This document shows, piece by piece, positions 1-38,051 of a DNA stretch of 38,051 bases. The DNA is from a virus. Below the pieces are notes generated by a model that saw only the letters and a list, made by a program, of their open reading frames with translations, was not told where the DNA came from and did not search any database. How positions within the stretch are numbered: the stretch's first letter is position 1; each line of letters starts with the position of its first letter. Both the position numbers and the translations under genes were made by a program. The stretch is from IMG/VR virus record IMGVR_UViG_3300037297_000093, positions 1-38,051 of that record, one strand, 5' to 3'.

Positions 1-127
1 TTTTATGCCATGGAGGCTTTTCTTTGCTCAAAAGGCGAATTCTTTTTTTATCCTGACATTGAGGATTTATATCGGGGAATTCCATTGAATCTTTGGTTAT
101 TTAATCCCAACGACGTGAAGAAAACCG
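1..127. repeat. Terminal overlap, left copy
   Basis: The first 127 bases match the last 127 bases (37925-38051) exactly, in the same orientation. The portal reading frame runs through both copies without a break, so the repeat is best read as the overlap left when a circular assembly is written out as a line. A true short terminal repeat of a packaged genome is less likely because it falls in the middle of the portal gene. A length of 127 also equals a common assembler k-mer size. Confidence 0.95.
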
Positions 128-1707
128 AAAACGGCGAAGCCTGGGAAGTTAAACTTGAGAACGGAAAAAAGAAACTTGTGATTGACAACGAGGATCTTTT
201 TATCGGCAAATATTGGAACCCTGACAGCATGACTCGCGGGCTTTCTCCGATTTCTTCCCTTGCCCTTACAGACTCAATCCGTTTTCATGCCATGGCTTTC
301 CAAGATAATTTTTTTAAAAATGATGCTACCCCGCCGCTGGTATTAAAAAAAGAAACCGTTGCCCAGGAGAGGGAACTTAAAGAATTCAAGGCTGCTATAA
401 GAGCGCGCCGCGGCGCGCAAAATGCTGGAAAAGAAATGATTTTGCATGGCGGGTGGTCTGTTGATACTTTAACGCCGAGCAATAAGGACATTCAGGTTTT
501 GAAAATTCTGGAAGCGACAACAGACGAAATTTGCGCTGTCTTCGGCGTTCCAAAAACTGAATTGTCAATCAGGGATGGTCTAAATTATGCCACGGCACTG
601 AGTGAGGATAGATCCTACTGGAAAAAGACACTTCTTCCGGACCTGAAAAAAATTGAATCGACTGTTAATGAATGGCTTAACACTATCGGTTATAGAGCAG
701 AACCGGATTTAAGATCAATCCCTTCGCTTAATTATGAATGGCTCGAATTAGTCGAGGCTGCCGAGAAATTAAAAAACATGGGATTTAAGCTGACCGAGAT
801 CAATGAAAAACTTGGTTTTGGTTTTGAAGATGTTGAGGACTCTACTCCGGAACCGGTCGCGGTCGCCCCTCCTCAGGAAACCGCGCCGGACCAGAGTAAA
901 AAAATAGATATTGATCAGCTGGGAAATATAAAAATTCCTCCTGAAGAGCAAGCAAAAGCGATAAGGGCTGCAATTTGGAAAAAGCTTGATGAAGAAGTCA
1001 AGGCGCCTGAGGCTCGCGCCCGGGCAGCTGTCAGAAAGTATTTTCTTGAGGTCGAGCGAAAGACCTTAAGGCGAATACAGAAAAACCTTGAAGCTGCTAA
1101 AACAAAAGCAGAGGAACGCGCTCCGGGAGTTGATGAACTTTTAGAATTTATCGACGATGCAAAATTGACTAATGCAATTAAGGGTCATATTGAAGAGGCA
1201 TCAAAAAAAGGCGTTGATTCTATGGGGATTGACTGGGAAACTGTCGACGATGATGCCCTGGCTGCGGTCCGAAAAAGAGTTGATAAGGTTACTCAAATTA
1301 ATACGACTTTAAAAATTGAACTTCGGGAAATGGTAAGCAAGGCAATAGCTGAAGGTTTGCCGGTTGACCAACTCGCAAAACAAATAATAACCGGATTTAA
1401 AGACAAAATGCGGGATGTTAAGCGAAGAGCGAAGACCATAGCCAGGACTGAAATAAACAGCGCCTATAGTGATGGTCGATTTGCCGCGATGTCATCAACT
1501 GATCCAATCGGGAAAAAGTGGATAACATCAAGATCGGGAGAAATCAGAGAGATGCATAAAAACTCAGACGGTGAAATTGTTAAATGGAATGATAATTTTA
1601 GCAATGGTCTTAGTCGTCCACATGATCCAGGTGGAGATAAAAAAAATGTGATAAACTGTCGTTGTAAAATGGTCCCAATATATGACCCGGAGGAGTTGCC
1701 AAAATGA
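1..1707 (+). CDS. Portal protein fused to MuF-type minor head protein (3' part)
   Basis: This is the main part of a gene that starts at 37592 and crosses the circular join. Joined, it encodes about 679 residues. The N-terminal two thirds has HK97-type portal features: an N-terminal QLPIVYACINSKSRNIA segment before the join, then RGLSPISSL and FGVPKTELSI here. Portals form the 12-subunit ring at the packaging vertex. The last roughly 100 residues (ARTEINSAYSDGRFAAM, then HKNSDGE and NCRCKMVPIY) match the phage Mu gpF / SPP1 gp7 head morphogenesis domain, with the usual final Cys-Arg-Cys. These two functions are usually separate neighbouring genes, so this is a fusion. A charged helical linker (about residues 400-560) joins them. 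It overlaps the next small gene by 4 bases (ATGA). Confidence 0.9.
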   Translation, partial: FYAMEAFLCSKGEFFFYPDIEDLYRGIPLNLWLFNPNDVKKTENGEAWEVKLENGKKKLVIDNEDLFIGKYWNPDSMTRGLSPISSLALTDSIRFHAMAFQDNFFKNDATPPLVLKKETVAQERELKEFKAAIRARRGAQNAGKEMILHGGWSVDTLTPSNKDIQVLKILEATTDEICAVFGVPKTELSIRDGLNYATALSEDRSYWKKTLLPDLKKIESTVNEWLNTIGYRAEPDLRSIPSLNYEWLELVEAAEKLKNMGFKLTEINEKLGFGFEDVEDSTPEPVAVAPPQETAPDQSKKIDIDQLGNIKIPPEEQAKAIRAAIWKKLDEEVKAPEARARAAVRKYFLEVERKTLRRIQKNLEAAKTKAEERAPGVDELLEFIDDAKLTNAIKGHIEEASKKGVDSMGIDWETVDDDALAAVRKRVDKVTQINTTLKIELREMVSKAIAEGLPVDQLAKQIITGFKDKMRDVKRRAKTIARTEINSAYSDGRFAAMSSTDPIGKKWITSRSGEIREMHKNSDGEIVKWNDNFSNGLSRPHDPGGDKKNVINCRCKMVPIYDPEELPK

Positions 1708-1874
1708 CAGGTGAGAAAGTCCCTAATGGCAAATGGCATGGCTGTAGACAATATAATTCTATTTTTGGTATTGAAAAAAAATTTACCAGGAGAGAATTCA
1801 GAAGATATCAAAAAAAGATATTATCAAAAGAGTTTGAATTGTCAATGACTGAATTAGGAGAATTGCCAAAATGA
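1704..1874 (+). CDS. Small basic protein, unknown function
   Basis: This 56-residue frame starts at an ATG overlapping the portal stop and ends with a TGA overlapping the ATG of the protease gene, so it is coupled on both sides. A GGAGG-like site (1690-1695) precedes it. It is rich in Lys, Arg and aromatic residues (KWHGCRQYNSIFG, RREFRRYQKK), and no family is recognised. Its last residues, ELPK, copy the end of the portal protein because the DNA at both junctions is nearly the same (see findings). Position suggests a head-assembly helper, but this is inference. Confidence 0.6.
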   Translation: MTGEKVPNGKWHGCRQYNSIFGIEKKFTRREFRRYQKKILSKEFELSMTELGELPK

Positions 1875-2548
1875 GAAAGATTTTAGATACCAATTTTAAA
1901 AAGAGAATTATTGACGGTAAGGAAGTTTACGAGGCAAAGTTTACGGCTCCGACTGTGGACCGCGATAATGAATTACTTTTGACTTCTGGCATTGACGTTT
2001 CACATTATGTTAAAAATCCAGTGGTTTTTTATGATCACGCATGGTCAACATGGGGTAGCCCACATGAGGAAACTTTGCCGATAGGAAAGGCTGTCAATGT
2101 AAAGATAGGCAAAAAAGAGGGAGTCGCTCAATTTGTTTTTTCTGATCTTGATTTTGCTCAAAAGGTTAAAATCCTTGTTGATGAGGGTATTTTAAATATG
2201 ACCTCAATCGGCTTTATCCCGAAAGAATATCTTCAGTCAGAGCAGGAAATGAAAAAAATCCTGGAAAGTGACGGAATTAAAATCGACGCACTTCCCCGGA
2301 TTATGTTCACAAAATCCGAAATGCTTGAATTCTCGATTGTCGGGATCCCGTCGAACCGGGAAGCAGCTATTTTAAATTCATACAACGGCCAGAAGGCCAA
2401 AGAGATAAAATCTATTTTGCAAGATATCAGCGGAAATTCAGAAGATACGGATAATAGCCGGACCGGAGCGCAGGCCAGCGCAGAAGAAGGCGAAAAGAAA
2501 TTGACATATCTGGATAAGCGGGTAACTTGCTACAGAAAGGAATTTTAA
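1871..2548 (+). CDS. Prohead serine protease, HK97 family
   Basis: The 225-residue product fits the caudovirus prohead protease family (S78). This enzyme cleaves the capsid protein's N-terminal scaffold part inside the prohead. Visible signatures are the N-terminal DRDNE (30-34), the probable catalytic His56 in YDHAW, the probable catalytic Ser112 in NMTSIGF, and the C-terminal block EFSIVGIPSN. The length is typical. It sits directly before the capsid gene, as in HK97-like phages, and its start is coupled to the preceding small gene through ATGA. A hydrophilic tail after residue 175 is poorly conserved and may be autoprocessed. Confidence 0.9.
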   Translation: MRKILDTNFKKRIIDGKEVYEAKFTAPTVDRDNELLLTSGIDVSHYVKNPVVFYDHAWSTWGSPHEETLPIGKAVNVKIGKKEGVAQFVFSDLDFAQKVKILVDEGILNMTSIGFIPKEYLQSEQEMKKILESDGIKIDALPRIMFTKSEMLEFSIVGIPSNREAAILNSYNGQKAKEIKSILQDISGNSEDTDNSRTGAQASAEEGEKKLTYLDKRVTCYRKEF

Positions 2549-2551
2549 ATT

Positions 2552-3889
2552 ATGGACAAATTAGAACTTTTGAAAAACCAGCTTGACCTTGTTAATAGGT
2601 CAATCGCCGATAAAAAAAATCTGCTCTCGAAAGAAGAGGACGCTTCCAAACAATCCGAGATTGTCGCAGAAATTGACACTTTGAACAAAGCCGCTGGAAA
2701 ACTTGAGGCACAGATCGAAGCCGAAAAAGAAAAACAGGCTGACGAGGCAGAACAGACCAAGGGAGCTATGAAAGATGCTCAGAAAAAATCAGGAATTGCC
2801 CAGGCCCATGCACAGACAAAAGAGCCAAAAATCGAAATCGTTCGCCCCGGAATGTATAAGGGATATCCCCTTAAGGCAGAGATGGCCGGGCTTCGCTCAG
2901 TACGCGATATTAAAAGCGATGAAGTAGCGGACGCTATTTGTCGCGCTATGATTAATATCTATGATCATACTACCAAACACCCAAGGAAAGAAATTTCAAT
3001 CAAAGCAGCCATGCAGGAGGATACAGCATCAGAGGGAGCAGAATTCATCACCACCGAAGTAAGGACCGAGCTGTTAAGCTATGCAAAGGATTTTTCTATT
3101 GCACTTCAGGACGCTTCAATAGTTCCGATGAAATCAAAAGTTATGACCGTACCTAAAGAATATGGTTCAATTACTTTGCTTTTTGAGCCTGAAGAGGATG
3201 CAATCCAGGCAACAAATGCAGGTAGTTCTAGTGTAACTTTAACTGCTAAGAAATTAGCCGGTTATTCAACAATTTCTAATGAATTGATCGATGATACTTT
3301 TCTTGCAGGCGGTATTACCTCAATGTTGTTGCCGATGTTCATTGAAGCTGCAGCCCAAAAAATTGACAGTGCTGTTTTTTGCGGGACTGGCGATCCTATG
3401 TCAGGTATATTTACCGGCGGCGTTGGATACTCTGAAGTTTTTGACACAGGAAGCACAAGCTTTTCTGAATTGCTGGAAGTTAATACCAGGAATCTTTTAG
3501 GTGCAATTCCTGAAAGATATCTTACTGCTGCAAAGTGGTATGTTGGTCAGTCAAACTATTATACCTATGTTTTAGGTTTGAAAGATACAACAGGAAAATA
3601 CCTTTTCCAGGAATCAACCCGGGGCGAAGGCGTAAACAAACGGCTTTGGGGTTATCCTGTTAGACATCCTTCAACTGTTCCAGCTAATGCGGAAGGTGCT
3701 GGTTTCGCGGTGTTCGGGGATCTCAAAGGTGTATTAATAGGTGAGCGAATGATGGACATGTCATTTAAAGTTGATCCTTATACAGCAATGAATACATGGC
3801 AGACAAAATTTTATTTTGTTATTAGATTTGCCTTGGCATTAGCAATGGGTAATAAACTCGGCAGGATTGTAACTGGAGCAGCATCATAA
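2552..3889 (+). CDS. Major capsid protein, HK97 fold
   Basis: This 445-residue protein has a highly charged coiled-coil N-terminus (about residues 1-75, then a linker to about 110). That is the expected scaffold or delta domain removed by the upstream protease. A capsid body follows, with family features such as the EGAEFITTEVRTELL start of the mature part, QDASIVPMKSKVMTVP, and a C-terminal region with NKLGRIVTG. The start ATG lies 3 bases after the protease stop, with AGAAAGGAA as ribosome binding site. A strong hairpin follows the gene, fitting the need to set capsid expression apart from the downstream cargo genes. Confidence 0.92.
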   Translation: MDKLELLKNQLDLVNRSIADKKNLLSKEEDASKQSEIVAEIDTLNKAAGKLEAQIEAEKEKQADEAEQTKGAMKDAQKKSGIAQAHAQTKEPKIEIVRPGMYKGYPLKAEMAGLRSVRDIKSDEVADAICRAMINIYDHTTKHPRKEISIKAAMQEDTASEGAEFITTEVRTELLSYAKDFSIALQDASIVPMKSKVMTVPKEYGSITLLFEPEEDAIQATNAGSSSVTLTAKKLAGYSTISNELIDDTFLAGGITSMLLPMFIEAAAQKIDSAVFCGTGDPMSGIFTGGVGYSEVFDTGSTSFSELLEVNTRNLLGAIPERYLTAAKWYVGQSNYYTYVLGLKDTTGKYLFQESTRGEGVNKRLWGYPVRHPSTVPANAEGAGFAVFGDLKGVLIGERMMDMSFKVDPYTAMNTWQTKFYFVIRFALALAMGNKLGRIVTGAAS

Positions 3890-3900
3890 AATAAAATCTT

Positions 3901-3951
3901 AGGACTTAGCGCGCTGGGCTCCAAAAAATCCCTGGCGCGCGGTCCTTTCTT
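3901..3951 (+). terminator. Extended hairpin after the capsid gene, terminator-like
   Basis: AGGAC (3901-3905) pairs with GTCCT (3942-3946). Inside it, GCGCGCTGGG (3909-3918) pairs with CCCTGGCGCGC (3930-3940) with two G-U pairs, leaving an A-rich loop. The 3' side runs into TTTCTTT, a weak U-tract. The GC-rich stem is far stronger than anything nearby. It could be an imperfect terminator or an mRNA-stabilising end. Confidence 0.7.
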
Positions 3952-3966
3952 TGAGGAGCAAAGCCA

Positions 3967-5142
3967 ATGCGGATACATTGGGCAGTTAATACAAATTATA
4001 TCGGTATAGGATTTGGATATTCAACTCATCAAAAGAGACTTAGAGAAGGCTTAGAGCGGCAAGGTGTTGAAATTACCGAGAAATCTGATATCGCGGTACA
4101 CCTTACAACCCCTGATGCCTTTCGCCCCATTCCCGGAAAATTCAATATTCTGTATACAATGTATGAATGTACCACTTTGCCGAAAAGATGGGTTGATCCG
4201 ATTAATAAGGCTCATGCGTTAGTGGTCCCATGCAGGCAGAATGTTGCTTTATTCCGGAACTATACAAAATTACCACTTGCTTTATGTTGGGAAGGTGTAG
4301 AGGTAGACAAGTATACTTACATCGAGCGAGAATTTCCAGAAGATCGGCCATTTACTTATTTGTGGTTAGGTGCTTCAAATCCACGGAAGGGGACAGAGCA
4401 TATAATTTATGCATGGGAAAGATTCAATATTGAATTACAAATGCGTGGAATGGATAGAACCAAATTTTTACTTATTTTGAAAACCACCCAGGAACGTGAC
4501 AGGGAAGTGGGAGTCAATTTCAAGTTTAAAAATAAACAAGGGAAATTACTTTGGGAGGAAACAAAAAGCGAAAAGATGCCAGCAGAAAGATTATTGCAGG
4601 TTGCCGGAAATGCTATTTTTGATTCTCGGCGGTTGCCTGTCCTGCCTGTCAAATGTGAATACAATCTTAATGAACCAAATTCTTTACAGGAAATCTATCA
4701 TGCGGCTCATTGTTTTGTACTTCCAACTCGTGGGGAGGGCTTCGGGTTAACCTTGGCAGAGGCGGCGGCGACTGGTTGCCCTTGCATCTATACACCATGG
4801 GGCGGGCCAAAAGATTTTATGAGTCGAGATACTGGATATCCTTTGAAATTTAAGTTTTCACCGGTCCGAGCCATAGGTTATAGAAAAAATAAAGAATCCG
4901 GGAAAATGGAAAAATATATTTCTCATGAAAGCCAGGGGGCTGACGCTGATATAGATCATATTGTTAGACGTATGTTTCAAGTTTATTTTGATTATAAAAC
5001 AGCTTTGGAAAAAGGGAAAAAGGCGGCTGAAAATATACGGGCCGGGTTTACCTGGGATATATCAGCTCAATCATTTATAAAAATTGTTGAAAACTGGATG
5101 CCAGTGATTCAAGAAAAATTAAAGGAGATTAAAGCGGCGTGA
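3967..5142 (+). CDS. Glycosyltransferase, GT4-like (GT-B fold)
   Basis: The 391-residue product resembles retaining GT-B glycosyltransferases of family 4. The clearest sign is the C-terminal nucleotide-sugar site at about residues 250-285 (HCFVLPTRGEGFGLTLAEAA, then ATGCP), with the EGFGLTLAEA signature and the ExxxxG(C/T)P continuation. WLGASNPRKGTEHIIYA (about 133-150) is the usual strand and loop following the inter-domain linker. The N-terminal half has a gapped sugar-acceptor domain. It sits between capsid and tail genes and overlaps the sulfotransferase-like gene by 4 bases, so it is probably co-translated. The acceptor could be a virion protein, phage DNA or host surface sugar; the sequence does not say which. 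It could also be GT1-like in older naming. Confidence 0.85.
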   Translation: MRIHWAVNTNYIGIGFGYSTHQKRLREGLERQGVEITEKSDIAVHLTTPDAFRPIPGKFNILYTMYECTTLPKRWVDPINKAHALVVPCRQNVALFRNYTKLPLALCWEGVEVDKYTYIEREFPEDRPFTYLWLGASNPRKGTEHIIYAWERFNIELQMRGMDRTKFLLILKTTQERDREVGVNFKFKNKQGKLLWEETKSEKMPAERLLQVAGNAIFDSRRLPVLPVKCEYNLNEPNSLQEIYHAAHCFVLPTRGEGFGLTLAEAAATGCPCIYTPWGGPKDFMSRDTGYPLKFKFSPVRAIGYRKNKESGKMEKYISHESQGADADIDHIVRRMFQVYFDYKTALEKGKKAAENIRAGFTWDISAQSFIKIVENWMPVIQEKLKEIKAA

Positions 5143-5810
5143 ATAAGATAATGTGGTTTTTTCTACACGTTGTAAAAACTGGCGGTACCACACTTTTTAA
5201 ACATATCGAAAAACATTTTCCAAATTCTCGACGAGTTAATATTGGTATACGACCGAAAAGCACAGACGAATTTATCTCTGGTCACTGTTTTGCAATTAAT
5301 TTAAACAGTCATAAGCCTTTTAAAAATGTTGATCCTCGATATATTACTATTATCCGGGATCCGGCCGACTGGCTCCTCTCTGTTTATCATCAGGACATGA
5401 GCAGAAGGGATAAAATTATTTCTTTCCGCGATTGGTACGATTGCGGAAATCCAAATTCAGTAATTCCCGGACCTACCAGGGCCAGGGACAGAATGACAAA
5501 ATATCTTGAAAATCTTTTTTGTTGTAACGGTGTTGAAAATATTATCTATCATCTTAACAATACTTTTTATAAAGTTTTCATTACAGATAAATTAAATATT
5601 GATTTACCAAAGTTTTTTAAAGAGCTTGGAATCAATGAAGATTTTGAATCGTGGCGAGTATGCGGTAAGTATTCGAAAGAGGACAAAAAAATTATTCCTA
5701 AGCTTCAGGAAATGACACCTGATTTAAGAAATATGATATATAAGCAAAACACAATGGATTTAAAAATATATGTTGAGGCAAGACGTATAAGAGGAGCAAG
5801 CAATGAATAA
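5139..5810 (+). CDS. PAPS-dependent sulfotransferase-like protein
   Basis: This 223-residue protein begins with GTG overlapping the previous stop (GTGA), with AAAGGAGA upstream. It shows the two PAPS-binding elements of the carbohydrate sulfotransferase superfamily. The 5'-phosphosulfate loop is FLHVVKTGGTTLF (8-20), with Lys13 and Thr17/Thr18. The 3'-phosphate loop is ITIIRDPADWLLSVYH (69-84), with Arg73, Pro75 and Ser81. The internal SGH (47-49) is also common in the family. Length is near the short end but both cofactor sites are present. In the family the product is a sulfated sugar or tyrosine. Between a glycosyltransferase and a radical SAM gene, sulfation of a sugar is the natural inference. 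Confidence 0.8.
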   Translation: MNKIMWFFLHVVKTGGTTLFKHIEKHFPNSRRVNIGIRPKSTDEFISGHCFAINLNSHKPFKNVDPRYITIIRDPADWLLSVYHQDMSRRDKIISFRDWYDCGNPNSVIPGPTRARDRMTKYLENLFCCNGVENIIYHLNNTFYKVFITDKLNIDLPKFFKELGINEDFESWRVCGKYSKEDKKIIPKLQEMTPDLRNMIYKQNTMDLKIYVEARRIRGASNE

Positions 5811-6636
5811 TATTTTATTTTTCCCTACGATGAGATGTAATTTAAAATGTTCTTACTGTCATTTCAAGGTTGACAGAAACAAAGAGGATTATGATTGGAC
5901 TGGATACGGCAAAACACATCATATAGAGAGAGAGCTTCCCTATCAAGACTTTTTAACCTTTTTTGAAAAGGTTCAACCTTATCACCTGGAATTTTCCGGT
6001 GGAGAGCCGACGATCTATTATGATTTTAAAAATCTTGTGAATAATATTCATGATGGCTCAAAATGGGCGATTACTTCTAACACTTTAGGCGATTTATCCG
6101 GAATTGATTTTTCAAAACTGGAATGCTGGACCGCTTCATGCCATACAGAAAATCAAAGATTTTTTGACAACATAATGTATTTAAAATCAAATGGTGTTAG
6201 CGTTTCAATTTCAATGGTGGTTACAAAGGCAAACATCGAAAATGTAATTTACAGGACTATAAAATATTCAAAATACGGCGTTAGGATTAATCTTTTAAGA
6301 GAGCTAAACCCGGGTGTATCATGGAATAATACTGAAGAGTGGGAAGTCTTGAAAATCATGAAGCACTTAGGCGTAAATGTTGTTGAAGATGATATACCGC
6401 CAGAATATGAATTCACAAGCGGGTGGTATTGTGAAGGTGGGCGGGCTTATTTTTCTGTCATGCCTGACGGTAAAGTTTATCGATGTTATTCCGAAGCAAT
6501 GACAGGTGAACCTTTGGGAGATGTAAAAACTTTTTCGCCTGGTAGCAATCCTACTGAATGTTATCGAAAATGCTTCGGCTGCGCTATGGATTACAAAGCA
6601 CACGTTCACAAATTGCAAAATAAAGATTGCAAATAA
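5803..6636 (+). CDS. Radical SAM protein with SPASM-like C-terminal cysteines
   Basis: The 277-residue product carries the radical SAM motif C12-x3-C16-x2-C19 (RCNLKCSYC), which binds a [4Fe-4S] cluster and S-adenosylmethionine, and the GGEP motif at 66-69. The C-terminal third has more cysteines: WYCEGG, YRCYS, then C253, C257, C260 and C276. This resembles SPASM or twitch auxiliary-cluster regions of enzymes that modify peptides or sugars. The start overlaps the sulfotransferase-like gene by 8 bases, with GAGGAGC upstream. No small precursor-peptide gene is obvious alongside. The substrate is unknown; a third step on the same acceptor as the two upstream enzymes is an inference from gene order only. 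Confidence 0.88.
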   Translation: MNNILFFPTMRCNLKCSYCHFKVDRNKEDYDWTGYGKTHHIERELPYQDFLTFFEKVQPYHLEFSGGEPTIYYDFKNLVNNIHDGSKWAITSNTLGDLSGIDFSKLECWTASCHTENQRFFDNIMYLKSNGVSVSISMVVTKANIENVIYRTIKYSKYGVRINLLRELNPGVSWNNTEEWEVLKIMKHLGVNVVEDDIPPEYEFTSGWYCEGGRAYFSVMPDGKVYRCYSEAMTGEPLGDVKTFSPGSNPTECYRKCFGCAMDYKAHVHKLQNKDCK

Positions 6637-6673
6637 AGCAATTTTGTTTTAATATGTTTTGAAAGGTTTTTGA

Positions 6674-7759
6674 ATGGCTGAATTAATTAGGTGGGTAGAC
6701 TATAATCTCGAAACTGGAAATAATGACGGCACAACTGAAGCCGACGCTTTTAGAGGTGTTGACGCTCTCAACTATGCCATATTAAATATGGATACATATG
6801 CAAAACAATGTACAACAAACAGTCATGTATTAAGAATTATAGTTAAAGGTGTTGGGAAATCAAGCACGTCTGCAAATATGGAAAAGTTAGGAGCTACATA
6901 TTTAACAAGTAATACTTATTATGTGCAAATAGAAGTTGATGAGAGAGAAAAAAATCTTGGTTTTTTTGATAGCGATAAATTCTATTTAGATATGCATGAT
7001 GGATCCGGAGACAATTTATTTTTAGTCCAAGATACTCCACAAAATCTCAGGTTTAAAAACTTTCAATTCCTTGTTTCATGTTGGGGAGCTTTTCAGATTT
7101 GGAGCGGAAGCGGAATAAATGTTCACTATCAATTTGAAAACTGCATATTTGATAATACTGATTCTCCGCGTTTTTCTGTTTGCATGTCGGCAAGGGGTTT
7201 TTATAATATACTTTCTATCGTAACTTTTATAAATTGTATTTTTATAAATTGGAATATAGGCTATGAGGATACACATGGAAGCATTAATTTTATGTATTTA
7301 TCACCGAACCCGCGCTTTTTATTCTACAATTGTCAGTTTCATAATGTTAGCATGATTTTTTATGATGATTTTTACACATCTTACGATATGGACGTATTGT
7401 ATATAAATTGTTTGTTTGATAATGTTTTGAAATTACAGCACTCCGAGACATATACTTATGTCACAGAAGAAGCGGAATGTAGCAATAATTCATCAAGTAG
7501 TTTGGTGATACCGTCAATAGGGACAAGCTATACAAATCAAACTTTTTTATTTGAAGATTCTGAAAATAATAAATATAAAATATTAGGTGGAGACTCGGGA
7601 GCAAAAGAAAAAGGGCTTGATAATTCTGGTGCTGGATATACTGAAGACATTAGAGGATTTCAACGGGTTGAACCCTGGGATATTGGAGCTTTTCAAATAA
7701 CTTTGAAAAATAAGAGCGCGCTTAATGGGTTGTTTAGCGCGGAAAGGTTAATATTATGA
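6674..7759 (+). CDS. Right-handed beta-helix virion protein (probable)
   Basis: The 361-residue product has repeated beta-helix rungs such as FKNFQFLVSCWGAFQI, YQFENCIFDNT, VTFINCIFINW, FLFYNCQFHNV and VLYINCLFDNV, with the F-x-N-C-x-F pattern recurring about every 25-45 residues. It ends with EDIRGFQRVEPWDIGAFQ, a closing motif common in bacterial and phage parallel beta-helix proteins. N-terminal WVDYNLETGNNDGTTEADAF is a typical beta-helix entry. No signal peptide is present. Lying between the sugar-modification cassette and the head-tail genes, it may be a capsid decoration or receptor-binding protein, and is a candidate substrate of that cassette. Enzymatic activity (lyase or hydrolase) is not evident. 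Confidence 0.65.
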   Translation: MAELIRWVDYNLETGNNDGTTEADAFRGVDALNYAILNMDTYAKQCTTNSHVLRIIVKGVGKSSTSANMEKLGATYLTSNTYYVQIEVDEREKNLGFFDSDKFYLDMHDGSGDNLFLVQDTPQNLRFKNFQFLVSCWGAFQIWSGSGINVHYQFENCIFDNTDSPRFSVCMSARGFYNILSIVTFINCIFINWNIGYEDTHGSINFMYLSPNPRFLFYNCQFHNVSMIFYDDFYTSYDMDVLYINCLFDNVLKLQHSETYTYVTEEAECSNNSSSSLVIPSIGTSYTNQTFLFEDSENNKYKILGGDSGAKEKGLDNSGAGYTEDIRGFQRVEPWDIGAFQITLKNKSALNGLFSAERLIL

Positions 7760-8493
7760 TAAATTTAGGCAGTGTTTTAAATAGTTCAACAATAAGAATT
7801 CCTTTTAATACTTTTGACAGCTCCGGGGCGAGTGTTACGGTCACAGATTTAGCGGCCGGGGATGTAAAAATTTATAAGGATGGAAGCGCGACAGAGCGAT
7901 CCAGCTCGGCCGGTATTTCTGTCTCTATAGATTTTGACTCTATAACCGGTAATCATTATATAATTATTGACCTTTCAGATAATACAGATAGCGGATTTTA
8001 TGAAAATGATTCTGTTTATGATGTGAGACTTGAGGGGATTACGGTTGACGGACAAACTATAAACGTTTGGATAGGACGATTTAGAATATCAGCTAAACCG
8101 AACGTTGACGATCTTCAAGATTTAACAGCGGCCCAGGTTAATGCTGAATGCGATGATGCTTTAACCGACTATGATCCACCAACCAATGCAGAAATGGAAG
8201 CTCGAACACTTGCGGCGGCTTCATATTTTGCGCCAGGTGAAGACAATGTATCCATTTCAACTGCTTCGGTTACTGCTATCATAGCGGCAATGTCCGCGCT
8301 GGTTATCGACTCAGGCGGCGCGACTGATAAAACTCTTTTGGGCCTTATGAAAGATTTAACATCTTACATCTTAGGTGATAAAACAAAATCAAGCACCAAT
8401 CACACCTATAAAGATATAGGCGGAAATATCCGCTATACTGCTGTAGTAGATTCTGACGGAAACCGAACAATGTCAACAAGGACTTTGGACTAA
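7756..8493 (+). CDS. Virion-associated protein with beta-rich N-terminus
   Basis: The 245-residue product starts with a beta-rich, Ig-like domain (TIRIPFNTFDSSGASVTVTD through about residue 115, ending in WIGRFRIS). It then has a short helical linker containing LTAAQVNAECDDALTDYDPP, a segment I recall as common in phage structural proteins of uncertain role. It ends with a small beta tail (YKDIGGNIRYTAVVDSDGNR). It overlaps both neighbours (ATGA and a shared base). I read it as a head fibre or decoration protein, or a base for the preceding beta-helix protein. No catalytic motif is seen. Confidence 0.6.
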   Translation: MINLGSVLNSSTIRIPFNTFDSSGASVTVTDLAAGDVKIYKDGSATERSSSAGISVSIDFDSITGNHYIIIDLSDNTDSGFYENDSVYDVRLEGITVDGQTINVWIGRFRISAKPNVDDLQDLTAAQVNAECDDALTDYDPPTNAEMEARTLAAASYFAPGEDNVSISTASVTAIIAAMSALVIDSGGATDKTLLGLMKDLTSYILGDKTKSSTNHTYKDIGGNIRYTAVVDSDGNRTMSTRTLD

Positions 8494-9146
8494 TGGATTA
8501 TCAAAGCTATTATCAGTCTGAATTTCAATCAGGATATCAAACCGAGCCGGACGAAGCGCCGGTCAGTTTAGAATATGGAATTATTACAATTTCAGAATTG
8601 AAAACATATCTTGATATTGAGGACACTACAGATGATGATAGACTACAATCCGTTATTGTCGCGGTCACTGATTTTTTTGAAACTGAATGTAATAGGAAAT
8701 TCGAAAGCCGGGATTATACAGAATATTATAATGGTGATGGTGGAAATGAATTATTTTTAAATCAATTTCCGATTAATTCATCGTCTGATGAAATAGAAAT
8801 ATATACTTCAATAAGCGTTCCCAGGGATTACACAGATAATCAGATATCAAGTGATTATATTGTCATAGAATCAAAAATCGGGCTTATTCATTTAATTTCT
8901 GATTATTTTCCAAAAGGTACACAGACCGTCAAAGTTGTTTATAATGCTGGATATGAAACAATTCCATATGATTTAAAGCGGGCAGCTTTGGAACTTGGCG
9001 CGCTAATGTGGTCAAAAGAAAAAAATCAAATTGATATTATTTCTACTTACTCAATACAGGGGTCAAATATTACAATCCAGGCCGATAAGGCATTTAATAA
9101 ATTTTGTGAAAGTGTAATAGAAAAATATAGGCGGGTAGAATATTGA
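8493..9146 (+). CDS. Head-tail connector protein, gp6-like
   Basis: The 217-residue product has the connector core YGIITISELKTYLDIEDTTDD, then DFFETECNRKF, and a late helix PYDLKRAALELGALMW. This matches the phage gp6-like head-tail adaptor family that sits under the portal. About 30 glutamine- and tyrosine-rich residues precede the core, which is longer than usual. The start shares its first base with the previous stop (TAATG). Position before the gpG-like and tail-terminator genes agrees with the assignment. Confidence 0.82.
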   Translation: MDYQSYYQSEFQSGYQTEPDEAPVSLEYGIITISELKTYLDIEDTTDDDRLQSVIVAVTDFFETECNRKFESRDYTEYYNGDGGNELFLNQFPINSSSDEIEIYTSISVPRDYTDNQISSDYIVIESKIGLIHLISDYFPKGTQTVKVVYNAGYETIPYDLKRAALELGALMWSKEKNQIDIISTYSIQGSNITIQADKAFNKFCESVIEKYRRVEY

Positions 9147-9616
9147 ATTATAAATTCGAATATGTAGAAAACAAAACACCAGAACAAATTCAAAAAATGT
9201 TAAACAATCTTAAAAAAGATTCGCCTATTATTTTGAGATTAATACAAAGACGATTGGCTGAAACTGTAATCAGAACGGCTCAAGAAAAATATTTGAATAC
9301 AGCTGGTGGTAAAACTTTGAGATCCAGGGGCGGGACACTTTCAAGCTCTTTGCGCTGGTGGTTTGTTGGTTCAGATATTTTTGTTGGTACTAATTTGGTT
9401 TATGCGGCAATACATGAATATGGTGGAATAATAAGAGCGAAGAACGCGCCTTATTTAGTCTTTTTTTATAATGGACGGTGGTATCGAAAAAAACAAGTTA
9501 CAATACCACAACGTACATATTTAAGGCCGTCAATTAATGAACTTTTTAAAACTAATCAATATCATAGAATAGCTGAATTAACATTAAACCAGGAATTGAA
9601 AAAGAGGTCTGCTTAA
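9143..9616 (+). CDS. Virion morphogenesis protein, gpG/gp10-like
   Basis: This 157-residue protein begins with TTG overlapping the connector stop (TTGA), with AGGCGGGT as ribosome binding site. The core IFVGTNLVYAAIHEYGGIIR, the following aromatic strand, and the closing PQRTYLRPSI match the phage virion morphogenesis / HK97 gp10-like family of neck proteins. In these proteins the GTN-YA-IHEYGG and P-RPYL motifs are hallmarks. It should join the head and tail together with its neighbours. Confidence 0.82.
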   Translation: MNYKFEYVENKTPEQIQKMLNNLKKDSPIILRLIQRRLAETVIRTAQEKYLNTAGGKTLRSRGGTLSSSLRWWFVGSDIFVGTNLVYAAIHEYGGIIRAKNAPYLVFFYNGRWYRKKQVTIPQRTYLRPSINELFKTNQYHRIAELTLNQELKKRSA

Positions 9617-10089
9617 TGGCGTATGAAAGCACGATTGAAAATATAATAAACGCTTTGATGACTTTTTTTGAAAATAATATTGATACTTATCTTGATGCTA
9701 TTACAGAGGAAAAAGACGATAGCATTACTCTTGATTCATTTCGGGAATATGAAAGGGACGACTCAGACCCATATTTAAGAAAAGTTTATCCTTCTGCTCA
9801 GTTTTATTCAACTAATATCATTGATAGATATTTGACAACTGGCAAGAATGAGGTTATCATAACAGCAAATATATTGATGACAATCAAAACAGGGACAGAG
9901 ATTGTCACAAAAATGGACCGATACTGTGAGGCTTTAAGGCAAATGATTAATGATGATGAAAGCTTGAATGGTGGCGCCGAAAAGTTAGGCCCTGAAATTA
10001 CAATCAATCAATTTCCAACCGTCGAAGGAAAAAAAACGGCGCTGGTAACATTAGATATTATTAAGGTTGTGAATCATAAGCAATCTTAG
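9616..10089 (+). CDS. Tail terminator / minor tail protein (probable)
   Basis: The 157-residue product begins with helix IENIINALMTFFENNIDTYL and continues with beta strands separated by a helix (TKMDRYCEALRQMIN). That order is seen in tail terminator proteins of the lambda gpU / HK97 gp10 neighbourhood. No strong motif stands out. The assignment rests mainly on size and on the fixed gene order between neck protein and tail tube. The start ATG shares one base with the previous TAA. Confidence 0.55.
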   Translation: MAYESTIENIINALMTFFENNIDTYLDAITEEKDDSITLDSFREYERDDSDPYLRKVYPSAQFYSTNIIDRYLTTGKNEVIITANILMTIKTGTEIVTKMDRYCEALRQMINDDESLNGGAEKLGPEITINQFPTVEGKKTALVTLDIIKVVNHKQS

Positions 10090-10101
10090 GGAGGTTTTAT
10101 C

Positions 10102-11079
10102 ATGAATTATTCAGGACAAGATGCTGTTTTAGAAATTGGGGCACAGTCTGACTTTTCGACGATCGTGGCGCCAACACAGAAACTTGAATTCACAAGCGAG
10201 AATTTAAAATTGAATAAAAAGCCGGTTTCAAGTAATGCTCTTGTAGGTGGTATTACTGTAAATCGAGTTGACTATATGAGTCAAATGATTGATGGCGGGG
10301 CCCAGGGTATTGTACATCCTGATAATATCGGCCTTTTGCTTTCTGCAGCCTTCGGAGCTGAAAGCGCGGTTTCAGCTGTTGGATCCGGGGTCTATACTCA
10401 TCAATTTTCTTGCCTAGCAGGTGGCCCGACAAACAGTTTGCCAAAATTAACTATTACGGTTGACCGAAAAGCCGCAATCTTTGGCTATGTTGGATGCAAG
10501 ATTGACACTCTAAATCTGTCAGCTACTCTTGATGATTATTTACGCTACGGAATTACAATCGTTGGCCGTCATGAGGCTTCTGACACCCTAGAAACTTTGA
10601 GCCAATCAGCATTAAGGCCTTTGCAATTTTCAGACGGTTTGGCAACTTTTGACGGTTCAACCTCTTATGATGTGAGCGACTTCAAATTTGACCTGAATAA
10701 CAATGTTGAAAAAAACCGCTTTGCTATGGATGGAACGAACTATATGCAAGAGCCTGAAGCCCAGGGTCGAGAAATCATGATGACTCTGGAAGTCATGCTT
10801 TCAGCCGATACTAATACAATTCGTGAAAATACTTACAAGGCCGGGGCGTCAATGGATATTGTCGTCACCTTTACGAGTACGGAGGCAATCGCCGGGGCTG
10901 AGTATTACACTTTGACCTTGACGATGAATAATGCCTATTTAATGGATGACCCGAGTTTTCAAATTGCCGGGCCTGAAAGAATAAAGGGAACCTTTAATTT
11001 AAAGGCTACGGACAACGGGACAGACGAACCGATTATCATAACTTTAAAAGATGCAAAAGGGACAAAATATATTACTTAA
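10102..11079 (+). CDS. Major tail tube protein
   Basis: The 325-residue product has features of phage tail tube proteins of the tube_2 type: an N-terminal SGQDAVLEIGAQSDFSTIV, the internal GGITVNRVDYMSQMIDGGAQ, long beta strands, and LDDYLRYGITIVGRH. A strong GGGAGG site precedes the ATG. It lies between the tail terminator and the chaperone pair, as expected. It is longer than minimal tubes and contains two similar-looking halves of beta strands, so a two-domain tube subunit is possible. Confidence 0.82.
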   Translation: MNYSGQDAVLEIGAQSDFSTIVAPTQKLEFTSENLKLNKKPVSSNALVGGITVNRVDYMSQMIDGGAQGIVHPDNIGLLLSAAFGAESAVSAVGSGVYTHQFSCLAGGPTNSLPKLTITVDRKAAIFGYVGCKIDTLNLSATLDDYLRYGITIVGRHEASDTLETLSQSALRPLQFSDGLATFDGSTSYDVSDFKFDLNNNVEKNRFAMDGTNYMQEPEAQGREIMMTLEVMLSADTNTIRENTYKAGASMDIVVTFTSTEAIAGAEYYTLTLTMNNAYLMDDPSFQIAGPERIKGTFNLKATDNGTDEPIIITLKDAKGTKYIT

Positions 11080-11098
11080 TAGGACAGGAGCGTAAAAA

Positions 11099-11440
11099 AT
11101 GGGTTTTTCAATTAAGAAAGCAAAAGGAATTTTTTCTAAAAAGATCGGAGTTGGTGAGGCCTTCGGAGTCGAAGAGTTTGACGCTTGGATTGAACTCAGG
11201 GAGCCGACAGAAGATGAGGCAATGAATTTCAAATCCGACGACACGGAATTTAATAAAAGAGAATTAAAAAAACTCTGGAAAGAATGCCTTATAAATCACA
11301 ATTTTGATAATGAGGACGGCGTGCCAGCTTCAAATCAAGAGGTGATTGATATTATAAAAAATAAAGGCTGGCTTGTCGCTGATATTGTTGTTAAATGGAA
11401 TGATAGCCTCCCTTTTACGATGCGGAGCGAGCAGAATTAA
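11099..11440 (+). CDS. Tail assembly chaperone, short (G-like) form
   Basis: The 113-residue product is the first of the two tail assembly chaperone proteins that coat the tape measure during tail building. It is acidic and helical with no membrane segment. It lies exactly where lambda G lies, between tail tube and tape measure. The frame ends at 11440, but an in-frame slippery heptamer at 11410 allows a -1 shift into the open frame ending at 11700, giving a G-T-type fusion of about 200 residues. Confidence 0.8.
   Translation: MGFSIKKAKGIFSKKIGVGEAFGVEEFDAWIELREPTEDEAMNFKSDDTEFNKRELKKLWKECLINHNFDNEDGVPASNQEVIDIIKNKGWLVADIVVKWNDSLPFTMRSEQN
11410..11416 (+). promoter_or_regulatory. -1 ribosomal frameshift site CCCTTTT
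   Basis: Read in the chaperone frame, the bases are C CCT TTT, the X XXY YYZ form with X=C, Y=T. Slipping back one base re-pairs both tRNAs (CCC, TTT). In the -1 frame the last stop is TAG at 11404-11406, so the heptamer lies in the 34-base window where both frames are open. It is the only heptamer of this form noticed there. Confidence 0.72.
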
Positions 11441-11700
11441 AAAGGCTTGCCGTCTCATATTTCAGGGGCGGGCTTTCTCCGTCGGTTCAGCAATATGTAA
11501 AAAAATGGTGGCCGGTTATCAAGCTTTTTTTTAGGTGTATTGATAGAGAAAAAGGTCACTATTTGAGATTGCCCTTTGATGGATCTGCACAAGACCAGCC
11601 AGTAAAAACGATGGAAGTTTTAGATTTTTTACAGCAAATTTTTCTTGATGAAATAAAAGCTCATCTTGACAAAATTTCAGTGAATACAAAAAGGCGGTAG
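11416..11700 (+). CDS. Tail assembly chaperone extension (T-like), reached by -1 frameshift
   Basis: After a -1 slip at CCCTTTT the protein would continue as YDAERAELKRLAVSYF and on through SVQQYVKKWWPVIKLFF to TAG at 11698, adding 94 residues to the first 106. The frame has no good start codon or ribosome binding site of its own and would otherwise be an unexplained 260-base gap. Tail chaperone fusions of this kind are essential partners of the tape measure in many siphophages. The stop is directly followed by the tape measure ATG. Confidence 0.75.
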   Translation, partial: YDAERAELKRLAVSYFRGGLSPSVQQYVKKWWPVIKLFFRCIDREKGHYLRLPFDGSAQDQPVKTMEVLDFLQQIFLDEIKAHLDKISVNTKRR

Positions 11701-11701
11701 C

Positions 11702-14227
11702 ATGGCTGAAGTAAGATACAGAATCAGCGCAGAAGATAACACAAAACAAGCCGTAAATTCTGCCTCAAATAATGCTAAAAATTTAGGTGATACCTTTAAC
11801 TCTGTTGCGGCTAAAATAACAATTGTCGCCGGTGCTTTTTCTTTAATTGGAGGAAAAGCAATTGAATCGGCTGCAAGTTATGAAAAAAATTCTGTTGCCT
11901 TCGAATCGATGCTTGGCAGCATGGACAAGGCGAAAACCCTTTTAAAAGAAATTGAAACATTTTCAGCCAGTACGCCATTAACCATGCCCGGACTTGAAAA
12001 CGGTGCTAAAAGGTTAATCGCTTTTGGGACTTCCTCTGATATTGTTATTGAAAAAATGCGGAATCTCGGTAATGCGGCAATGGGAAACGAACAAACCATG
12101 GCCCGATTAGTCGATGCTTACGGAAAAGTCCAGGCAAAGGGTAAAGCTTCCATGGAGGAAATCAACCGATTTACAGAGGCCGGAGTTCCTCTTATGGCCG
12201 AACTTGCAAAAAATATAGGGGTGACCACTGAAGAAATTATTGATATGACTTCAAAGGGGAAAATAGGTTTTGATGATATCGACGAGGCAATTACCTCTTT
12301 GACAACAAACGGCGGGAAATTCGCGGGTATGCTTGAAAAAATGTCACAGACAACAGCGGGCAAAATTTCCACCATGCTTGATAATTTTAACCTGGCGGCC
12401 AAAGCACTTGGTGATAGATTATTGCCTGTAACAAATACCCTTGTTGATTCTCTTACTTCATTAGCTCAAGAAATAGCAAATAATGAGGCTTTAATGATGA
12501 CACTAGCTGATATTGGGAATTTATTAGCCGGAGTCTTCCAAACTGCAATTAATGTTTTGGGTGTAGCTTTGCGAATAGTCGGCGCCCTGGGCATGGGCTT
12601 TAAATCTATGGTTGACCCGGTGACGGTTTTGGGAGTTGCCTTTTCCAGGAATTCAAGATTAGTTAATGAAAATATTCAGAAAATAGATACTTTAAAAACA
12701 AAATATGATTTGTTATCTCAAAAACAAAACAAGACAGCGGAAGAAACCGACGAACTAAAAAAAGTTACAAATGAATTAAACGCGATGTTGAAAACTTCAT
12801 CTGAAAATTTTGATATTGAAACGGCGTCAATTGAAGATACTGTTGAAGCAATAAGAAAACTTAAAGTCGAAAAACAACAAGTTCTTTTATTGGATTTGAA
12901 TAAACAGAGACAGGCCATCGTTGAACAGATGGGAAAAGAAAAAAAGAATCTTGAGGACTTGAATCAAAAATATCAAAACGCAATGGACCTCTTTAAAAAA
13001 TATGGTGAAACTTTTGATAAAGAAAATGCGGAAATGGTATTGCCTGCTATTGATGCCCAAAAAGGAAAAATTGATGAATTAAATCAAAAAATAAAAGAAG
13101 TTGAAGAACAGTCATCAAAACTAATGCAGCAAATGAGTGATACATTTTCAGGAGCTGGACCAAAAGGACCCGAAGCCGGGCCAAAAAAAGAAGAAATAAA
13201 AAATCAAAATGATTTAAATAAATCAATGGGTGATTATCTAAGAATCATTGAAATGCTGGGTGATACTTACAAAAATAAAGTCAATCCGCGTTTAGTTGAA
13301 ATGAATGAACTAAACAAGCAGATTACAGACATTGAAAAATTTCAAAAAGCAATTGCTTTGATAAAGCCCGAGATTTATCAGCCTCTTGAAGAATTGATAG
13401 GTAAAAAACTTCCAGATGTAATTAGCGATGTGTTAGGAACTTTAAAAGTTGAATTAGCAGAACTACAAAACACAAGAATTAAATTTAATATCGAGCTAAG
13501 TCAACAGATGGCAACAAAATTTCAGGATAAAAAAACAATAGAGCAGGAAGATAAACAAAAAGAAGAAAAAAAACAAAACTTTTTTGAATCTGACGCTTTT
13601 AAGGGCTTTATTGATACTCTTTCAGGATTTGCAAGGCAAATAGAATCTGTTAGTATGATAATGGATCCATTAACAACTATTTTAAGTTCAACAGTCGCCA
13701 TAATTTCAGGGCCTTTAAATTCTGCTCTTGAACCGGTCGTTGGTGCCTTAATGATTCTCGGTGAAACTTTGGGTCAAGTTTTAATTCCAGTCATTAAGCT
13801 TTTAGAGCCTGTTATTAAATTTTTAGCCGAGGCCTTTATATTATTATATAATTTTGCCATAAAACCATTTGCAAACGCATTGATTTTTGTAATTAAAACT
13901 ATTAGCGGTTTTGTGACGGGTATTGTTAACGGGATAGTTGACGCTATCAATTTTCTGCTTGGCTGGGCCGGTGTTAATTTGGCGAGAATGTCTGACCCAA
14001 CAGCTGGAGTCGCTTATCTTTCTGACATCTCAATGTCAAGTTTGACTGACAAAGGATCAGCCGGGATTAATAAAGATACTGGCTCACCTGCTCAATATTC
14101 AGCTAACAGACAAATTACTGTTAATGTAAATATTTATACGGATGTTATAGCAGGACCACAAGGAACCCGGGAACTAGCTTTATTAATTCGCGATGAAATC
14201 TACGCTGCGGAGGCATTAGGCCGATGA
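11702..14227 (+). CDS. Tape measure protein
   Basis: The 841-residue product has the conserved tape measure N-terminal domain: FSLIGGKAIESAASYEKNSV, SASTPLTMPGLENGAKRLIA, MGNEQTMARLVDAYGKVQ, and KMSQTTAGKISTMLDNF at about 40-230. A long coiled coil (about 330-640) follows. There are hydrophobic segments near 265-300 and at about 655-760 that could enter the host membrane during DNA delivery. It sets tail length; by the usual rule of about 1.5 angstrom per residue the tail would be roughly 120 nm. It overlaps the hub gene by 4 bases. Confidence 0.92.
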   Translation: MAEVRYRISAEDNTKQAVNSASNNAKNLGDTFNSVAAKITIVAGAFSLIGGKAIESAASYEKNSVAFESMLGSMDKAKTLLKEIETFSASTPLTMPGLENGAKRLIAFGTSSDIVIEKMRNLGNAAMGNEQTMARLVDAYGKVQAKGKASMEEINRFTEAGVPLMAELAKNIGVTTEEIIDMTSKGKIGFDDIDEAITSLTTNGGKFAGMLEKMSQTTAGKISTMLDNFNLAAKALGDRLLPVTNTLVDSLTSLAQEIANNEALMMTLADIGNLLAGVFQTAINVLGVALRIVGALGMGFKSMVDPVTVLGVAFSRNSRLVNENIQKIDTLKTKYDLLSQKQNKTAEETDELKKVTNELNAMLKTSSENFDIETASIEDTVEAIRKLKVEKQQVLLLDLNKQRQAIVEQMGKEKKNLEDLNQKYQNAMDLFKKYGETFDKENAEMVLPAIDAQKGKIDELNQKIKEVEEQSSKLMQQMSDTFSGAGPKGPEAGPKKEEIKNQNDLNKSMGDYLRIIEMLGDTYKNKVNPRLVEMNELNKQITDIEKFQKAIALIKPEIYQPLEELIGKKLPDVISDVLGTLKVELAELQNTRIKFNIELSQQMATKFQDKKTIEQEDKQKEEKKQNFFESDAFKGFIDTLSGFARQIESVSMIMDPLTTILSSTVAIISGPLNSALEPVVGALMILGETLGQVLIPVIKLLEPVIKFLAEAFILLYNFAIKPFANALIFVIKTISGFVTGIVNGIVDAINFLLGWAGVNLARMSDPTAGVAYLSDISMSSLTDKGSAGINKDTGSPAQYSANRQITVNVNIYTDVIAGPQGTRELALLIRDEIYAAEALGR

Positions 14228-17200
14228 GTTATCTTTTCCAGGTTGATTTTCAAGATGGATCAGGATATAGAAATATAACAAATCTTGTAAAATTTGAATC
14301 TATTAAAAAAACTGATATTCTTTGGAGTAAGCTTTCGCCATCAATAGGTACAATAGAATTTGAATTAATGCGAGACACGTCTTTTTTGAATCTTCTATTG
14401 ACTGAAGAGGCCGAGCCGATAGTAAATGTCACAGAAAACGGCAGCGCGTTTTTCCAGGGATATATTAGACCAAATTATGATATAACAGTTAATGTAAATA
14501 ATATCGGTGATACAAAAATTGAATGTGTTGATAATGGATATAGACTTCAGAAAAAAATTGACAGCTCTTTTCAATTAAATTCTTACAAAGTTTGTGACAC
14601 TTCAACGCCTGCAAGCTCTATAATTCATTATTTGCTTGACTTGGCCGGGTATGATTCAGGCGAAATAAATGTAAGCGATATTGATAAAACGATTGATTAT
14701 TTTCCGATTATTCGCGGCGATGCCTCTTATTTTAATATTTTAAAAGATTTGCTTTTTGAATTTGGTTATATTTTTTACCATGATGAAAGCGGTGATTTCA
14801 GGATTTATAATTTCTTGCCTGATGATACGACAACCAGCAATGTACTAGGAAATACAGCTGTTGTCAAAAATATTGAGGGAGAATTTCAAATCCGTAAATC
14901 ACTCGAGGATTTCGAAGGCGTTGACATTTCTTGGTATAATCACGAATCAATTTCAGGTGCGATAGTTTTTTCCGATACTTCCGGCGGTAATGCAAATCTA
15001 AAATGTAATATTGCAATACCTGCAGGAGAATTTTATCCATACGCTGACGGATCAATTGAATCCTTTGCAGAATATAAGATGAACGGCCGGGAAATAATTA
15101 CAGTTATAAGTCCTTCATTATCCGTTACAAAAGACGCGGACATCGTGACAAACACTTTTACAAATCAATATCAAAGAGCTATCATTGAATTTGAAAACAC
15201 TGGCGGCGTTACTCGATATATTACAAAGCTTGATATAGTAGGGACAGCGATTGTCAAAGGAAATTTAGGAATTGAAAAGCGTCGAAATGTTGTAAAAACA
15301 GAAAAAATCTTTGAATATGAATTAAAATATTCAACCTTACAAGCTGATGCGCAAAAACTTGCTATTGGCCTGGCTCGCTATTATAGATATTCAGATTTTA
15401 TTTATTTAGCCAGGTCCAGGGATGAATTTAGCATCGGTGATTTTGTTGATATAGAAGATGATTATCTCGGGATTGATAACAGATGTGTTATAGTTGAAAA
15501 GGTAACATCGTTTATTAACGAAAGTACAAAAGTCTTTGTTTATAAACTCGATGGAATTTCAGAATATACAGCGGAAAGTTTGGACTCTGAGATTATCCGG
15601 ACAACTCCGCCGCCGGTTGAACTTGGAAGCACTGGCGATCTTATAGAGCAAGTCCCGACTTATTCAGAAGTTATTGAAGGTTTTGCTTTTGGTGGAGGGA
15701 CAAAAACACCTACACAAGTAACCGTGTCGGAGTGTCGCGCCGTCGGTGTTCGGTCAATTTTGTTATTATGGGACAGACAGCTTAATTTAACAAATTTTGA
15801 TAGATATGAAATCCAGGTAAGTGATAATGATTCAACATGGTACAGTTTGAAATTTGATGGAACGGACTGGAAAGACACGGTTGATGAGGTGACTGAATGT
15901 AATAATGAATTTCTTATTCATTCAGGAATTCCATTGACCGGGGATTCTGACGATCCTTCAGGACAAACTTTATATTATAGGGTCAGAAGAGTTACAAAAG
16001 AGCCGCTTTCCGGTACTTGGTCCGCTTCGGTTTCTGCTACTTCGCGCGCTGTTAATTCTGGTGAATTAGCAGCAGAATCTATTTATGCAAACAATTTTAT
16101 AGCTGGTGTTATTGATACTTTATTACTATACGTTGACACCGCTCTTTATGTTGGGTATAATGGCACAGGTTCCACAGTGTCACCGGATGAGGGAGATAGG
16201 CGGCTTTACGTTGATGGTGATGAAATAAAATTTCAAGTTTATACTAACGGAGGATGGAGCGTTATAAAAAGTATAGTTATTGGCGGCTTGATTGCCGGAA
16301 TTTTTGCATCATTTATAGGGTGCAATGGTATTTATCATCCGGAAAATCCACCTCAATCAATAGAGTCTTTTCCAGATAAAACTTTTTTAGTTTTTGATTT
16401 TGAAAATAGTTTAGCTGACCAGAACGGGGACACTTCTTTTTGGTCTAACAGCAATTCAGAATATAGCTCTTCTATAAAAAAATTCGATGATTATTCTTTA
16501 GCTGGTCCTGCCACAGGTGTTAATGCTTCTATTTTTTCAAGTGCATCTTTTTTAAAACCTAGTGATTCTTTTACTATAGGTTTTTGGTTTTATGTTGATT
16601 CTGGATATGATGTAAGTGAATTTTACAAAGCAGATATTCTTTTTATGCAAAATTCTTATTCAGATATTATTAGATTGTCAATCGATCCAGATCTAAACAT
16701 TGTTATATCTATTGCAAAAGATAATGTTTTTATTCTTGATGATGTTATTACAGGGTTAGAAGTATCTGTTAGTCAATGGCAATATATTTCATTTTCTCAT
16801 GACACAACAAACGATAAAATTTTAATCAGTGTTAATGATTTATCATATAGCAGCGGAGCTCTTGGGGGGACATGGGGCGATTCTGATGATTATTTTTCAG
16901 CCGTATATTTATATACGAGACGTTATTCATCAAGTTTCTATGATGCAAGGTTTTATATAGATGACTTGTGTATATCTAAGAACACTGTAAATTTAGATTT
17001 ATTTTTCCAACACTATCTTGGTGGAATAAAATGGAATACTGCTTTTTCTGCTTCAGACATATTGCTTAAGCCTGGAATAAATGGGCGTATAATTTTTGAC
17101 GACAATCAAAACGAACCATCTTGTGGAACGCTTCATTTATTGGCCGAAGCAGATCGGCCGAGTTCATGGGTTTTAAACGGAGGGACGGCATCAACTTTTA

Positions 17201-17490
17201 CGGAAGTTGATTTTTCGACTTATGTCCCCTTTGGGGTTAAAGCTTTATTGTTACGGGCCACATTTTTAGCAAGTGCAACAAATGAATGCAGAATGTATTT
17301 TAGGCCAAGCGGTAGCTCTGTTGATGACTTTTATCAAAATGTTGTCGAAAGAATTTATTTTTCTAACACAGGAGCTTATGATTTATCAAGTGATCGTCAA
17401 TTTATATGCGGATGTTTTCCTGATGGAAAAATAGAATATAAAACTGTCTATGGAGCGTTATATTTAACGATTGTGGGGTATTATATATGA
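14224..17490 (+). CDS. Tail hub / fibre protein with FN3-like and LamG-like regions
   Basis: The 1088-residue protein starts like tail hub or baseplate proteins, with a beta-rich part to about residue 420 (SIGTIEFELMRDTSFLNLLL, FFQGYIRP, FNILKDLLFEFGYIFYHDES). An FN3-like module lies at about 495-615 (RSILLLWDRQLNLTNFDRYE, then LYYRVRRVT). At 715-930 is a concanavalin/LamG-like domain (LVFDFENSLADQ, SFTIGFWFYVDSG, QYISFSHDTTNDKILISVND, FYIDDLCIS). A fibre-like tip closes it. The LamG part suggests sugar binding and host recognition. It is fused into one chain rather than encoded as separate hub and fibre genes. No peptidase motif was seen. Confidence 0.78.
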   Translation: MSYLFQVDFQDGSGYRNITNLVKFESIKKTDILWSKLSPSIGTIEFELMRDTSFLNLLLTEEAEPIVNVTENGSAFFQGYIRPNYDITVNVNNIGDTKIECVDNGYRLQKKIDSSFQLNSYKVCDTSTPASSIIHYLLDLAGYDSGEINVSDIDKTIDYFPIIRGDASYFNILKDLLFEFGYIFYHDESGDFRIYNFLPDDTTTSNVLGNTAVVKNIEGEFQIRKSLEDFEGVDISWYNHESISGAIVFSDTSGGNANLKCNIAIPAGEFYPYADGSIESFAEYKMNGREIITVISPSLSVTKDADIVTNTFTNQYQRAIIEFENTGGVTRYITKLDIVGTAIVKGNLGIEKRRNVVKTEKIFEYELKYSTLQADAQKLAIGLARYYRYSDFIYLARSRDEFSIGDFVDIEDDYLGIDNRCVIVEKVTSFINESTKVFVYKLDGISEYTAESLDSEIIRTTPPPVELGSTGDLIEQVPTYSEVIEGFAFGGGTKTPTQVTVSECRAVGVRSILLLWDRQLNLTNFDRYEIQVSDNDSTWYSLKFDGTDWKDTVDEVTECNNEFLIHSGIPLTGDSDDPSGQTLYYRVRRVTKEPLSGTWSASVSATSRAVNSGELAAESIYANNFIAGVIDTLLLYVDTALYVGYNGTGSTVSPDEGDRRLYVDGDEIKFQVYTNGGWSVIKSIVIGGLIAGIFASFIGCNGIYHPENPPQSIESFPDKTFLVFDFENSLADQNGDTSFWSNSNSEYSSSIKKFDDYSLAGPATGVNASIFSSASFLKPSDSFTIGFWFYVDSGYDVSEFYKADILFMQNSYSDIIRLSIDPDLNIVISIAKDNVFILDDVITGLEVSVSQWQYISFSHDTTNDKILISVNDLSYSSGALGGTWGDSDDYFSAVYLYTRRYSSSFYDARFYIDDLCISKNTVNLDLFFQHYLGGIKWNTAFSASDILLKPGINGRIIFDDNQNEPSCGTLHLLAEADRPSSWVLNGGTASTFTEVDFSTYVPFGVKALLLRATFLASATNECRMYFRPSGSSVDDFYQNVVERIYFSNTGAYDLSSDRQFICGCFPDGKIEYKTVYGALYLTIVGYYI

Positions 17491-17852
17491 TTTTAAAGGA
17501 AAAAGAAGTAATACATTATTTTTTGGATGAATCTGATAGAATAACAGGCTGGGAAATTTTGCCTAAAAAGAAAAGGCCTGATCTTATAAATAATCCGCCT
17601 CCTCTTGATGAAATGCTTATATCATTAGTTGACGAATTTGGAAATTATCTTTTTGTTTTACAGGATGAAGAAATTGTAAAGATTCCTACACCAGCAAGTC
17701 AAAAGCAATTAGCTTTAAAAGAAATAAACGATTATTCAACCATTGAATTAATAGAAATATTAATCAAGGGTATAAACAATAAAAACGACAAGGATTTTAT
17801 TGATTTAGCAACTTTGTTTAATCTTGCAAAAATCAAAAAGGAAAAATTATGA
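17487..17852 (+). CDS. Tail-fibre-associated protein, unknown function
   Basis: The 121-residue product is acidic and lacks a signal or membrane segment. It begins with EKEVIHYFLDESDRITGWEIL, a pattern seen in small proteins next to fibre genes, and ends with a helical tail rich in Ile and Lys. It overlaps the hub/fibre gene (ATGA) and the next membrane protein gene (ATGA). A role as fibre chaperone or tip protein is suggested by position only. Confidence 0.55.
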   Translation: MILKEKEVIHYFLDESDRITGWEILPKKKRPDLINNPPPLDEMLISLVDEFGNYLFVLQDEEIVKIPTPASQKQLALKEINDYSTIELIEILIKGINNKNDKDFIDLATLFNLAKIKKEKL

Positions 17853-18379
17853 ATTTTAAAAACTTAATAAGACTTAGATCCCTGATAATGATTTTCACCA
17901 TCGGTTCTATTTATTTTTTGATAGAGGGATTTTGGCGCGGCTTTCAAAATTGGCCATCATTAATTGCAGAGGTTTCTCTTTGGATGCTTTTAATCGGTGG
18001 TGTTTCAGGTGTGATAAATGGAAGAATTAATAAATCTGATTTTATCCGGTCAAACTTTAACGCATTTTTCCAAAGCCTTTTATTTTGTTTAATTGTAACA
18101 TCAATTGAATTCTTAACCGGGAATATATTTTCTTTTTTCAATATAAAGATTTGGGGATACCTACATTTAAAATATGATTGGCTTGCTCAAATTTCTGGTG
18201 GTCACATTTCTTTTACTTTTATGTTTTTCTGGTTTTTGTTGGCTCCGTTCGGTTATTGGTTATATGATATTTTATCTTATAGATTTTTCGGAGTTGGAAA
18301 CACATATAAACTGTCAGAGCCATACAAGCAATTATTACAATTTTGGAGAAAACCAAATATTCAAGGATGGTTGACCTAA
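17849..18379 (+). CDS. Integral membrane protein, ABC-type-IV/CmpB-like; possible holin
   Basis: The 176-residue product has four predicted membrane helices at about 10-28, 38-56, 70-95 and 118-142. Motifs such as YFLIEGFWRGFQNWP, IVTSIEFLTGNIFSF and IWGYLHLKYD resemble the putative ABC-transporter type IV (CmpB-like) membrane family, small copies of which occur in phage lysis regions. It starts the lysis block just upstream of a peptidase-like gene, so a holin-type role is plausible. No periplasmic domain is present. Confidence 0.6.
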   Translation: MNFKNLIRLRSLIMIFTIGSIYFLIEGFWRGFQNWPSLIAEVSLWMLLIGGVSGVINGRINKSDFIRSNFNAFFQSLLFCLIVTSIEFLTGNIFSFFNIKIWGYLHLKYDWLAQISGGHISFTFMFFWFLLAPFGYWLYDILSYRFFGVGNTYKLSEPYKQLLQFWRKPNIQGWLT

Positions 18380-18723
18380 TGGCAGGATTAACACCAGAAG
18401 ATGAAAAAATTATTGATTTAAAACTTGAAAACTCTGAAAAAAGAATAGAAAGAAAAATGATAGATTTGCAAACACCTTATAATAAAAAAATAGATGAAAT
18501 ACATCAGGAGATTATAGGATATGGAGGAAGACCAGGACTATCAAAAAAAATGGAATGTTTGGAAGCTAAAGTTGAACATCATGAAATAGAAATAAATGAA
18601 ATAAAAGAGAACCAAAAAGGAAAAATAGAAACAAAAAAAGCTGTTTTAGGGATGATAGGAAGCGGCGGCTTTGTTGCTCTTTTGGCCTGGTTAAGTCAAT
18701 TTTTTGGAGGGAAAGCACCATGA
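18379..18723 (+). CDS. Coiled-coil protein with C-terminal membrane anchor, XhlA-like
   Basis: The preferred start is ATG 18379, one base into the previous stop (TAATG), preceded by AAGGA at 18363. It gives 114 residues. In-frame ATG 18367 and TTG 18343 would extend it but cut into the membrane gene. A charged coiled coil covers residues 10-85 and a single membrane helix lies near the end (KAVLGMIGSGGFVALLAWL). This is the layout of XhlA-type lysis-associated proteins, in which the coil faces the cytoplasm. Sequence similarity is not decisive. Confidence 0.6.
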   Translation: MAGLTPEDEKIIDLKLENSEKRIERKMIDLQTPYNKKIDEIHQEIIGYGGRPGLSKKMECLEAKVEHHEIEINEIKENQKGKIETKKAVLGMIGSGGFVALLAWLSQFFGGKAP

Positions 18724-19208
18724 AAGATAAATTAAAAATAATGTTTGATATTGTAAATAAAAAAGAATATCAACCTTTTGCACCAAATTCAAACGGAATA
18801 CCGTCAACGCATTGCAATGAAGCAGCAATTGAAATTATAGAAAAACTCGGTTTTGATTCGAGCCAATTTTTAAATTCTGGTGGAATAGGATGGACTAATG
18901 CAAATTCCATTTATATTAATGCAAGACTTGCTACATTAAGAAAATTTTTAAAATCTTTGACAATGGAGGAAGCTATAAAAGTTACAAATAACGGCGGGTG
19001 CGTTTTAGTTTGTGCTTTCAATATTAAAACAGGTTCTGGACATGTTGCCATAGTTGCCCCTCAAACACCTCCATATAAAAAAATGGAATGCCCAATTATT
19101 CAGGCTGGCGCAAAAAATGGAATATTTGATTTAAATGAAATATTTAATGTCCCAGAATTGACCCCATGTTTGTTTGTTGAATGCAAAAGGAAATCTAATG
19201 AAGAATAG
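18720..19208 (+). CDS. Putative endolysin, cysteine-peptidase/amidase-like
   Basis: The 162-residue product has an N-terminal THCNEAAIEII with Cys32, a central GSGHVAIV with His108, and a following strand pair ending in IQAGAKNG. A Cys in a helix followed by His in a GHVAIV strand is the pattern of CHAP / NlpC-P60-like cell-wall peptidases. The length fits a single catalytic domain with no binding module. It is surrounded by membrane and coiled-coil lysis genes, which supports peptidoglycan cleavage. There is no signal peptide, so release would depend on a holin. Confidence 0.65.
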   Translation: MKDKLKIMFDIVNKKEYQPFAPNSNGIPSTHCNEAAIEIIEKLGFDSSQFLNSGGIGWTNANSIYINARLATLRKFLKSLTMEEAIKVTNNGGCVLVCAFNIKTGSGHVAIVAPQTPPYKKMECPIIQAGAKNGIFDLNEIFNVPELTPCLFVECKRKSNEE

Positions 19209-19431
19209 GAAATTCAAAGCGTTTTTTATAATTGCTATGATGCTTTTTACCTTTGGGATTCTAACTATTTTCAAGACTCCTGAAGCCTGGCTTGGCATCT
19301 CCGGGGCTCTTATCGCTGGCCTTGTTGCCTTGGTCACTGCTTTTTTTGGCGGTAATGTCGCTCACGCTGCCCAAAAATCAAAATATTTCAGACCGGAATT
19401 AAAGGAAGGTGAGAAGGATGAAAAATTATGA
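19198..19431 (+). CDS. Small two-helix membrane protein, holin candidate
   Basis: The chosen start is ATG 19198, with AAAAGGA eight bases upstream, giving 77 residues. An upstream in-frame codon at 19174 has no better ribosome site. Two membrane helices are visible (FFIIAMMLFTFGILTIF and GISGALIAGLVALVTAFFGG), followed by a polar tail. Both termini probably face the same side. Small size, two helices and position after the endolysin are typical of class II or III holins. It overlaps the endolysin gene by 11 bases and the next two genes at its end. Confidence 0.62.
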   Translation: MKNRKFKAFFIIAMMLFTFGILTIFKTPEAWLGISGALIAGLVALVTAFFGGNVAHAAQKSKYFRPELKEGEKDEKL

Positions 19432-19828
19432 AAAGATTATTATTTTTGTTTTGCTTATTATTCTTTCCGCTGCTGGCTTCGTCATCGGATTTTGGGCCGG
19501 AGGTGGATTTGATAATTCAGGAATTGAAGATTATCAAGAGAGAGAACAAGCTTTCAATGACCGACTTGCAGAATTTGAAAAAATTGAATCTGGACTTAGA
19601 GAACAACTTGACAGCGAGAGAAGCCAACGAAAAAGCCTTGAAAGAATTGTTGAATCAACAGGGGAAGAAAATAGAAAATTACGAACTATTATTGATGAGT
19701 CTGGAAAATCAACGATTCAAATTGAAAACCGATTATCGGAAAACGATAAAAGACTTGAGAGCGTTATTGAAAAAATACAAAAGCTTGGAAACAATATCGA
19801 CAATTCAAACAGTGATAATAGTGATTGA
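19418..19828 (+). CDS. Inner-membrane coiled-coil protein, i-spanin (Rz)-like
   Basis: From ATG 19418 this gives 136 residues; a GTG at 19409 would add three. A GGAAGG/GAGAAGG stretch precedes it. One N-terminal membrane helix (IIIFVLLIILSAAGFVIGFW) is followed by a long hydrophilic coiled coil (about 40-120) and an Asn/Asp/Ser tail. This is the layout of an inner-membrane spanin subunit. A second long frame, shifted +1, covers almost the same DNA (19428-19874) and looks equally like a real protein. No proline-rich region is present. Confidence 0.62.
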   Translation: MKNYEKIIIFVLLIILSAAGFVIGFWAGGGFDNSGIEDYQEREQAFNDRLAEFEKIESGLREQLDSERSQRKSLERIVESTGEENRKLRTIIDESGKSTIQIENRLSENDKRLESVIEKIQKLGNNIDNSNSDNSD

Positions 19829-19874
19829 ATCACTTGTTATCGCCTGTTTTGCGATATTTGCTATCCCAAAATAA
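19428..19874 (+). CDS. Signal-peptide, coiled-coil, C-terminal-anchor protein overlapping the Rz-like gene
   Basis: The 148-residue product starts at an ATG overlapping the holin-like stop (ATGA). It opens with a textbook export signal (MKRLLFLFCLLFFPLLASSS), continues as a periplasmic coiled coil (about 30-115), and ends with a membrane helix (TVIIVIESLVIACFAIFAI). It shares about 400 bases with the Rz-like gene in another frame. An Rz1-type outer-membrane spanin would need a lipobox Cys. Cys9 is not in a lipobox, so this is not a standard o-spanin. It may instead span the periplasm on its own. The antisense zinc-ribbon gene overlaps its last 45 bases. Confidence 0.65.
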   Translation: MKRLLFLFCLLFFPLLASSSDFGPEVDLIIQELKIIKRENKLSMTDLQNLKKLNLDLENNLTAREANEKALKELLNQQGKKIENYELLLMSLENQRFKLKTDYRKTIKDLRALLKKYKSLETISTIQTVIIVIESLVIACFAIFAIPK

Positions 19875-20039
19875 ACTATTTCTATCAACACCTGATATTT
19901 TATATTGCTTACCGCAATTATAGCAAGTTTCGATATCATAGGTGTTATTACAATATTCATTTCTATCATTGCCACAAAAAGGGCATTTTATTTCAAAATT
20001 GCTAATATATGTAATAACTTCTTTTATTTTTTCATTCAT
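19830..20039 (-). CDS. Small zinc-ribbon protein, leftward
   Basis: This 69-residue leftward frame has two CxxC pairs (CPFCGNDRNEYC and CYNCGKQY) spaced as in a zinc ribbon, an arrangement unlikely by chance. The ATG is at 20037-20039. The ribosome binding site is weak (AAGAAA). It runs against the lysis genes and overlaps the end of the last by 45 bases. Zinc ribbons of this size often bind nucleic acid or partner proteins; the exact role is unknown. A leftward hairpin at 20058-20082 separates it from the left control arm, so it may need read-through or its own promoter. Confidence 0.6.
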   Translation of the reverse strand: MNEKIKEVITYISNFEIKCPFCGNDRNEYCNNTYDIETCYNCGKQYKISGVDRNSLFWDSKYRKTGDNK

Positions 20040-20057
20040 AATATTTTTTTCTTAGTC

Positions 20058-20082
20058 AAAAATAGGCCGAGTTTCCCCGGCC
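20058..20082 (-). terminator. Leftward intrinsic terminator-like hairpin
   Basis: Read leftward, GGCCG (20082-20078) pairs with CGGCC (20069-20065), with one more G-C pair beyond a mismatch. It is followed by TATTTTTG, a U-tract. It would stop transcripts coming from the left control arm before the zinc-ribbon gene. Confidence 0.55.
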
Positions 20083-20135
20083 CAAAGCCAAAAACGATGT
20101 AAAAGCTTCACTCTCCTTTCAAATAGATTATTTTG

Positions 20136-20156
20136 AACCATCAACGATGGTTTTTT
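20136..20156 (+). terminator. Intrinsic terminator of the structural/lysis operon
   Basis: AACCATC (20136-20142) pairs perfectly with GATGGTT (20146-20152) across a three-base loop and runs into TTTTTT. It lies about 260 bases after the last rightward lysis gene and faces the leftward control arm, so it probably ends the late transcript. Confidence 0.85.
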
Positions 20157-20164
20157 AATATTTA

Positions 20165-20188
20165 AAGCCGGATTGCTCCGGCCTTTTT
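20165..20188. terminator. Second terminator hairpin, probably two-way
   Basis: GCCGG (20167-20171) pairs with CCGGC (20178-20182) around loop ATTGCT and runs into CTTTTT for rightward transcription. In the leftward direction the same hairpin ends in CTTTAAAT just after the 54-residue gene. Its leftward sequence, 17 bases long, is identical to a hairpin after the gene of the right arm (21169-21185). Confidence 0.75.
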
Positions 20189-20190
20189 GA

Positions 20191-20355
20191 CTACATATAC
20201 TTTTCTTTAAATTCGCTTAATGTCAACTTGGTTGTTTCTGAATAATATGTATCAAAAATGTAAACATATTTGTAGCCAACTTTTGATACATGATCATGTG
20301 CTGTTACCATTCTGTCATTTAATCCGTTTACATAACTAATAATTTGTTTTCTCAT
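20191..20355 (-). CDS. 54-residue protein of the left control arm, unknown function
   Basis: This leftward frame starts at ATG 20355-20353 with a strong GCGGGGGA site and ends at TAG 20191. The product begins MRKQIISYVNGLND, has a central aromatic stretch (GYKYVYIFDTYY) and ends with an amphipathic helix (LTLSEFKEKYM). No family is recognised. It is the first gene of a leader copied, inverted, in front of the 96-residue gene at 20868. The two proteins share only a loose pattern (an MxK start and K-V ... DTYY/DTFF), too weak to call homologous. It is followed directly by the shared hairpin. Confidence 0.6.
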   Translation of the reverse strand: MRKQIISYVNGLNDRMVTAHDHVSKVGYKYVYIFDTYYSETTKLTLSEFKEKYM

Positions 20356-20365
20356 TTTTCAATCC

Positions 20366-20461
20366 CCCGCGCTTACAGGCCGCCGCCGATTTGTTAAGGT
20401 CTTAATTGACCTTATCTATTATTAAGTGTAGCACAAGTGATATAGTATGTCAATAGCAAAT
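20366..20461 (-). repeat. Inverted repeat, left promoter-leader arm
   Basis: The reverse complement of this stretch nearly matches 20765-20860. The first 45 bases, including promoter elements, are the same; the following leader differs at scattered bases and by one indel; then a 13-base GC-rich block (ATCGGCGGCGGCC) is again identical. The arms face away from each other, around the helix-turn-helix gene. Confidence 0.9.
20425..20453 (-). promoter_or_regulatory. Leftward promoter PL of the control region
   Basis: Read leftward: TTGACA (20453-20448), a 17-base spacer, then TACACT (20430-20425) with an extended -10 TGC just before it. The consensus -35 and exact spacing make this a strong sigma70-type candidate. 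Transcription would start near 20418 and enter the 54-residue gene through a leader with a TAAGGTC/GACCTTA hairpin. Confidence 0.8.
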
Positions 20462-20510
20462 ATGAAAAAAAATCGATTATTTTCATCTTTTTTTTTGATT
20501 AAAATAGGGC

Positions 20511-20540
20511 TTTACTTTTATATATCTTTTGTGCTATAAT
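20511..20540 (+). promoter_or_regulatory. Promoter of the helix-turn-helix gene
   Basis: A perfect TATAAT (20535-20540) with extended -10 TGC is preceded, 18 bases upstream, by TTTACT (20511-20516). The expected start of transcription is about 20547, the A of the ATG, so the message would have no 5' leader. The TTGTGCTA just before and into the -10 is shared with both flanking arm promoters. Confidence 0.7.
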
Positions 20541-20546
20541 CTCAAT

Positions 20547-20753
20547 ATGAATAATAGAAAATATACAATAAAAGATGCCATGAAGGAAACAGGGCTTTCG
20601 CGGCAGAGAATTAACCAGGCTATTACCCTGTATGGAATCGGAGAAAAAAACCGATTTTATCGCTGGATGCTGAATAAGAAAGAAATTGCCTATATAATAG
20701 AAAGAAAGGGTCAATTTGGCCGAAATTCCTTAAAAAAAAGTAAAAAAAAGTGA
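20547..20753 (+). CDS. Small helix-turn-helix DNA-binding protein, candidate switch regulator
   Basis: The start is ATG 20547. No Shine-Dalgarno sequence precedes it, and an upstream in-frame start at 20529 would lie inside the -10 element. The 68-residue product opens with YTIKDAMKETGLSRQRINQAI (residues 6-26), a clear helix-turn-helix like those of MerR/excisionase-type proteins, then a second basic region and a Lys-rich end (SLKKSKKK). It sits between the two divergent arm promoters, the expected place for a regulator acting on both. A small repressor, activator or excisionase are all possible; no recombinase gene was seen to support the last. Confidence 0.75.
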   Translation: MNNRKYTIKDAMKETGLSRQRINQAITLYGIGEKNRFYRWMLNKKEIAYIIERKGQFGRNSLKKSKKK

Positions 20754-20764
20754 ATTATTTTTGA

Positions 20765-20860
20765 ATTTGCTATTGACATACTATATCACTTGTGCTACAC
20801 TTAATAATAGTTAAGGTTAATTAAGCCTTACCAAATCGGCGGCGGCCAATAAACGCAGGA
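20765..20860 (+). repeat. Inverted repeat, right promoter-leader arm
   Basis: This is the partner of 20366-20461. It holds a promoter, a leader hairpin (TAAGGTT at 20812-20818 with AGCCTTA at 20824-20830, loop AATTA) and the GC-rich block at 20835-20847. The left arm has the same stem with changed but still paired bases (TAAGGTC with GACCTTA). Confidence 0.9.
20773..20801 (+). promoter_or_regulatory. Rightward promoter PR of the control region
   Basis: TTGACA (20773-20778), 17-base spacer, TACACT (20796-20801) with extended -10 TGC. It is the mirror copy of the leftward promoter, with the same spacer sequence. It should drive the 96-residue gene and probably the early genes beyond. Confidence 0.82.
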
Positions 20861-20867
20861 GACTGAG

Positions 20868-21158
20868 ATGACAAAGAGAGAAGTTGTAAAACAGGTAAGA
20901 GATATTATAGTTGGTAATTCCATTGACAATATCTGCAAAGTATACAAGAGTGGAAAGTCTTGGAAAATAGACACTTTTTTCGGACTCGATCCTGAATGGA
21001 AAAAAATGTATCAGGATGAAGCATTTGTATTAAGTTTCAGCCATTGTTGTAATGAAATGACATTAAAAGAGACAGAACAGCTTTTCGATAAAAAACTTGA
21101 TATTGCATTACATGGTATAACTCTACCAAAAGAACTTGAAGCTTTATTGCATTATTAA
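20868..21158 (+). CDS. 96-residue protein of the right control arm, unknown function
   Basis: The ATG follows a GCAGGAGA ribosome site at the end of the duplicated leader. The product is charged and probably helical (MTKREVVKQVRDIIVGN, FDKKLDIALHGITLPKELEA) with an aromatic centre (WKIDTFFGLDPEWKKMY) and a Cys pair (SHCCNEM). No family is recognised. As the first rightward gene after a regulated promoter it is probably made early in infection. The hairpin GGCCGGAGCAATCCGGC follows its stop. Confidence 0.65.
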   Translation: MTKREVVKQVRDIIVGNSIDNICKVYKSGKSWKIDTFFGLDPEWKKMYQDEAFVLSFSHCCNEMTLKETEQLFDKKLDIALHGITLPKELEALLHY

Positions 21159-21168
21159 TAAGAAATAT

Positions 21169-21185
21169 GGCCGGAGCAATCCGGC
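21169..21185 (+). other. Hairpin copy shared with the left arm
   Basis: GCCGG (21170-21174) pairs with CCGGC (21181-21185) around loop AGCAAT. The 17 bases are identical to the leftward reading of 20167-20183. No U-tract follows (TAATAAAAGG), so here it may mark a processing site or 3' end protection rather than termination. Confidence 0.6.
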
Positions 21186-21202
21186 TAATAAAAGGACAAA
21201 AA

Positions 21203-21289
21203 GTGATTATTTTAATAGGATTTTTAATTTTATTAATTTGTTTAATAAAATCAGGTAGGGATGACCCGAAAAAGCCTGATGATAAATAA
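21203..21289 (+). CDS. Membrane microprotein, 28 residues
   Basis: From GTG 21203 with AAAGGA ten bases upstream, the frame encodes one membrane helix (IILIGFLILLICLI) followed by a short charged tail (KSGRDDPKKPDDK). The sharp change from hydrophobic to polar and the good ribosome site support a real gene; the small size keeps confidence moderate. Function unknown. Confidence 0.45.
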   Translation: MIILIGFLILLICLIKSGRDDPKKPDDK

Positions 21290-21316
21290 TCCGAAAAGGA
21301 TAGAAAGGATGAAATA

Positions 21317-21673
21317 TTGAGTGAATACAAAGAGGTTAATCTTAACACGATTAATTCAGGTGCAGCGATTGACTTATTTAACGAAGAATTTGGAAAAGTC
21401 ATTGACAACATCATGGACGAAAACACAAAGGCCGATACTGTAAGAGAAATTCAAATCTCTGTCAAAATAAAACCCAATAAAGACAGGTCGGCAGCTTCAA
21501 CACAAATTCAAGTTAAAAGCAAAATGGCTCCTTTAAAGCCGCATGAGCATTTTTTTCACTTTGCTAATGACGGTCACAAAATAAAGGCGCTCACTCACGA
21601 CCCAGGTGTTCAGGATATACCAGGGCTCTTGGATGGTGATCCGAAAATCAAAAATATAAAGGAGGGTATTTGA
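21317..21673 (+). CDS. Conserved phage protein, replication-terminator-like in some annotations
   Basis: The start is TTG 21317 with GAAAGGATG upstream. The 118-residue product begins YKEVNLNTINSGAAIDLFNE and continues with beta strands (REIQISVKIKPNKDRSAAST, QIQVKSKMAPLKP). I recall this pattern from small phage proteins sometimes labelled replication terminator protein, usually followed by the family of the next gene, as here. The label is a memory-based match and the biochemical role is not established from sequence. Confidence 0.5.
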   Translation: MSEYKEVNLNTINSGAAIDLFNEEFGKVIDNIMDENTKADTVREIQISVKIKPNKDRSAASTQIQVKSKMAPLKPHEHFFHFANDGHKIKALTHDPGVQDIPGLLDGDPKIKNIKEGI

Positions 21674-22401
21674 TGGACAATACTTTTGTTGAAGCTGTTG
21701 AAAAATTGGTTTTAAAGTCAACAGAGGTTCAAGAAATTAATGGAGAATTTTATTCTCCTGTACAACTTCACAGAATAAAGGAACATTTTAAACCAGAGTC
21801 ATTAAAAGTGAACACTCTTTCAGGGTTTCTTGATTATATTCATGGTAATCTTGATAAATTAGATTTTGAAAAAGAAGTTGTAATTCACATTGTTAGTTAC
21901 AATAAAGTAATGCTTTTATCAAATCTTGATGATGAGTTATCTAGAGAATGTTATATTCAGGCAATGCCTTTGAATGAAAGCAAAAACTTTGAAAATTGGC
22001 AAAATCAGGAGCAGTTTATTATCAATTTAAACTCTCAATTTGTTGATACTCCTGATAAAAAAGAATTGCTTCAATTTGTTAGTAAAATTGTAGTTAATGA
22101 TGAAAATAGCGTTTCAGATGATGGAATATCGCAAAAAGCAAGCTTGAAAAAGGGATTGTCAGGTTCTTTGACAGAAAAAAAAGAATCTAAATCAATTGTC
22201 AAGTTGGCGCCTTACCGTACTTTTACGGAAATTGAGCAGCCTATTTCAGAATTTCTATTCAGAATGAAAATGGATTCTGATAAAATGCCAGGTCTTGCTT
22301 TGTTTGAGTCAGATGGTAATTCCTGGAAGCTTGATGCAATGGAAAAAATAAGACAATGGATTCTTGATAATATCAAGGTTCAGACTCTTATCATTTGTTA
22401 A
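21673..22401 (+). CDS. Conserved phage early protein, unknown function
   Basis: ATG 21673 has GGAGGG seven bases upstream and overlaps the previous stop; a TTG three bases earlier is possible. The 242-residue product contains VNTLSGFLDYIHGN, EVVIHIVSYNKVMLLSNLDD, LNSQFVDTPDKKELLQFVSK and the well-kept VKLAPYRTFTEIEQPISEFL. This order of motifs is familiar from a widespread phage protein found next to the preceding gene's family. No catalytic residues are evident. It ends just before the gene-free RNA region. Confidence 0.6.
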   Translation: MDNTFVEAVEKLVLKSTEVQEINGEFYSPVQLHRIKEHFKPESLKVNTLSGFLDYIHGNLDKLDFEKEVVIHIVSYNKVMLLSNLDDELSRECYIQAMPLNESKNFENWQNQEQFIINLNSQFVDTPDKKELLQFVSKIVVNDENSVSDDGISQKASLKKGLSGSLTEKKESKSIVKLAPYRTFTEIEQPISEFLFRMKMDSDKMPGLALFESDGNSWKLDAMEKIRQWILDNIKVQTLIIC

Positions 22402-22413
22402 TATATGTATGTG

Positions 22414-22474
22414 TTTGACCGTGAAAATGTGGCTTGCACTAAGGTGTAGTTGGTTCGAATCCAGCCGGTCAAAG
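22414..22474 (+). ncRNA. tRNA-like element 1 (short, no D-arm)
   Basis: TTGACCG (22415-22421) pairs with CGGTCAA (22466-22472) as an acceptor-like stem. A canonical T-arm (GTTGG, loop TTCGAAT, CCAGC at 22449-22465) stacks directly against it. Before that, TGCAC (22435-22439) pairs with GTGTA (22444-22448) around a 4-base loop TAAG. Thirteen unpaired bases stand where a D-arm should be. At 60 bases without a seven-base anticodon loop it cannot be a normal tRNA. Confidence 0.6.
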
Positions 22475-22488
22475 AAAAATCCAACCGT

Positions 22489-22560
22489 AACTGGTCGGCG
22501 GCAATGGTGTTGTGAGTAGGTTCCCCGCCTACATAGGGGGTCACAATTTAGAAACCAGTT
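22489..22560 (+). ncRNA. Structured element with possible H-type pseudoknot
   Basis: AACTGGT (22489-22495) pairs with ACCAGTT (22554-22560). Inside, TTGTGA (22510-22515) pairs with TCACAA (22541-22546), enclosing hairpin GTAGG/CCTAC (22516-22520 and 22528-22532). The hairpin loop holds CCCC (22523-22526), which can pair with GGGG at 22536-22539, forming a pseudoknot. No reading frame is supported here. Confidence 0.5.
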
Positions 22561-22593
22561 TTGAGAGCTCGCCATGATTCATCGCCTGGCATA

Positions 22594-22662
22594 GCTTGGG
22601 TCGTTTAATGGCTAAGACAATAGGGCGCCCTATAAATTCAGGTTCGATTCCTGACCCAGGCA
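22594..22662 (+). tRNA. tRNA-like element 2 with a four-base anticodon loop (not a normal tRNA)
   Basis: GCTTGGG/CCCAGGC forms a seven-pair acceptor stem (22594-22600 and 22655-22661). A D-arm (GTTT/AGAC), a T-arm (TCAGG, TTCGATT, CCTGA at 22638-22654) and the usual connecting bases are in place. The anticodon arm is ATAGG, loop GCGC, CCTAT (22620-22633). The loop has four bases instead of seven, so there is no anticodon and no U33. An upstream GCCTGG (22584-22589) could compete for the acceptor strand. No CCA is encoded. Confidence 0.6.
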
Positions 22663-22672
22663 GCTACCCGTA

Positions 22673-22790
22673 GTAGGTGAAAAAGAGATAAAACCTACAT
22701 GATCGAAGGGGCTTCAATAGTTTTGAGCTTGTTTCTTTTGGAAAAAAAACAAGTAAAGGCCTGTTCTTTACCTGATCAGTAAATTTGAAT
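22673..22790 (+). ncRNA. Run of hairpins in the RNA-rich region
   Basis: Successive perfect short stems are GTAGGT/ACCTAC (22673-22678 and 22693-22698), GAAG/CTTC around 22705-22715, CTTGTTT/AAACAAG (22728-22752) and GTAAAG/CTTTAC (22753-22771). They lie between tRNA-like elements, with no reading frame, and suggest a structured transcript cut into units. Confidence 0.4.
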
Positions 22791-22800
22791 TGGCCAGCTT

Positions 22801-22879
22801 GCCAGTGAGGCCGCAAGGGTAAGGCGGCGCCGTAAGCATCCTGACTAGCTGGATCTCCGGGTCAACGCCGGACACTGGC
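22801..22879 (+). ncRNA. tRNA-like element 4 with aberrant middle arms
   Basis: GCCAGTG (22801-22807) pairs perfectly with CACTGGC (22873-22879). A short D-like arm (GCC/GGC with an AAGGGTAA loop) and a T-arm (TCCGG, GTCAACG, CCGGA at 22856-22872) are present. Between them lie GGCGCCGTAAGC and a 17-base hairpin ATCC...GGAT whose loop centre is CTA. If that hairpin is the anticodon arm, U33 is missing. If it is a class II variable arm, the anticodon arm is too short. Confidence 0.5.
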
Positions 22880-22886
22880 TATTAAA

Positions 22887-22963
22887 ACGGTCGTTGACCG
22901 TTGCGGAATAATCCGCGATCTTAAATAAAATTGATATAGGTTAGGCTTTGCCAGTATCAATTT
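22887..22963 (+). ncRNA. Hairpin trio following tRNA-like element 4
   Basis: ACGGTC/GACCGT with a three-base loop (22887-22901), GCGGA/TCCGC with loop ATAA (22903-22916), and a nine-pair stem AAATTGATA/TATCAATTT (22928-22936 and 22955-22963) enclosing GGC/GCC. The stems are perfect and closely packed. No open frame with a ribosome site covers them. Confidence 0.45.
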
Positions 22964-23031
22964 GTGTGTTAGTAATGAGAATTTTAAACTGATTGAATTC
23001 GATTTAACAAAAGCCAAGTATTTATTCAAAA

Positions 23032-23062
23032 CCCGTCGGAATAGCCACCGGCGGGAATTTTT
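23032..23062 (+). terminator. Terminator at the end of the RNA-rich region
   Basis: CCCGTCGG (23032-23039) pairs with CCGGCGGG (23048-23055), one G-U pair, followed by AATTTTT. It ends the gene-free stretch 22402-23079 just before the ribosome site of the next gene. This supports the stretch being transcribed as RNA in its own right. Confidence 0.75.
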
Positions 23063-23079
23063 AAGAAAGAGGGATTTTT

Positions 23080-23655
23080 ATGGAAATGAAAAAATTAGAT
23101 GTAATGAATAAGATTTCAAAACTTACCGAAGGTAATCCAGGTGCTATGGCTGCTTTATGTGAATTAAACACAATTAGTTATTCATATTTAGAGTATCTTG
23201 AAAATTTTGGTATTAAAGGAACAGATATCTATATTTTATGGAATGATATTTGTGATAGAGATACTAAAAAAACATCCATGTTAATTAATGCAGCTCGTGA
23301 AGGAATATTAAAAATTGATGTTTTAAAAGATGCTTGTTCACGTCAAGATCGATCAGGAAAACAATTAATTGACTTTGAAAATATAATCAATCAATTACCT
23401 AAAACTGATAAGTTAATTATCGAAATTCCTGAAGAGGTTTCAAACGAGATTAAAAATGATCTTGGTTTTGATAATCCTGGTGAATTTGTAAAAACTTTTA
23501 TATTAATATTTCTTAATATAAAAGGTCTTGAAATGCTAAAATTTTCAAAGTGGATTAATTCTGAAAAAGAAAAGATTAATCCTTCTAAGTTTTTTTCTTC
23601 TCTAATGAAATATGCTGCTAAAATTTTAGACATGGCCGCAGAAAAAAAGGAATAA
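23080..23655 (+). CDS. Conserved phage protein, unknown function
   Basis: The ATG at 23080 has AGAAAGAGGGA upstream. The 191-residue product has an N-terminal helical part with ISKLTEGNPGAMAALCEL and YLENFGIKGTDIYILWNDICD, and a hydrophobic middle that is probably a buried helix (FVKTFILIFLNIKGLEML). The N-terminal pattern recurs in phage proteins of unknown role as far as I recall. It begins the replication and recombination half. Confidence 0.6.
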   Translation: MEMKKLDVMNKISKLTEGNPGAMAALCELNTISYSYLEYLENFGIKGTDIYILWNDICDRDTKKTSMLINAAREGILKIDVLKDACSRQDRSGKQLIDFENIINQLPKTDKLIIEIPEEVSNEIKNDLGFDNPGEFVKTFILIFLNIKGLEMLKFSKWINSEKEKINPSKFFSSLMKYAAKILDMAAEKKE

Positions 23656-23680
23656 TTTTTTAAAGAAAGGAAAATATTAA

Positions 23681-24094
23681 ATGGATTTGAAAGAAGCTGT
23701 TGAACAATACAAAGATCAATCAGAAGCCCTTGACGCTGCAAAAGGCGAATTGAAACGGTTAAAAGAAATTTTTGATAATCAAAATGATGTTATATACAAG
23801 ATTATTGAAAACCATTCTGAAAACTGCAAAAACCTTAAAGATGAAATACAAAAACTCGGAAAAGAAGAATTCGAGAAAACAGGAAATAAAAAGCTTTTCG
23901 GTGGCATCGGAATCCAGGAAAGAAAAAGTATTGTATATGATGAAAAAAAAGCTTTTGAATTTGCAAAAGAAAAGGATATGTTTTTATCTTTAGACAAAAA
24001 ATCATTTGAGACAGCTGCCAAAAGCCTAAATCTTGATTTTGTAAAAGAAGAAAAAGAAATCAAGGTAACAATACCAAAAGAAATTAAATTGTAA
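23681..24094 (+). CDS. Coiled-coil protein of the recombination block, Gp157/Gam-like
   Basis: The 137-residue product has a coiled coil over residues 1-65 and then a compact beta/alpha end (LFGGIGIQERKSIVYDEKKA, FEFAKEKDMFLSLDKKSFET, LDFVKEEKEIKVTIPKE). That arrangement resembles siphovirus Gp157-type and Gam-like proteins that accompany phage recombination genes, where Gam-type proteins guard DNA ends from host nucleases. The similarity is of layout, not of diagnostic residues. The ribosome site GAAAGGAAA precedes the ATG. Confidence 0.5.
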   Translation: MDLKEAVEQYKDQSEALDAAKGELKRLKEIFDNQNDVIYKIIENHSENCKNLKDEIQKLGKEEFEKTGNKKLFGGIGIQERKSIVYDEKKAFEFAKEKDMFLSLDKKSFETAAKSLNLDFVKEEKEIKVTIPKEIKL

Positions 24095-24133
24095 TTAAAA
24101 GAGACGTTTTCCCTTTTTTGGCGGGAAGGGGTG

Positions 24134-24150
24134 AACGCCTCCGAAGCGTT
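24134..24150 (+). other. Hairpin preceding the terminator
   Basis: AACGC (24134-24138) pairs with GCGTT (24146-24150) around CTCCGAA. It stacks directly on the terminator stem that follows at 24151, forming part of the folded stretch 24095-24316. Confidence 0.5.
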
Positions 24151-24184
24151 ACCGGTCCGCCGCCTTTTATCGGGCCGGTTTTTT
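24151..24184 (+). terminator. Intrinsic terminator before tRNA-like element 5
   Basis: ACCGGTCC (24151-24158) pairs with GGGCCGGT (24172-24179), one G-U, and runs into TTTTTT. Element 5 begins at the very next base, so the tRNA-like RNA must be made by read-through or from a promoter inside this stretch. Confidence 0.78.
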
Positions 24185-24267
24185 GCCTGGGATGGGTCGC
24201 AGTTGGTTAGCGCCACCGCCGGAGAAAGACCGGCGGGAGATCGTCGGTTCAAATCCGACCCCGGGCA
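24185..24267 (+). tRNA. tRNA-like element 5 with a seven-pair anticodon stem and no U33
   Basis: Acceptor GCCTGGG/CCCGGGC (24185-24191 and 24260-24266), a D-arm with canonical loop AGTTGGTTA, and a T-arm GTCGG, TTCAAAT, CCGAC (24243-24259) are clear. The anticodon arm has a perfect seven-pair stem CCGCCGG/CCGGCGG with loop AGAAAGA (24216-24236). The base at position 33 is G, not U, and the nominal anticodon would be AAA. The D-arm starts late, with extra bases after the acceptor. It looks like a tRNA changed in its decoding arm. A hairpin CCGGT/ACCGG follows at 24274-24286. Confidence 0.65.
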
Positions 24268-24316
24268 GTTTTTCCGGTGTTACCGGATACAGTCAAATAT
24301 TTGGAGGTGTTTGATA

Positions 24317-25378
24317 ATGAATAATCAAATCGTTCCGGCGGTAATCAATACCGCTATTCAAAAACAAAAGATTGATATAAACAACGTCAATCTAATTCTA
24401 CCGACCCAAACCCTGGGGTCAATAATCGGCGAATTCGACCAAGTTTCAATGGAAGTTGTCACAATATCAAGTAATCCAGTAGACCAAGAAGTATTTGACC
24501 TGGGAAAAGGTCAAAAGTGTTTTTCAAAAGTCGCCTTGTTAAAAATAGGAAACGCCCTTGGTATCCAGTGGGATCCGAACACAACGGGAATAATTGAAAG
24601 AGGTGAAAACTTTTGTAGAGCAAGGGCGACCGGAGCAATAAAAAAACCAAATGGAGAATGGATTTCCATTACTGAAGAAAAAGAGATTGACCTTTTGGCT
24701 ATTGAGGAAGAACAGAGAATAAAAGCAGAAGAGTCAGCCGAAAAAGGTATGATTTCAGAATGGAAAACATCACAAAGTGGTAAAAATTATCCTGTTTTTG
24801 AGCCTTTCAAATCTGAAGCTGAAAAACAAAAACACATTGAAATGTCAGTCAGAAAGGCAGTTCTTCCTTATCGAAAATTCAAAGCTGAAAGAGCAATGAC
24901 AGGAGCAAAAGAAAGAGTCATTAAGGCTCTTGTTGCTATCAAGGGGACTTATACAGACAATGAACTTTCCAGGCCGTTCGCTTTTCCTCGAATAATTACA
25001 GATGTTTCAAAAATGCTTAACGACCCAGGATTAAGGCAACACGCAATAAACAAAATGACTGGTTCAGTCAGTTCCATTTTTGGAAGCTCAAGCCCTGATA
25101 CGATGCGGAATGTATCTGAAATTAAAGAGGATATTATTATTGATAATCCAGAGGATGAGATTGACTTTGGAGAAGATGAAATACAAACACCAATAGACCA
25201 TGAAGCTGAAGAAATGAAACACAAAATTTTAGAATGGGCTCACTCTGGCATATTCTCAGAGGAAACAAACAACAAACTTTTTGAAGAGGTTAATAACCCC
25301 GAAGTAACAAAAGAAAGATTGAAAAAGTTAGTTGAAGGATGCCAGAAAGCCTATGATAAAAAGCAGTCTCAAGGATGA
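24317..25378 (+). CDS. Conserved phage DNA-metabolism protein, unknown function
   Basis: The real start is ATG 24317 with TTGGAGGTG upstream; the frame stays open to 24131 only by passing through the tRNA-like element. The 353-residue product has a beta-rich core (QEVFDLGKGQKCFSKVALLK, ALGIQWDPN, RARATGAIKKPNGEW) and the helix HIEMSVRKAVLPYRKFKAERA, followed by a variable acidic tail. I recall this core from a common phage protein near recombinases, but its function is unclear. Position before an SbcD-SbcC gene suggests DNA repair or recombination. A single-strand annealing role is possible but not shown. Confidence 0.6.
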   Translation: MNNQIVPAVINTAIQKQKIDINNVNLILPTQTLGSIIGEFDQVSMEVVTISSNPVDQEVFDLGKGQKCFSKVALLKIGNALGIQWDPNTTGIIERGENFCRARATGAIKKPNGEWISITEEKEIDLLAIEEEQRIKAEESAEKGMISEWKTSQSGKNYPVFEPFKSEAEKQKHIEMSVRKAVLPYRKFKAERAMTGAKERVIKALVAIKGTYTDNELSRPFAFPRIITDVSKMLNDPGLRQHAINKMTGSVSSIFGSSSPDTMRNVSEIKEDIIIDNPEDEIDFGEDEIQTPIDHEAEEMKHKILEWAHSGIFSEETNNKLFEEVNNPEVTKERLKKLVEGCQKAYDKKQSQG

Positions 25379-25527
25379 TAATTATAGAAGAAAATGAAAA
25401 AGGTAGGTTTTATGTAGACAGTGGCCTTTTTCACGTTCAAACACCAAACAATCAAATCAAATCATCAAATAGTGCAATTATAGCCTATGAGATGTTTAAA
25501 AAACTGAAAAGGAAGGTTAAGAAATGA
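25375..25527 (+). CDS. Small basic protein between recombination genes
   Basis: This 50-residue frame is coupled on both sides by ATGA overlaps: its ATG lies in the preceding stop and its stop lies in the SbcD-SbcC start. AAGGATG precedes it. The product (GRFYVDSGLFHVQTPNN in the middle, KKLKRKVKK at the end) is basic at its C-terminus. No family is recognised. Confidence 0.55.
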   Translation: MIIIEENEKGRFYVDSGLFHVQTPNNQIKSSNSAIIAYEMFKKLKRKVKK

Positions 25528-28500
25528 TTAAAATAGCCCATACTGGAGACGTTCACGTCTGCCGGAAATATAAAGACGAGGCTTTCGCCTCATTAAAGAC
25601 GCTAATTGATACGGCTTGGAAAGAGGAAATCAATCTTTTTGTTTTAGCCGGGGATCTTTTTGACGCGTCAATGCAAAATACGGCGGCTGATGGATTTCCA
25701 GAACTTAATAACTTGGTTCAAGAAATGATGAATATTGCTCCTGTTGTAACCGTTTACGGGACCCCTACCCATGACATAATGGGGTGCTATGATGTTTTTA
25801 CTAGGCTTGATGCAAAACATCCTTTTATAATTCTTGAACCTGGAACCGCATATTTTTTGAATAATGATAATAGAATAGATTTCAAATATTCACAAGATGC
25901 AAAATTTTTAATTCTCGGATGTCCTGAACCACAAAAAAATTGGTTTGTTGGGAATAATAAAGCCATGAGCCGCGAAGAGTCAAACCAAGCCATTATTGAC
26001 GGTATGAAAAATATTCTTTTAGGACTTGGCGCTATTCGAAAAGAATATTTACATTTACCATGTTTGATGGTTTATCATGGAAATGTTGCCGGCTCTACTC
26101 TCCAAAACGGCCAATTATTGGGACAATCAGAAATTACAATCGGGAAAGATGATCTTGCCATGATAGGTGCTGATTACTACGCTATTAATCACATACATTT
26201 ATATCAGGAATTATTTCTAAATGCTTTTTATTCCGGCTCAGTTTATCCGGTTGATTGGGGCGAACGTGACCAAAAAGCTTTTAATCTGGTTACATTTGGA
26301 GAAATGGAAAAATGGTTTCCTCCTCATCCAGGAGACAGACCAGAATTCAAAATTGCTTTAAAAAAAATCAATTATCCTCACGCTCCATTAAAAAAGATTG
26401 AAATGTCATTATCTGATTTAAAAAATGGTCTATTTGTTGAATATATGGGTTTTAAAACATGGTTAGAAATTTCATGTAATGATGAAGAGGCCAAAGAAAT
26501 AAATATTCAAAAATGGACTAATGATATTATAAATCTTGGAGCCCTTCCAGGCTCTAAGATAACAATAAGAAAAATTGCCCGTGAAACTGTCCGCGCTGAA
26601 GGAATTCAAACAGCTAAACACCTGAGAGATAAAATAAAAGTATACGCTGAAGCCTCAAGCTTGCCAACGCCGGAAGACTCAATATTTGAAAAAGCCGACA
26701 AACTTGAAAAAGAACTTTATCAAAACGGCTCGAAATTCCATGAATTAAATATCAGAATGAAATCTTTACACCTTCGCGGGGCTATTGGCATCATGAAAAA
26801 GTCAGATAAAGAGGAAATCAAAATTGATTTTGAAAATTATGAGCCTGGCTTGATTGCTTTAATCGGTCAAAACGGAGCCGGGAAAACTACTCTATTAGAA
26901 AATTTGCATCCTTATCCAAGTTTATTGACTCGCTCAGGAAAATTGCAAGATCATTTTCAATTAAGGGATTCATTCAGGGATTTATATTTTATCGACGAAC
27001 GAACAGGAATAGAATACAGGGCCTTTATTCAGATTGACGGTCAAAATCAATCTGGAAAATGTGATTATAATATTTTCAGGAAAAACAATTCTGGAACTTT
27101 TGAGCCTTTGACAAATGGGAGAGCAAAGGATTATGAAGAAAAAGTCAATGAATTATTTGGAAGCTTAGACCTATTCCTCAAATCTGCTTTTATTACTCAA
27201 AAACCGCCGAAGGGAAGCCCGGACTTGTCAGAAGCAACAAAGGGACAAAGAAAAGCTTTATTCCTGGAACTTGCAGGGCTTGAAAAATATCAGAAGTTTT
27301 CAGAAAATGCAAAAGAGAAAAGAAAAAGCCTCGAAGACTCAACCCTCAAAACATCTGGACAAATTGAGGCTTTAAAATTTGACCTTGAGCAAAAAGAAAA
27401 GATTAAAAATGATTTTTATCAAGCCAAAGAAAAAAAAGATTTTTTAATATCTCAATTAGTAGATATTGAAAAAAAAGGTCAATCTTCAAAAGCAGAACTT
27501 GAAAAGCTTGAAAAAGAATCATCAGAGAATGACAAAATTTTATCTGAAATAAAACAGATAAAAGAAAAGATTTCTGAACGGAACGTCGAATTAATTACAA
27601 ATGATAGAGTCATAAAAAATGTAGAATCTTCCCTATTAAACAAAGATGAACACAAAGAAAAAATAGTTTTATTCGATTCTATTTCAAAAAAGCTTAAAGA
27701 TATCTACTCTCAAAATGAAGAGATCAGAAAAAATAATTCTGATTTACAAGATTCATTTTTACAAAATCTTGGTTTTTATGATGATAAGATAAATTTATTT
27801 AAAGAAAAAATTCATGAAAAAGAAATTGAAATAAAAGAAAAATACAATAAATATATAAACGCGCAACAGGAAAAAATAAGAGCAGAAAAAGAAATTGAAA
27901 AACTAAGTAATGAAAAAAACTGTCCTACTTGCGGTCAAGAATTGCCAGAACAGGCAAAGAGAAATATTCAATTAAATATTGTAGTTTTAAAAGATGGTGT
28001 CAAAATAAAAGTTGATAGCTTAGAAATCTATAGCAAAGTAATATCAAAACTAAAGCTTGAAAAACAAGAGCTTGAAAACCAAAAAGCAAATCTTTTAAGA
28101 CCCTTGAACCCTGAATATGAAAACGAAATAGACTCTTCAAAATTTCAATCAGTCTTAGACAAAATCAATATTGAAGAGTCAAGAAAAATTGTTTCTGACG
28201 CCGAGCAAGCAGAATTCATTATTAGCGAAAAGAAAAAAGACAATTTAAAACTTGCATCAGATAACGAATATGACAAAGCGAAGCTTGAAAAATTGATAAA
28301 TAAATATGATGAAAATATACCTCACATTTTAAAAGAAGTGAAAGAAGGCTATGCAAAATTACAAGATGATTATTCAATAAAAAAAGCAGATATAAAAGGA
28401 ATTGAAGCACAAATTGAATTCCTTGAAAAAGCTTTGACTGAAATTTACGATAAATCAAAAAAACTTGATGAACTCGAAAAAGAAACAAGCAAAACAAAAA

Positions 28501-29012
28501 AAGAGATTTCAGAATGGTTATTCCTGGAAAAAGCCTGTGGGCCTGACGGAATCCAGGCGCTTGAACTGGACGCATTAAGCCCAAATATTGAATCAGAGGT
28601 CAATAATATTTTGCGGTCCGCCTATGGTGATCGGTTTTCAATTAAATTCGAGACTACCAGAATCGGAGGTACCGGGAAAAATACCAAACAGATTGAAGAT
28701 TTTTTAATCATGATTAATGATAACGGTCATATTCAGGAACTATCAACGCTATCAGGGGGTGAGGAAGTTTGGATCAAAAAAGCTATTTATGATGCTTTCG
28801 GAATTATCAGGAATCAAAATACAGGCACTAACTTTTTGACGGTTTGCATGGATGAAGCCGACGGATCGCTTGATCATGAAAGCAAACAACAATATTTGAA
28901 AATGGTTCAGGCCTCACACCTTCAGGCAGGGAAACATCATACTATTTTAATTACTCATGACACGTTTATTCAACAGCAAATCGATCAAAAAATTATTATG
29001 AGTGAACTATAA
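25524..29012 (+). CDS. SbcD-SbcC (Mre11-Rad50) single-chain nuclease-ATPase fusion
   Basis: The 1162-residue protein joins two enzymes usually encoded by separate genes. The N-terminus is a metallophosphoesterase: GDVH (8-11), GDLFD (43-47), GTPTHD (79-84, in place of GNHD), YHGN (184-187) and NHIH (222-225). The rest is an SMC-like ATPase: Walker A GQNGAGKTT (448-456), two coiled-coil arms around a zinc hook CPTC (800-803), signature LSGGEE (1076-1081) and Walker B with Asp1110-Glu1111. SbcCD trims DNA ends and hairpins. A fusion would fix one nuclease per ATPase. All main ATPase motifs are present; the third nuclease motif is altered. The frame has no break. Confidence 0.92.
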   Translation: MIKIAHTGDVHVCRKYKDEAFASLKTLIDTAWKEEINLFVLAGDLFDASMQNTAADGFPELNNLVQEMMNIAPVVTVYGTPTHDIMGCYDVFTRLDAKHPFIILEPGTAYFLNNDNRIDFKYSQDAKFLILGCPEPQKNWFVGNNKAMSREESNQAIIDGMKNILLGLGAIRKEYLHLPCLMVYHGNVAGSTLQNGQLLGQSEITIGKDDLAMIGADYYAINHIHLYQELFLNAFYSGSVYPVDWGERDQKAFNLVTFGEMEKWFPPHPGDRPEFKIALKKINYPHAPLKKIEMSLSDLKNGLFVEYMGFKTWLEISCNDEEAKEINIQKWTNDIINLGALPGSKITIRKIARETVRAEGIQTAKHLRDKIKVYAEASSLPTPEDSIFEKADKLEKELYQNGSKFHELNIRMKSLHLRGAIGIMKKSDKEEIKIDFENYEPGLIALIGQNGAGKTTLLENLHPYPSLLTRSGKLQDHFQLRDSFRDLYFIDERTGIEYRAFIQIDGQNQSGKCDYNIFRKNNSGTFEPLTNGRAKDYEEKVNELFGSLDLFLKSAFITQKPPKGSPDLSEATKGQRKALFLELAGLEKYQKFSENAKEKRKSLEDSTLKTSGQIEALKFDLEQKEKIKNDFYQAKEKKDFLISQLVDIEKKGQSSKAELEKLEKESSENDKILSEIKQIKEKISERNVELITNDRVIKNVESSLLNKDEHKEKIVLFDSISKKLKDIYSQNEEIRKNNSDLQDSFLQNLGFYDDKINLFKEKIHEKEIEIKEKYNKYINAQQEKIRAEKEIEKLSNEKNCPTCGQELPEQAKRNIQLNIVVLKDGVKIKVDSLEIYSKVISKLKLEKQELENQKANLLRPLNPEYENEIDSSKFQSVLDKINIEESRKIVSDAEQAEFIISEKKKDNLKLASDNEYDKAKLEKLINKYDENIPHILKEVKEGYAKLQDDYSIKKADIKGIEAQIEFLEKALTEIYDKSKKLDELEKETSKTKKEISEWLFLEKACGPDGIQALELDALSPNIESEVNNILRSAYGDRFSIKFETTRIGGTGKNTKQIEDFLIMINDNGHIQELSTLSGGEEVWIKKAIYDAFGIIRNQNTGTNFLTVCMDEADGSLDHESKQQYLKMVQASHLQAGKHHTILITHDTFIQQQIDQKIIMSEL

Positions 29013-29027
29013 GAAAGGATTTATAAA

Positions 29028-29357
29028 ATGATAAGAAAAACTATTTATACGATTTTAATTTTAATATGGTTATTTGGTTCAATATTTGGTTATAAATGGG
29101 CTTATGATATATCAAGAAATGAAAGCGCATCTATTATAGAATTGATTGCTGCAATTATATTAATAGTATTATGTGGTGTTTCACTATTAATAATATTTGT
29201 TATTTTAATTGCAATTTGTTATTTTTTTATAGAAAAAAAATTATTTCCAGGAATAAAAAACACATTACATGCAATAAACAGGGCGATTGACAAAAAAGAC
29301 AATGAGATTAGGGAATATTTTGAAAATAAGAAAAGGAAAAGAAATGAAAACAGATAA
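29028..29357 (+). CDS. Membrane protein with two helices
   Basis: The 109-residue product has membrane helices at about 7-27 and 38-70 (the latter long and very hydrophobic: AAIILIVLCGVSLLIIFVI) and a basic C-terminal tail (ENKKRKRNENR). AGAAAGGA precedes the ATG. The next gene starts inside its last 14 bases. No family is recognised. It opens a run of small genes, several with membrane helices. Confidence 0.6.
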   Translation: MIRKTIYTILILIWLFGSIFGYKWAYDISRNESASIIELIAAIILIVLCGVSLLIIFVILIAICYFFIEKKLFPGIKNTLHAINRAIDKKDNEIREYFENKKRKRNENR

Positions 29358-29646
29358 ATTCAACGATTTTGTAAAAGATGTTAAATTGTCAGCCGGAAGG
29401 ATTGCCAGGCATAGCAGTGTTACAGAATCGAAAGCAAAAACAGGATATTCAATGAATATTGAAATTACTGAACCTATAACCAAATATTATATCGGTTGCG
29501 GTGTTAAAGAATGCGAATTTCAAAAATTTGGATTTTGCCTATGCACTACTGGTCATTGTTATTCTGAGGAAAATAATCAAGATTATAAAAACATGGATAG
29601 CAGAAAAATTTTATACATGGAAAAGGAAAAGGAGTTGATAGAATGA
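29344..29646 (+). CDS. Cysteine-rich small protein, unknown function
   Basis: The preferred start is ATG 29344 with AAAAGGAAAAGA upstream, giving 100 residues; an in-frame ATG-like start at 29287 would overlap the membrane gene more. The C-terminal half has a cysteine cluster (CGVKECEF, CLCTTGHCY) able to bind a metal ion. The first half is polar and helical. No family is recognised. Confidence 0.55.
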   Translation: MKTDKFNDFVKDVKLSAGRIARHSSVTESKAKTGYSMNIEITEPITKYYIGCGVKECEFQKFGFCLCTTGHCYSEENNQDYKNMDSRKILYMEKEKELIE

Positions 29647-29921
29647 GTGAAAAATATGTGGCTTATTATTCAGCTGAATGCGAATATGAAACTTTTGAAA
29701 CATTCAAAGAGGCTGAAAAATGGCTCCAAGAATGGGATCAGCAAGATGGAATCAGTGAGGAAACTGAGCAAGGCCTTAATTTTATTGCAAAGATTACTCA
29801 CATATCAAAAGTTAAAAAAGTAGAAACCAAAGAAGAGTACATCAAAAGAAATGGAAGCTGGGATTTTAGCGACGATTGGGATTGGCTCGGTGAGGTTGAG
29901 TATATGGAGGTAGAAGAGTGA
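29643..29921 (+). CDS. Acidic small protein, unknown function
   Basis: The 92-residue product is strongly acidic and rich in aromatic residues (YVAYYSAECEYETFETFKEA, WDFSDDWDWLGEVEYMEVEE). It overlaps both neighbours by 4 bases (ATGA, GTGA). Acidic, Trp- and Asp-rich small phage proteins sometimes mimic DNA. That is only a possibility here. Confidence 0.55.
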   Translation: MSEKYVAYYSAECEYETFETFKEAEKWLQEWDQQDGISEETEQGLNFIAKITHISKVKKVETKEEYIKRNGSWDFSDDWDWLGEVEYMEVEE

Positions 29922-30019
29922 CATTACCACAATTTATTGAAATAGCTATAGGCTTTACTTTGTTATATGGCAGTGTAATTTTCATAATTGCTAAGGGCTG
30001 GAAGGGTAAGAGAAAATGA
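29918..30019 (+). CDS. Membrane microprotein, 33 residues
   Basis: GTG 29918 overlaps the previous stop, with TGGAGG ten bases upstream. The frame encodes one membrane helix (IEIAIGFTLLYGSVIFIIA) and a basic tail (KGWKGKRK). Its TGA overlaps the next ATG. Coupling on both sides supports it as a gene. Confidence 0.5.
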   Translation: MTLPQFIEIAIGFTLLYGSVIFIIAKGWKGKRK

Positions 30020-30198
30020 TTATTATACAAATAATAATATTAATCATCATGTGTGCTATTTGTGTAGTAACATTTATTGAAATGATTATAGAGAAAGCTG
30101 ATTTTTTAGAAAAATTTCTCTGTATTGCTGTTTTTATAATAGGAGTGTTAGCTATAATTTACGGTATTGCGGTAGCCACTAAATGGGGCATTATATGA
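30016..30198 (+). CDS. Small two-helix membrane protein
   Basis: The 60-residue product is almost wholly hydrophobic: helix 1 IIIQIIILIIMCAICVVTFI, a short polar turn (EKADFLEK), helix 2 FIIGVLAIIYGIAVAT. Such hairpin proteins can act as holins, antiholins or superinfection-exclusion factors. Far from the lysis block, exclusion seems as likely as lysis. No family is recognised. Confidence 0.5.
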   Translation: MIIIQIIILIIMCAICVVTFIEMIIEKADFLEKFLCIAVFIIGVLAIIYGIAVATKWGII

Positions 30199-30545
30199 TC
30201 GACAAAAAAACACGATTCTTTATAACCGGGATTTTCACACTTCTTGTTGTAATCTTCATTTACATGATTTGGTATACGTCTAACATAAAAATTGAAGCCG
30301 ACAGAGCAAAGCCTAACTATCAATCATATGATATCGAAGAGGGAATTAATATAATGCTAAACGGAGTCAATGAATTAAAAACTGTTCTCTCACAGTATGA
30401 AAAAGAATTGTTCTATTGGAAAAGGCGTATTGATTCTGTTTATCATCGTTATTATCCGAAGGGATCGGCTCAGGATATTGATTCACAGTTCAGGTCAATA
30501 GAGCAAAGGCTTGAAATCTGTAATTTTGGAAGGGAAGGAGAATGA
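30195..30545 (+). CDS. Membrane-anchored coiled-coil protein
   Basis: ATG 30195 overlaps the previous stop and has GGGG six bases upstream; ATG 30183 would add four residues. The 116-residue product has one N-terminal membrane helix (FFITGIFTLLVVIFIYMIWY) and then a helical domain with coiled-coil tendency (NIMLNGVNELKTVLSQYEKE). The topology (short inside, long outside) resembles an i-spanin, so a second spanin-like gene cannot be excluded. It overlaps the methyltransferase gene (ATGA). Confidence 0.5.
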   Translation: MIDKKTRFFITGIFTLLVVIFIYMIWYTSNIKIEADRAKPNYQSYDIEEGINIMLNGVNELKTVLSQYEKELFYWKRRIDSVYHRYYPKGSAQDIDSQFRSIEQRLEICNFGREGE

Positions 30546-31237
30546 AAAACATAGTTCACTTAATTGATAACATTGAATTTATGAAAAACATTCCATACAA
30601 AAATTATGATTTGTCTATTGTTGATCCGCCTTATGGGATAAATTTGAAAGGTAAAAACCCTATAAAGAATAAAAACGATACCAAAGATTTTAATACAAAA
30701 TGGGATAATGCAATACCTGATAAAGAATATTTTATAGAGCTTAAAAGAATTTCAACGTCACAGATAATATGGGGCGGCAATTATTTTTTAGATTATTTGG
30801 GATTCTGTAAAGCGCCTATAATATGGGATAAACTAAACGGAAAATCTATGTATGCAGACGGTGAGATGGCATGGACTAGCGGAGATCTACCACGGAATTT
30901 AAAAATATTTAGACATCAATGGTGTGGAGCATTTAAAGATTCGGAACGAGGTAATATTAATATCCACCCGACACAAAAACCAGTTGCACTATACAAATGG
31001 CTATTAAAAAACTACGCCAAGCCAGGTCAAACAATCTTTGATTCGCACGTCGGTTCAGGGTCAATTCGAATAGCCTGTCATGATATGGGCTTTGACTTTG
31101 AAGGATGCGAAATTGACCAGGACTATTGGCAAGCTCAAGAGGACCGATATAAAAACCATATTTCCCAGCAATCATTATTTGATACAGAAGAAATTCAGAA
31201 ATCAGTTTATGAAGAATGGAGCTTTGATTTTGAATAA
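30542..31237 (+). CDS. DNA methyltransferase, N6-adenine/N4-cytosine, beta-type order
   Basis: The 231-residue product has the catalytic DPPY (28-31), HPTQKP (about 141-146) and then the SAM-binding FDSHVGSGS (about 167-175). The catalytic-before-SAM order marks a class beta enzyme that methylates adenine N6 or cytosine N4. It could shield phage DNA from host restriction. A specificity region of about 100 residues lies between the motifs. Its 3' end overlaps a GIY-YIG nuclease-like gene by about 29 bases, an unusual partner for an orphan phage methylase. Confidence 0.88.
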   Translation: MKNIVHLIDNIEFMKNIPYKNYDLSIVDPPYGINLKGKNPIKNKNDTKDFNTKWDNAIPDKEYFIELKRISTSQIIWGGNYFLDYLGFCKAPIIWDKLNGKSMYADGEMAWTSGDLPRNLKIFRHQWCGAFKDSERGNINIHPTQKPVALYKWLLKNYAKPGQTIFDSHVGSGSIRIACHDMGFDFEGCEIDQDYWQAQEDRYKNHISQQSLFDTEEIQKSVYEEWSFDFE

Positions 31238-31586
31238 AAAACTACCTGAAGAAATAACAATGCTGAATAAAATAATACCGGCTGAAATGATTCTTTTTGA
31301 CTATAGAATCGATTCGCCCGGGGTTTATATTATAGCCGATTCAAACAATAATATTCTTTATATCGGAGAGGCTAAAAACATTTATAAAAGATTATCAAGG
31401 AAAGATCATCCAATTTATAATAAAAAGATAAGTAAATTTAGGCTTGATGATTACCAGGTTTTTTCTATCATTTATCATAATGATTCTTTGAGATGGCGCG
31501 CCGAAACATTTTTAATTGCAGCCATGGACCCGATTTATAATGATATTAAATACCTTTATGGATGTACAAAGAAGAGGAAAAGATAA
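31209..31586 (+). CDS. GIY-YIG endonuclease-like protein
   Basis: From ATG 31209 the product has 125 residues; a TTG at 31230, with GGAG upstream, is an alternative. The GIY-YIG core is visible: GVYIIADSNNNILYIGEA, then YKRL with the conserved Arg, RAETFLIAAMDP with the metal-binding Glu, and the final IYND with Asn. The domain fills the whole protein, with no DNA-binding module. Overlap with the methylase suggests co-translation. Possible roles are a restriction partner, a free-standing homing enzyme, or a host-DNA nuclease. Confidence 0.75.
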   Translation: MKNGALILNKKLPEEITMLNKIIPAEMILFDYRIDSPGVYIIADSNNNILYIGEAKNIYKRLSRKDHPIYNKKISKFRLDDYQVFSIIYHNDSLRWRAETFLIAAMDPIYNDIKYLYGCTKKRKR

Positions 31587-31593
31587 AAAAATG

Positions 31594-31622
31594 TTGATTT
31601 TTCTTAAGTTTTGGTATAAAAT
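31594..31622 (+). promoter_or_regulatory. Promoter of the structured RNA
   Basis: TTGATT (31594-31599), exact 17-base spacer, TAAAAT (31617-31622), overlapping a second possible -10 TATAAA with extended TGG. It lies in the gap after the nuclease gene. Transcription should start near 31629-31630, at the first hairpin of the RNA. Confidence 0.68.
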
Positions 31623-31629
31623 TAGTAAT

Positions 31630-31747
31630 AAATCAGAGTTCGCCGCCTGATTTTAAATAAGAACGTTGATTAAGCTAGACAATCCAGAAGGGTTTCAACG
31701 TTCACCCTTTTGCCCTTGGCCGGGCCTGGATTCTCTAGCTTTTTTTT
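31630..31747 (+). ncRNA. Pseudoknotted three-way-junction RNA with terminator tail
   Basis: A first hairpin AAATCAG/CTGATTT spans 31630-31653. Then AAGCTAGA and AATCCAG (31672-31687) pair with CTGGATT and TCTAGCTT (31726-31741), broken only by one C-C mismatch. Inside are AAGGGT/ACCCTT (31688-31693, 31704-31709) and GCCC/GGGC (31712-31715, 31722-31725). This makes a three-way junction that ends in a U-run to 31747. The ten-base loop of the first inner hairpin (31694-31703) holds TCAACGTTC, perfectly complementary to GAACGTTGA at 31661-31669. It is either a small RNA or a leader attenuator for the gene at 31762. Confidence 0.75.
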
Positions 31748-31761
31748 GGAAAGGATTTAAA

Positions 31762-32031
31762 ATGAGCATACTTGAAAAATTAGGAATTAACAGTGAAATG
31801 GTTTATAAAAACTTATATCAAGATGATGATTATTTAAAGTTTTTAGTTTGGAAAAAACATACTTGGCCGACTTATTCACAAATGCTTGAGGCTTTGATGT
31901 TAGAGTGTATAGATCATGAAAAATGCGGATTATTACCAGAACATGATAAAAATACAAAAATTATGGTTAATTCAATCGAAAATACAACCGGCCTATCGTG
32001 GGAAGAAATATCAAAACGTTTAAAGGATTGA
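31762..32031 (+). CDS. Small protein downstream of the structured RNA, unknown function
   Basis: The ATG at 31762 has GGAAAGGA 8-14 bases upstream, right after the U-run of the RNA; the longer open frame upstream is just the RNA. The 89-residue product (LEKLGINSEMVYKNLYQDDD, WKKHTWPTYSQMLEALMLEC, GLSWEEISKRLKD) is helical and acidic with no known motif. If the RNA is an attenuator, this gene and the replication gene beyond it are its targets. Confidence 0.6.
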   Translation: MSILEKLGINSEMVYKNLYQDDDYLKFLVWKKHTWPTYSQMLEALMLECIDHEKCGLLPEHDKNTKIMVNSIENTTGLSWEEISKRLKD

Positions 32032-32035
32032 AAAA

Positions 32036-32188
32036 ATGACAGACGAGCAATTAAGAAAAATTATAAAAGAAAAAGCAGAGTTGAGATTTAATGAATTGAA
32101 AAATAAAAACTTTGAATGGAAATCTTTTTATAATGGATTTCTTGAGGGAGCGGTTATTGTTTATATGGAAGGGTTGAAAAATGGCTAG
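32036..32188 (+). CDS. Small helical protein, unknown function
   Basis: The 50-residue product (TDEQLRKIIKEKAELRFNEL, FEWKSFYNGFLEGAVIVYME) is amphipathic and helical. The ATG has AAGGATTG upstream and the stop overlaps the replication gene by 8 bases, supporting coupled translation. No family is recognised. Confidence 0.5.
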   Translation: MTDEQLRKIIKEKAELRFNELKNKNFEWKSFYNGFLEGAVIVYMEGLKNG

Positions 32189-33515
32189 AAAAAGAATGTT
32201 AAGCCCGGATATCTGGCGGGATAAAAAAACTATCCAACTAACTAATGAAGAATTTATTTTAATGATAGGCGCAATTTCTGCTGCTGACGATGAGGGAATA
32301 ATTGAGCCTGACCCAGGTTCATTTTTTTTTGAATTAGGACGACAGGAACTATCAACAGAGACTATTCAAAAAGGATTTGACAAACTTTTTAAGCTTGGAA
32401 TTCTTGTTAAATATGGAGATTACGCCTTTTTCCCGAACTGGTTTAAGCATCAGTATCTTGACAAACCGCAACCAACAAAGCACGAACGACCGCCAAAAAG
32501 CGTGATTGACCAGTTCCCAAAATATGCAAAGCAATGGATAGAGACTTTTAAAAAGTGTTCAAAAATGCAAGAAGTTTATGAATTCCCATATGGCCCAGAA
32601 AACACTTTAATATGTATGAAAAATCATACACTTTTAAAAGCTATTGACCTTGAAAATTTTGCGATTATAGAAAGCAAAAGAACATTCTCGGAACGTTCCC
32701 AGAACAATCCTGGATTAATCCGAGAACAATCCTGGAACGTTCCAGCCAGCAGCGAAGAGCAAAAAACAACAAAATTGGAGGATGATCCTACAATTGAGAA
32801 GGTTTTTGACGAAAATATTGCTATCGAAGAGCAAAAGAACATTCTCGGAACGTTCCTGGAACGTTCCGAGATTAATCCAGGAACGTTCCCGCCTAAAAGA
32901 AAAGAAAAGAAAAGAAAAGAAAGTAAATTAATAGAACCGAACCAAAAAGAAATTAATAAAAAAGAACCGAAAAGAACCGAACCGAAAAGAGATGATGAAA
33001 AAAAAATCTCGAAAAAGCCAATCGGATTAATTACCAGCATGGTCAAAGATTTTCTTGATTTTAACAAGCTCGAAATAAATGATTCTCTTTTGCCAGAAAT
33101 CGTTGATAGGATCATTGACAAAAACCTTGACCGTTCATTTTGTGATTATTGTTTTGAATATGCAAAAAATAAAAATCCGGCCAGCTTAGAAGGATATTTT
33201 ATAAAATGCATTTTGAAATTTGACAGCCTTATCGATTCCTGGAAAGAAACAAAAGGACTTGATTTTGAAATCAAAGAAAAAATTCCGATCAAATCAGAGT
33301 TAGAAAAAGAATGTCCAAATTGTAAAGTAATCATGAAACACGATAAAGGCGAATTTCAATGTAAAAAATGCCAGGCTGTTTATAAATTAAAAAAAGGCAA
33401 ACTTGAAAAGATCACGGCTGAAGAAATACCTAAAGAGGCTTTCAAGCTTGAAAATTATTTAGATGATAAAAAAGGCGATAAGCCTGATGATAAAATTGAA
33501 TTAGGGATTTTTTAG
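32181..33515 (+). CDS. Replication organiser/initiator with internal origin
   Basis: The 444-residue product has an N-terminal winged-helix region (SPDIWRDKKTIQLTNEEFIL, then ISAADDEGIIEPDPG and KLFKLGILVKYGDYAFFPNW, about 7-105), like replisome organiser proteins of Gram-positive and other phages. A low-complexity, very basic middle (about 170-280) is encoded by the repeat blocks and by purine-rich DNA. A helical domain at 285-360 and a zinc-ribbon pair at about 373-395 (CPNC ... CKKC) close it. In lambda O the initiator gene also contains its own binding sites. It would load the helicase at the origin; no helicase or polymerase gene was identified in the window. Confidence 0.72.
   Translation: MARKRMLSPDIWRDKKTIQLTNEEFILMIGAISAADDEGIIEPDPGSFFFELGRQELSTETIQKGFDKLFKLGILVKYGDYAFFPNWFKHQYLDKPQPTKHERPPKSVIDQFPKYAKQWIETFKKCSKMQEVYEFPYGPENTLICMKNHTLLKAIDLENFAIIESKRTFSERSQNNPGLIREQSWNVPASSEEQKTTKLEDDPTIEKVFDENIAIEEQKNILGTFLERSEINPGTFPPKRKEKKRKESKLIEPNQKEINKKEPKRTEPKRDDEKKISKKPIGLITSMVKDFLDFNKLEINDSLLPEIVDRIIDKNLDRSFCDYCFEYAKNKNPASLEGYFIKCILKFDSLIDSWKETKGLDFEIKEKIPIKSELEKECPNCKVIMKHDKGEFQCKKCQAVYKLKKGKLEKITAEEIPKEAFKLENYLDDKKGDKPDDKIELGIF
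32679..32743 (+). repeat. Iteron block A of the likely origin
   Basis: Six decamers start at 32679, 32690, 32701, 32712, 32723 and 32734, each separated by one base, so exactly every 11 bp: AGAACATTCT, GGAACGTTCC, AGAACAATCC, GGATTAATCC, AGAACAATCC, GGAACGTTCC. Three are perfect palindromes. The 21-base pairs at 32701 and 32723 also read as direct repeats. Confidence 0.85.
32836..32889 (+). repeat. Iteron block B of the likely origin
   Basis: Five decamers start at 32836, 32847, 32858, 32869 and 32880, again every 11 bp: AGAACATTCT, GGAACGTTCC, GGAACGTTCC, AGATTAATCC, GGAACGTTCC. A purine-rich stretch follows (AAAAGAAAAG repeats from about 32896 and further GAACCGA repeats to about 33010), with AT-rich patches that could melt. 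Confidence 0.85.
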
Positions 33516-33526
33516 GAGATTCAAAC

Positions 33527-33760
33527 TTGGAAATTAATAATTTTTTTGAATTAATAATAAGCAGAAAAGACGACTTTCAAAAAAAATATAAAATAAAACC
33601 AAAATATTTATATATTGGGAAAATGGAACTCGATCAATTGAATAGTTTAAAAACATTCACACCAAGACCTTGTGTTTTTAAAGATGAAACACCTTTGACG
33701 TTTTTAGGAATTAAAATAATAAAAGTGATTGAGGAAACTTTTTTAGAATTTGGATTTTAG
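33527..33760 (+). CDS. Small conserved phage protein, unknown function
   Basis: The start is TTG 33527 with TAGGAGA ten bases upstream. The 77-residue product has the pattern KPKYLYIGKMELDQL and FLGIKIIKVIEE, similar to small phage proteins that follow replication genes and have a domain resembling capsid-like folds. No function is known to me. Confidence 0.5.
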   Translation: MEINNFFELIISRKDDFQKKYKIKPKYLYIGKMELDQLNSLKTFTPRPCVFKDETPLTFLGIKIIKVIEETFLEFGF

Positions 33761-33773
33761 GAGGTTTATTTTT

Positions 33774-33980
33774 ATGAGAAAGAAAAAATTTAGAATTGTT
33801 TTTAATTGCAATAGAAAATTACCATTCGAGTTACAAATTAAAAAGTTTATTTTTTGGAAAAGTATTTATGAATTTCAATATCTTGATGATGCAAAAAGAA
33901 GAGCAAGATTTTTTGAAAGACATTCAGGCAAAATATTTTATGAAACCGGGAAAGAATCGGAGGCTAAAGAAAATGATTGA
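33774..33980 (+). CDS. Small basic protein, unknown function
   Basis: ATG 33774 has AGGAGG nine bases upstream and is preferred over the in-frame ATG 33750, which lies inside the previous gene. The 68-residue product is very basic and aromatic (RKKKFRIVFNCNRKL, YLDDAKRRARFFERH). It could bind nucleic acid. It overlaps the next gene by 8 bases. Confidence 0.5.
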   Translation: MRKKKFRIVFNCNRKLPFELQIKKFIFWKSIYEFQYLDDAKRRARFFERHSGKIFYETGKESEAKEND

Positions 33981-34413
33981 CTTATCAGTAAACCAAGATT
34001 TAAAAGATCCGGTCTTGATGTATGTTTCAAATAACGGGTATGAGTGGGAAAAGCGAGAAATTAATATTATAAATCATTTTTCAATATTTCCGTTTAAACA
34101 TTTTGAAGTTATTCAAGGCAGAGAAGTACAACAAGATTTCAAATTTGCAATGATCGTTCCAGAAGAAAAAAAACAGGAAGATGAATTCATGACAAGGAAT
34201 GAGGCTTTAGCGTTTTGTATTTATAATAAGGTTTTAGTTAAACTTAAAGGAATTACAGATTTTAATCATCCTGGATATTATGACTTTAGTCTTGCTTTAC
34301 CAGAATACGAATTCATACGAATAAAACAAAATGGCGAATTAGACGGAGAGCCAAAAAAGTTTTTAAAGAAATATTTAAATCAGACTTTAGACGGGTTTAA
34401 TCAGAGTTTGTGA
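33973..34413 (+). CDS. Conserved-looking phage protein, unknown function
   Basis: The start is ATG 33973 with CGGAGGC upstream; an in-frame extension to 33796 only shadows the previous gene. The 146-residue product begins with beta strands (LMYVSNNGYEWEKREI) and ends with a helix (EPKKFLKKYLNQTLDGF). No known motif is visible. Confidence 0.55.
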   Translation: MIDLSVNQDLKDPVLMYVSNNGYEWEKREINIINHFSIFPFKHFEVIQGREVQQDFKFAMIVPEEKKQEDEFMTRNEALAFCIYNKVLVKLKGITDFNHPGYYDFSLALPEYEFIRIKQNGELDGEPKKFLKKYLNQTLDGFNQSL

Positions 34414-34425
34414 AAAGAGGATAGA

Positions 34426-34626
34426 ATGATCGAAGAAAAACAGGAAATTAAAATAGTTAATCCATGGGTTGACAATATTAAATGTGAGTGCCCTTTTTGT
34501 AAAATATTTATTAGCTTACCTGTGGATTACAAAGAGGGATCGCTTGCTAAATGTCCATCTTGTAAAACAAAGTTTACTGTTGGAAAAATGCAAGGTTTTT
34601 TTTATCGGAATAAAGAAGGGAAATGA
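34426..34626 (+). CDS. Small zinc-ribbon protein
   Basis: The 66-residue product has CECPFCK and KCPSCKTKF about 22 residues apart, a zinc ribbon of the kind that often binds RNA, DNA or a polymerase. AGAGGAT precedes the ATG. It resembles the leftward zinc-ribbon at 19830-20039 only in general layout. Confidence 0.62.
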   Translation: MIEEKQEIKIVNPWVDNIKCECPFCKIFISLPVDYKEGSLAKCPSCKTKFTVGKMQGFFYRNKEGK

Positions 34627-34627
34627 A

Positions 34628-34795
34628 ATGATTTTTTTAATAATTTGTAAGATTTTAGTCAGTATTTTTATGATATTTGCAATTTATAAAGTAATTGCTG
34701 AAGGTTTAGGAAAGCAATCAACTTTAAATGTAATTATAGCCGTCATAATTTTATTATTATGTTTATATGGAATTTGGGGAGGATTTTTAATATGA
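34628..34795 (+). CDS. Small two-helix membrane protein
   Basis: ATG 34628 follows the zinc-ribbon stop closely, with GAAGGGAAATGA upstream. The 55-residue product is a hydrophobic hairpin (IIFLIICKILVSIFMIFAIY-like first helix; VIIAVIILLLCLYGIWGG second helix) with a short polar turn. Role unknown; superinfection exclusion or lysis control are possible. Confidence 0.5.
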   Translation: MIFLIICKILVSIFMIFAIYKVIAEGLGKQSTLNVIIAVIILLLCLYGIWGGFLI

Positions 34796-35040
34796 TAAAT
34801 TTAGACGATGAAATTGAAATAAGAAAAAGAATTGATCCAGTTTTCCGGGGAATCTTTGAAGAAAATGAAAATCTAAAAAGAGGTATAAAAGGCAATGACT
34901 TGCTTGATTATTTTGCAGCTAAGGCTATGCAAGGAATGTTGGCAAATAAATTTTCTGTAGGGACAAAAGAGGAATTAGCAGAAGATAGCTTTAATTATGC
35001 CGAGGCCATGATGAAAGAGAGAGAGAAGAGGTTGAAATGA
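34792..35040 (+). CDS. Small phage protein, unknown function
   Basis: ATG 34792 overlaps the previous stop (ATGA) and has GGGGAGGA upstream. The 82-residue product ends with a pattern I associate with small phage early proteins (DYFAAKAMQGMLAN, EDSFNYAEAMMKER). The first half is charged (DDEIEIRKRIDPVFRGIFEE). No function is known to me. Confidence 0.55.
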   Translation: MINLDDEIEIRKRIDPVFRGIFEENENLKRGIKGNDLLDYFAAKAMQGMLANKFSVGTKEELAEDSFNYAEAMMKEREKRLK

Positions 35041-35243
35041 AAAACTTGGTTGAATGTTTAACAGACGAAATTGTAAGGGTTGAGAAGTTAAAAGACATAT
35101 ATGCTTCTTTACCAAATAATGCGGGTGCTTTAGCATTGGCCTTAAATATAAATCCAGCACTTGAAAGAGCTAAGAAAGCTCAGGGAAATGGCGATGTTAT
35201 AGAAATGTTGCTTTGCCGTAAAGAATTAAAGGAAATTGAATGA
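35037..35243 (+). CDS. Small helical protein, unknown function
   Basis: The 68-residue product is helical throughout (VECLTDEIVRVEKLKDIYAS, NPALERAKKAQGNGDVIEML). The ATG overlaps the previous TGA and its own stop overlaps the next ATG. The pattern of a fixed early helix and LP-N-AGALAL loop is not one I recognise. Confidence 0.55.
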   Translation: MKNLVECLTDEIVRVEKLKDIYASLPNNAGALALALNINPALERAKKAQGNGDVIEMLLCRKELKEIE

Positions 35244-35422
35244 AAATGTTTGAATTGAAAGACAGGGTTGTGAAAATTTCAAACTGTGAGGAGTGTAATT
35301 TTAATACTGCAAAGGGCCTTTTCCCTTTATGGTACTGTGATTTTACCCAGACTTGCATTGAGGAAGATATAGACAATAACACAATTAATGATCTTTGCCC
35401 TTTAAAAGATTTTAAGGAATAA
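35240..35422 (+). CDS. Cysteine-containing small protein, unknown function
   Basis: The 60-residue product has CEECNF, WYCDF, QTCIEE and DLCPL, five cysteines that could bind a metal ion. ATGA overlap with the preceding gene supports translation. No family is recognised. Confidence 0.5.
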   Translation: MKMFELKDRVVKISNCEECNFNTAKGLFPLWYCDFTQTCIEEDIDNNTINDLCPLKDFKE

Positions 35423-35454
35423 ATAAAAAAGTTGACAAATTTAAAGGGGTTTAA

Positions 35455-35799
35455 ATGAAACAAAAATATAGTATAATCTTTATTAAGCATATATTCTCTT
35501 TTTTTCAAGAGATAAATGATAATGATGTGTATTTAAAACAAGAATTTAAAATAGATTTTGTGCCATCGAAGGGGATGATTTTTGAGAGTGTCGACTTTAA
35601 AGAGGAAATAAATAATTTATCTTATGATGTTGTTAATGGTGTTTTTAAAGTTTATTCAGAAAACAAAGAGCTTTGCAAATCTAAGTATTATATTTCTGGT
35701 AATATAAAAAGAGATGAAATAAAATTGTCTGAAATTATAAACGACTACTTGTCTGCAGGTTGGGAAATATTAAAGACATGGCCTGAAATACTTGAATAA
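35455..35799 (+). CDS. Unknown protein before the terminase promoter
   Basis: AAGGGG lies nine bases before ATG 35455. The 114-residue product has an alternating beta/helical pattern (KYSIIFIKHIFSFFQEINDN, DYLSAGWEILKTWPEILE) without a recognised motif. It is the last gene before the late promoter at 35810. An AAAAAAGTTGACA block occurs both before this gene (35425-35437) and before the late promoter (35803-35815). Confidence 0.5.
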   Translation: MKQKYSIIFIKHIFSFFQEINDNDVYLKQEFKIDFVPSKGMIFESVDFKEEINNLSYDVVNGVFKVYSENKELCKSKYYISGNIKRDEIKLSEIINDYLSAGWEILKTWPEILE

Positions 35800-35809
35800 A
35801 ATAAAAAAG

Positions 35810-35838
35810 TTGACATAATCCGGGGAATAGTTTATATT
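35810..35838 (+). promoter_or_regulatory. Late promoter upstream of the terminase genes
   Basis: TTGACA (35810-35815), exact 17-base spacer, TATATT (35833-35838). It lies in the gap before the small terminase gene and would start transcription near 35845. It is followed by a terminator, so output to the structural genes may be controlled by read-through. Confidence 0.8.
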
Positions 35839-35844
35839 AGATAT

Positions 35845-35922
35845 TGTTTCCACATTGGGTTTAACAGGAATACTTTTTCACGGAAAGCGCGATTTGCTGG
35901 AAATTATCGCGCTTTATTTTTT
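35845..35922 (+). ncRNA. Short promoter-to-terminator RNA ahead of the terminase
   Basis: Between the late promoter and a strong terminator lies about 78 bases with no open frame. TTTCC (35847) and GGAAA (35882) could pair. The unit is either a small RNA or an attenuated leader whose terminator must be overcome for late expression. Confidence 0.5.
35884..35922 (+). terminator. Terminator between late promoter and small terminase gene
   Basis: AAAGCGCGAT (35884-35893) pairs perfectly with ATCGCGCTTT (35906-35915) and runs into ATTTTTT. It lies 13 bases before the ATG of the small terminase gene. Confidence 0.85.
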
Positions 35923-35935
35923 ATGGGGCTAATTT

Positions 35936-36430
35936 ATGGCTAAGTTAAAAAATGGTAAAAAATTAGAAAAAAAATACAGAATAACACCTAAAGAAATGTG
36001 TTTTCTTGGTGAATATATAAAAAATAATTATAATAAAAAATTAGCATATAAAGCCTTATTTCCTGAAAATAATTCTGAAGACAATGTTCTGTCTGCCCTT
36101 GCTTCAAAGTATTACAGGCGAATTACTGATAAAATAAATATACAGGCAAATTTCACTGATTATTTGGATTTGCTTAATGTTGGTTATTCGCGGCTTGCTG
36201 AAGAAATTGACAAAGGACTGAATTCTATGAAAACGGAATTTTATAAGGGTCATGTGGTTGCCGAGTGTGAGGACAACACAACAAGGCAAAGAGCTAGGGA
36301 ATTGTTGGCTGATGTTTTAGGAGCTAAAAAACAAAATATCAAAATCGAAGATGAAACAGACAATCCGATCTATGACGAGATGAAAAAATTAACAAAGTTA
36401 TACAATGAGCCTGAGCAAGAAGCAGATTGA
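35936..36430 (+). CDS. terS: Terminase small subunit (probable)
   Basis: The 164-residue product has an N-terminal helix-turn-helix-type part (YRITPKEMCFLGEYIKNNYN, KKLAYKALFP) of the kind that finds the packaging site. A central helical region (YLDLLNVGYSRLAEEIDKGL) follows, and an acidic end (DETDNPIYDEMKKL). It overlaps the large subunit gene by 26 bases, the usual arrangement. GGGGC lies 8-10 bases upstream of the ATG. Identity rests on position and helix pattern; small subunits diverge quickly. Confidence 0.75.
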   Translation: MAKLKNGKKLEKKYRITPKEMCFLGEYIKNNYNKKLAYKALFPENNSEDNVLSALASKYYRRITDKINIQANFTDYLDLLNVGYSRLAEEIDKGLNSMKTEFYKGHVVAECEDNTTRQRARELLADVLGAKKQNIKIEDETDNPIYDEMKKLTKLYNEPEQEAD

Positions 36431-37601
36431 TTATCTATGCACTTCGAGTCACAGCTTTAATCTAAGTTCTGGCTCAGTATCTTCGGGAAAAACATTTATT
36501 CAAGTTTTGCGCTGGTTCAAGCATATCTATGATGTACCAAACAATTCACTTTTATTAATGTCCGGAAAAACTTCAGAAAGCCTTTATGATAATGTCATAA
36601 GGGATTTAGTAGCTTTAAGGCCTGGCGATATTAAACACCAGCGGAGCCCGCAAAGAGTTAAAGTATTATCAAAAAATATAGAGATAGCTTGTGCCGATGC
36701 TTCAAACGAATCATCCTGGGGAAAAATTCAAGGTAAAACTGTTTTCGGCTGGTTAGCCGATGAAGTGACAAGGCATCCAAGTAATTTTGTCAAAATGGCT
36801 CAAAGCCGCTGCAGGGGGCAAGGTAAAGTCTGGCCGAAATTCTGGACTTGTAACCCGGAGAATTCTGAACATTATATCCGGAAAGATTACATACTCAATA
36901 AAAATCTTGATTTAAAACTTTGGGAATTCACTTTTGACGACAATCCGGTTTTATCCGTGGAATATAAAAACGAATTAAAGAATTCTTATTCAGGTGTATT
37001 TTATGACAGGTTTATTCTTGGGAAATGGGTAAACGCCGAGGGTGTTGTCTATCCTGATTTTAATCAAGACATTCATGTAATCGCGCCGGTCAATCCGCCT
37101 AAAGATTATCAAACTTATCGCGCCATTGACTTCGGTTTTAAAAATCCTTTTGTTTGTCTGTTTGCCTTTGTTGATAATGACGGTCGAATAATAATTTATG
37201 ATGAACATTATGAATCTGAAAAACTTCTTGAATATCATGCAGAAAAAATAAAACAAAGAGGCAGGCTTGACGCCTACACAATAGCAGACCATGACGCACA
37301 GGACAGGCATGAGCTTGACTCTTTTGGTATTCCATCAGCCCCGGCACAAAAAGAAGTAATTTTGGGCTTGCAATCTGTACAAAAAAGGCTTAAGATACAA
37401 GCGGACGGGAAACCGCGCCTTTTTATTTGTGCTAATTGCATTAATACCATTCGTGAATTTAAAATTTATGAGTGGGAGGAAAACAAGGAAGGCAAATTGA
37501 ACAAAGAAGAGCCGAAAAAAATCAATGATCACGCCATGGATGCCTTGAGATATCTTGTAATGGCCGTTGATTATGGCGGGGGCGGTGCTGATTGGGTGTA
37601 A
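36405..37601 (+). CDS. terL: Terminase large subunit
   Basis: The 398-residue product has an ATPase part with Walker A GSVSSGKTF (23-31) and a Walker B ending WLADE (Asp119, Glu120), and a nuclease part beginning with AIDFGFKNP (Asp242). DHDAQDRHELDS and the closing NDHAMDALRYLVMAV carry further acidic residues for metal binding. Short length and this motif order resemble PBSX-type large terminases. It pumps DNA through the portal encoded next, whose start overlaps its last codons. Confidence 0.93.
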   Translation: MSLSKKQIDYLCTSSHSFNLSSGSVSSGKTFIQVLRWFKHIYDVPNNSLLLMSGKTSESLYDNVIRDLVALRPGDIKHQRSPQRVKVLSKNIEIACADASNESSWGKIQGKTVFGWLADEVTRHPSNFVKMAQSRCRGQGKVWPKFWTCNPENSEHYIRKDYILNKNLDLKLWEFTFDDNPVLSVEYKNELKNSYSGVFYDRFILGKWVNAEGVVYPDFNQDIHVIAPVNPPKDYQTYRAIDFGFKNPFVCLFAFVDNDGRIIIYDEHYESEKLLEYHAEKIKQRGRLDAYTIADHDAQDRHELDSFGIPSAPAQKEVILGLQSVQKRLKIQADGKPRLFICANCINTIREFKIYEWEENKEGKLNKEEPKKINDHAMDALRYLVMAVDYGGGGADWV

Positions 37602-38051
37602 TAGACTTTTTATTTTCCAGCGTCAAAAATGTTCAGGATAAATATACAAAATATTTTGGCTCAAAGACTAAAGAGTATGAAAGCCTTTTTTCTGATCCTA
37701 CCTTGAAAAAAATATTCGAAAACCTGGGAGGCTCAAAGAAAAAACTAACAAATGATTTCAAGCAGCTGCCCATTGTCTATGCTTGCATTAATTCAAAGTC
37801 AAGAAATATTGCATCGGTGCCTTGGCGGTTTTTCAGGAATAATTCAGATATTGAGTTGAACGACAACGACCCTATAAAAATATTATTTTCAAGCCCAAAT
37901 GCATTTATGACCGAGAATGACTTGTTTTATGCCATGGAGGCTTTTCTTTGCTCAAAAGGCGAATTCTTTTTTTATCCTGACATTGAGGATTTATATCGGG
38001 GAATTCCATTGAATCTTTGGTTATTTAATCCCAACGACGTGAAGAAAACCG
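37592..38051 (+). CDS. Portal-MuF fusion protein, 5' part
   Basis: The frame opens with TTG 37592 inside the end of the terminase gene. No ATG is available upstream of 37904 in this frame, so TTG (or a GTG/ATA nearby) is the likely start. The first residues read GVIDFLFSSVKNVQDKYTKY, then QLPIVYACINSKSRNIASVP with the typical portal start of helix and PWRFFR. It continues at position 10 of the window through the 127-base overlap. The ribosome site is GGCGGGGGCGG, unusually GC-rich and inside the terminase coding end. Confidence 0.85.
   Translation, partial: MGVIDFLFSSVKNVQDKYTKYFGSKTKEYESLFSDPTLKKIFENLGGSKKKLTNDFKQLPIVYACINSKSRNIASVPWRFFRNNSDIELNDNDPIKILFSSPNAFMTENDLFYAMEAFLCSKGEFFFYPDIEDLYRGIPLNLWLFNPNDVKKT
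37925..38051. repeat. Terminal overlap, right copy
   Basis: Exact copy of bases 1-127 in the same orientation. Removing one copy gives a 37,924-bp circle with an intact portal gene. Confidence 0.95.

Follow-up and report, generated by a model that had tools for sequence, protein, structure and literature searches.

The question raised by this locus is whether a small phage regulator gene is enclosed by two mirror-image copies of one control unit, and whether both copies answer to the same signal. The window (the whole stretch of DNA analysed, 38,051 nucleotides) is in effect a complete phage genome of ~37.9 kb, since an exact direct repeat of 127 bp stands at both of its ends (1-127 and 37925-38051). 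Its GC content is 35%. Comparison with PHROGs identified structural genes for portal, capsid, tail, and terminase, as well as early genes for a DNA methyltransferase, a replication initiator, and an SbcC-like protein; this is a small tailed phage. All recognised genes lie on the + strand with the exception of a short leftward unit at the mirror-image region, and the composition profile had no skew switch beyond this local strand change. A terminase search in genomes for the host gave no match.

Several features stand apart from the locus. A 1162-aa ORF (25524-29012, +) combines an SbcD-like metallophosphoesterase N-terminus (PF00149, E=7e-7) with an SbcC/Rad50-like ATPase (phrog_77, E=2e-39), as a fused SbcCD. 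Repeat arrays of GGAACGTTCC and GGATTAATCC type within the replication-initiator gene (32673-32889, +) are probable origin iterons. A tRNA-like sequence (22594-22662, +) scored 46.5 bits with Rfam RF00005, above the gathering score, and ARAGORN made no call there. Glycosyltransferase and radical-SAM genes are located between the capsid and head-tail adaptor genes (3967-6636, +), an unusual place for cargo.

The duplication itself was evident by several routes. A repeat search and BLAST independently identified inverted copies at 20359-20494 (-), the left arm, and 20732-20866 (+), the right arm (BLAST E=3.8e-39, 85% identity), and a gapped alignment bore out the claim of the initial annotation that a duplicated control unit surrounds the regulator gene in inverted orientation. 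Each arm reads, in transcript sense, as an A/T-tract region, a 46-nt core, a hairpin of 19-20 nt, the block CAAATCGGCGGCGGCC, and a ribosome site. The core, ATTTGCTATTGACATACTATATCACTTGTGCTACACTTAATAATAG, is perfect in both arms, as is the 16-nt block, while the hairpin region between them has a few substitutions and one indel. Likeness falls to roughly 75% in the ribosome-site stretch and tapers off at the flanking genes' start codons; ahead of the core, it is limited to A/T-tracts over 35 nt. The promoter-leader part had been described as about 96 bases that are almost identical. A near-identical stretch is present, and its extent is better given as ~102 columns at ~90% identity, from the core to the start codon (20359-20459, -, against 20767-20866, +), where 11 of about 102 columns differ when counted on the gapped alignment. 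If an equal number of mismatches were scattered at random, a run of 46 nt would be expected with P=0.0012.

Other accounts of the arms were considered beside a true duplication. A fold-back during assembly, which the initial annotation had named as a possible artefact, was rejected because the arms differ at enough places: its copies would be ~100% identical, yet 22 of the 137 alignment columns differ, and the genome closes with its 127-bp terminal repeat. A mobile element with terminal inverted repeats was not found either, as there is no transposase, only the 68-aa HTH gene lies between the repeats, and the repeats end at start codons. In another account, recombination between the inverted cores would let the HTH segment invert and so homogenise the arms, making their identity no sign of shared regulation. 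Long inverted repeats, 46 nt perfect and about 300 nt apart, are what this requires. Homogenisation should ignore functional borders, however, yet the 16-nt block is perfect and the intervening hairpin is not; moreover, no recombinase was present in the ORFs examined and no second orientation is known, which leaves this explanation improbable. An old inverted duplication of the promoter-leader unit appears to be the best explanation, and the perfect core and 16-nt block within otherwise diverged arms argue for selection (or conversion) acting on promoter, spacer, and leader.

Table 1. Positions of the predicted features of the mirror-image region and its neighbours.
Feature	Position	Strand	Remarks
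Zinc-ribbon-like ORF, 69 aa	19830..20039	-	Beyond the left terminator; supported by coding bias
Terminator-like hairpin of left transcript	20063..20084	-	GAAA loop, TATTTTTG
Further terminator-like hairpin	20135..20153	+	Possible insulator against late transcription
Left GCAA-loop hairpin	20167..20183	-	Strong T-run CCTTTTTG in + direction
Left small gene, 54 aa	20191..20355	-	No known family
Left GC-rich block CAAATCGGCGGCGGCC	20378..20393	-	Perfect 16-nt match between arms
Left leader hairpin	20395..20414	-	UAAGGUC-AAUUAA-GACCUUA, few nt from predicted RNA 5' end
Left promoter	20425..20453	-	TTGACA -35, 17-nt spacer, extended -10 TGTGCTACACT
Regulator's own promoter	20511..20540	+	TTTACT-18-TATAAT with TTGTGC
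Winged helix-turn-helix regulator, 68 aa	20547..20753	+	Between the arms
Right promoter	20773..20801	+	Same sequence as left promoter
Right leader hairpin	20812..20830	+	UAAGGUU-AAUUA-AGCCUUA, 7-bp stem
Right GC-rich block	20832..20847	+	Perfect 16-nt match between arms
Right small gene, 96 aa	20868..21158	+	No known family
Right GCAA-loop hairpin	21169..21185	+	No U-tract
phrog_997 ('replication terminator') and phrog_1029 genes	21317..22401	+	Conserved pair, early operons of Firmicutes phages

Both arms contain a promoter of sigma-70 type by sequence (TTGACA-17-TACACT with an extended -10), and a third predicted promoter precedes the regulator gene. Compared outside the extended -10, the spacer of this third promoter agrees with the arm spacer at 9 of 13 positions (binomial P 0.002). 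Genome-wide, it ranks first in spacer likeness to the arms among 140 non-arm extended -10 sites, and only the two arms outscore it among the 142 extended -10-like sites. This likeness is the main indication that the three promoters probably share one operator and regulator. The earlier proposal that both promoters answer to the same signal is thereby made likely, given perfect spacer identity between the arms that is partly repeated at the regulator's promoter, and we consider shared bidirectional control of the two arms to be quite likely. Part of the common spacer, TTGTGCTA, is ordinary extended -10 sequence that also occurs at unrelated phage promoters. A candidate operator, TATCACTTGTGCTA, was rejected as a genome-wide regulator site, with good matches at only the three local promoters and much of it equal to the extended -10 consensus.

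The gene between the two outward-facing, near-identical units had been annotated as that of a regulator, and its product is indeed a probable DNA-binding protein. Structure prediction without an alignment, of fairly good confidence (pLDDT 80.5), gave a winged helix of MerR/RacA/GlnR/Xis type, resembling RacA, GlnR, CarH, and phage excisionases. Fold matches reached a TM of about 0.7 to RacA/GlnR/CarH, with none at E<0.001, and Pfam scores were below their cut-offs, including that for HTH_17 (E=0.046). Codon use of the gene is neutral relative to the phage coding bias. Its ATG follows the -10 hexamer of its own promoter by about 6 nt, which suggests that the mRNA is probably leaderless. That the 68-aa protein regulates both arms is somewhat favoured, and if it is the regulator, repression would be a fairly likely mode rather than activation.

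The leaders differ from each other within the hairpin, where a C-G pair has become U-A, a U-A pair has become U-G, and the loop has a deletion, and the 7-bp stem is kept in both. Pairing kept through such changes points to a role in RNA rather than DNA, though two sequences are a thin basis. Placed relative to the -10, the hairpin is predicted to begin a few nt from the RNA 5' end. It is conceivable that the duplicated RNA is what matters, with hairpin and GC-rich block forming a cis element akin to nut or put, through which RNA polymerase is modified or the mRNA stabilised, and the HTH gene being incidental. The retention of both elements at the extreme 5' end of the two predicted transcripts is consistent with this, and bacteriophage HK022 provides a precedent in the related put RNAs downstream of its pL and pR (PMC9378689). 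Set against it, neither leader matched a riboswitch or known leader in Rfam, and their folds were no more stable than those of shuffled sequences (z -0.75 and -1.2). No boxA was found in the early transcripts, in which the best boxA-like words had 2-4 mismatches and were not common to both arms. Nor did the fold give a put-type RNA of ~70 nt with two stem-loops, the leader having a single short hairpin in place of two long ones. We regard this explanation as unlikely.

A further pair of hairpins lies at the outer ends of the region. The 17-nt sequence GGCCGGAGCAATCCGGC, which forms a GCAA (GNRA) loop, occurs exactly once on each side, 7 nt after the stop codon on the left and 10 nt on the right, and no other copy exists in the window when up to 3 mismatches are allowed (0.01 expected). 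The arms had been said to end in the same hairpin; the sequences are identical, but they are not a matched pair of terminators. Read outward, the pair did not have the U-tract of intrinsic terminators, as a weak U-run (CTTTAAATATT) follows the left copy and none follows the right. Without a U-tract, the right copy would not end the transcript on which it lies, and the early operon runs on past it. The left copy with its T-run could instead act as a terminator for inward, late transcription of the + strand, and the terminator-like sites of that strand at 20135-20188 should separate the control region from the late operon. Identical GCAA-loop hairpins, of which the right one has no outward U-tract, also resemble a protein-binding RNA hairpin, a point in favour of a duplicated RNA element.

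The two small genes share the coding bias of the main genes of the phage, at 0.22 log-odds per codon compared with 0.25 in the neighbouring phrog_997 gene. Neither protein matched PHROGs, Pfam, or phage records, and a structure model of the right gene product was of low confidence and was not used. As the initial annotation had stated, the genes differ between the arms; ordinary alignment found no significant homology, whether local or global (P 0.2-0.8). An alignment anchored at the N-termini gave P=0.004, a post hoc value from a comparison chosen after viewing the sequences, which is a hint that the flanking genes, too, may have been part of the original duplication. Two independent moron-like cassettes (promoter, leader, gene, and hairpin) could conceivably have come to flank an unrelated small gene by chance, since neither arm lacks any part of such a cassette and the flanking genes have no clear homology. 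This seems a poor prospect when the right arm runs on into the phrog_997/phrog_1029 early operon, the arm spacer is common to the HTH promoter, and the anchored comparison hints at diverged copies. The phrog_997/phrog_1029 pair also recurs in Treponema contigs. Directly after the right hairpin there is a GTG-started ORF of 28 codons with a ribosome site (21204-21289, +), whose product could be a one-helix membrane peptide (VIILIGFLILLICLIKSGRDDPKKPDDK).

Relatives of the region were sought in IMG/VR and phage records. Neither the core nor the leader was found in other contigs by exact or relaxed DNA patterns, and the 15-nt GC block by itself would match too widely among GC-rich phages to be useful as a search pattern. 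For the three small proteins, the only matches were to HTH segments and were short or weak; among them was a homing-endonuclease-like ORF. The closest sequence found to the 68-aa regulator was the C-terminal HTH (SIKQAMKETGLSR) of a GIY-YIG-like ORF (L122:2458-3087), hinting at an origin of the regulator in the DNA-binding part of a homing endonuclease. No comparable inverted arms were present among 165 loci with neighbouring early genes; in L134, which is among the closer neighbours, the corresponding place is occupied by an ordinary XRE-like repressor that faces just one early promoter. As far as the searched data go, the mirror-image unit appears to be private to this lineage, and its conservation is judged from a pair of copies within a single genome.

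The reading we prefer, by a modest margin over even chances, is a bidirectional control region for early transcription that arose by an old inverted duplication and is co-regulated by the small HTH protein. Host RNA polymerase would fire both outward promoters together on infection, and each would make a leader of ~60 nt that has a hairpin at its 5' end and the invariant GC-rich block. The right promoter would open the early/replication operon, and the left would drive a short unit encoding small proteins for host takeover or accessory roles. As the product of the third promoter's transcript, the HTH protein would bind all three spacers and shut the promoters down together in negative autoregulation, while hairpin and GC block probably act on the RNA, perhaps in 5'-end protection or as an elongation aid. 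A fully symmetric switch, in which one winged-HTH protein acts at three promoters through an operator common to their spacers and a new two-part leader RNA element in mirror image (5' hairpin and GGCGGCGGCC block) acts on RNA polymerase or mRNA lifetime in both early transcripts, is doubtful.

Among known systems, the lambda immunity region (oL-pL-nutL / cI / oR-pR-nutR) is similar in that outward early promoters, here predicted from sequence, flank a regulator gene. In both, the regulator has its own promoter with a leaderless transcript (probably so in this phage), related sequences occur in both early transcripts, and the first genes are small. The initial annotation had set a switch that fires both ways at once against a lambda-like choice. 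This contrast is false because in lambda, too, pL and pR lie on either side of cI, face outwards, and fire at the same time under joint control by one repressor. Unlike in lambda, promoters and leaders are near-copies here, the leaders have no boxA/boxB pair, and a 68-aa protein predicted to be a MerR/Xis-like winged HTH stands in place of a CI/XRE-type repressor, with no Cro-like second regulator. HK022 is similar in having related leader RNA elements behind both divergent early promoters (pL/putL and pR/putR), but its put RNAs are ~70 nt with two long stem-loops, and the distance between the pR start and putR is ~270 nt (PMC9378689); here, one short hairpin and a linear GC block are directly at both predicted 5' ends. 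No integrase was found among the ORFs scanned against PHROGs and Pfam, a set that includes part of the small ORFs, and because boxA, a CI-type repressor, and an Rfam family were likewise not found, we did not class the locus as a member of the lambda/HK022 type. The SAS/ESAS elements of cluster K mycobacteriophages also place a repeated sequence near start codons with an inverted-repeat part upstream, but in 11-19 copies mostly of one orientation, whereas here there are exactly two, in mirror image and with the promoter included (PMC3203893). As a rule, the two promoters of a divergent phage control region differ, and so do the programmes that they drive. A mirror-copied unit that is identical only at the promoter core and one leader block shows which bases matter, and its two copies can be compared within one genome to locate the operator and leader element of a phage lineage without a studied member. 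By analogy, the layout would work as pL-pR with nut or put does in lambda and HK022, ordinary in principle and unusual in its symmetry; such a symmetric form of this familiar kind of phage control region had not been seen before.

Follow-up and report, generated by a model that had tools for sequence, protein, structure and literature searches.

tRNA-like units without a decoding anticodon loop, and a conserved RNA domain, in a gene-free stretch of a tailed-phage genome

What role might be played in a phage by RNAs that are folded like tRNAs and lack the loop with which a tRNA decodes? The question is raised by a locus in a 38-kb tailed-phage record, which bears portal, major capsid, tape measure and terminase genes and was analysed at its full length of 38,051 nucleotides (the window). 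Between the genes at 21670-22401 and 23080-23655, the 678 bases at 22402-23079 contain no supported open reading frame, as had been noted in a first-pass annotation. That annotation regarded the stretch as a purposeful RNA locus rather than a set of decaying tRNA genes. This reading is assessed here from the anatomy of the individual units, from their relatives in other phages and from their likeness to known RNAs.

The locus and units A, B and E

The gene preceding the locus belongs to the phrog_1029 family, relatives of which are found in Firmicutes phages, and unit A begins 13 nt 3' of its stop codon (Table 1). The phrog_997-phrog_1029 order recurs in the viral record G063 and also, per their annotation, in phages AP45 and Hayley. 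Genes for phrog_13782 and for an SbcC-like protein sit 3' of the RNA locus. The product of the 23080-23655 gene resembles a protein of Bacteroides phage BS-TP1 over its N-terminal 106 aa (39%), and in that phage approximately 1 kb separates the counterpart gene from an RtcB-like tRNA ligase gene downstream. The flanking proteins alone revealed no close relatives of the window, and no DNA similarity to the locus was detected among annotated phages.

Table 1. Features of the RNA locus and its surroundings (window coordinates)
Feature	Position	Strand	Basis or remarks
phrog_997 ('replication terminator') gene	21317..21673	+	Partner of phrog_1029
phrog_1029 family gene	21670..22401	+	E 3.3e-61; family of unknown function; upstream of the locus
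tRNA-like unit A	22414..22473	+	Rfam tRNA model; acceptor and T-arm scan
Domain C	22489..22560	+	Read directly from the sequence; closed by AACTGGT/ACCAGTT, inner TTGTGA/TCACAA
tRNA-like unit B	22594..22662	+	Rfam tRNA model
Conserved domain D	22801..22879	+	Homologues in nine viral contigs and two bacterial assemblies; model R1; covariation
Intrinsic-terminator-like hairpin	23032..23062	+	CCCGTCGG...CCGGCGGG then AATTTTT; consensus match only
phrog_13782 gene	24131..25378	+	ORF opens at 24131; ATG 24318 with ribosome-binding site
tRNA-like unit E	24185..24267	+	Strict acceptor and T-arm scan

At least three tRNA-like folds with canonical acceptor and T-arms had been claimed for the locus. Two of them, A and B, are canonical in this respect; the third, D, is cloverleaf-shaped and conserved, but its T-like loop reads GUCAACG. 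A 7-bp acceptor and a 5-bp T-arm with a TTCRANY loop are present by sequence in A, B and a further unit, E, which the first-pass annotation had missed. D has GUC instead, and both acceptor strands are present in all four. The acceptor of A extends to 8 bp (TTTGACCG/CGGTCAAA); there is no D-stem, leaving the acceptor and the T-arm (GTTGG-TTCGAAT-CCAGC), and where the anticodon arm would be, five base pairs close a loop of four nucleotides (TGCAC-TAAG-GTGTA). In B, the acceptor (GCTTGGG/CCCAGGC) is followed by A73 and no CCA, the T-arm is TCAGG-TTCGATT-CCTGA, and the D-arm is normal, with GG; its anticodon arm (22620-22633, ATAGG-GCGC-CCTAT) is a 14-nt perfect palindrome that again leaves a loop of only 4 nt. 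E combines the acceptor GCCTGGG/CCCGGGC with A73, the D-loop AGTTGGTTA, the T-arm GTCGG-TTCAAAT-CCGAC and a 7-bp anticodon stem (CCGCCGG/CCGGCGG) around the loop AGAAAGA. The observation that no unit has a normal 7-nt anticodon loop with U33 was thus borne out for A and B, and E lacks one too.

The covariance-model tRNA search that had been suggested as a check separates the units. With the Rfam tRNA model, B scores 46.5 bits (E 1.1e-8), above the cut-off of 29, while A (22415-22473) stays below it at 21.1 bits; E, the weakest unit by model score, went unreported when the window was searched. ARAGORN called no tRNA in the window, B included, and neither ARAGORN nor Rfam gave a tmRNA. A strict scan requiring both a T-arm and a complete 7-bp acceptor picked out A and B in the 678-nt locus; among 3000 dinucleotide shuffles of the locus, one had a single unit and none had two, the criteria having been set post hoc, with the locus already seen.

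E differs in its setting. A strong GC terminator-like hairpin with a T-run (24150-24184) ends 0-1 nt 5' of it, so that E would be transcribed only through read-through or from a promoter of its own. It lies within the longest form of the phrog_13782 reading frame; the true start of that gene is likely to be the ATG at 24318, which would place E outside it.

The remainder of the locus is less distinctive. Domain C contains a candidate H-type pseudoknot (22516-22539, GTAGG-TTCCCCG-CCTAC-ATA-GGGG), the pairing of which is possible and for which, as for the domain itself, no homologue turned up. The terminator described by the first-pass annotation was recovered as a consensus match, with a stem at 23032-23055 of eight pairs, seven of them G-C, and a T-run after it. 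The many perfect hairpins also described there proved weak as an argument: across the locus, 150-nt windows fold with z-scores of approximately -1.6 to +1.25, which is nothing unusual in this genome, and hairpin density was dropped as evidence. The entire 678 nt folds better than all of 20 shuffles (z -2.46). Elsewhere in the window, the folding z-score reaches its extreme of -4.7 at 37351-37500, close to where the terminase gene ends.

Domain D and its relatives in other phages

D begins with a 7-bp acceptor-like stem (GCCAGTG/CACTGGC), followed by AG, a hairpin P2 (GCCGC/GCGGC, 22810-22828), a variable part (22829-22855) and a 5-bp T-like arm (22856-22872, TCCGG-GTCAACG-CCGGA) with its GUC loop in place of the canonical TTCRANY. 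Members of the family open with a stem of 7-8 bp, in which covarying outer pairs are added to CCAGTG/CACTGG; AG, a short hairpin and a middle come next, and a CCGG-GUC(N)3-4-CCGG hairpin then stacks immediately on the 3' strand of the opening stem. These parts match, in turn, the acceptor, positions 8-9, D-arm, anticodon region and T-arm of a tRNA. The middle ranges from a few nt (locus L146) to approximately 80 nt (L147), and the whole element from approximately 52 to 130 nt. The sister loci L147 and L150 have a nearly identical structured frame around D and differ in its middle. An encoded ACCA follows the acceptor strand of D in L146, L149 and L168.

The family was reached through a phrog_1029 profile, which led to contig L020 (record G008) with two short DNA matches to the locus in the same order. 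From these the search pattern CCGGGTCN{2,4}CCGGACACTGG was taken; a pattern for the 5' half alone, CCAGTGAGGCCGNAAGNG, gave mostly chance matches. In IMG/VR the search pattern had nine matches, every one with the upstream stem-closing partner CAGTGAG. Among the genomes of 85,000 bacterial and archaeal species, by contrast, the partner strand was present in 2 of the 50 matches listed. A covariance model (R1), built from the D homologues and the window, recovers all of them, and on 391 Clostridia genomes it found only the seed genome and nothing in the 390 others. Judged by this distribution in sequenced genomes, D is a rare phage RNA. No Rfam 15 family matched D at any threshold tried, in the window or in the relatives. 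Hammerhead- or HDV-type ribozymes, group I or II intron pieces and RNase P RNA were considered as identities for D and set aside: its core letters do not fit any of these RNAs, and the corresponding Rfam models gave no match.

Compensatory changes in related phages, which had been proposed as a further check, are seen in D. Its two outermost acceptor pairs vary on both sides (A-U/G-C and A-U/U-A), and the share of cells that pair, 95.4%, drops to 21-38% once the partner is slid, in a set of ten sequences from about six lineages, which is few and in which kinship inflates the counts. The D-arm-like hairpin changes from GCCG/CGGC to CGGC/GCCG between lineages, as established by reading rather than by a tool's count. 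The inner acceptor and T-like letters are invariant in this set; that invariance was partly forced by the pattern, outside which the letters of the 5' strand lay.

D or tRNA-like units adjoin phrog_1029 in the window and in G008, G015 and G063. G063 has phrog_997 first, then phrog_1029 (of which the N-terminal half is recognised), then D, and after D a pair of tRNA-like units (9492-9578 and 9584-9722). The phrog_1029 gene of G008 is preceded by a normal tRNA-Met, D and an A-type unit, and a 123-nt tRNA-like unit sits just 3' of it; a homologous 123-nt unit and a second unit both lie 3' of phrog_1029 in G015. This syntenic G008/G015 pair has kept its fold through six both-sided pair changes, which implies that the remodelled anticodon arms are maintained rather than decaying. 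A pattern search for further homologues of the long G008/G015 unit returned 11 matches, only those two being real. A run of CTAAGGTG letters common to A and a G015 unit, with a chance probability roughly estimated at 5%, was set aside as evidence. The units appear to be confined to a subset of the phages bearing phrog_1029, because 77 of 80 such loci (L028-L099) have no strict acceptor and T-arm unit near the gene.

D is also found in other surroundings. In the assembly L169 (Ca. Aegiribacteria) it lies 3' of phrog_13782 and an SbcC-like gene, both families which follow the locus in the window too. In L168 it lies just 5' of the terminase small subunit gene, as it does by sequence in the sister loci L146 and L149; in L146 it is an element of approximately 52 nt right before that gene. 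The two sister prophages differ directly 5' of the terminase small subunit gene, where approximately 165 nt with a CCA-ending tRNA-like unit 3' of D are present in L149 (505-620) and missing from L146. One contig bearing D, L140, also carries a type-P5 twister ribozyme at 10780-10860 (46.2 bits, above cut-off). More generally, about 10 of 26 tRNA-model matches in 51 related phage records appear by eye to have no normal anticodon loop. A phage with a terminase 60% identical has, on the minus strand at L010 (G001:17520-17592), another tRNA-like unit (21.3 bits), the anticodon arm of which is abnormal and which shows no detectable synteny.

Known RNAs of similar shape

The closest known RNAs appear to be rnaC and rnaD of phage T4 and sRNA2 of the Pseudomonas phage PAK_P3. 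To our knowledge, the role of rnaC and rnaD has stood unexplained since the 1970s. The function of these stable RNAs is described as unknown (PMC3014915, PMC9697503, PMC4933390), and both have been detected by Northern blot (PMC9697503). They lie at the end of the T4 tRNA cluster and are also called species 1 or band C RNA (rnaC) and species 2 or band D RNA (rnaD).

The 3' 93 nt of rnaC are a tRNA-like domain with an acceptor, a T-arm with TTCGAAT and, replacing the anticodon arm, a 10-bp arm with the loop CGUCAA. This domain, which is retained within the stable RNA, differs from that of an Enterobacter phage by seven both-sided pair changes. In the public record of Enterobacter phage vB_Ecl_id4496 (L235:304-398) the homologue is annotated as tRNA-Met, despite having no anticodon loop. 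A, B, E and the G008/G015 units resemble rnaC in joining a tRNA-like acceptor and T domain to a non-decoding middle arm.

D is closer in appearance to rnaD, the frame of which is invariant and the middle hypervariable. A CCGG-GUCGCUA-CCGG hairpin in rnaD is closed by A-U and, in one relative, by G-C. D and rnaD share the CCGG-GUC-CCGG hairpin, the constant frame and the variable middle, and the T4 order tRNA, rnaD, rnaC resembles the G008 order tRNA, D, A-type unit. They differ in that the hairpin is at the 5' end of rnaD and on the 3' side of D. Applied to T4, R1 gave no significant match (rnaD 5.6 bits, E 2.1, through the shared hairpin only), and the resemblance is therefore treated as a likeness and not as demonstrated homology.

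PAK_P3 sRNA2 lies between two phage tRNAs, is strongly expressed late and contains a T-loop stretch (PMC4933390). By eye it can be read as an acceptor (GCTGTGT/ACACAGC) around a T-arm (GAGG-TTCGATT-CCTC), the same shape as the units described here in a phage with a different host and different genes; the strict scan misses it because of one T-stem mismatch. Ordinary phage tRNAs are alike in their acceptor, D and T arms, with B even above the Rfam cut-off, but possess the 7-nt U33 anticodon loop that A, B and E lack. The tRNA-like domain of tmRNA and the 3' tRNA-like structures of plant viruses are likewise acceptor and T-arm halves that do not decode, the latter being found at the end of an RNA genome, unlike the units here.

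Taken with its homologues, the G008/G015 pair and the same pattern in T4 rnaC support the claim of a purposeful locus as far as D is concerned. D recurs in unrelated phages with both-sided changes in its outer acceptor pairs and a free middle, and its decay from a tRNA gene is unlikely. The same claim is less secure for A and B, which like E have no proven homologue. The intactness of their stems, on which the first-pass annotation relied, is a weaker argument than was stated, because the search that finds the units already asks, in part, for acceptor and T arms that are intact. A, B and E might on that account be remnants of former phage tRNA genes in which these arms have survived by chance, with D a separate RNA; phage tRNA genes do come and go, as the presence of one unit in only one of the sister prophages illustrates. 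Such decay is nonetheless improbable, given that all three units in the window retain every acceptor and T pair and all three have lost the anticodon loop, and that the G008/G015 pair and T4 rnaC hold their altered arms through compensatory changes.

The whole stretch might alternatively form one large ornate RNA, a scaffold or cage of the GOLLD and ROOL style in which the tRNA-like units are domains. Rfam gave no match to GOLLD or ROOL (which we take to be RF02032 and RF03087) in the window at E up to 10, nor was one seen in the D loci. These large non-coding phage RNAs occur near tRNAs and have hypervariable linkers (PMC12286853), and the locus is similar in size, phage origin, nearness to tRNA-like units and possession of a hypervariable segment. 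The fold of the locus as a whole and the nearly invariant frame around D in L147 and L150 point in the same direction. Against this, D is small in comparison, the order of units varies among phages, and in L146 D is a short element just before the terminase gene, all of which makes a single ornate RNA very improbable.

Possible roles of the RNAs

The leading explanation, a tentative one which falls a little short of even likelihood, is that the locus produces stable, processed, non-decoding tRNA-like RNAs of the T4 rnaC and rnaD kind, which would engage in trans enzymes that recognise the acceptor or elbow. The units would be transcribed with or behind phrog_1029 genes, ending at the terminator at 23032-23062, and their acceptor ends may be trimmed by host RNase P, RNase Z and the CCA-adding enzyme to leave RNAs that are probably stable. 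At the sequence level, the half comprising the acceptor, the T-arm and mostly the D-arm (the tRNA elbow) is kept and the anticodon half is dropped or remodelled, so that the RNAs are unable to decode. In D, selection appears to have held the acceptor and T half nearly letter by letter while leaving the middle free. A kept acceptor and T half with a free middle makes it most likely that action is in trans, perhaps by occupying processing, modification, charging or acceptor-directed toxin enzymes.

Transcripts in mitochondria are punctuated by tRNAs, and the units here could similarly be cut by RNase P and RNase Z merely to free the RNAs between them (domain C and the D stretch) or to separate mRNAs. 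A approximates a minimal RNase P substrate, consisting of acceptor and T-arm, and begins very close to a stop codon; the D of G008 lies between a normal tRNA-Met and an A-type unit; and several phage and host RNAs other than tRNAs are known RNase P substrates (PMC11143913). Punctuation as the sole purpose is fairly unlikely, since D has a cloverleaf-like shape of its own and letter-by-letter conservation beyond the needs of a cutting signal, D-arms are retained in B, E and several relatives, and the tRNA-like part of T4 rnaC stays in the stable RNA. The suggestion that the units are substrates for host tRNA processing, made in the first-pass annotation, fits best as a step in their production rather than as their entire function.

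That annotation also proposed decoys. RNAs of this kind could soak up or inhibit tRNA-directed host defences, such as nucleases or nucleotidyl- or pyrophosphate-transferring toxins acting at the acceptor end or elbow. Phage tRNAs with mutated anticodon loops have been proposed to withstand anticodon nucleases (PMC10264068); the usual cut site is missing from the units here, and the presence of several differing units per phage would suit a sponge. An anticodon nuclease cannot be baited without an anticodon loop, however, so a decoy function is plausible only for defences directed at the acceptor end or elbow. That D is kept so strictly in phages with differing hosts suits a general partner more than an arms race, and a decoy role is on balance quite unlikely.

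Returning to non-decoding RNAs that act in trans, a wider proposal may be considered, possible but appreciably less than evenly likely: that D, A, B and E represent a widespread and unrecognised class of phage RNAs, anticodon-less, with a constant acceptor and elbow half and a free middle, which act on host tRNA-handling enzymes and of which T4 rnaC and rnaD and PAK_P3 sRNA2 would be the members already seen by experiment. If the class is real, an anatomy in common emerges for a known group of phage RNAs that had lacked an explanation, and calls of 'pseudo-tRNA', or mistaken calls of tRNA-Met as in the one Enterobacter phage record, would be hiding such units. The D family makes the T4 puzzle concrete, as one of phage tRNA mimics minus decoding plus whatever processing, charging or elbow-binding enzymes see. 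It supplies a search model with which further members may be found, and the function of such RNAs thereby becomes testable, in T4 included.

Follow-up and report, generated by a model that had tools for sequence, protein, structure and literature searches.

We analysed a virus record of 38,051 bases (IMGVR_UViG_3300037297_000093; 35% GC), hereafter the window, which derives from an unclassified phage, codes for portal, HK97-type capsid, tape-measure and terminase proteins and has nearly all of its long ORFs in the rightward direction. Genes for an N6/N4 DNA methylase and a GIY-YIG nuclease are followed by a gap of 175 nt (31587–31761) that is filled by an RNA element, and behind this leader lies a putative operon of a gene for an 89-residue protein, a small ORF and a phage replication initiator, the last large gene. 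The original prediction, made from the sequence alone, had placed a structured RNA ahead of the replication genes, and the initiator gene indeed starts downstream, at 32181. The features of the region are listed below.

30542–31237, N6/N4 DNA methylase gene
about 31260–31586, GIY-YIG nuclease gene
31591–31650, plus strand, possible leader ORF of 19 codons, MLIFLKFWYKISNKSEFAA (tentative)
31594–31622, plus strand, promoter-like TTGATT-17-TAAAAT, 9 of 12 consensus matches, at chance level
31630–31653, plus strand, 5′ hairpin AAATCAG..CTGATTT, whose 5′ arm (31631–31642, segment 1) can alternatively pair with segment 2
31661–31669, plus strand, segment 2, GAACGTTGA, exact complement of P2 loop bases, candidate 5′ arm of the antiterminator, seqA-like
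31661–31703, plus strand, predicted antiterminator hairpin, a 9-bp P4 helix stacked on AATCC/GGGTT
31672–31741, plus strand, Y-shaped terminator fold of P1 (31672–31687/31726–31741), P2 (31688–31709) and P3 (31712–31725)
31695–31703, plus strand, P2 loop, TCAACGTTC, candidate 3′ arm of the antiterminator, seqB-like
31740–31747, plus strand, T8 tract, whose first two T's close the stem by pairing with A31672–A31673
31748–31755, plus strand, Shine-Dalgarno sequence GGAAAGGA of the 89-residue protein gene, unpaired in the predicted fold
31762–32031, plus strand, first gene downstream of the element, 89 residues, no family, predicted all-helical (pLDDT 72)
32181–33515, plus strand, phage replication initiator/replisome organizer (phrog_1408, E 1.7e-11; phrog_2149; phrog_16167)

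The basal stem P1 contains 15 pairs, eight of them (31672–31679/31734–31741) separated by a single C31680·C31733 mismatch from the remaining seven (31681–31687/31726–31732), and coincides with an inverted repeat, I1, of 16 nt (94%). It carries the hairpins P2 (6 pairs, 31688–31693/31704–31709, with a loop of 10 nt) and P3 (4 pairs, 31712–31715/31722–31725, with a loop of 6 nt), joined in a three-way junction with linkers of 0, 2 and 0 nt. RNA of positions 31660–31747 folds at -32.1 kcal/mol against -19.3 ± 2.9 kcal/mol in shuffles (z -4.4), none of 200 shuffles being as stable, which bears out the predicted 15-pair stem closing a tight three-way junction and ending in a U-run. The energies given here are computed with a nearest-neighbour model for 37 °C.

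When folds associated with U-tracts were scanned on both strands, the element (-31.1 kcal/mol) had the lowest energy on the plus strand and the second-lowest in the window, the sole lower terminator-like energy belonging to the iteron palindromes described below, folded on the minus strand. The next terminator-like element on the plus strand, a hairpin at 3901–3946 (-24.5 kcal/mol) directly past the capsid gene, is probably an ordinary terminator. In GC-corrected folding excess over 90-nt windows, the element ranked largest of 7,594 on the minus strand and among the top on the plus strand. A minus-strand RNA, which would fold more stably still, was set aside, as the neighbouring genes lie on the plus strand and the U-tract is found on that strand only. 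Also rejected were a TTG-started frame (31666) that crosses the element into the 89-residue protein gene, for which a weak Shine-Dalgarno sequence precedes the TTG and a strong one the ATG at 31762, and a type III toxin-antitoxin RNA, as tandem repeats are absent at the element and the protein encoded downstream has no family match. On the plus strand, a stable G+C-containing stem (about -31 kcal/mol) extends to 31741 and T's follow through 31747, the arrangement of an intrinsic terminator, and we consider with high confidence that a structured, orphan intrinsic terminator is the most likely identity of the modelled element. It is probably one of the phage leader terminators/attenuators, a known kind of element, with unusual details in its branched terminator and loop-based antiterminator.

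That no known RNA family would be recognised was part of the original prediction, and the check agrees: Rfam returned no family at the gathering threshold and nothing meaningful at E<=10. A blastn search with the element found nothing in phages and only short, chance-level matches in plasmids, and a 17-nt loop pattern hit a single IMG/VR contig, in an unrelated coding sequence (L001). The pattern GAACGTTGA..TCAACGTTC occurs in 22 IMG/VR stretches and at least 118 genome stretches, which, judged by eye from their sequences, appear to be coding, to consist of simple repeats or to form perfect hairpins, and to lack the fold. Relatives of the terminase (about 60% identity) and of the methylase exist, and the element region is absent from those of their stretches that were compared; for the initiator, the SbcCD-like protein described below and the 89-residue protein, protein searches gave zero relatives, and the predicted structure of the last had zero matches in the PDB at E<=0.001. 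In sum, the DNA, pattern and protein routes yielded no homologue of the element in the phage, plasmid and IMG/VR collections.

The original prediction had further noted a nine-base complementarity between a hairpin loop and a segment just upstream of the junction. The match between 31661–31669 and 31695–31703 is exact and covers 9 of the 10 bases of the P2 loop, and when the 85 nt upstream were shuffled 100,000 times, complementarity of at least nine bases arose in 216 cases (about 0.2%). The duplex of loop and segment has a computed energy of -11.9 kcal/mol. As is characteristic of an attenuator, this alternative 9-bp pairing, with its chance of 0.2%, is incompatible in the computed folds with the P2 arm and with some of P1b.

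Growing transcripts starting at 31630, and also with the 5′ end at 31587, were folded stepwise by minimum free energy (MFE) and partition function. In the model, 31631–31642 is first paired with segment 2, a weak pairing, the energy of the 5′ segment being equalled in 55 of 1000 shuffles (5.5%). Once the transcript extends to about 31702, GAACGUUGA and the P2 loop segment form a helix that stacks on AAUCC/GGGUU, and the 5′ hairpin 31630–31653 also forms; in this predicted antiterminator, the MFE structure of transcripts ending at 31705–31732, an 11-nt bulge holds the 5′ strand of the terminator base. The 9-bp pairing is dominant up to about 31730, leading in the modelled nascent RNA for as long as the final ~10 stem bases are still to emerge, and at about 31732–31738 it is displaced by the terminator. 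The probability of the P4 helix is 0.98–0.99 with RNA visible to 31724–31728, 0.29–0.64 at 31732 and 0 at 31738, varying with the assumed 5′ end; with the 5′ end at 31587 the behaviour is similar and less clean (0.72–0.79 at 31724–31728). With segment 2 blocked, the probability of P1b at 31730–31736 increases from 0.08–0.59 to 0.57–0.98. Leader:loop pairing as high as this was reached by only 2 of 1000 shuffled leaders, and the simple duplex energy alone was equalled by 7%. In the full-length RNA, the terminator wins fully at equilibrium (-31.6 versus -17.5 kcal/mol for the state with P4 and P3). RNA polymerase hides roughly the last dozen nucleotides of the nascent transcript, so that the two folds would be near balance with the polymerase at the end of the U-tract.

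These models lead us to propose, tentatively, that the element serves the replication operon as its leader terminator and most likely works as a transcription attenuator; graded apart from the terminator reading, attenuation is probable, at moderate confidence. In the nascent RNA, GAACGUUGA would pair first with UCAACGUUC to form the antiterminator, and the terminator would take over as the polymerase releases the 3′ stem arm, stopping transcription at 31742–31747. Stabilisation of the early pairing would favour read-through, and occupation of GAACGUUGA by a ribosome, a protein or a terminated RNA acting in trans would favour termination. Because the Shine-Dalgarno sequence right after the U-tract stays unpaired, control would be exerted by termination and not by masking of that sequence. 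The position before the replication initiator counts in favour of the attenuator reading. Conversely, since the terminator wins widely at equilibrium, the element may, in the absence of an input, simply always terminate. The lack of homologues in the searches above, the chance-level promoter and the weak pairing of segments 1 and 2 also weigh against attenuation. If the switch works, it would provide RNA-based on/off control directly before a phage replication initiator; to our knowledge few such controls are known, satellite phage P4 being the textbook case.

Among known systems, the closest functional analogue is the leader of the phage P4 replication operon, likewise a structured RNA in a replication leader with a complementary segment upstream; there, CI RNA pairs with seqA and seqC and makes transcription stop short of the replication genes (PMC4825925). 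The trp/phe-type attenuators (1:2, 2:3, 3:4) likewise have a 2:3 antiterminator and a 3:4 terminator that are mutually exclusive, with a weaker 1:2 pairing, and here too a possible leader ORF ends in segment 1, though it is marginally above chance; they differ in that the terminator here is a three-way junction and the operon is not a biosynthetic one. Rho-independent terminators share the stable stem followed by a U-tract, but are single short hairpins, whereas the element is a branched stem of 70 nt immediately before a Shine-Dalgarno sequence. The c4 antisense RNAs of the phage P1/P7 type act via exposed complementary segments. A phage RNA with such segments is what the element has in common with the c4 family (RF01695; listed in PMC2864571), whose covariance model it does not match at E<=10.

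The predicted -35/-10 pair with 17-base spacing is present, as TTGATT-17-TAAAAT with 9 of 12 consensus positions, but the claim that the RNA has its own promoter fared poorly, since sites of equal quality occur 34 times in 7.5 kb against 35.6 expected and the -35 overlaps the start of the possible leader ORF. This ORF, MLIFLKFWYKISNKSEFAA, begins 4 nt past the stop codon of the GIY-YIG nuclease gene and ends within the 5′ hairpin, just beyond segment 1. Of the shuffles, 3.4% contain an ORF of this kind, and a translated leader is a possible but weak candidate for the input of the proposed attenuator. If the ORF is used, transcription must enter from upstream, at odds with the promoter-like sequence. 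A search for sRNA targets of the element within the phage gave none that stood out.

The simplest competing explanation is a plain intrinsic terminator, if an unusually branched one, that would end transcription coming from upstream or yield an RNA of ~118 nt, with the nine-base complementarity a coincidence without function. The strong terminator fold, its far greater stability than the alternative pairing and the co-directional genes upstream are all in keeping with this, yet a 9-nt loop complement has a chance of only ~0.2%, and a terminator 14 nt ahead of the start of a gene read in the same direction points to regulated read-through, as no promoter fits between the terminator and the 89-residue protein gene; we regard it as rather unlikely, if the foremost of the alternatives. 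Less likely again, and in our estimate improbable, is an antisense mechanism like that of phage P4, in which the RNA 31672–31741, processed or terminated, would pair through its loop with the leader of new transcripts and cause premature termination before the replication genes. The order of complementary segment, structured RNA and replication genes is that of phage P4 (PMC4825925), the loop:segment duplex has the energy given above, and segment 2 occupied in trans would promote the terminator in the model. Phage P4, however, has seqA upstream and seqC downstream, whereas here there is an upstream site only, all downstream copies carrying 2 mismatches; the element matches neither c4 nor isrK in Rfam; and no integrase or repressor was recognised among the proteins scanned, leaving lysogeny unproven. 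An RNase III processing site or a 5′ stabilising structure of the replication mRNA, like the stems of the T7 early region, would suit the long helix, which runs almost unbroken through the 16 bp of P1 and the 6 bp of P2, and its location between genes of one direction; given that a T8 tract right at the foot of the stem is what terminators typically have and that the junction interrupts the duplex, we give it only a slim chance.

Whether the loop pairing and the terminator fold compete or combine, as in a riboswitch or sRNA, had been left undecided by the original prediction. The folding of growing transcripts speaks for competition. A pseudoknot in which the 9-bp pairing coexists with the complete junction would exploit the perfect complementarity to a hairpin loop, but A-form geometry suggests that nine pairs are hard to fit in a loop of 10 nt, and the loop sits past the junction, whereas segment 2 is held by just 2 nt at the foot of the 16-bp stem. 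Linkers of 0, 2 and 0 nt would, from junction geometry, favour P2 stacked on P1 or leaning to P3, in both cases away from the base. On this geometry a static pseudoknot is judged very unlikely, because the two linker bases would need to span the 16-bp stem; competition is the simpler reading, and in the models the full stem and the 9-bp pairing seem to exclude each other.

The remaining explanations involve DNA repeats inside the initiator gene, where palindromic iterons phased at 11 bp form clusters at 32680–32744 (6 units) and 32836–32890 (5 units), with units RGAACNNTCC-N and RGATTAATCC-N; these clusters are a probable replication origin. Iterons of 11 bp with GGAACGTTCC are also present in IMG/VR contigs L192 (2988–3222) and L193 (1957–1989), inside sequence-divergent initiator-like genes, and are absent from four sampled annotated phages with related initiators (L194–L197). 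In the element, GAACGTT and AACGTTC could be half-sites of the iteron GGAACGTTCC through which the initiator autoregulates its operon, the complementarity then being that of two inverted sites. Seven bases are identical to iterons at 32690–32889, but the match covers only 7 of 10 positions, the spacing is out of the 11-bp phase and AACGTT occurs in the window at chance frequency (10 versus 9.4 expected), making such a DNA-level signal very improbable. There is a marginally better, still very small, chance that the element is a new class of phage replication switch, attenuating through a three-way junction and carrying the initiator's iteron core (AACGTTC) in its switching segments, with the initiator or a leader RNA in trans closing a feedback between origin use and transcription.

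Elsewhere in the window, Rfam gives a tRNA match at 22594–22662 (46.5 bits), where ARAGORN reports none. Within the structural region, at 3967–6636, an unassigned ORF (5139–5810) is flanked by glycosyltransferase and radical-SAM genes, possibly glycan-modification cargo. In the terminase relative L003 (60% identity), ORFs at 197–5526, upstream of its packaging genes, resemble a sugar-nucleotide transferase, an acyl carrier protein, a short-chain dehydrogenase, a CoA-ligase and an aminopeptidase, names assigned by eye from the translations. A single ORF of 1162 residues at 25524–29012 is an apparent fusion of an SbcD-like phosphoesterase and a Rad50/SbcC-like ATPase with a zinc hook.
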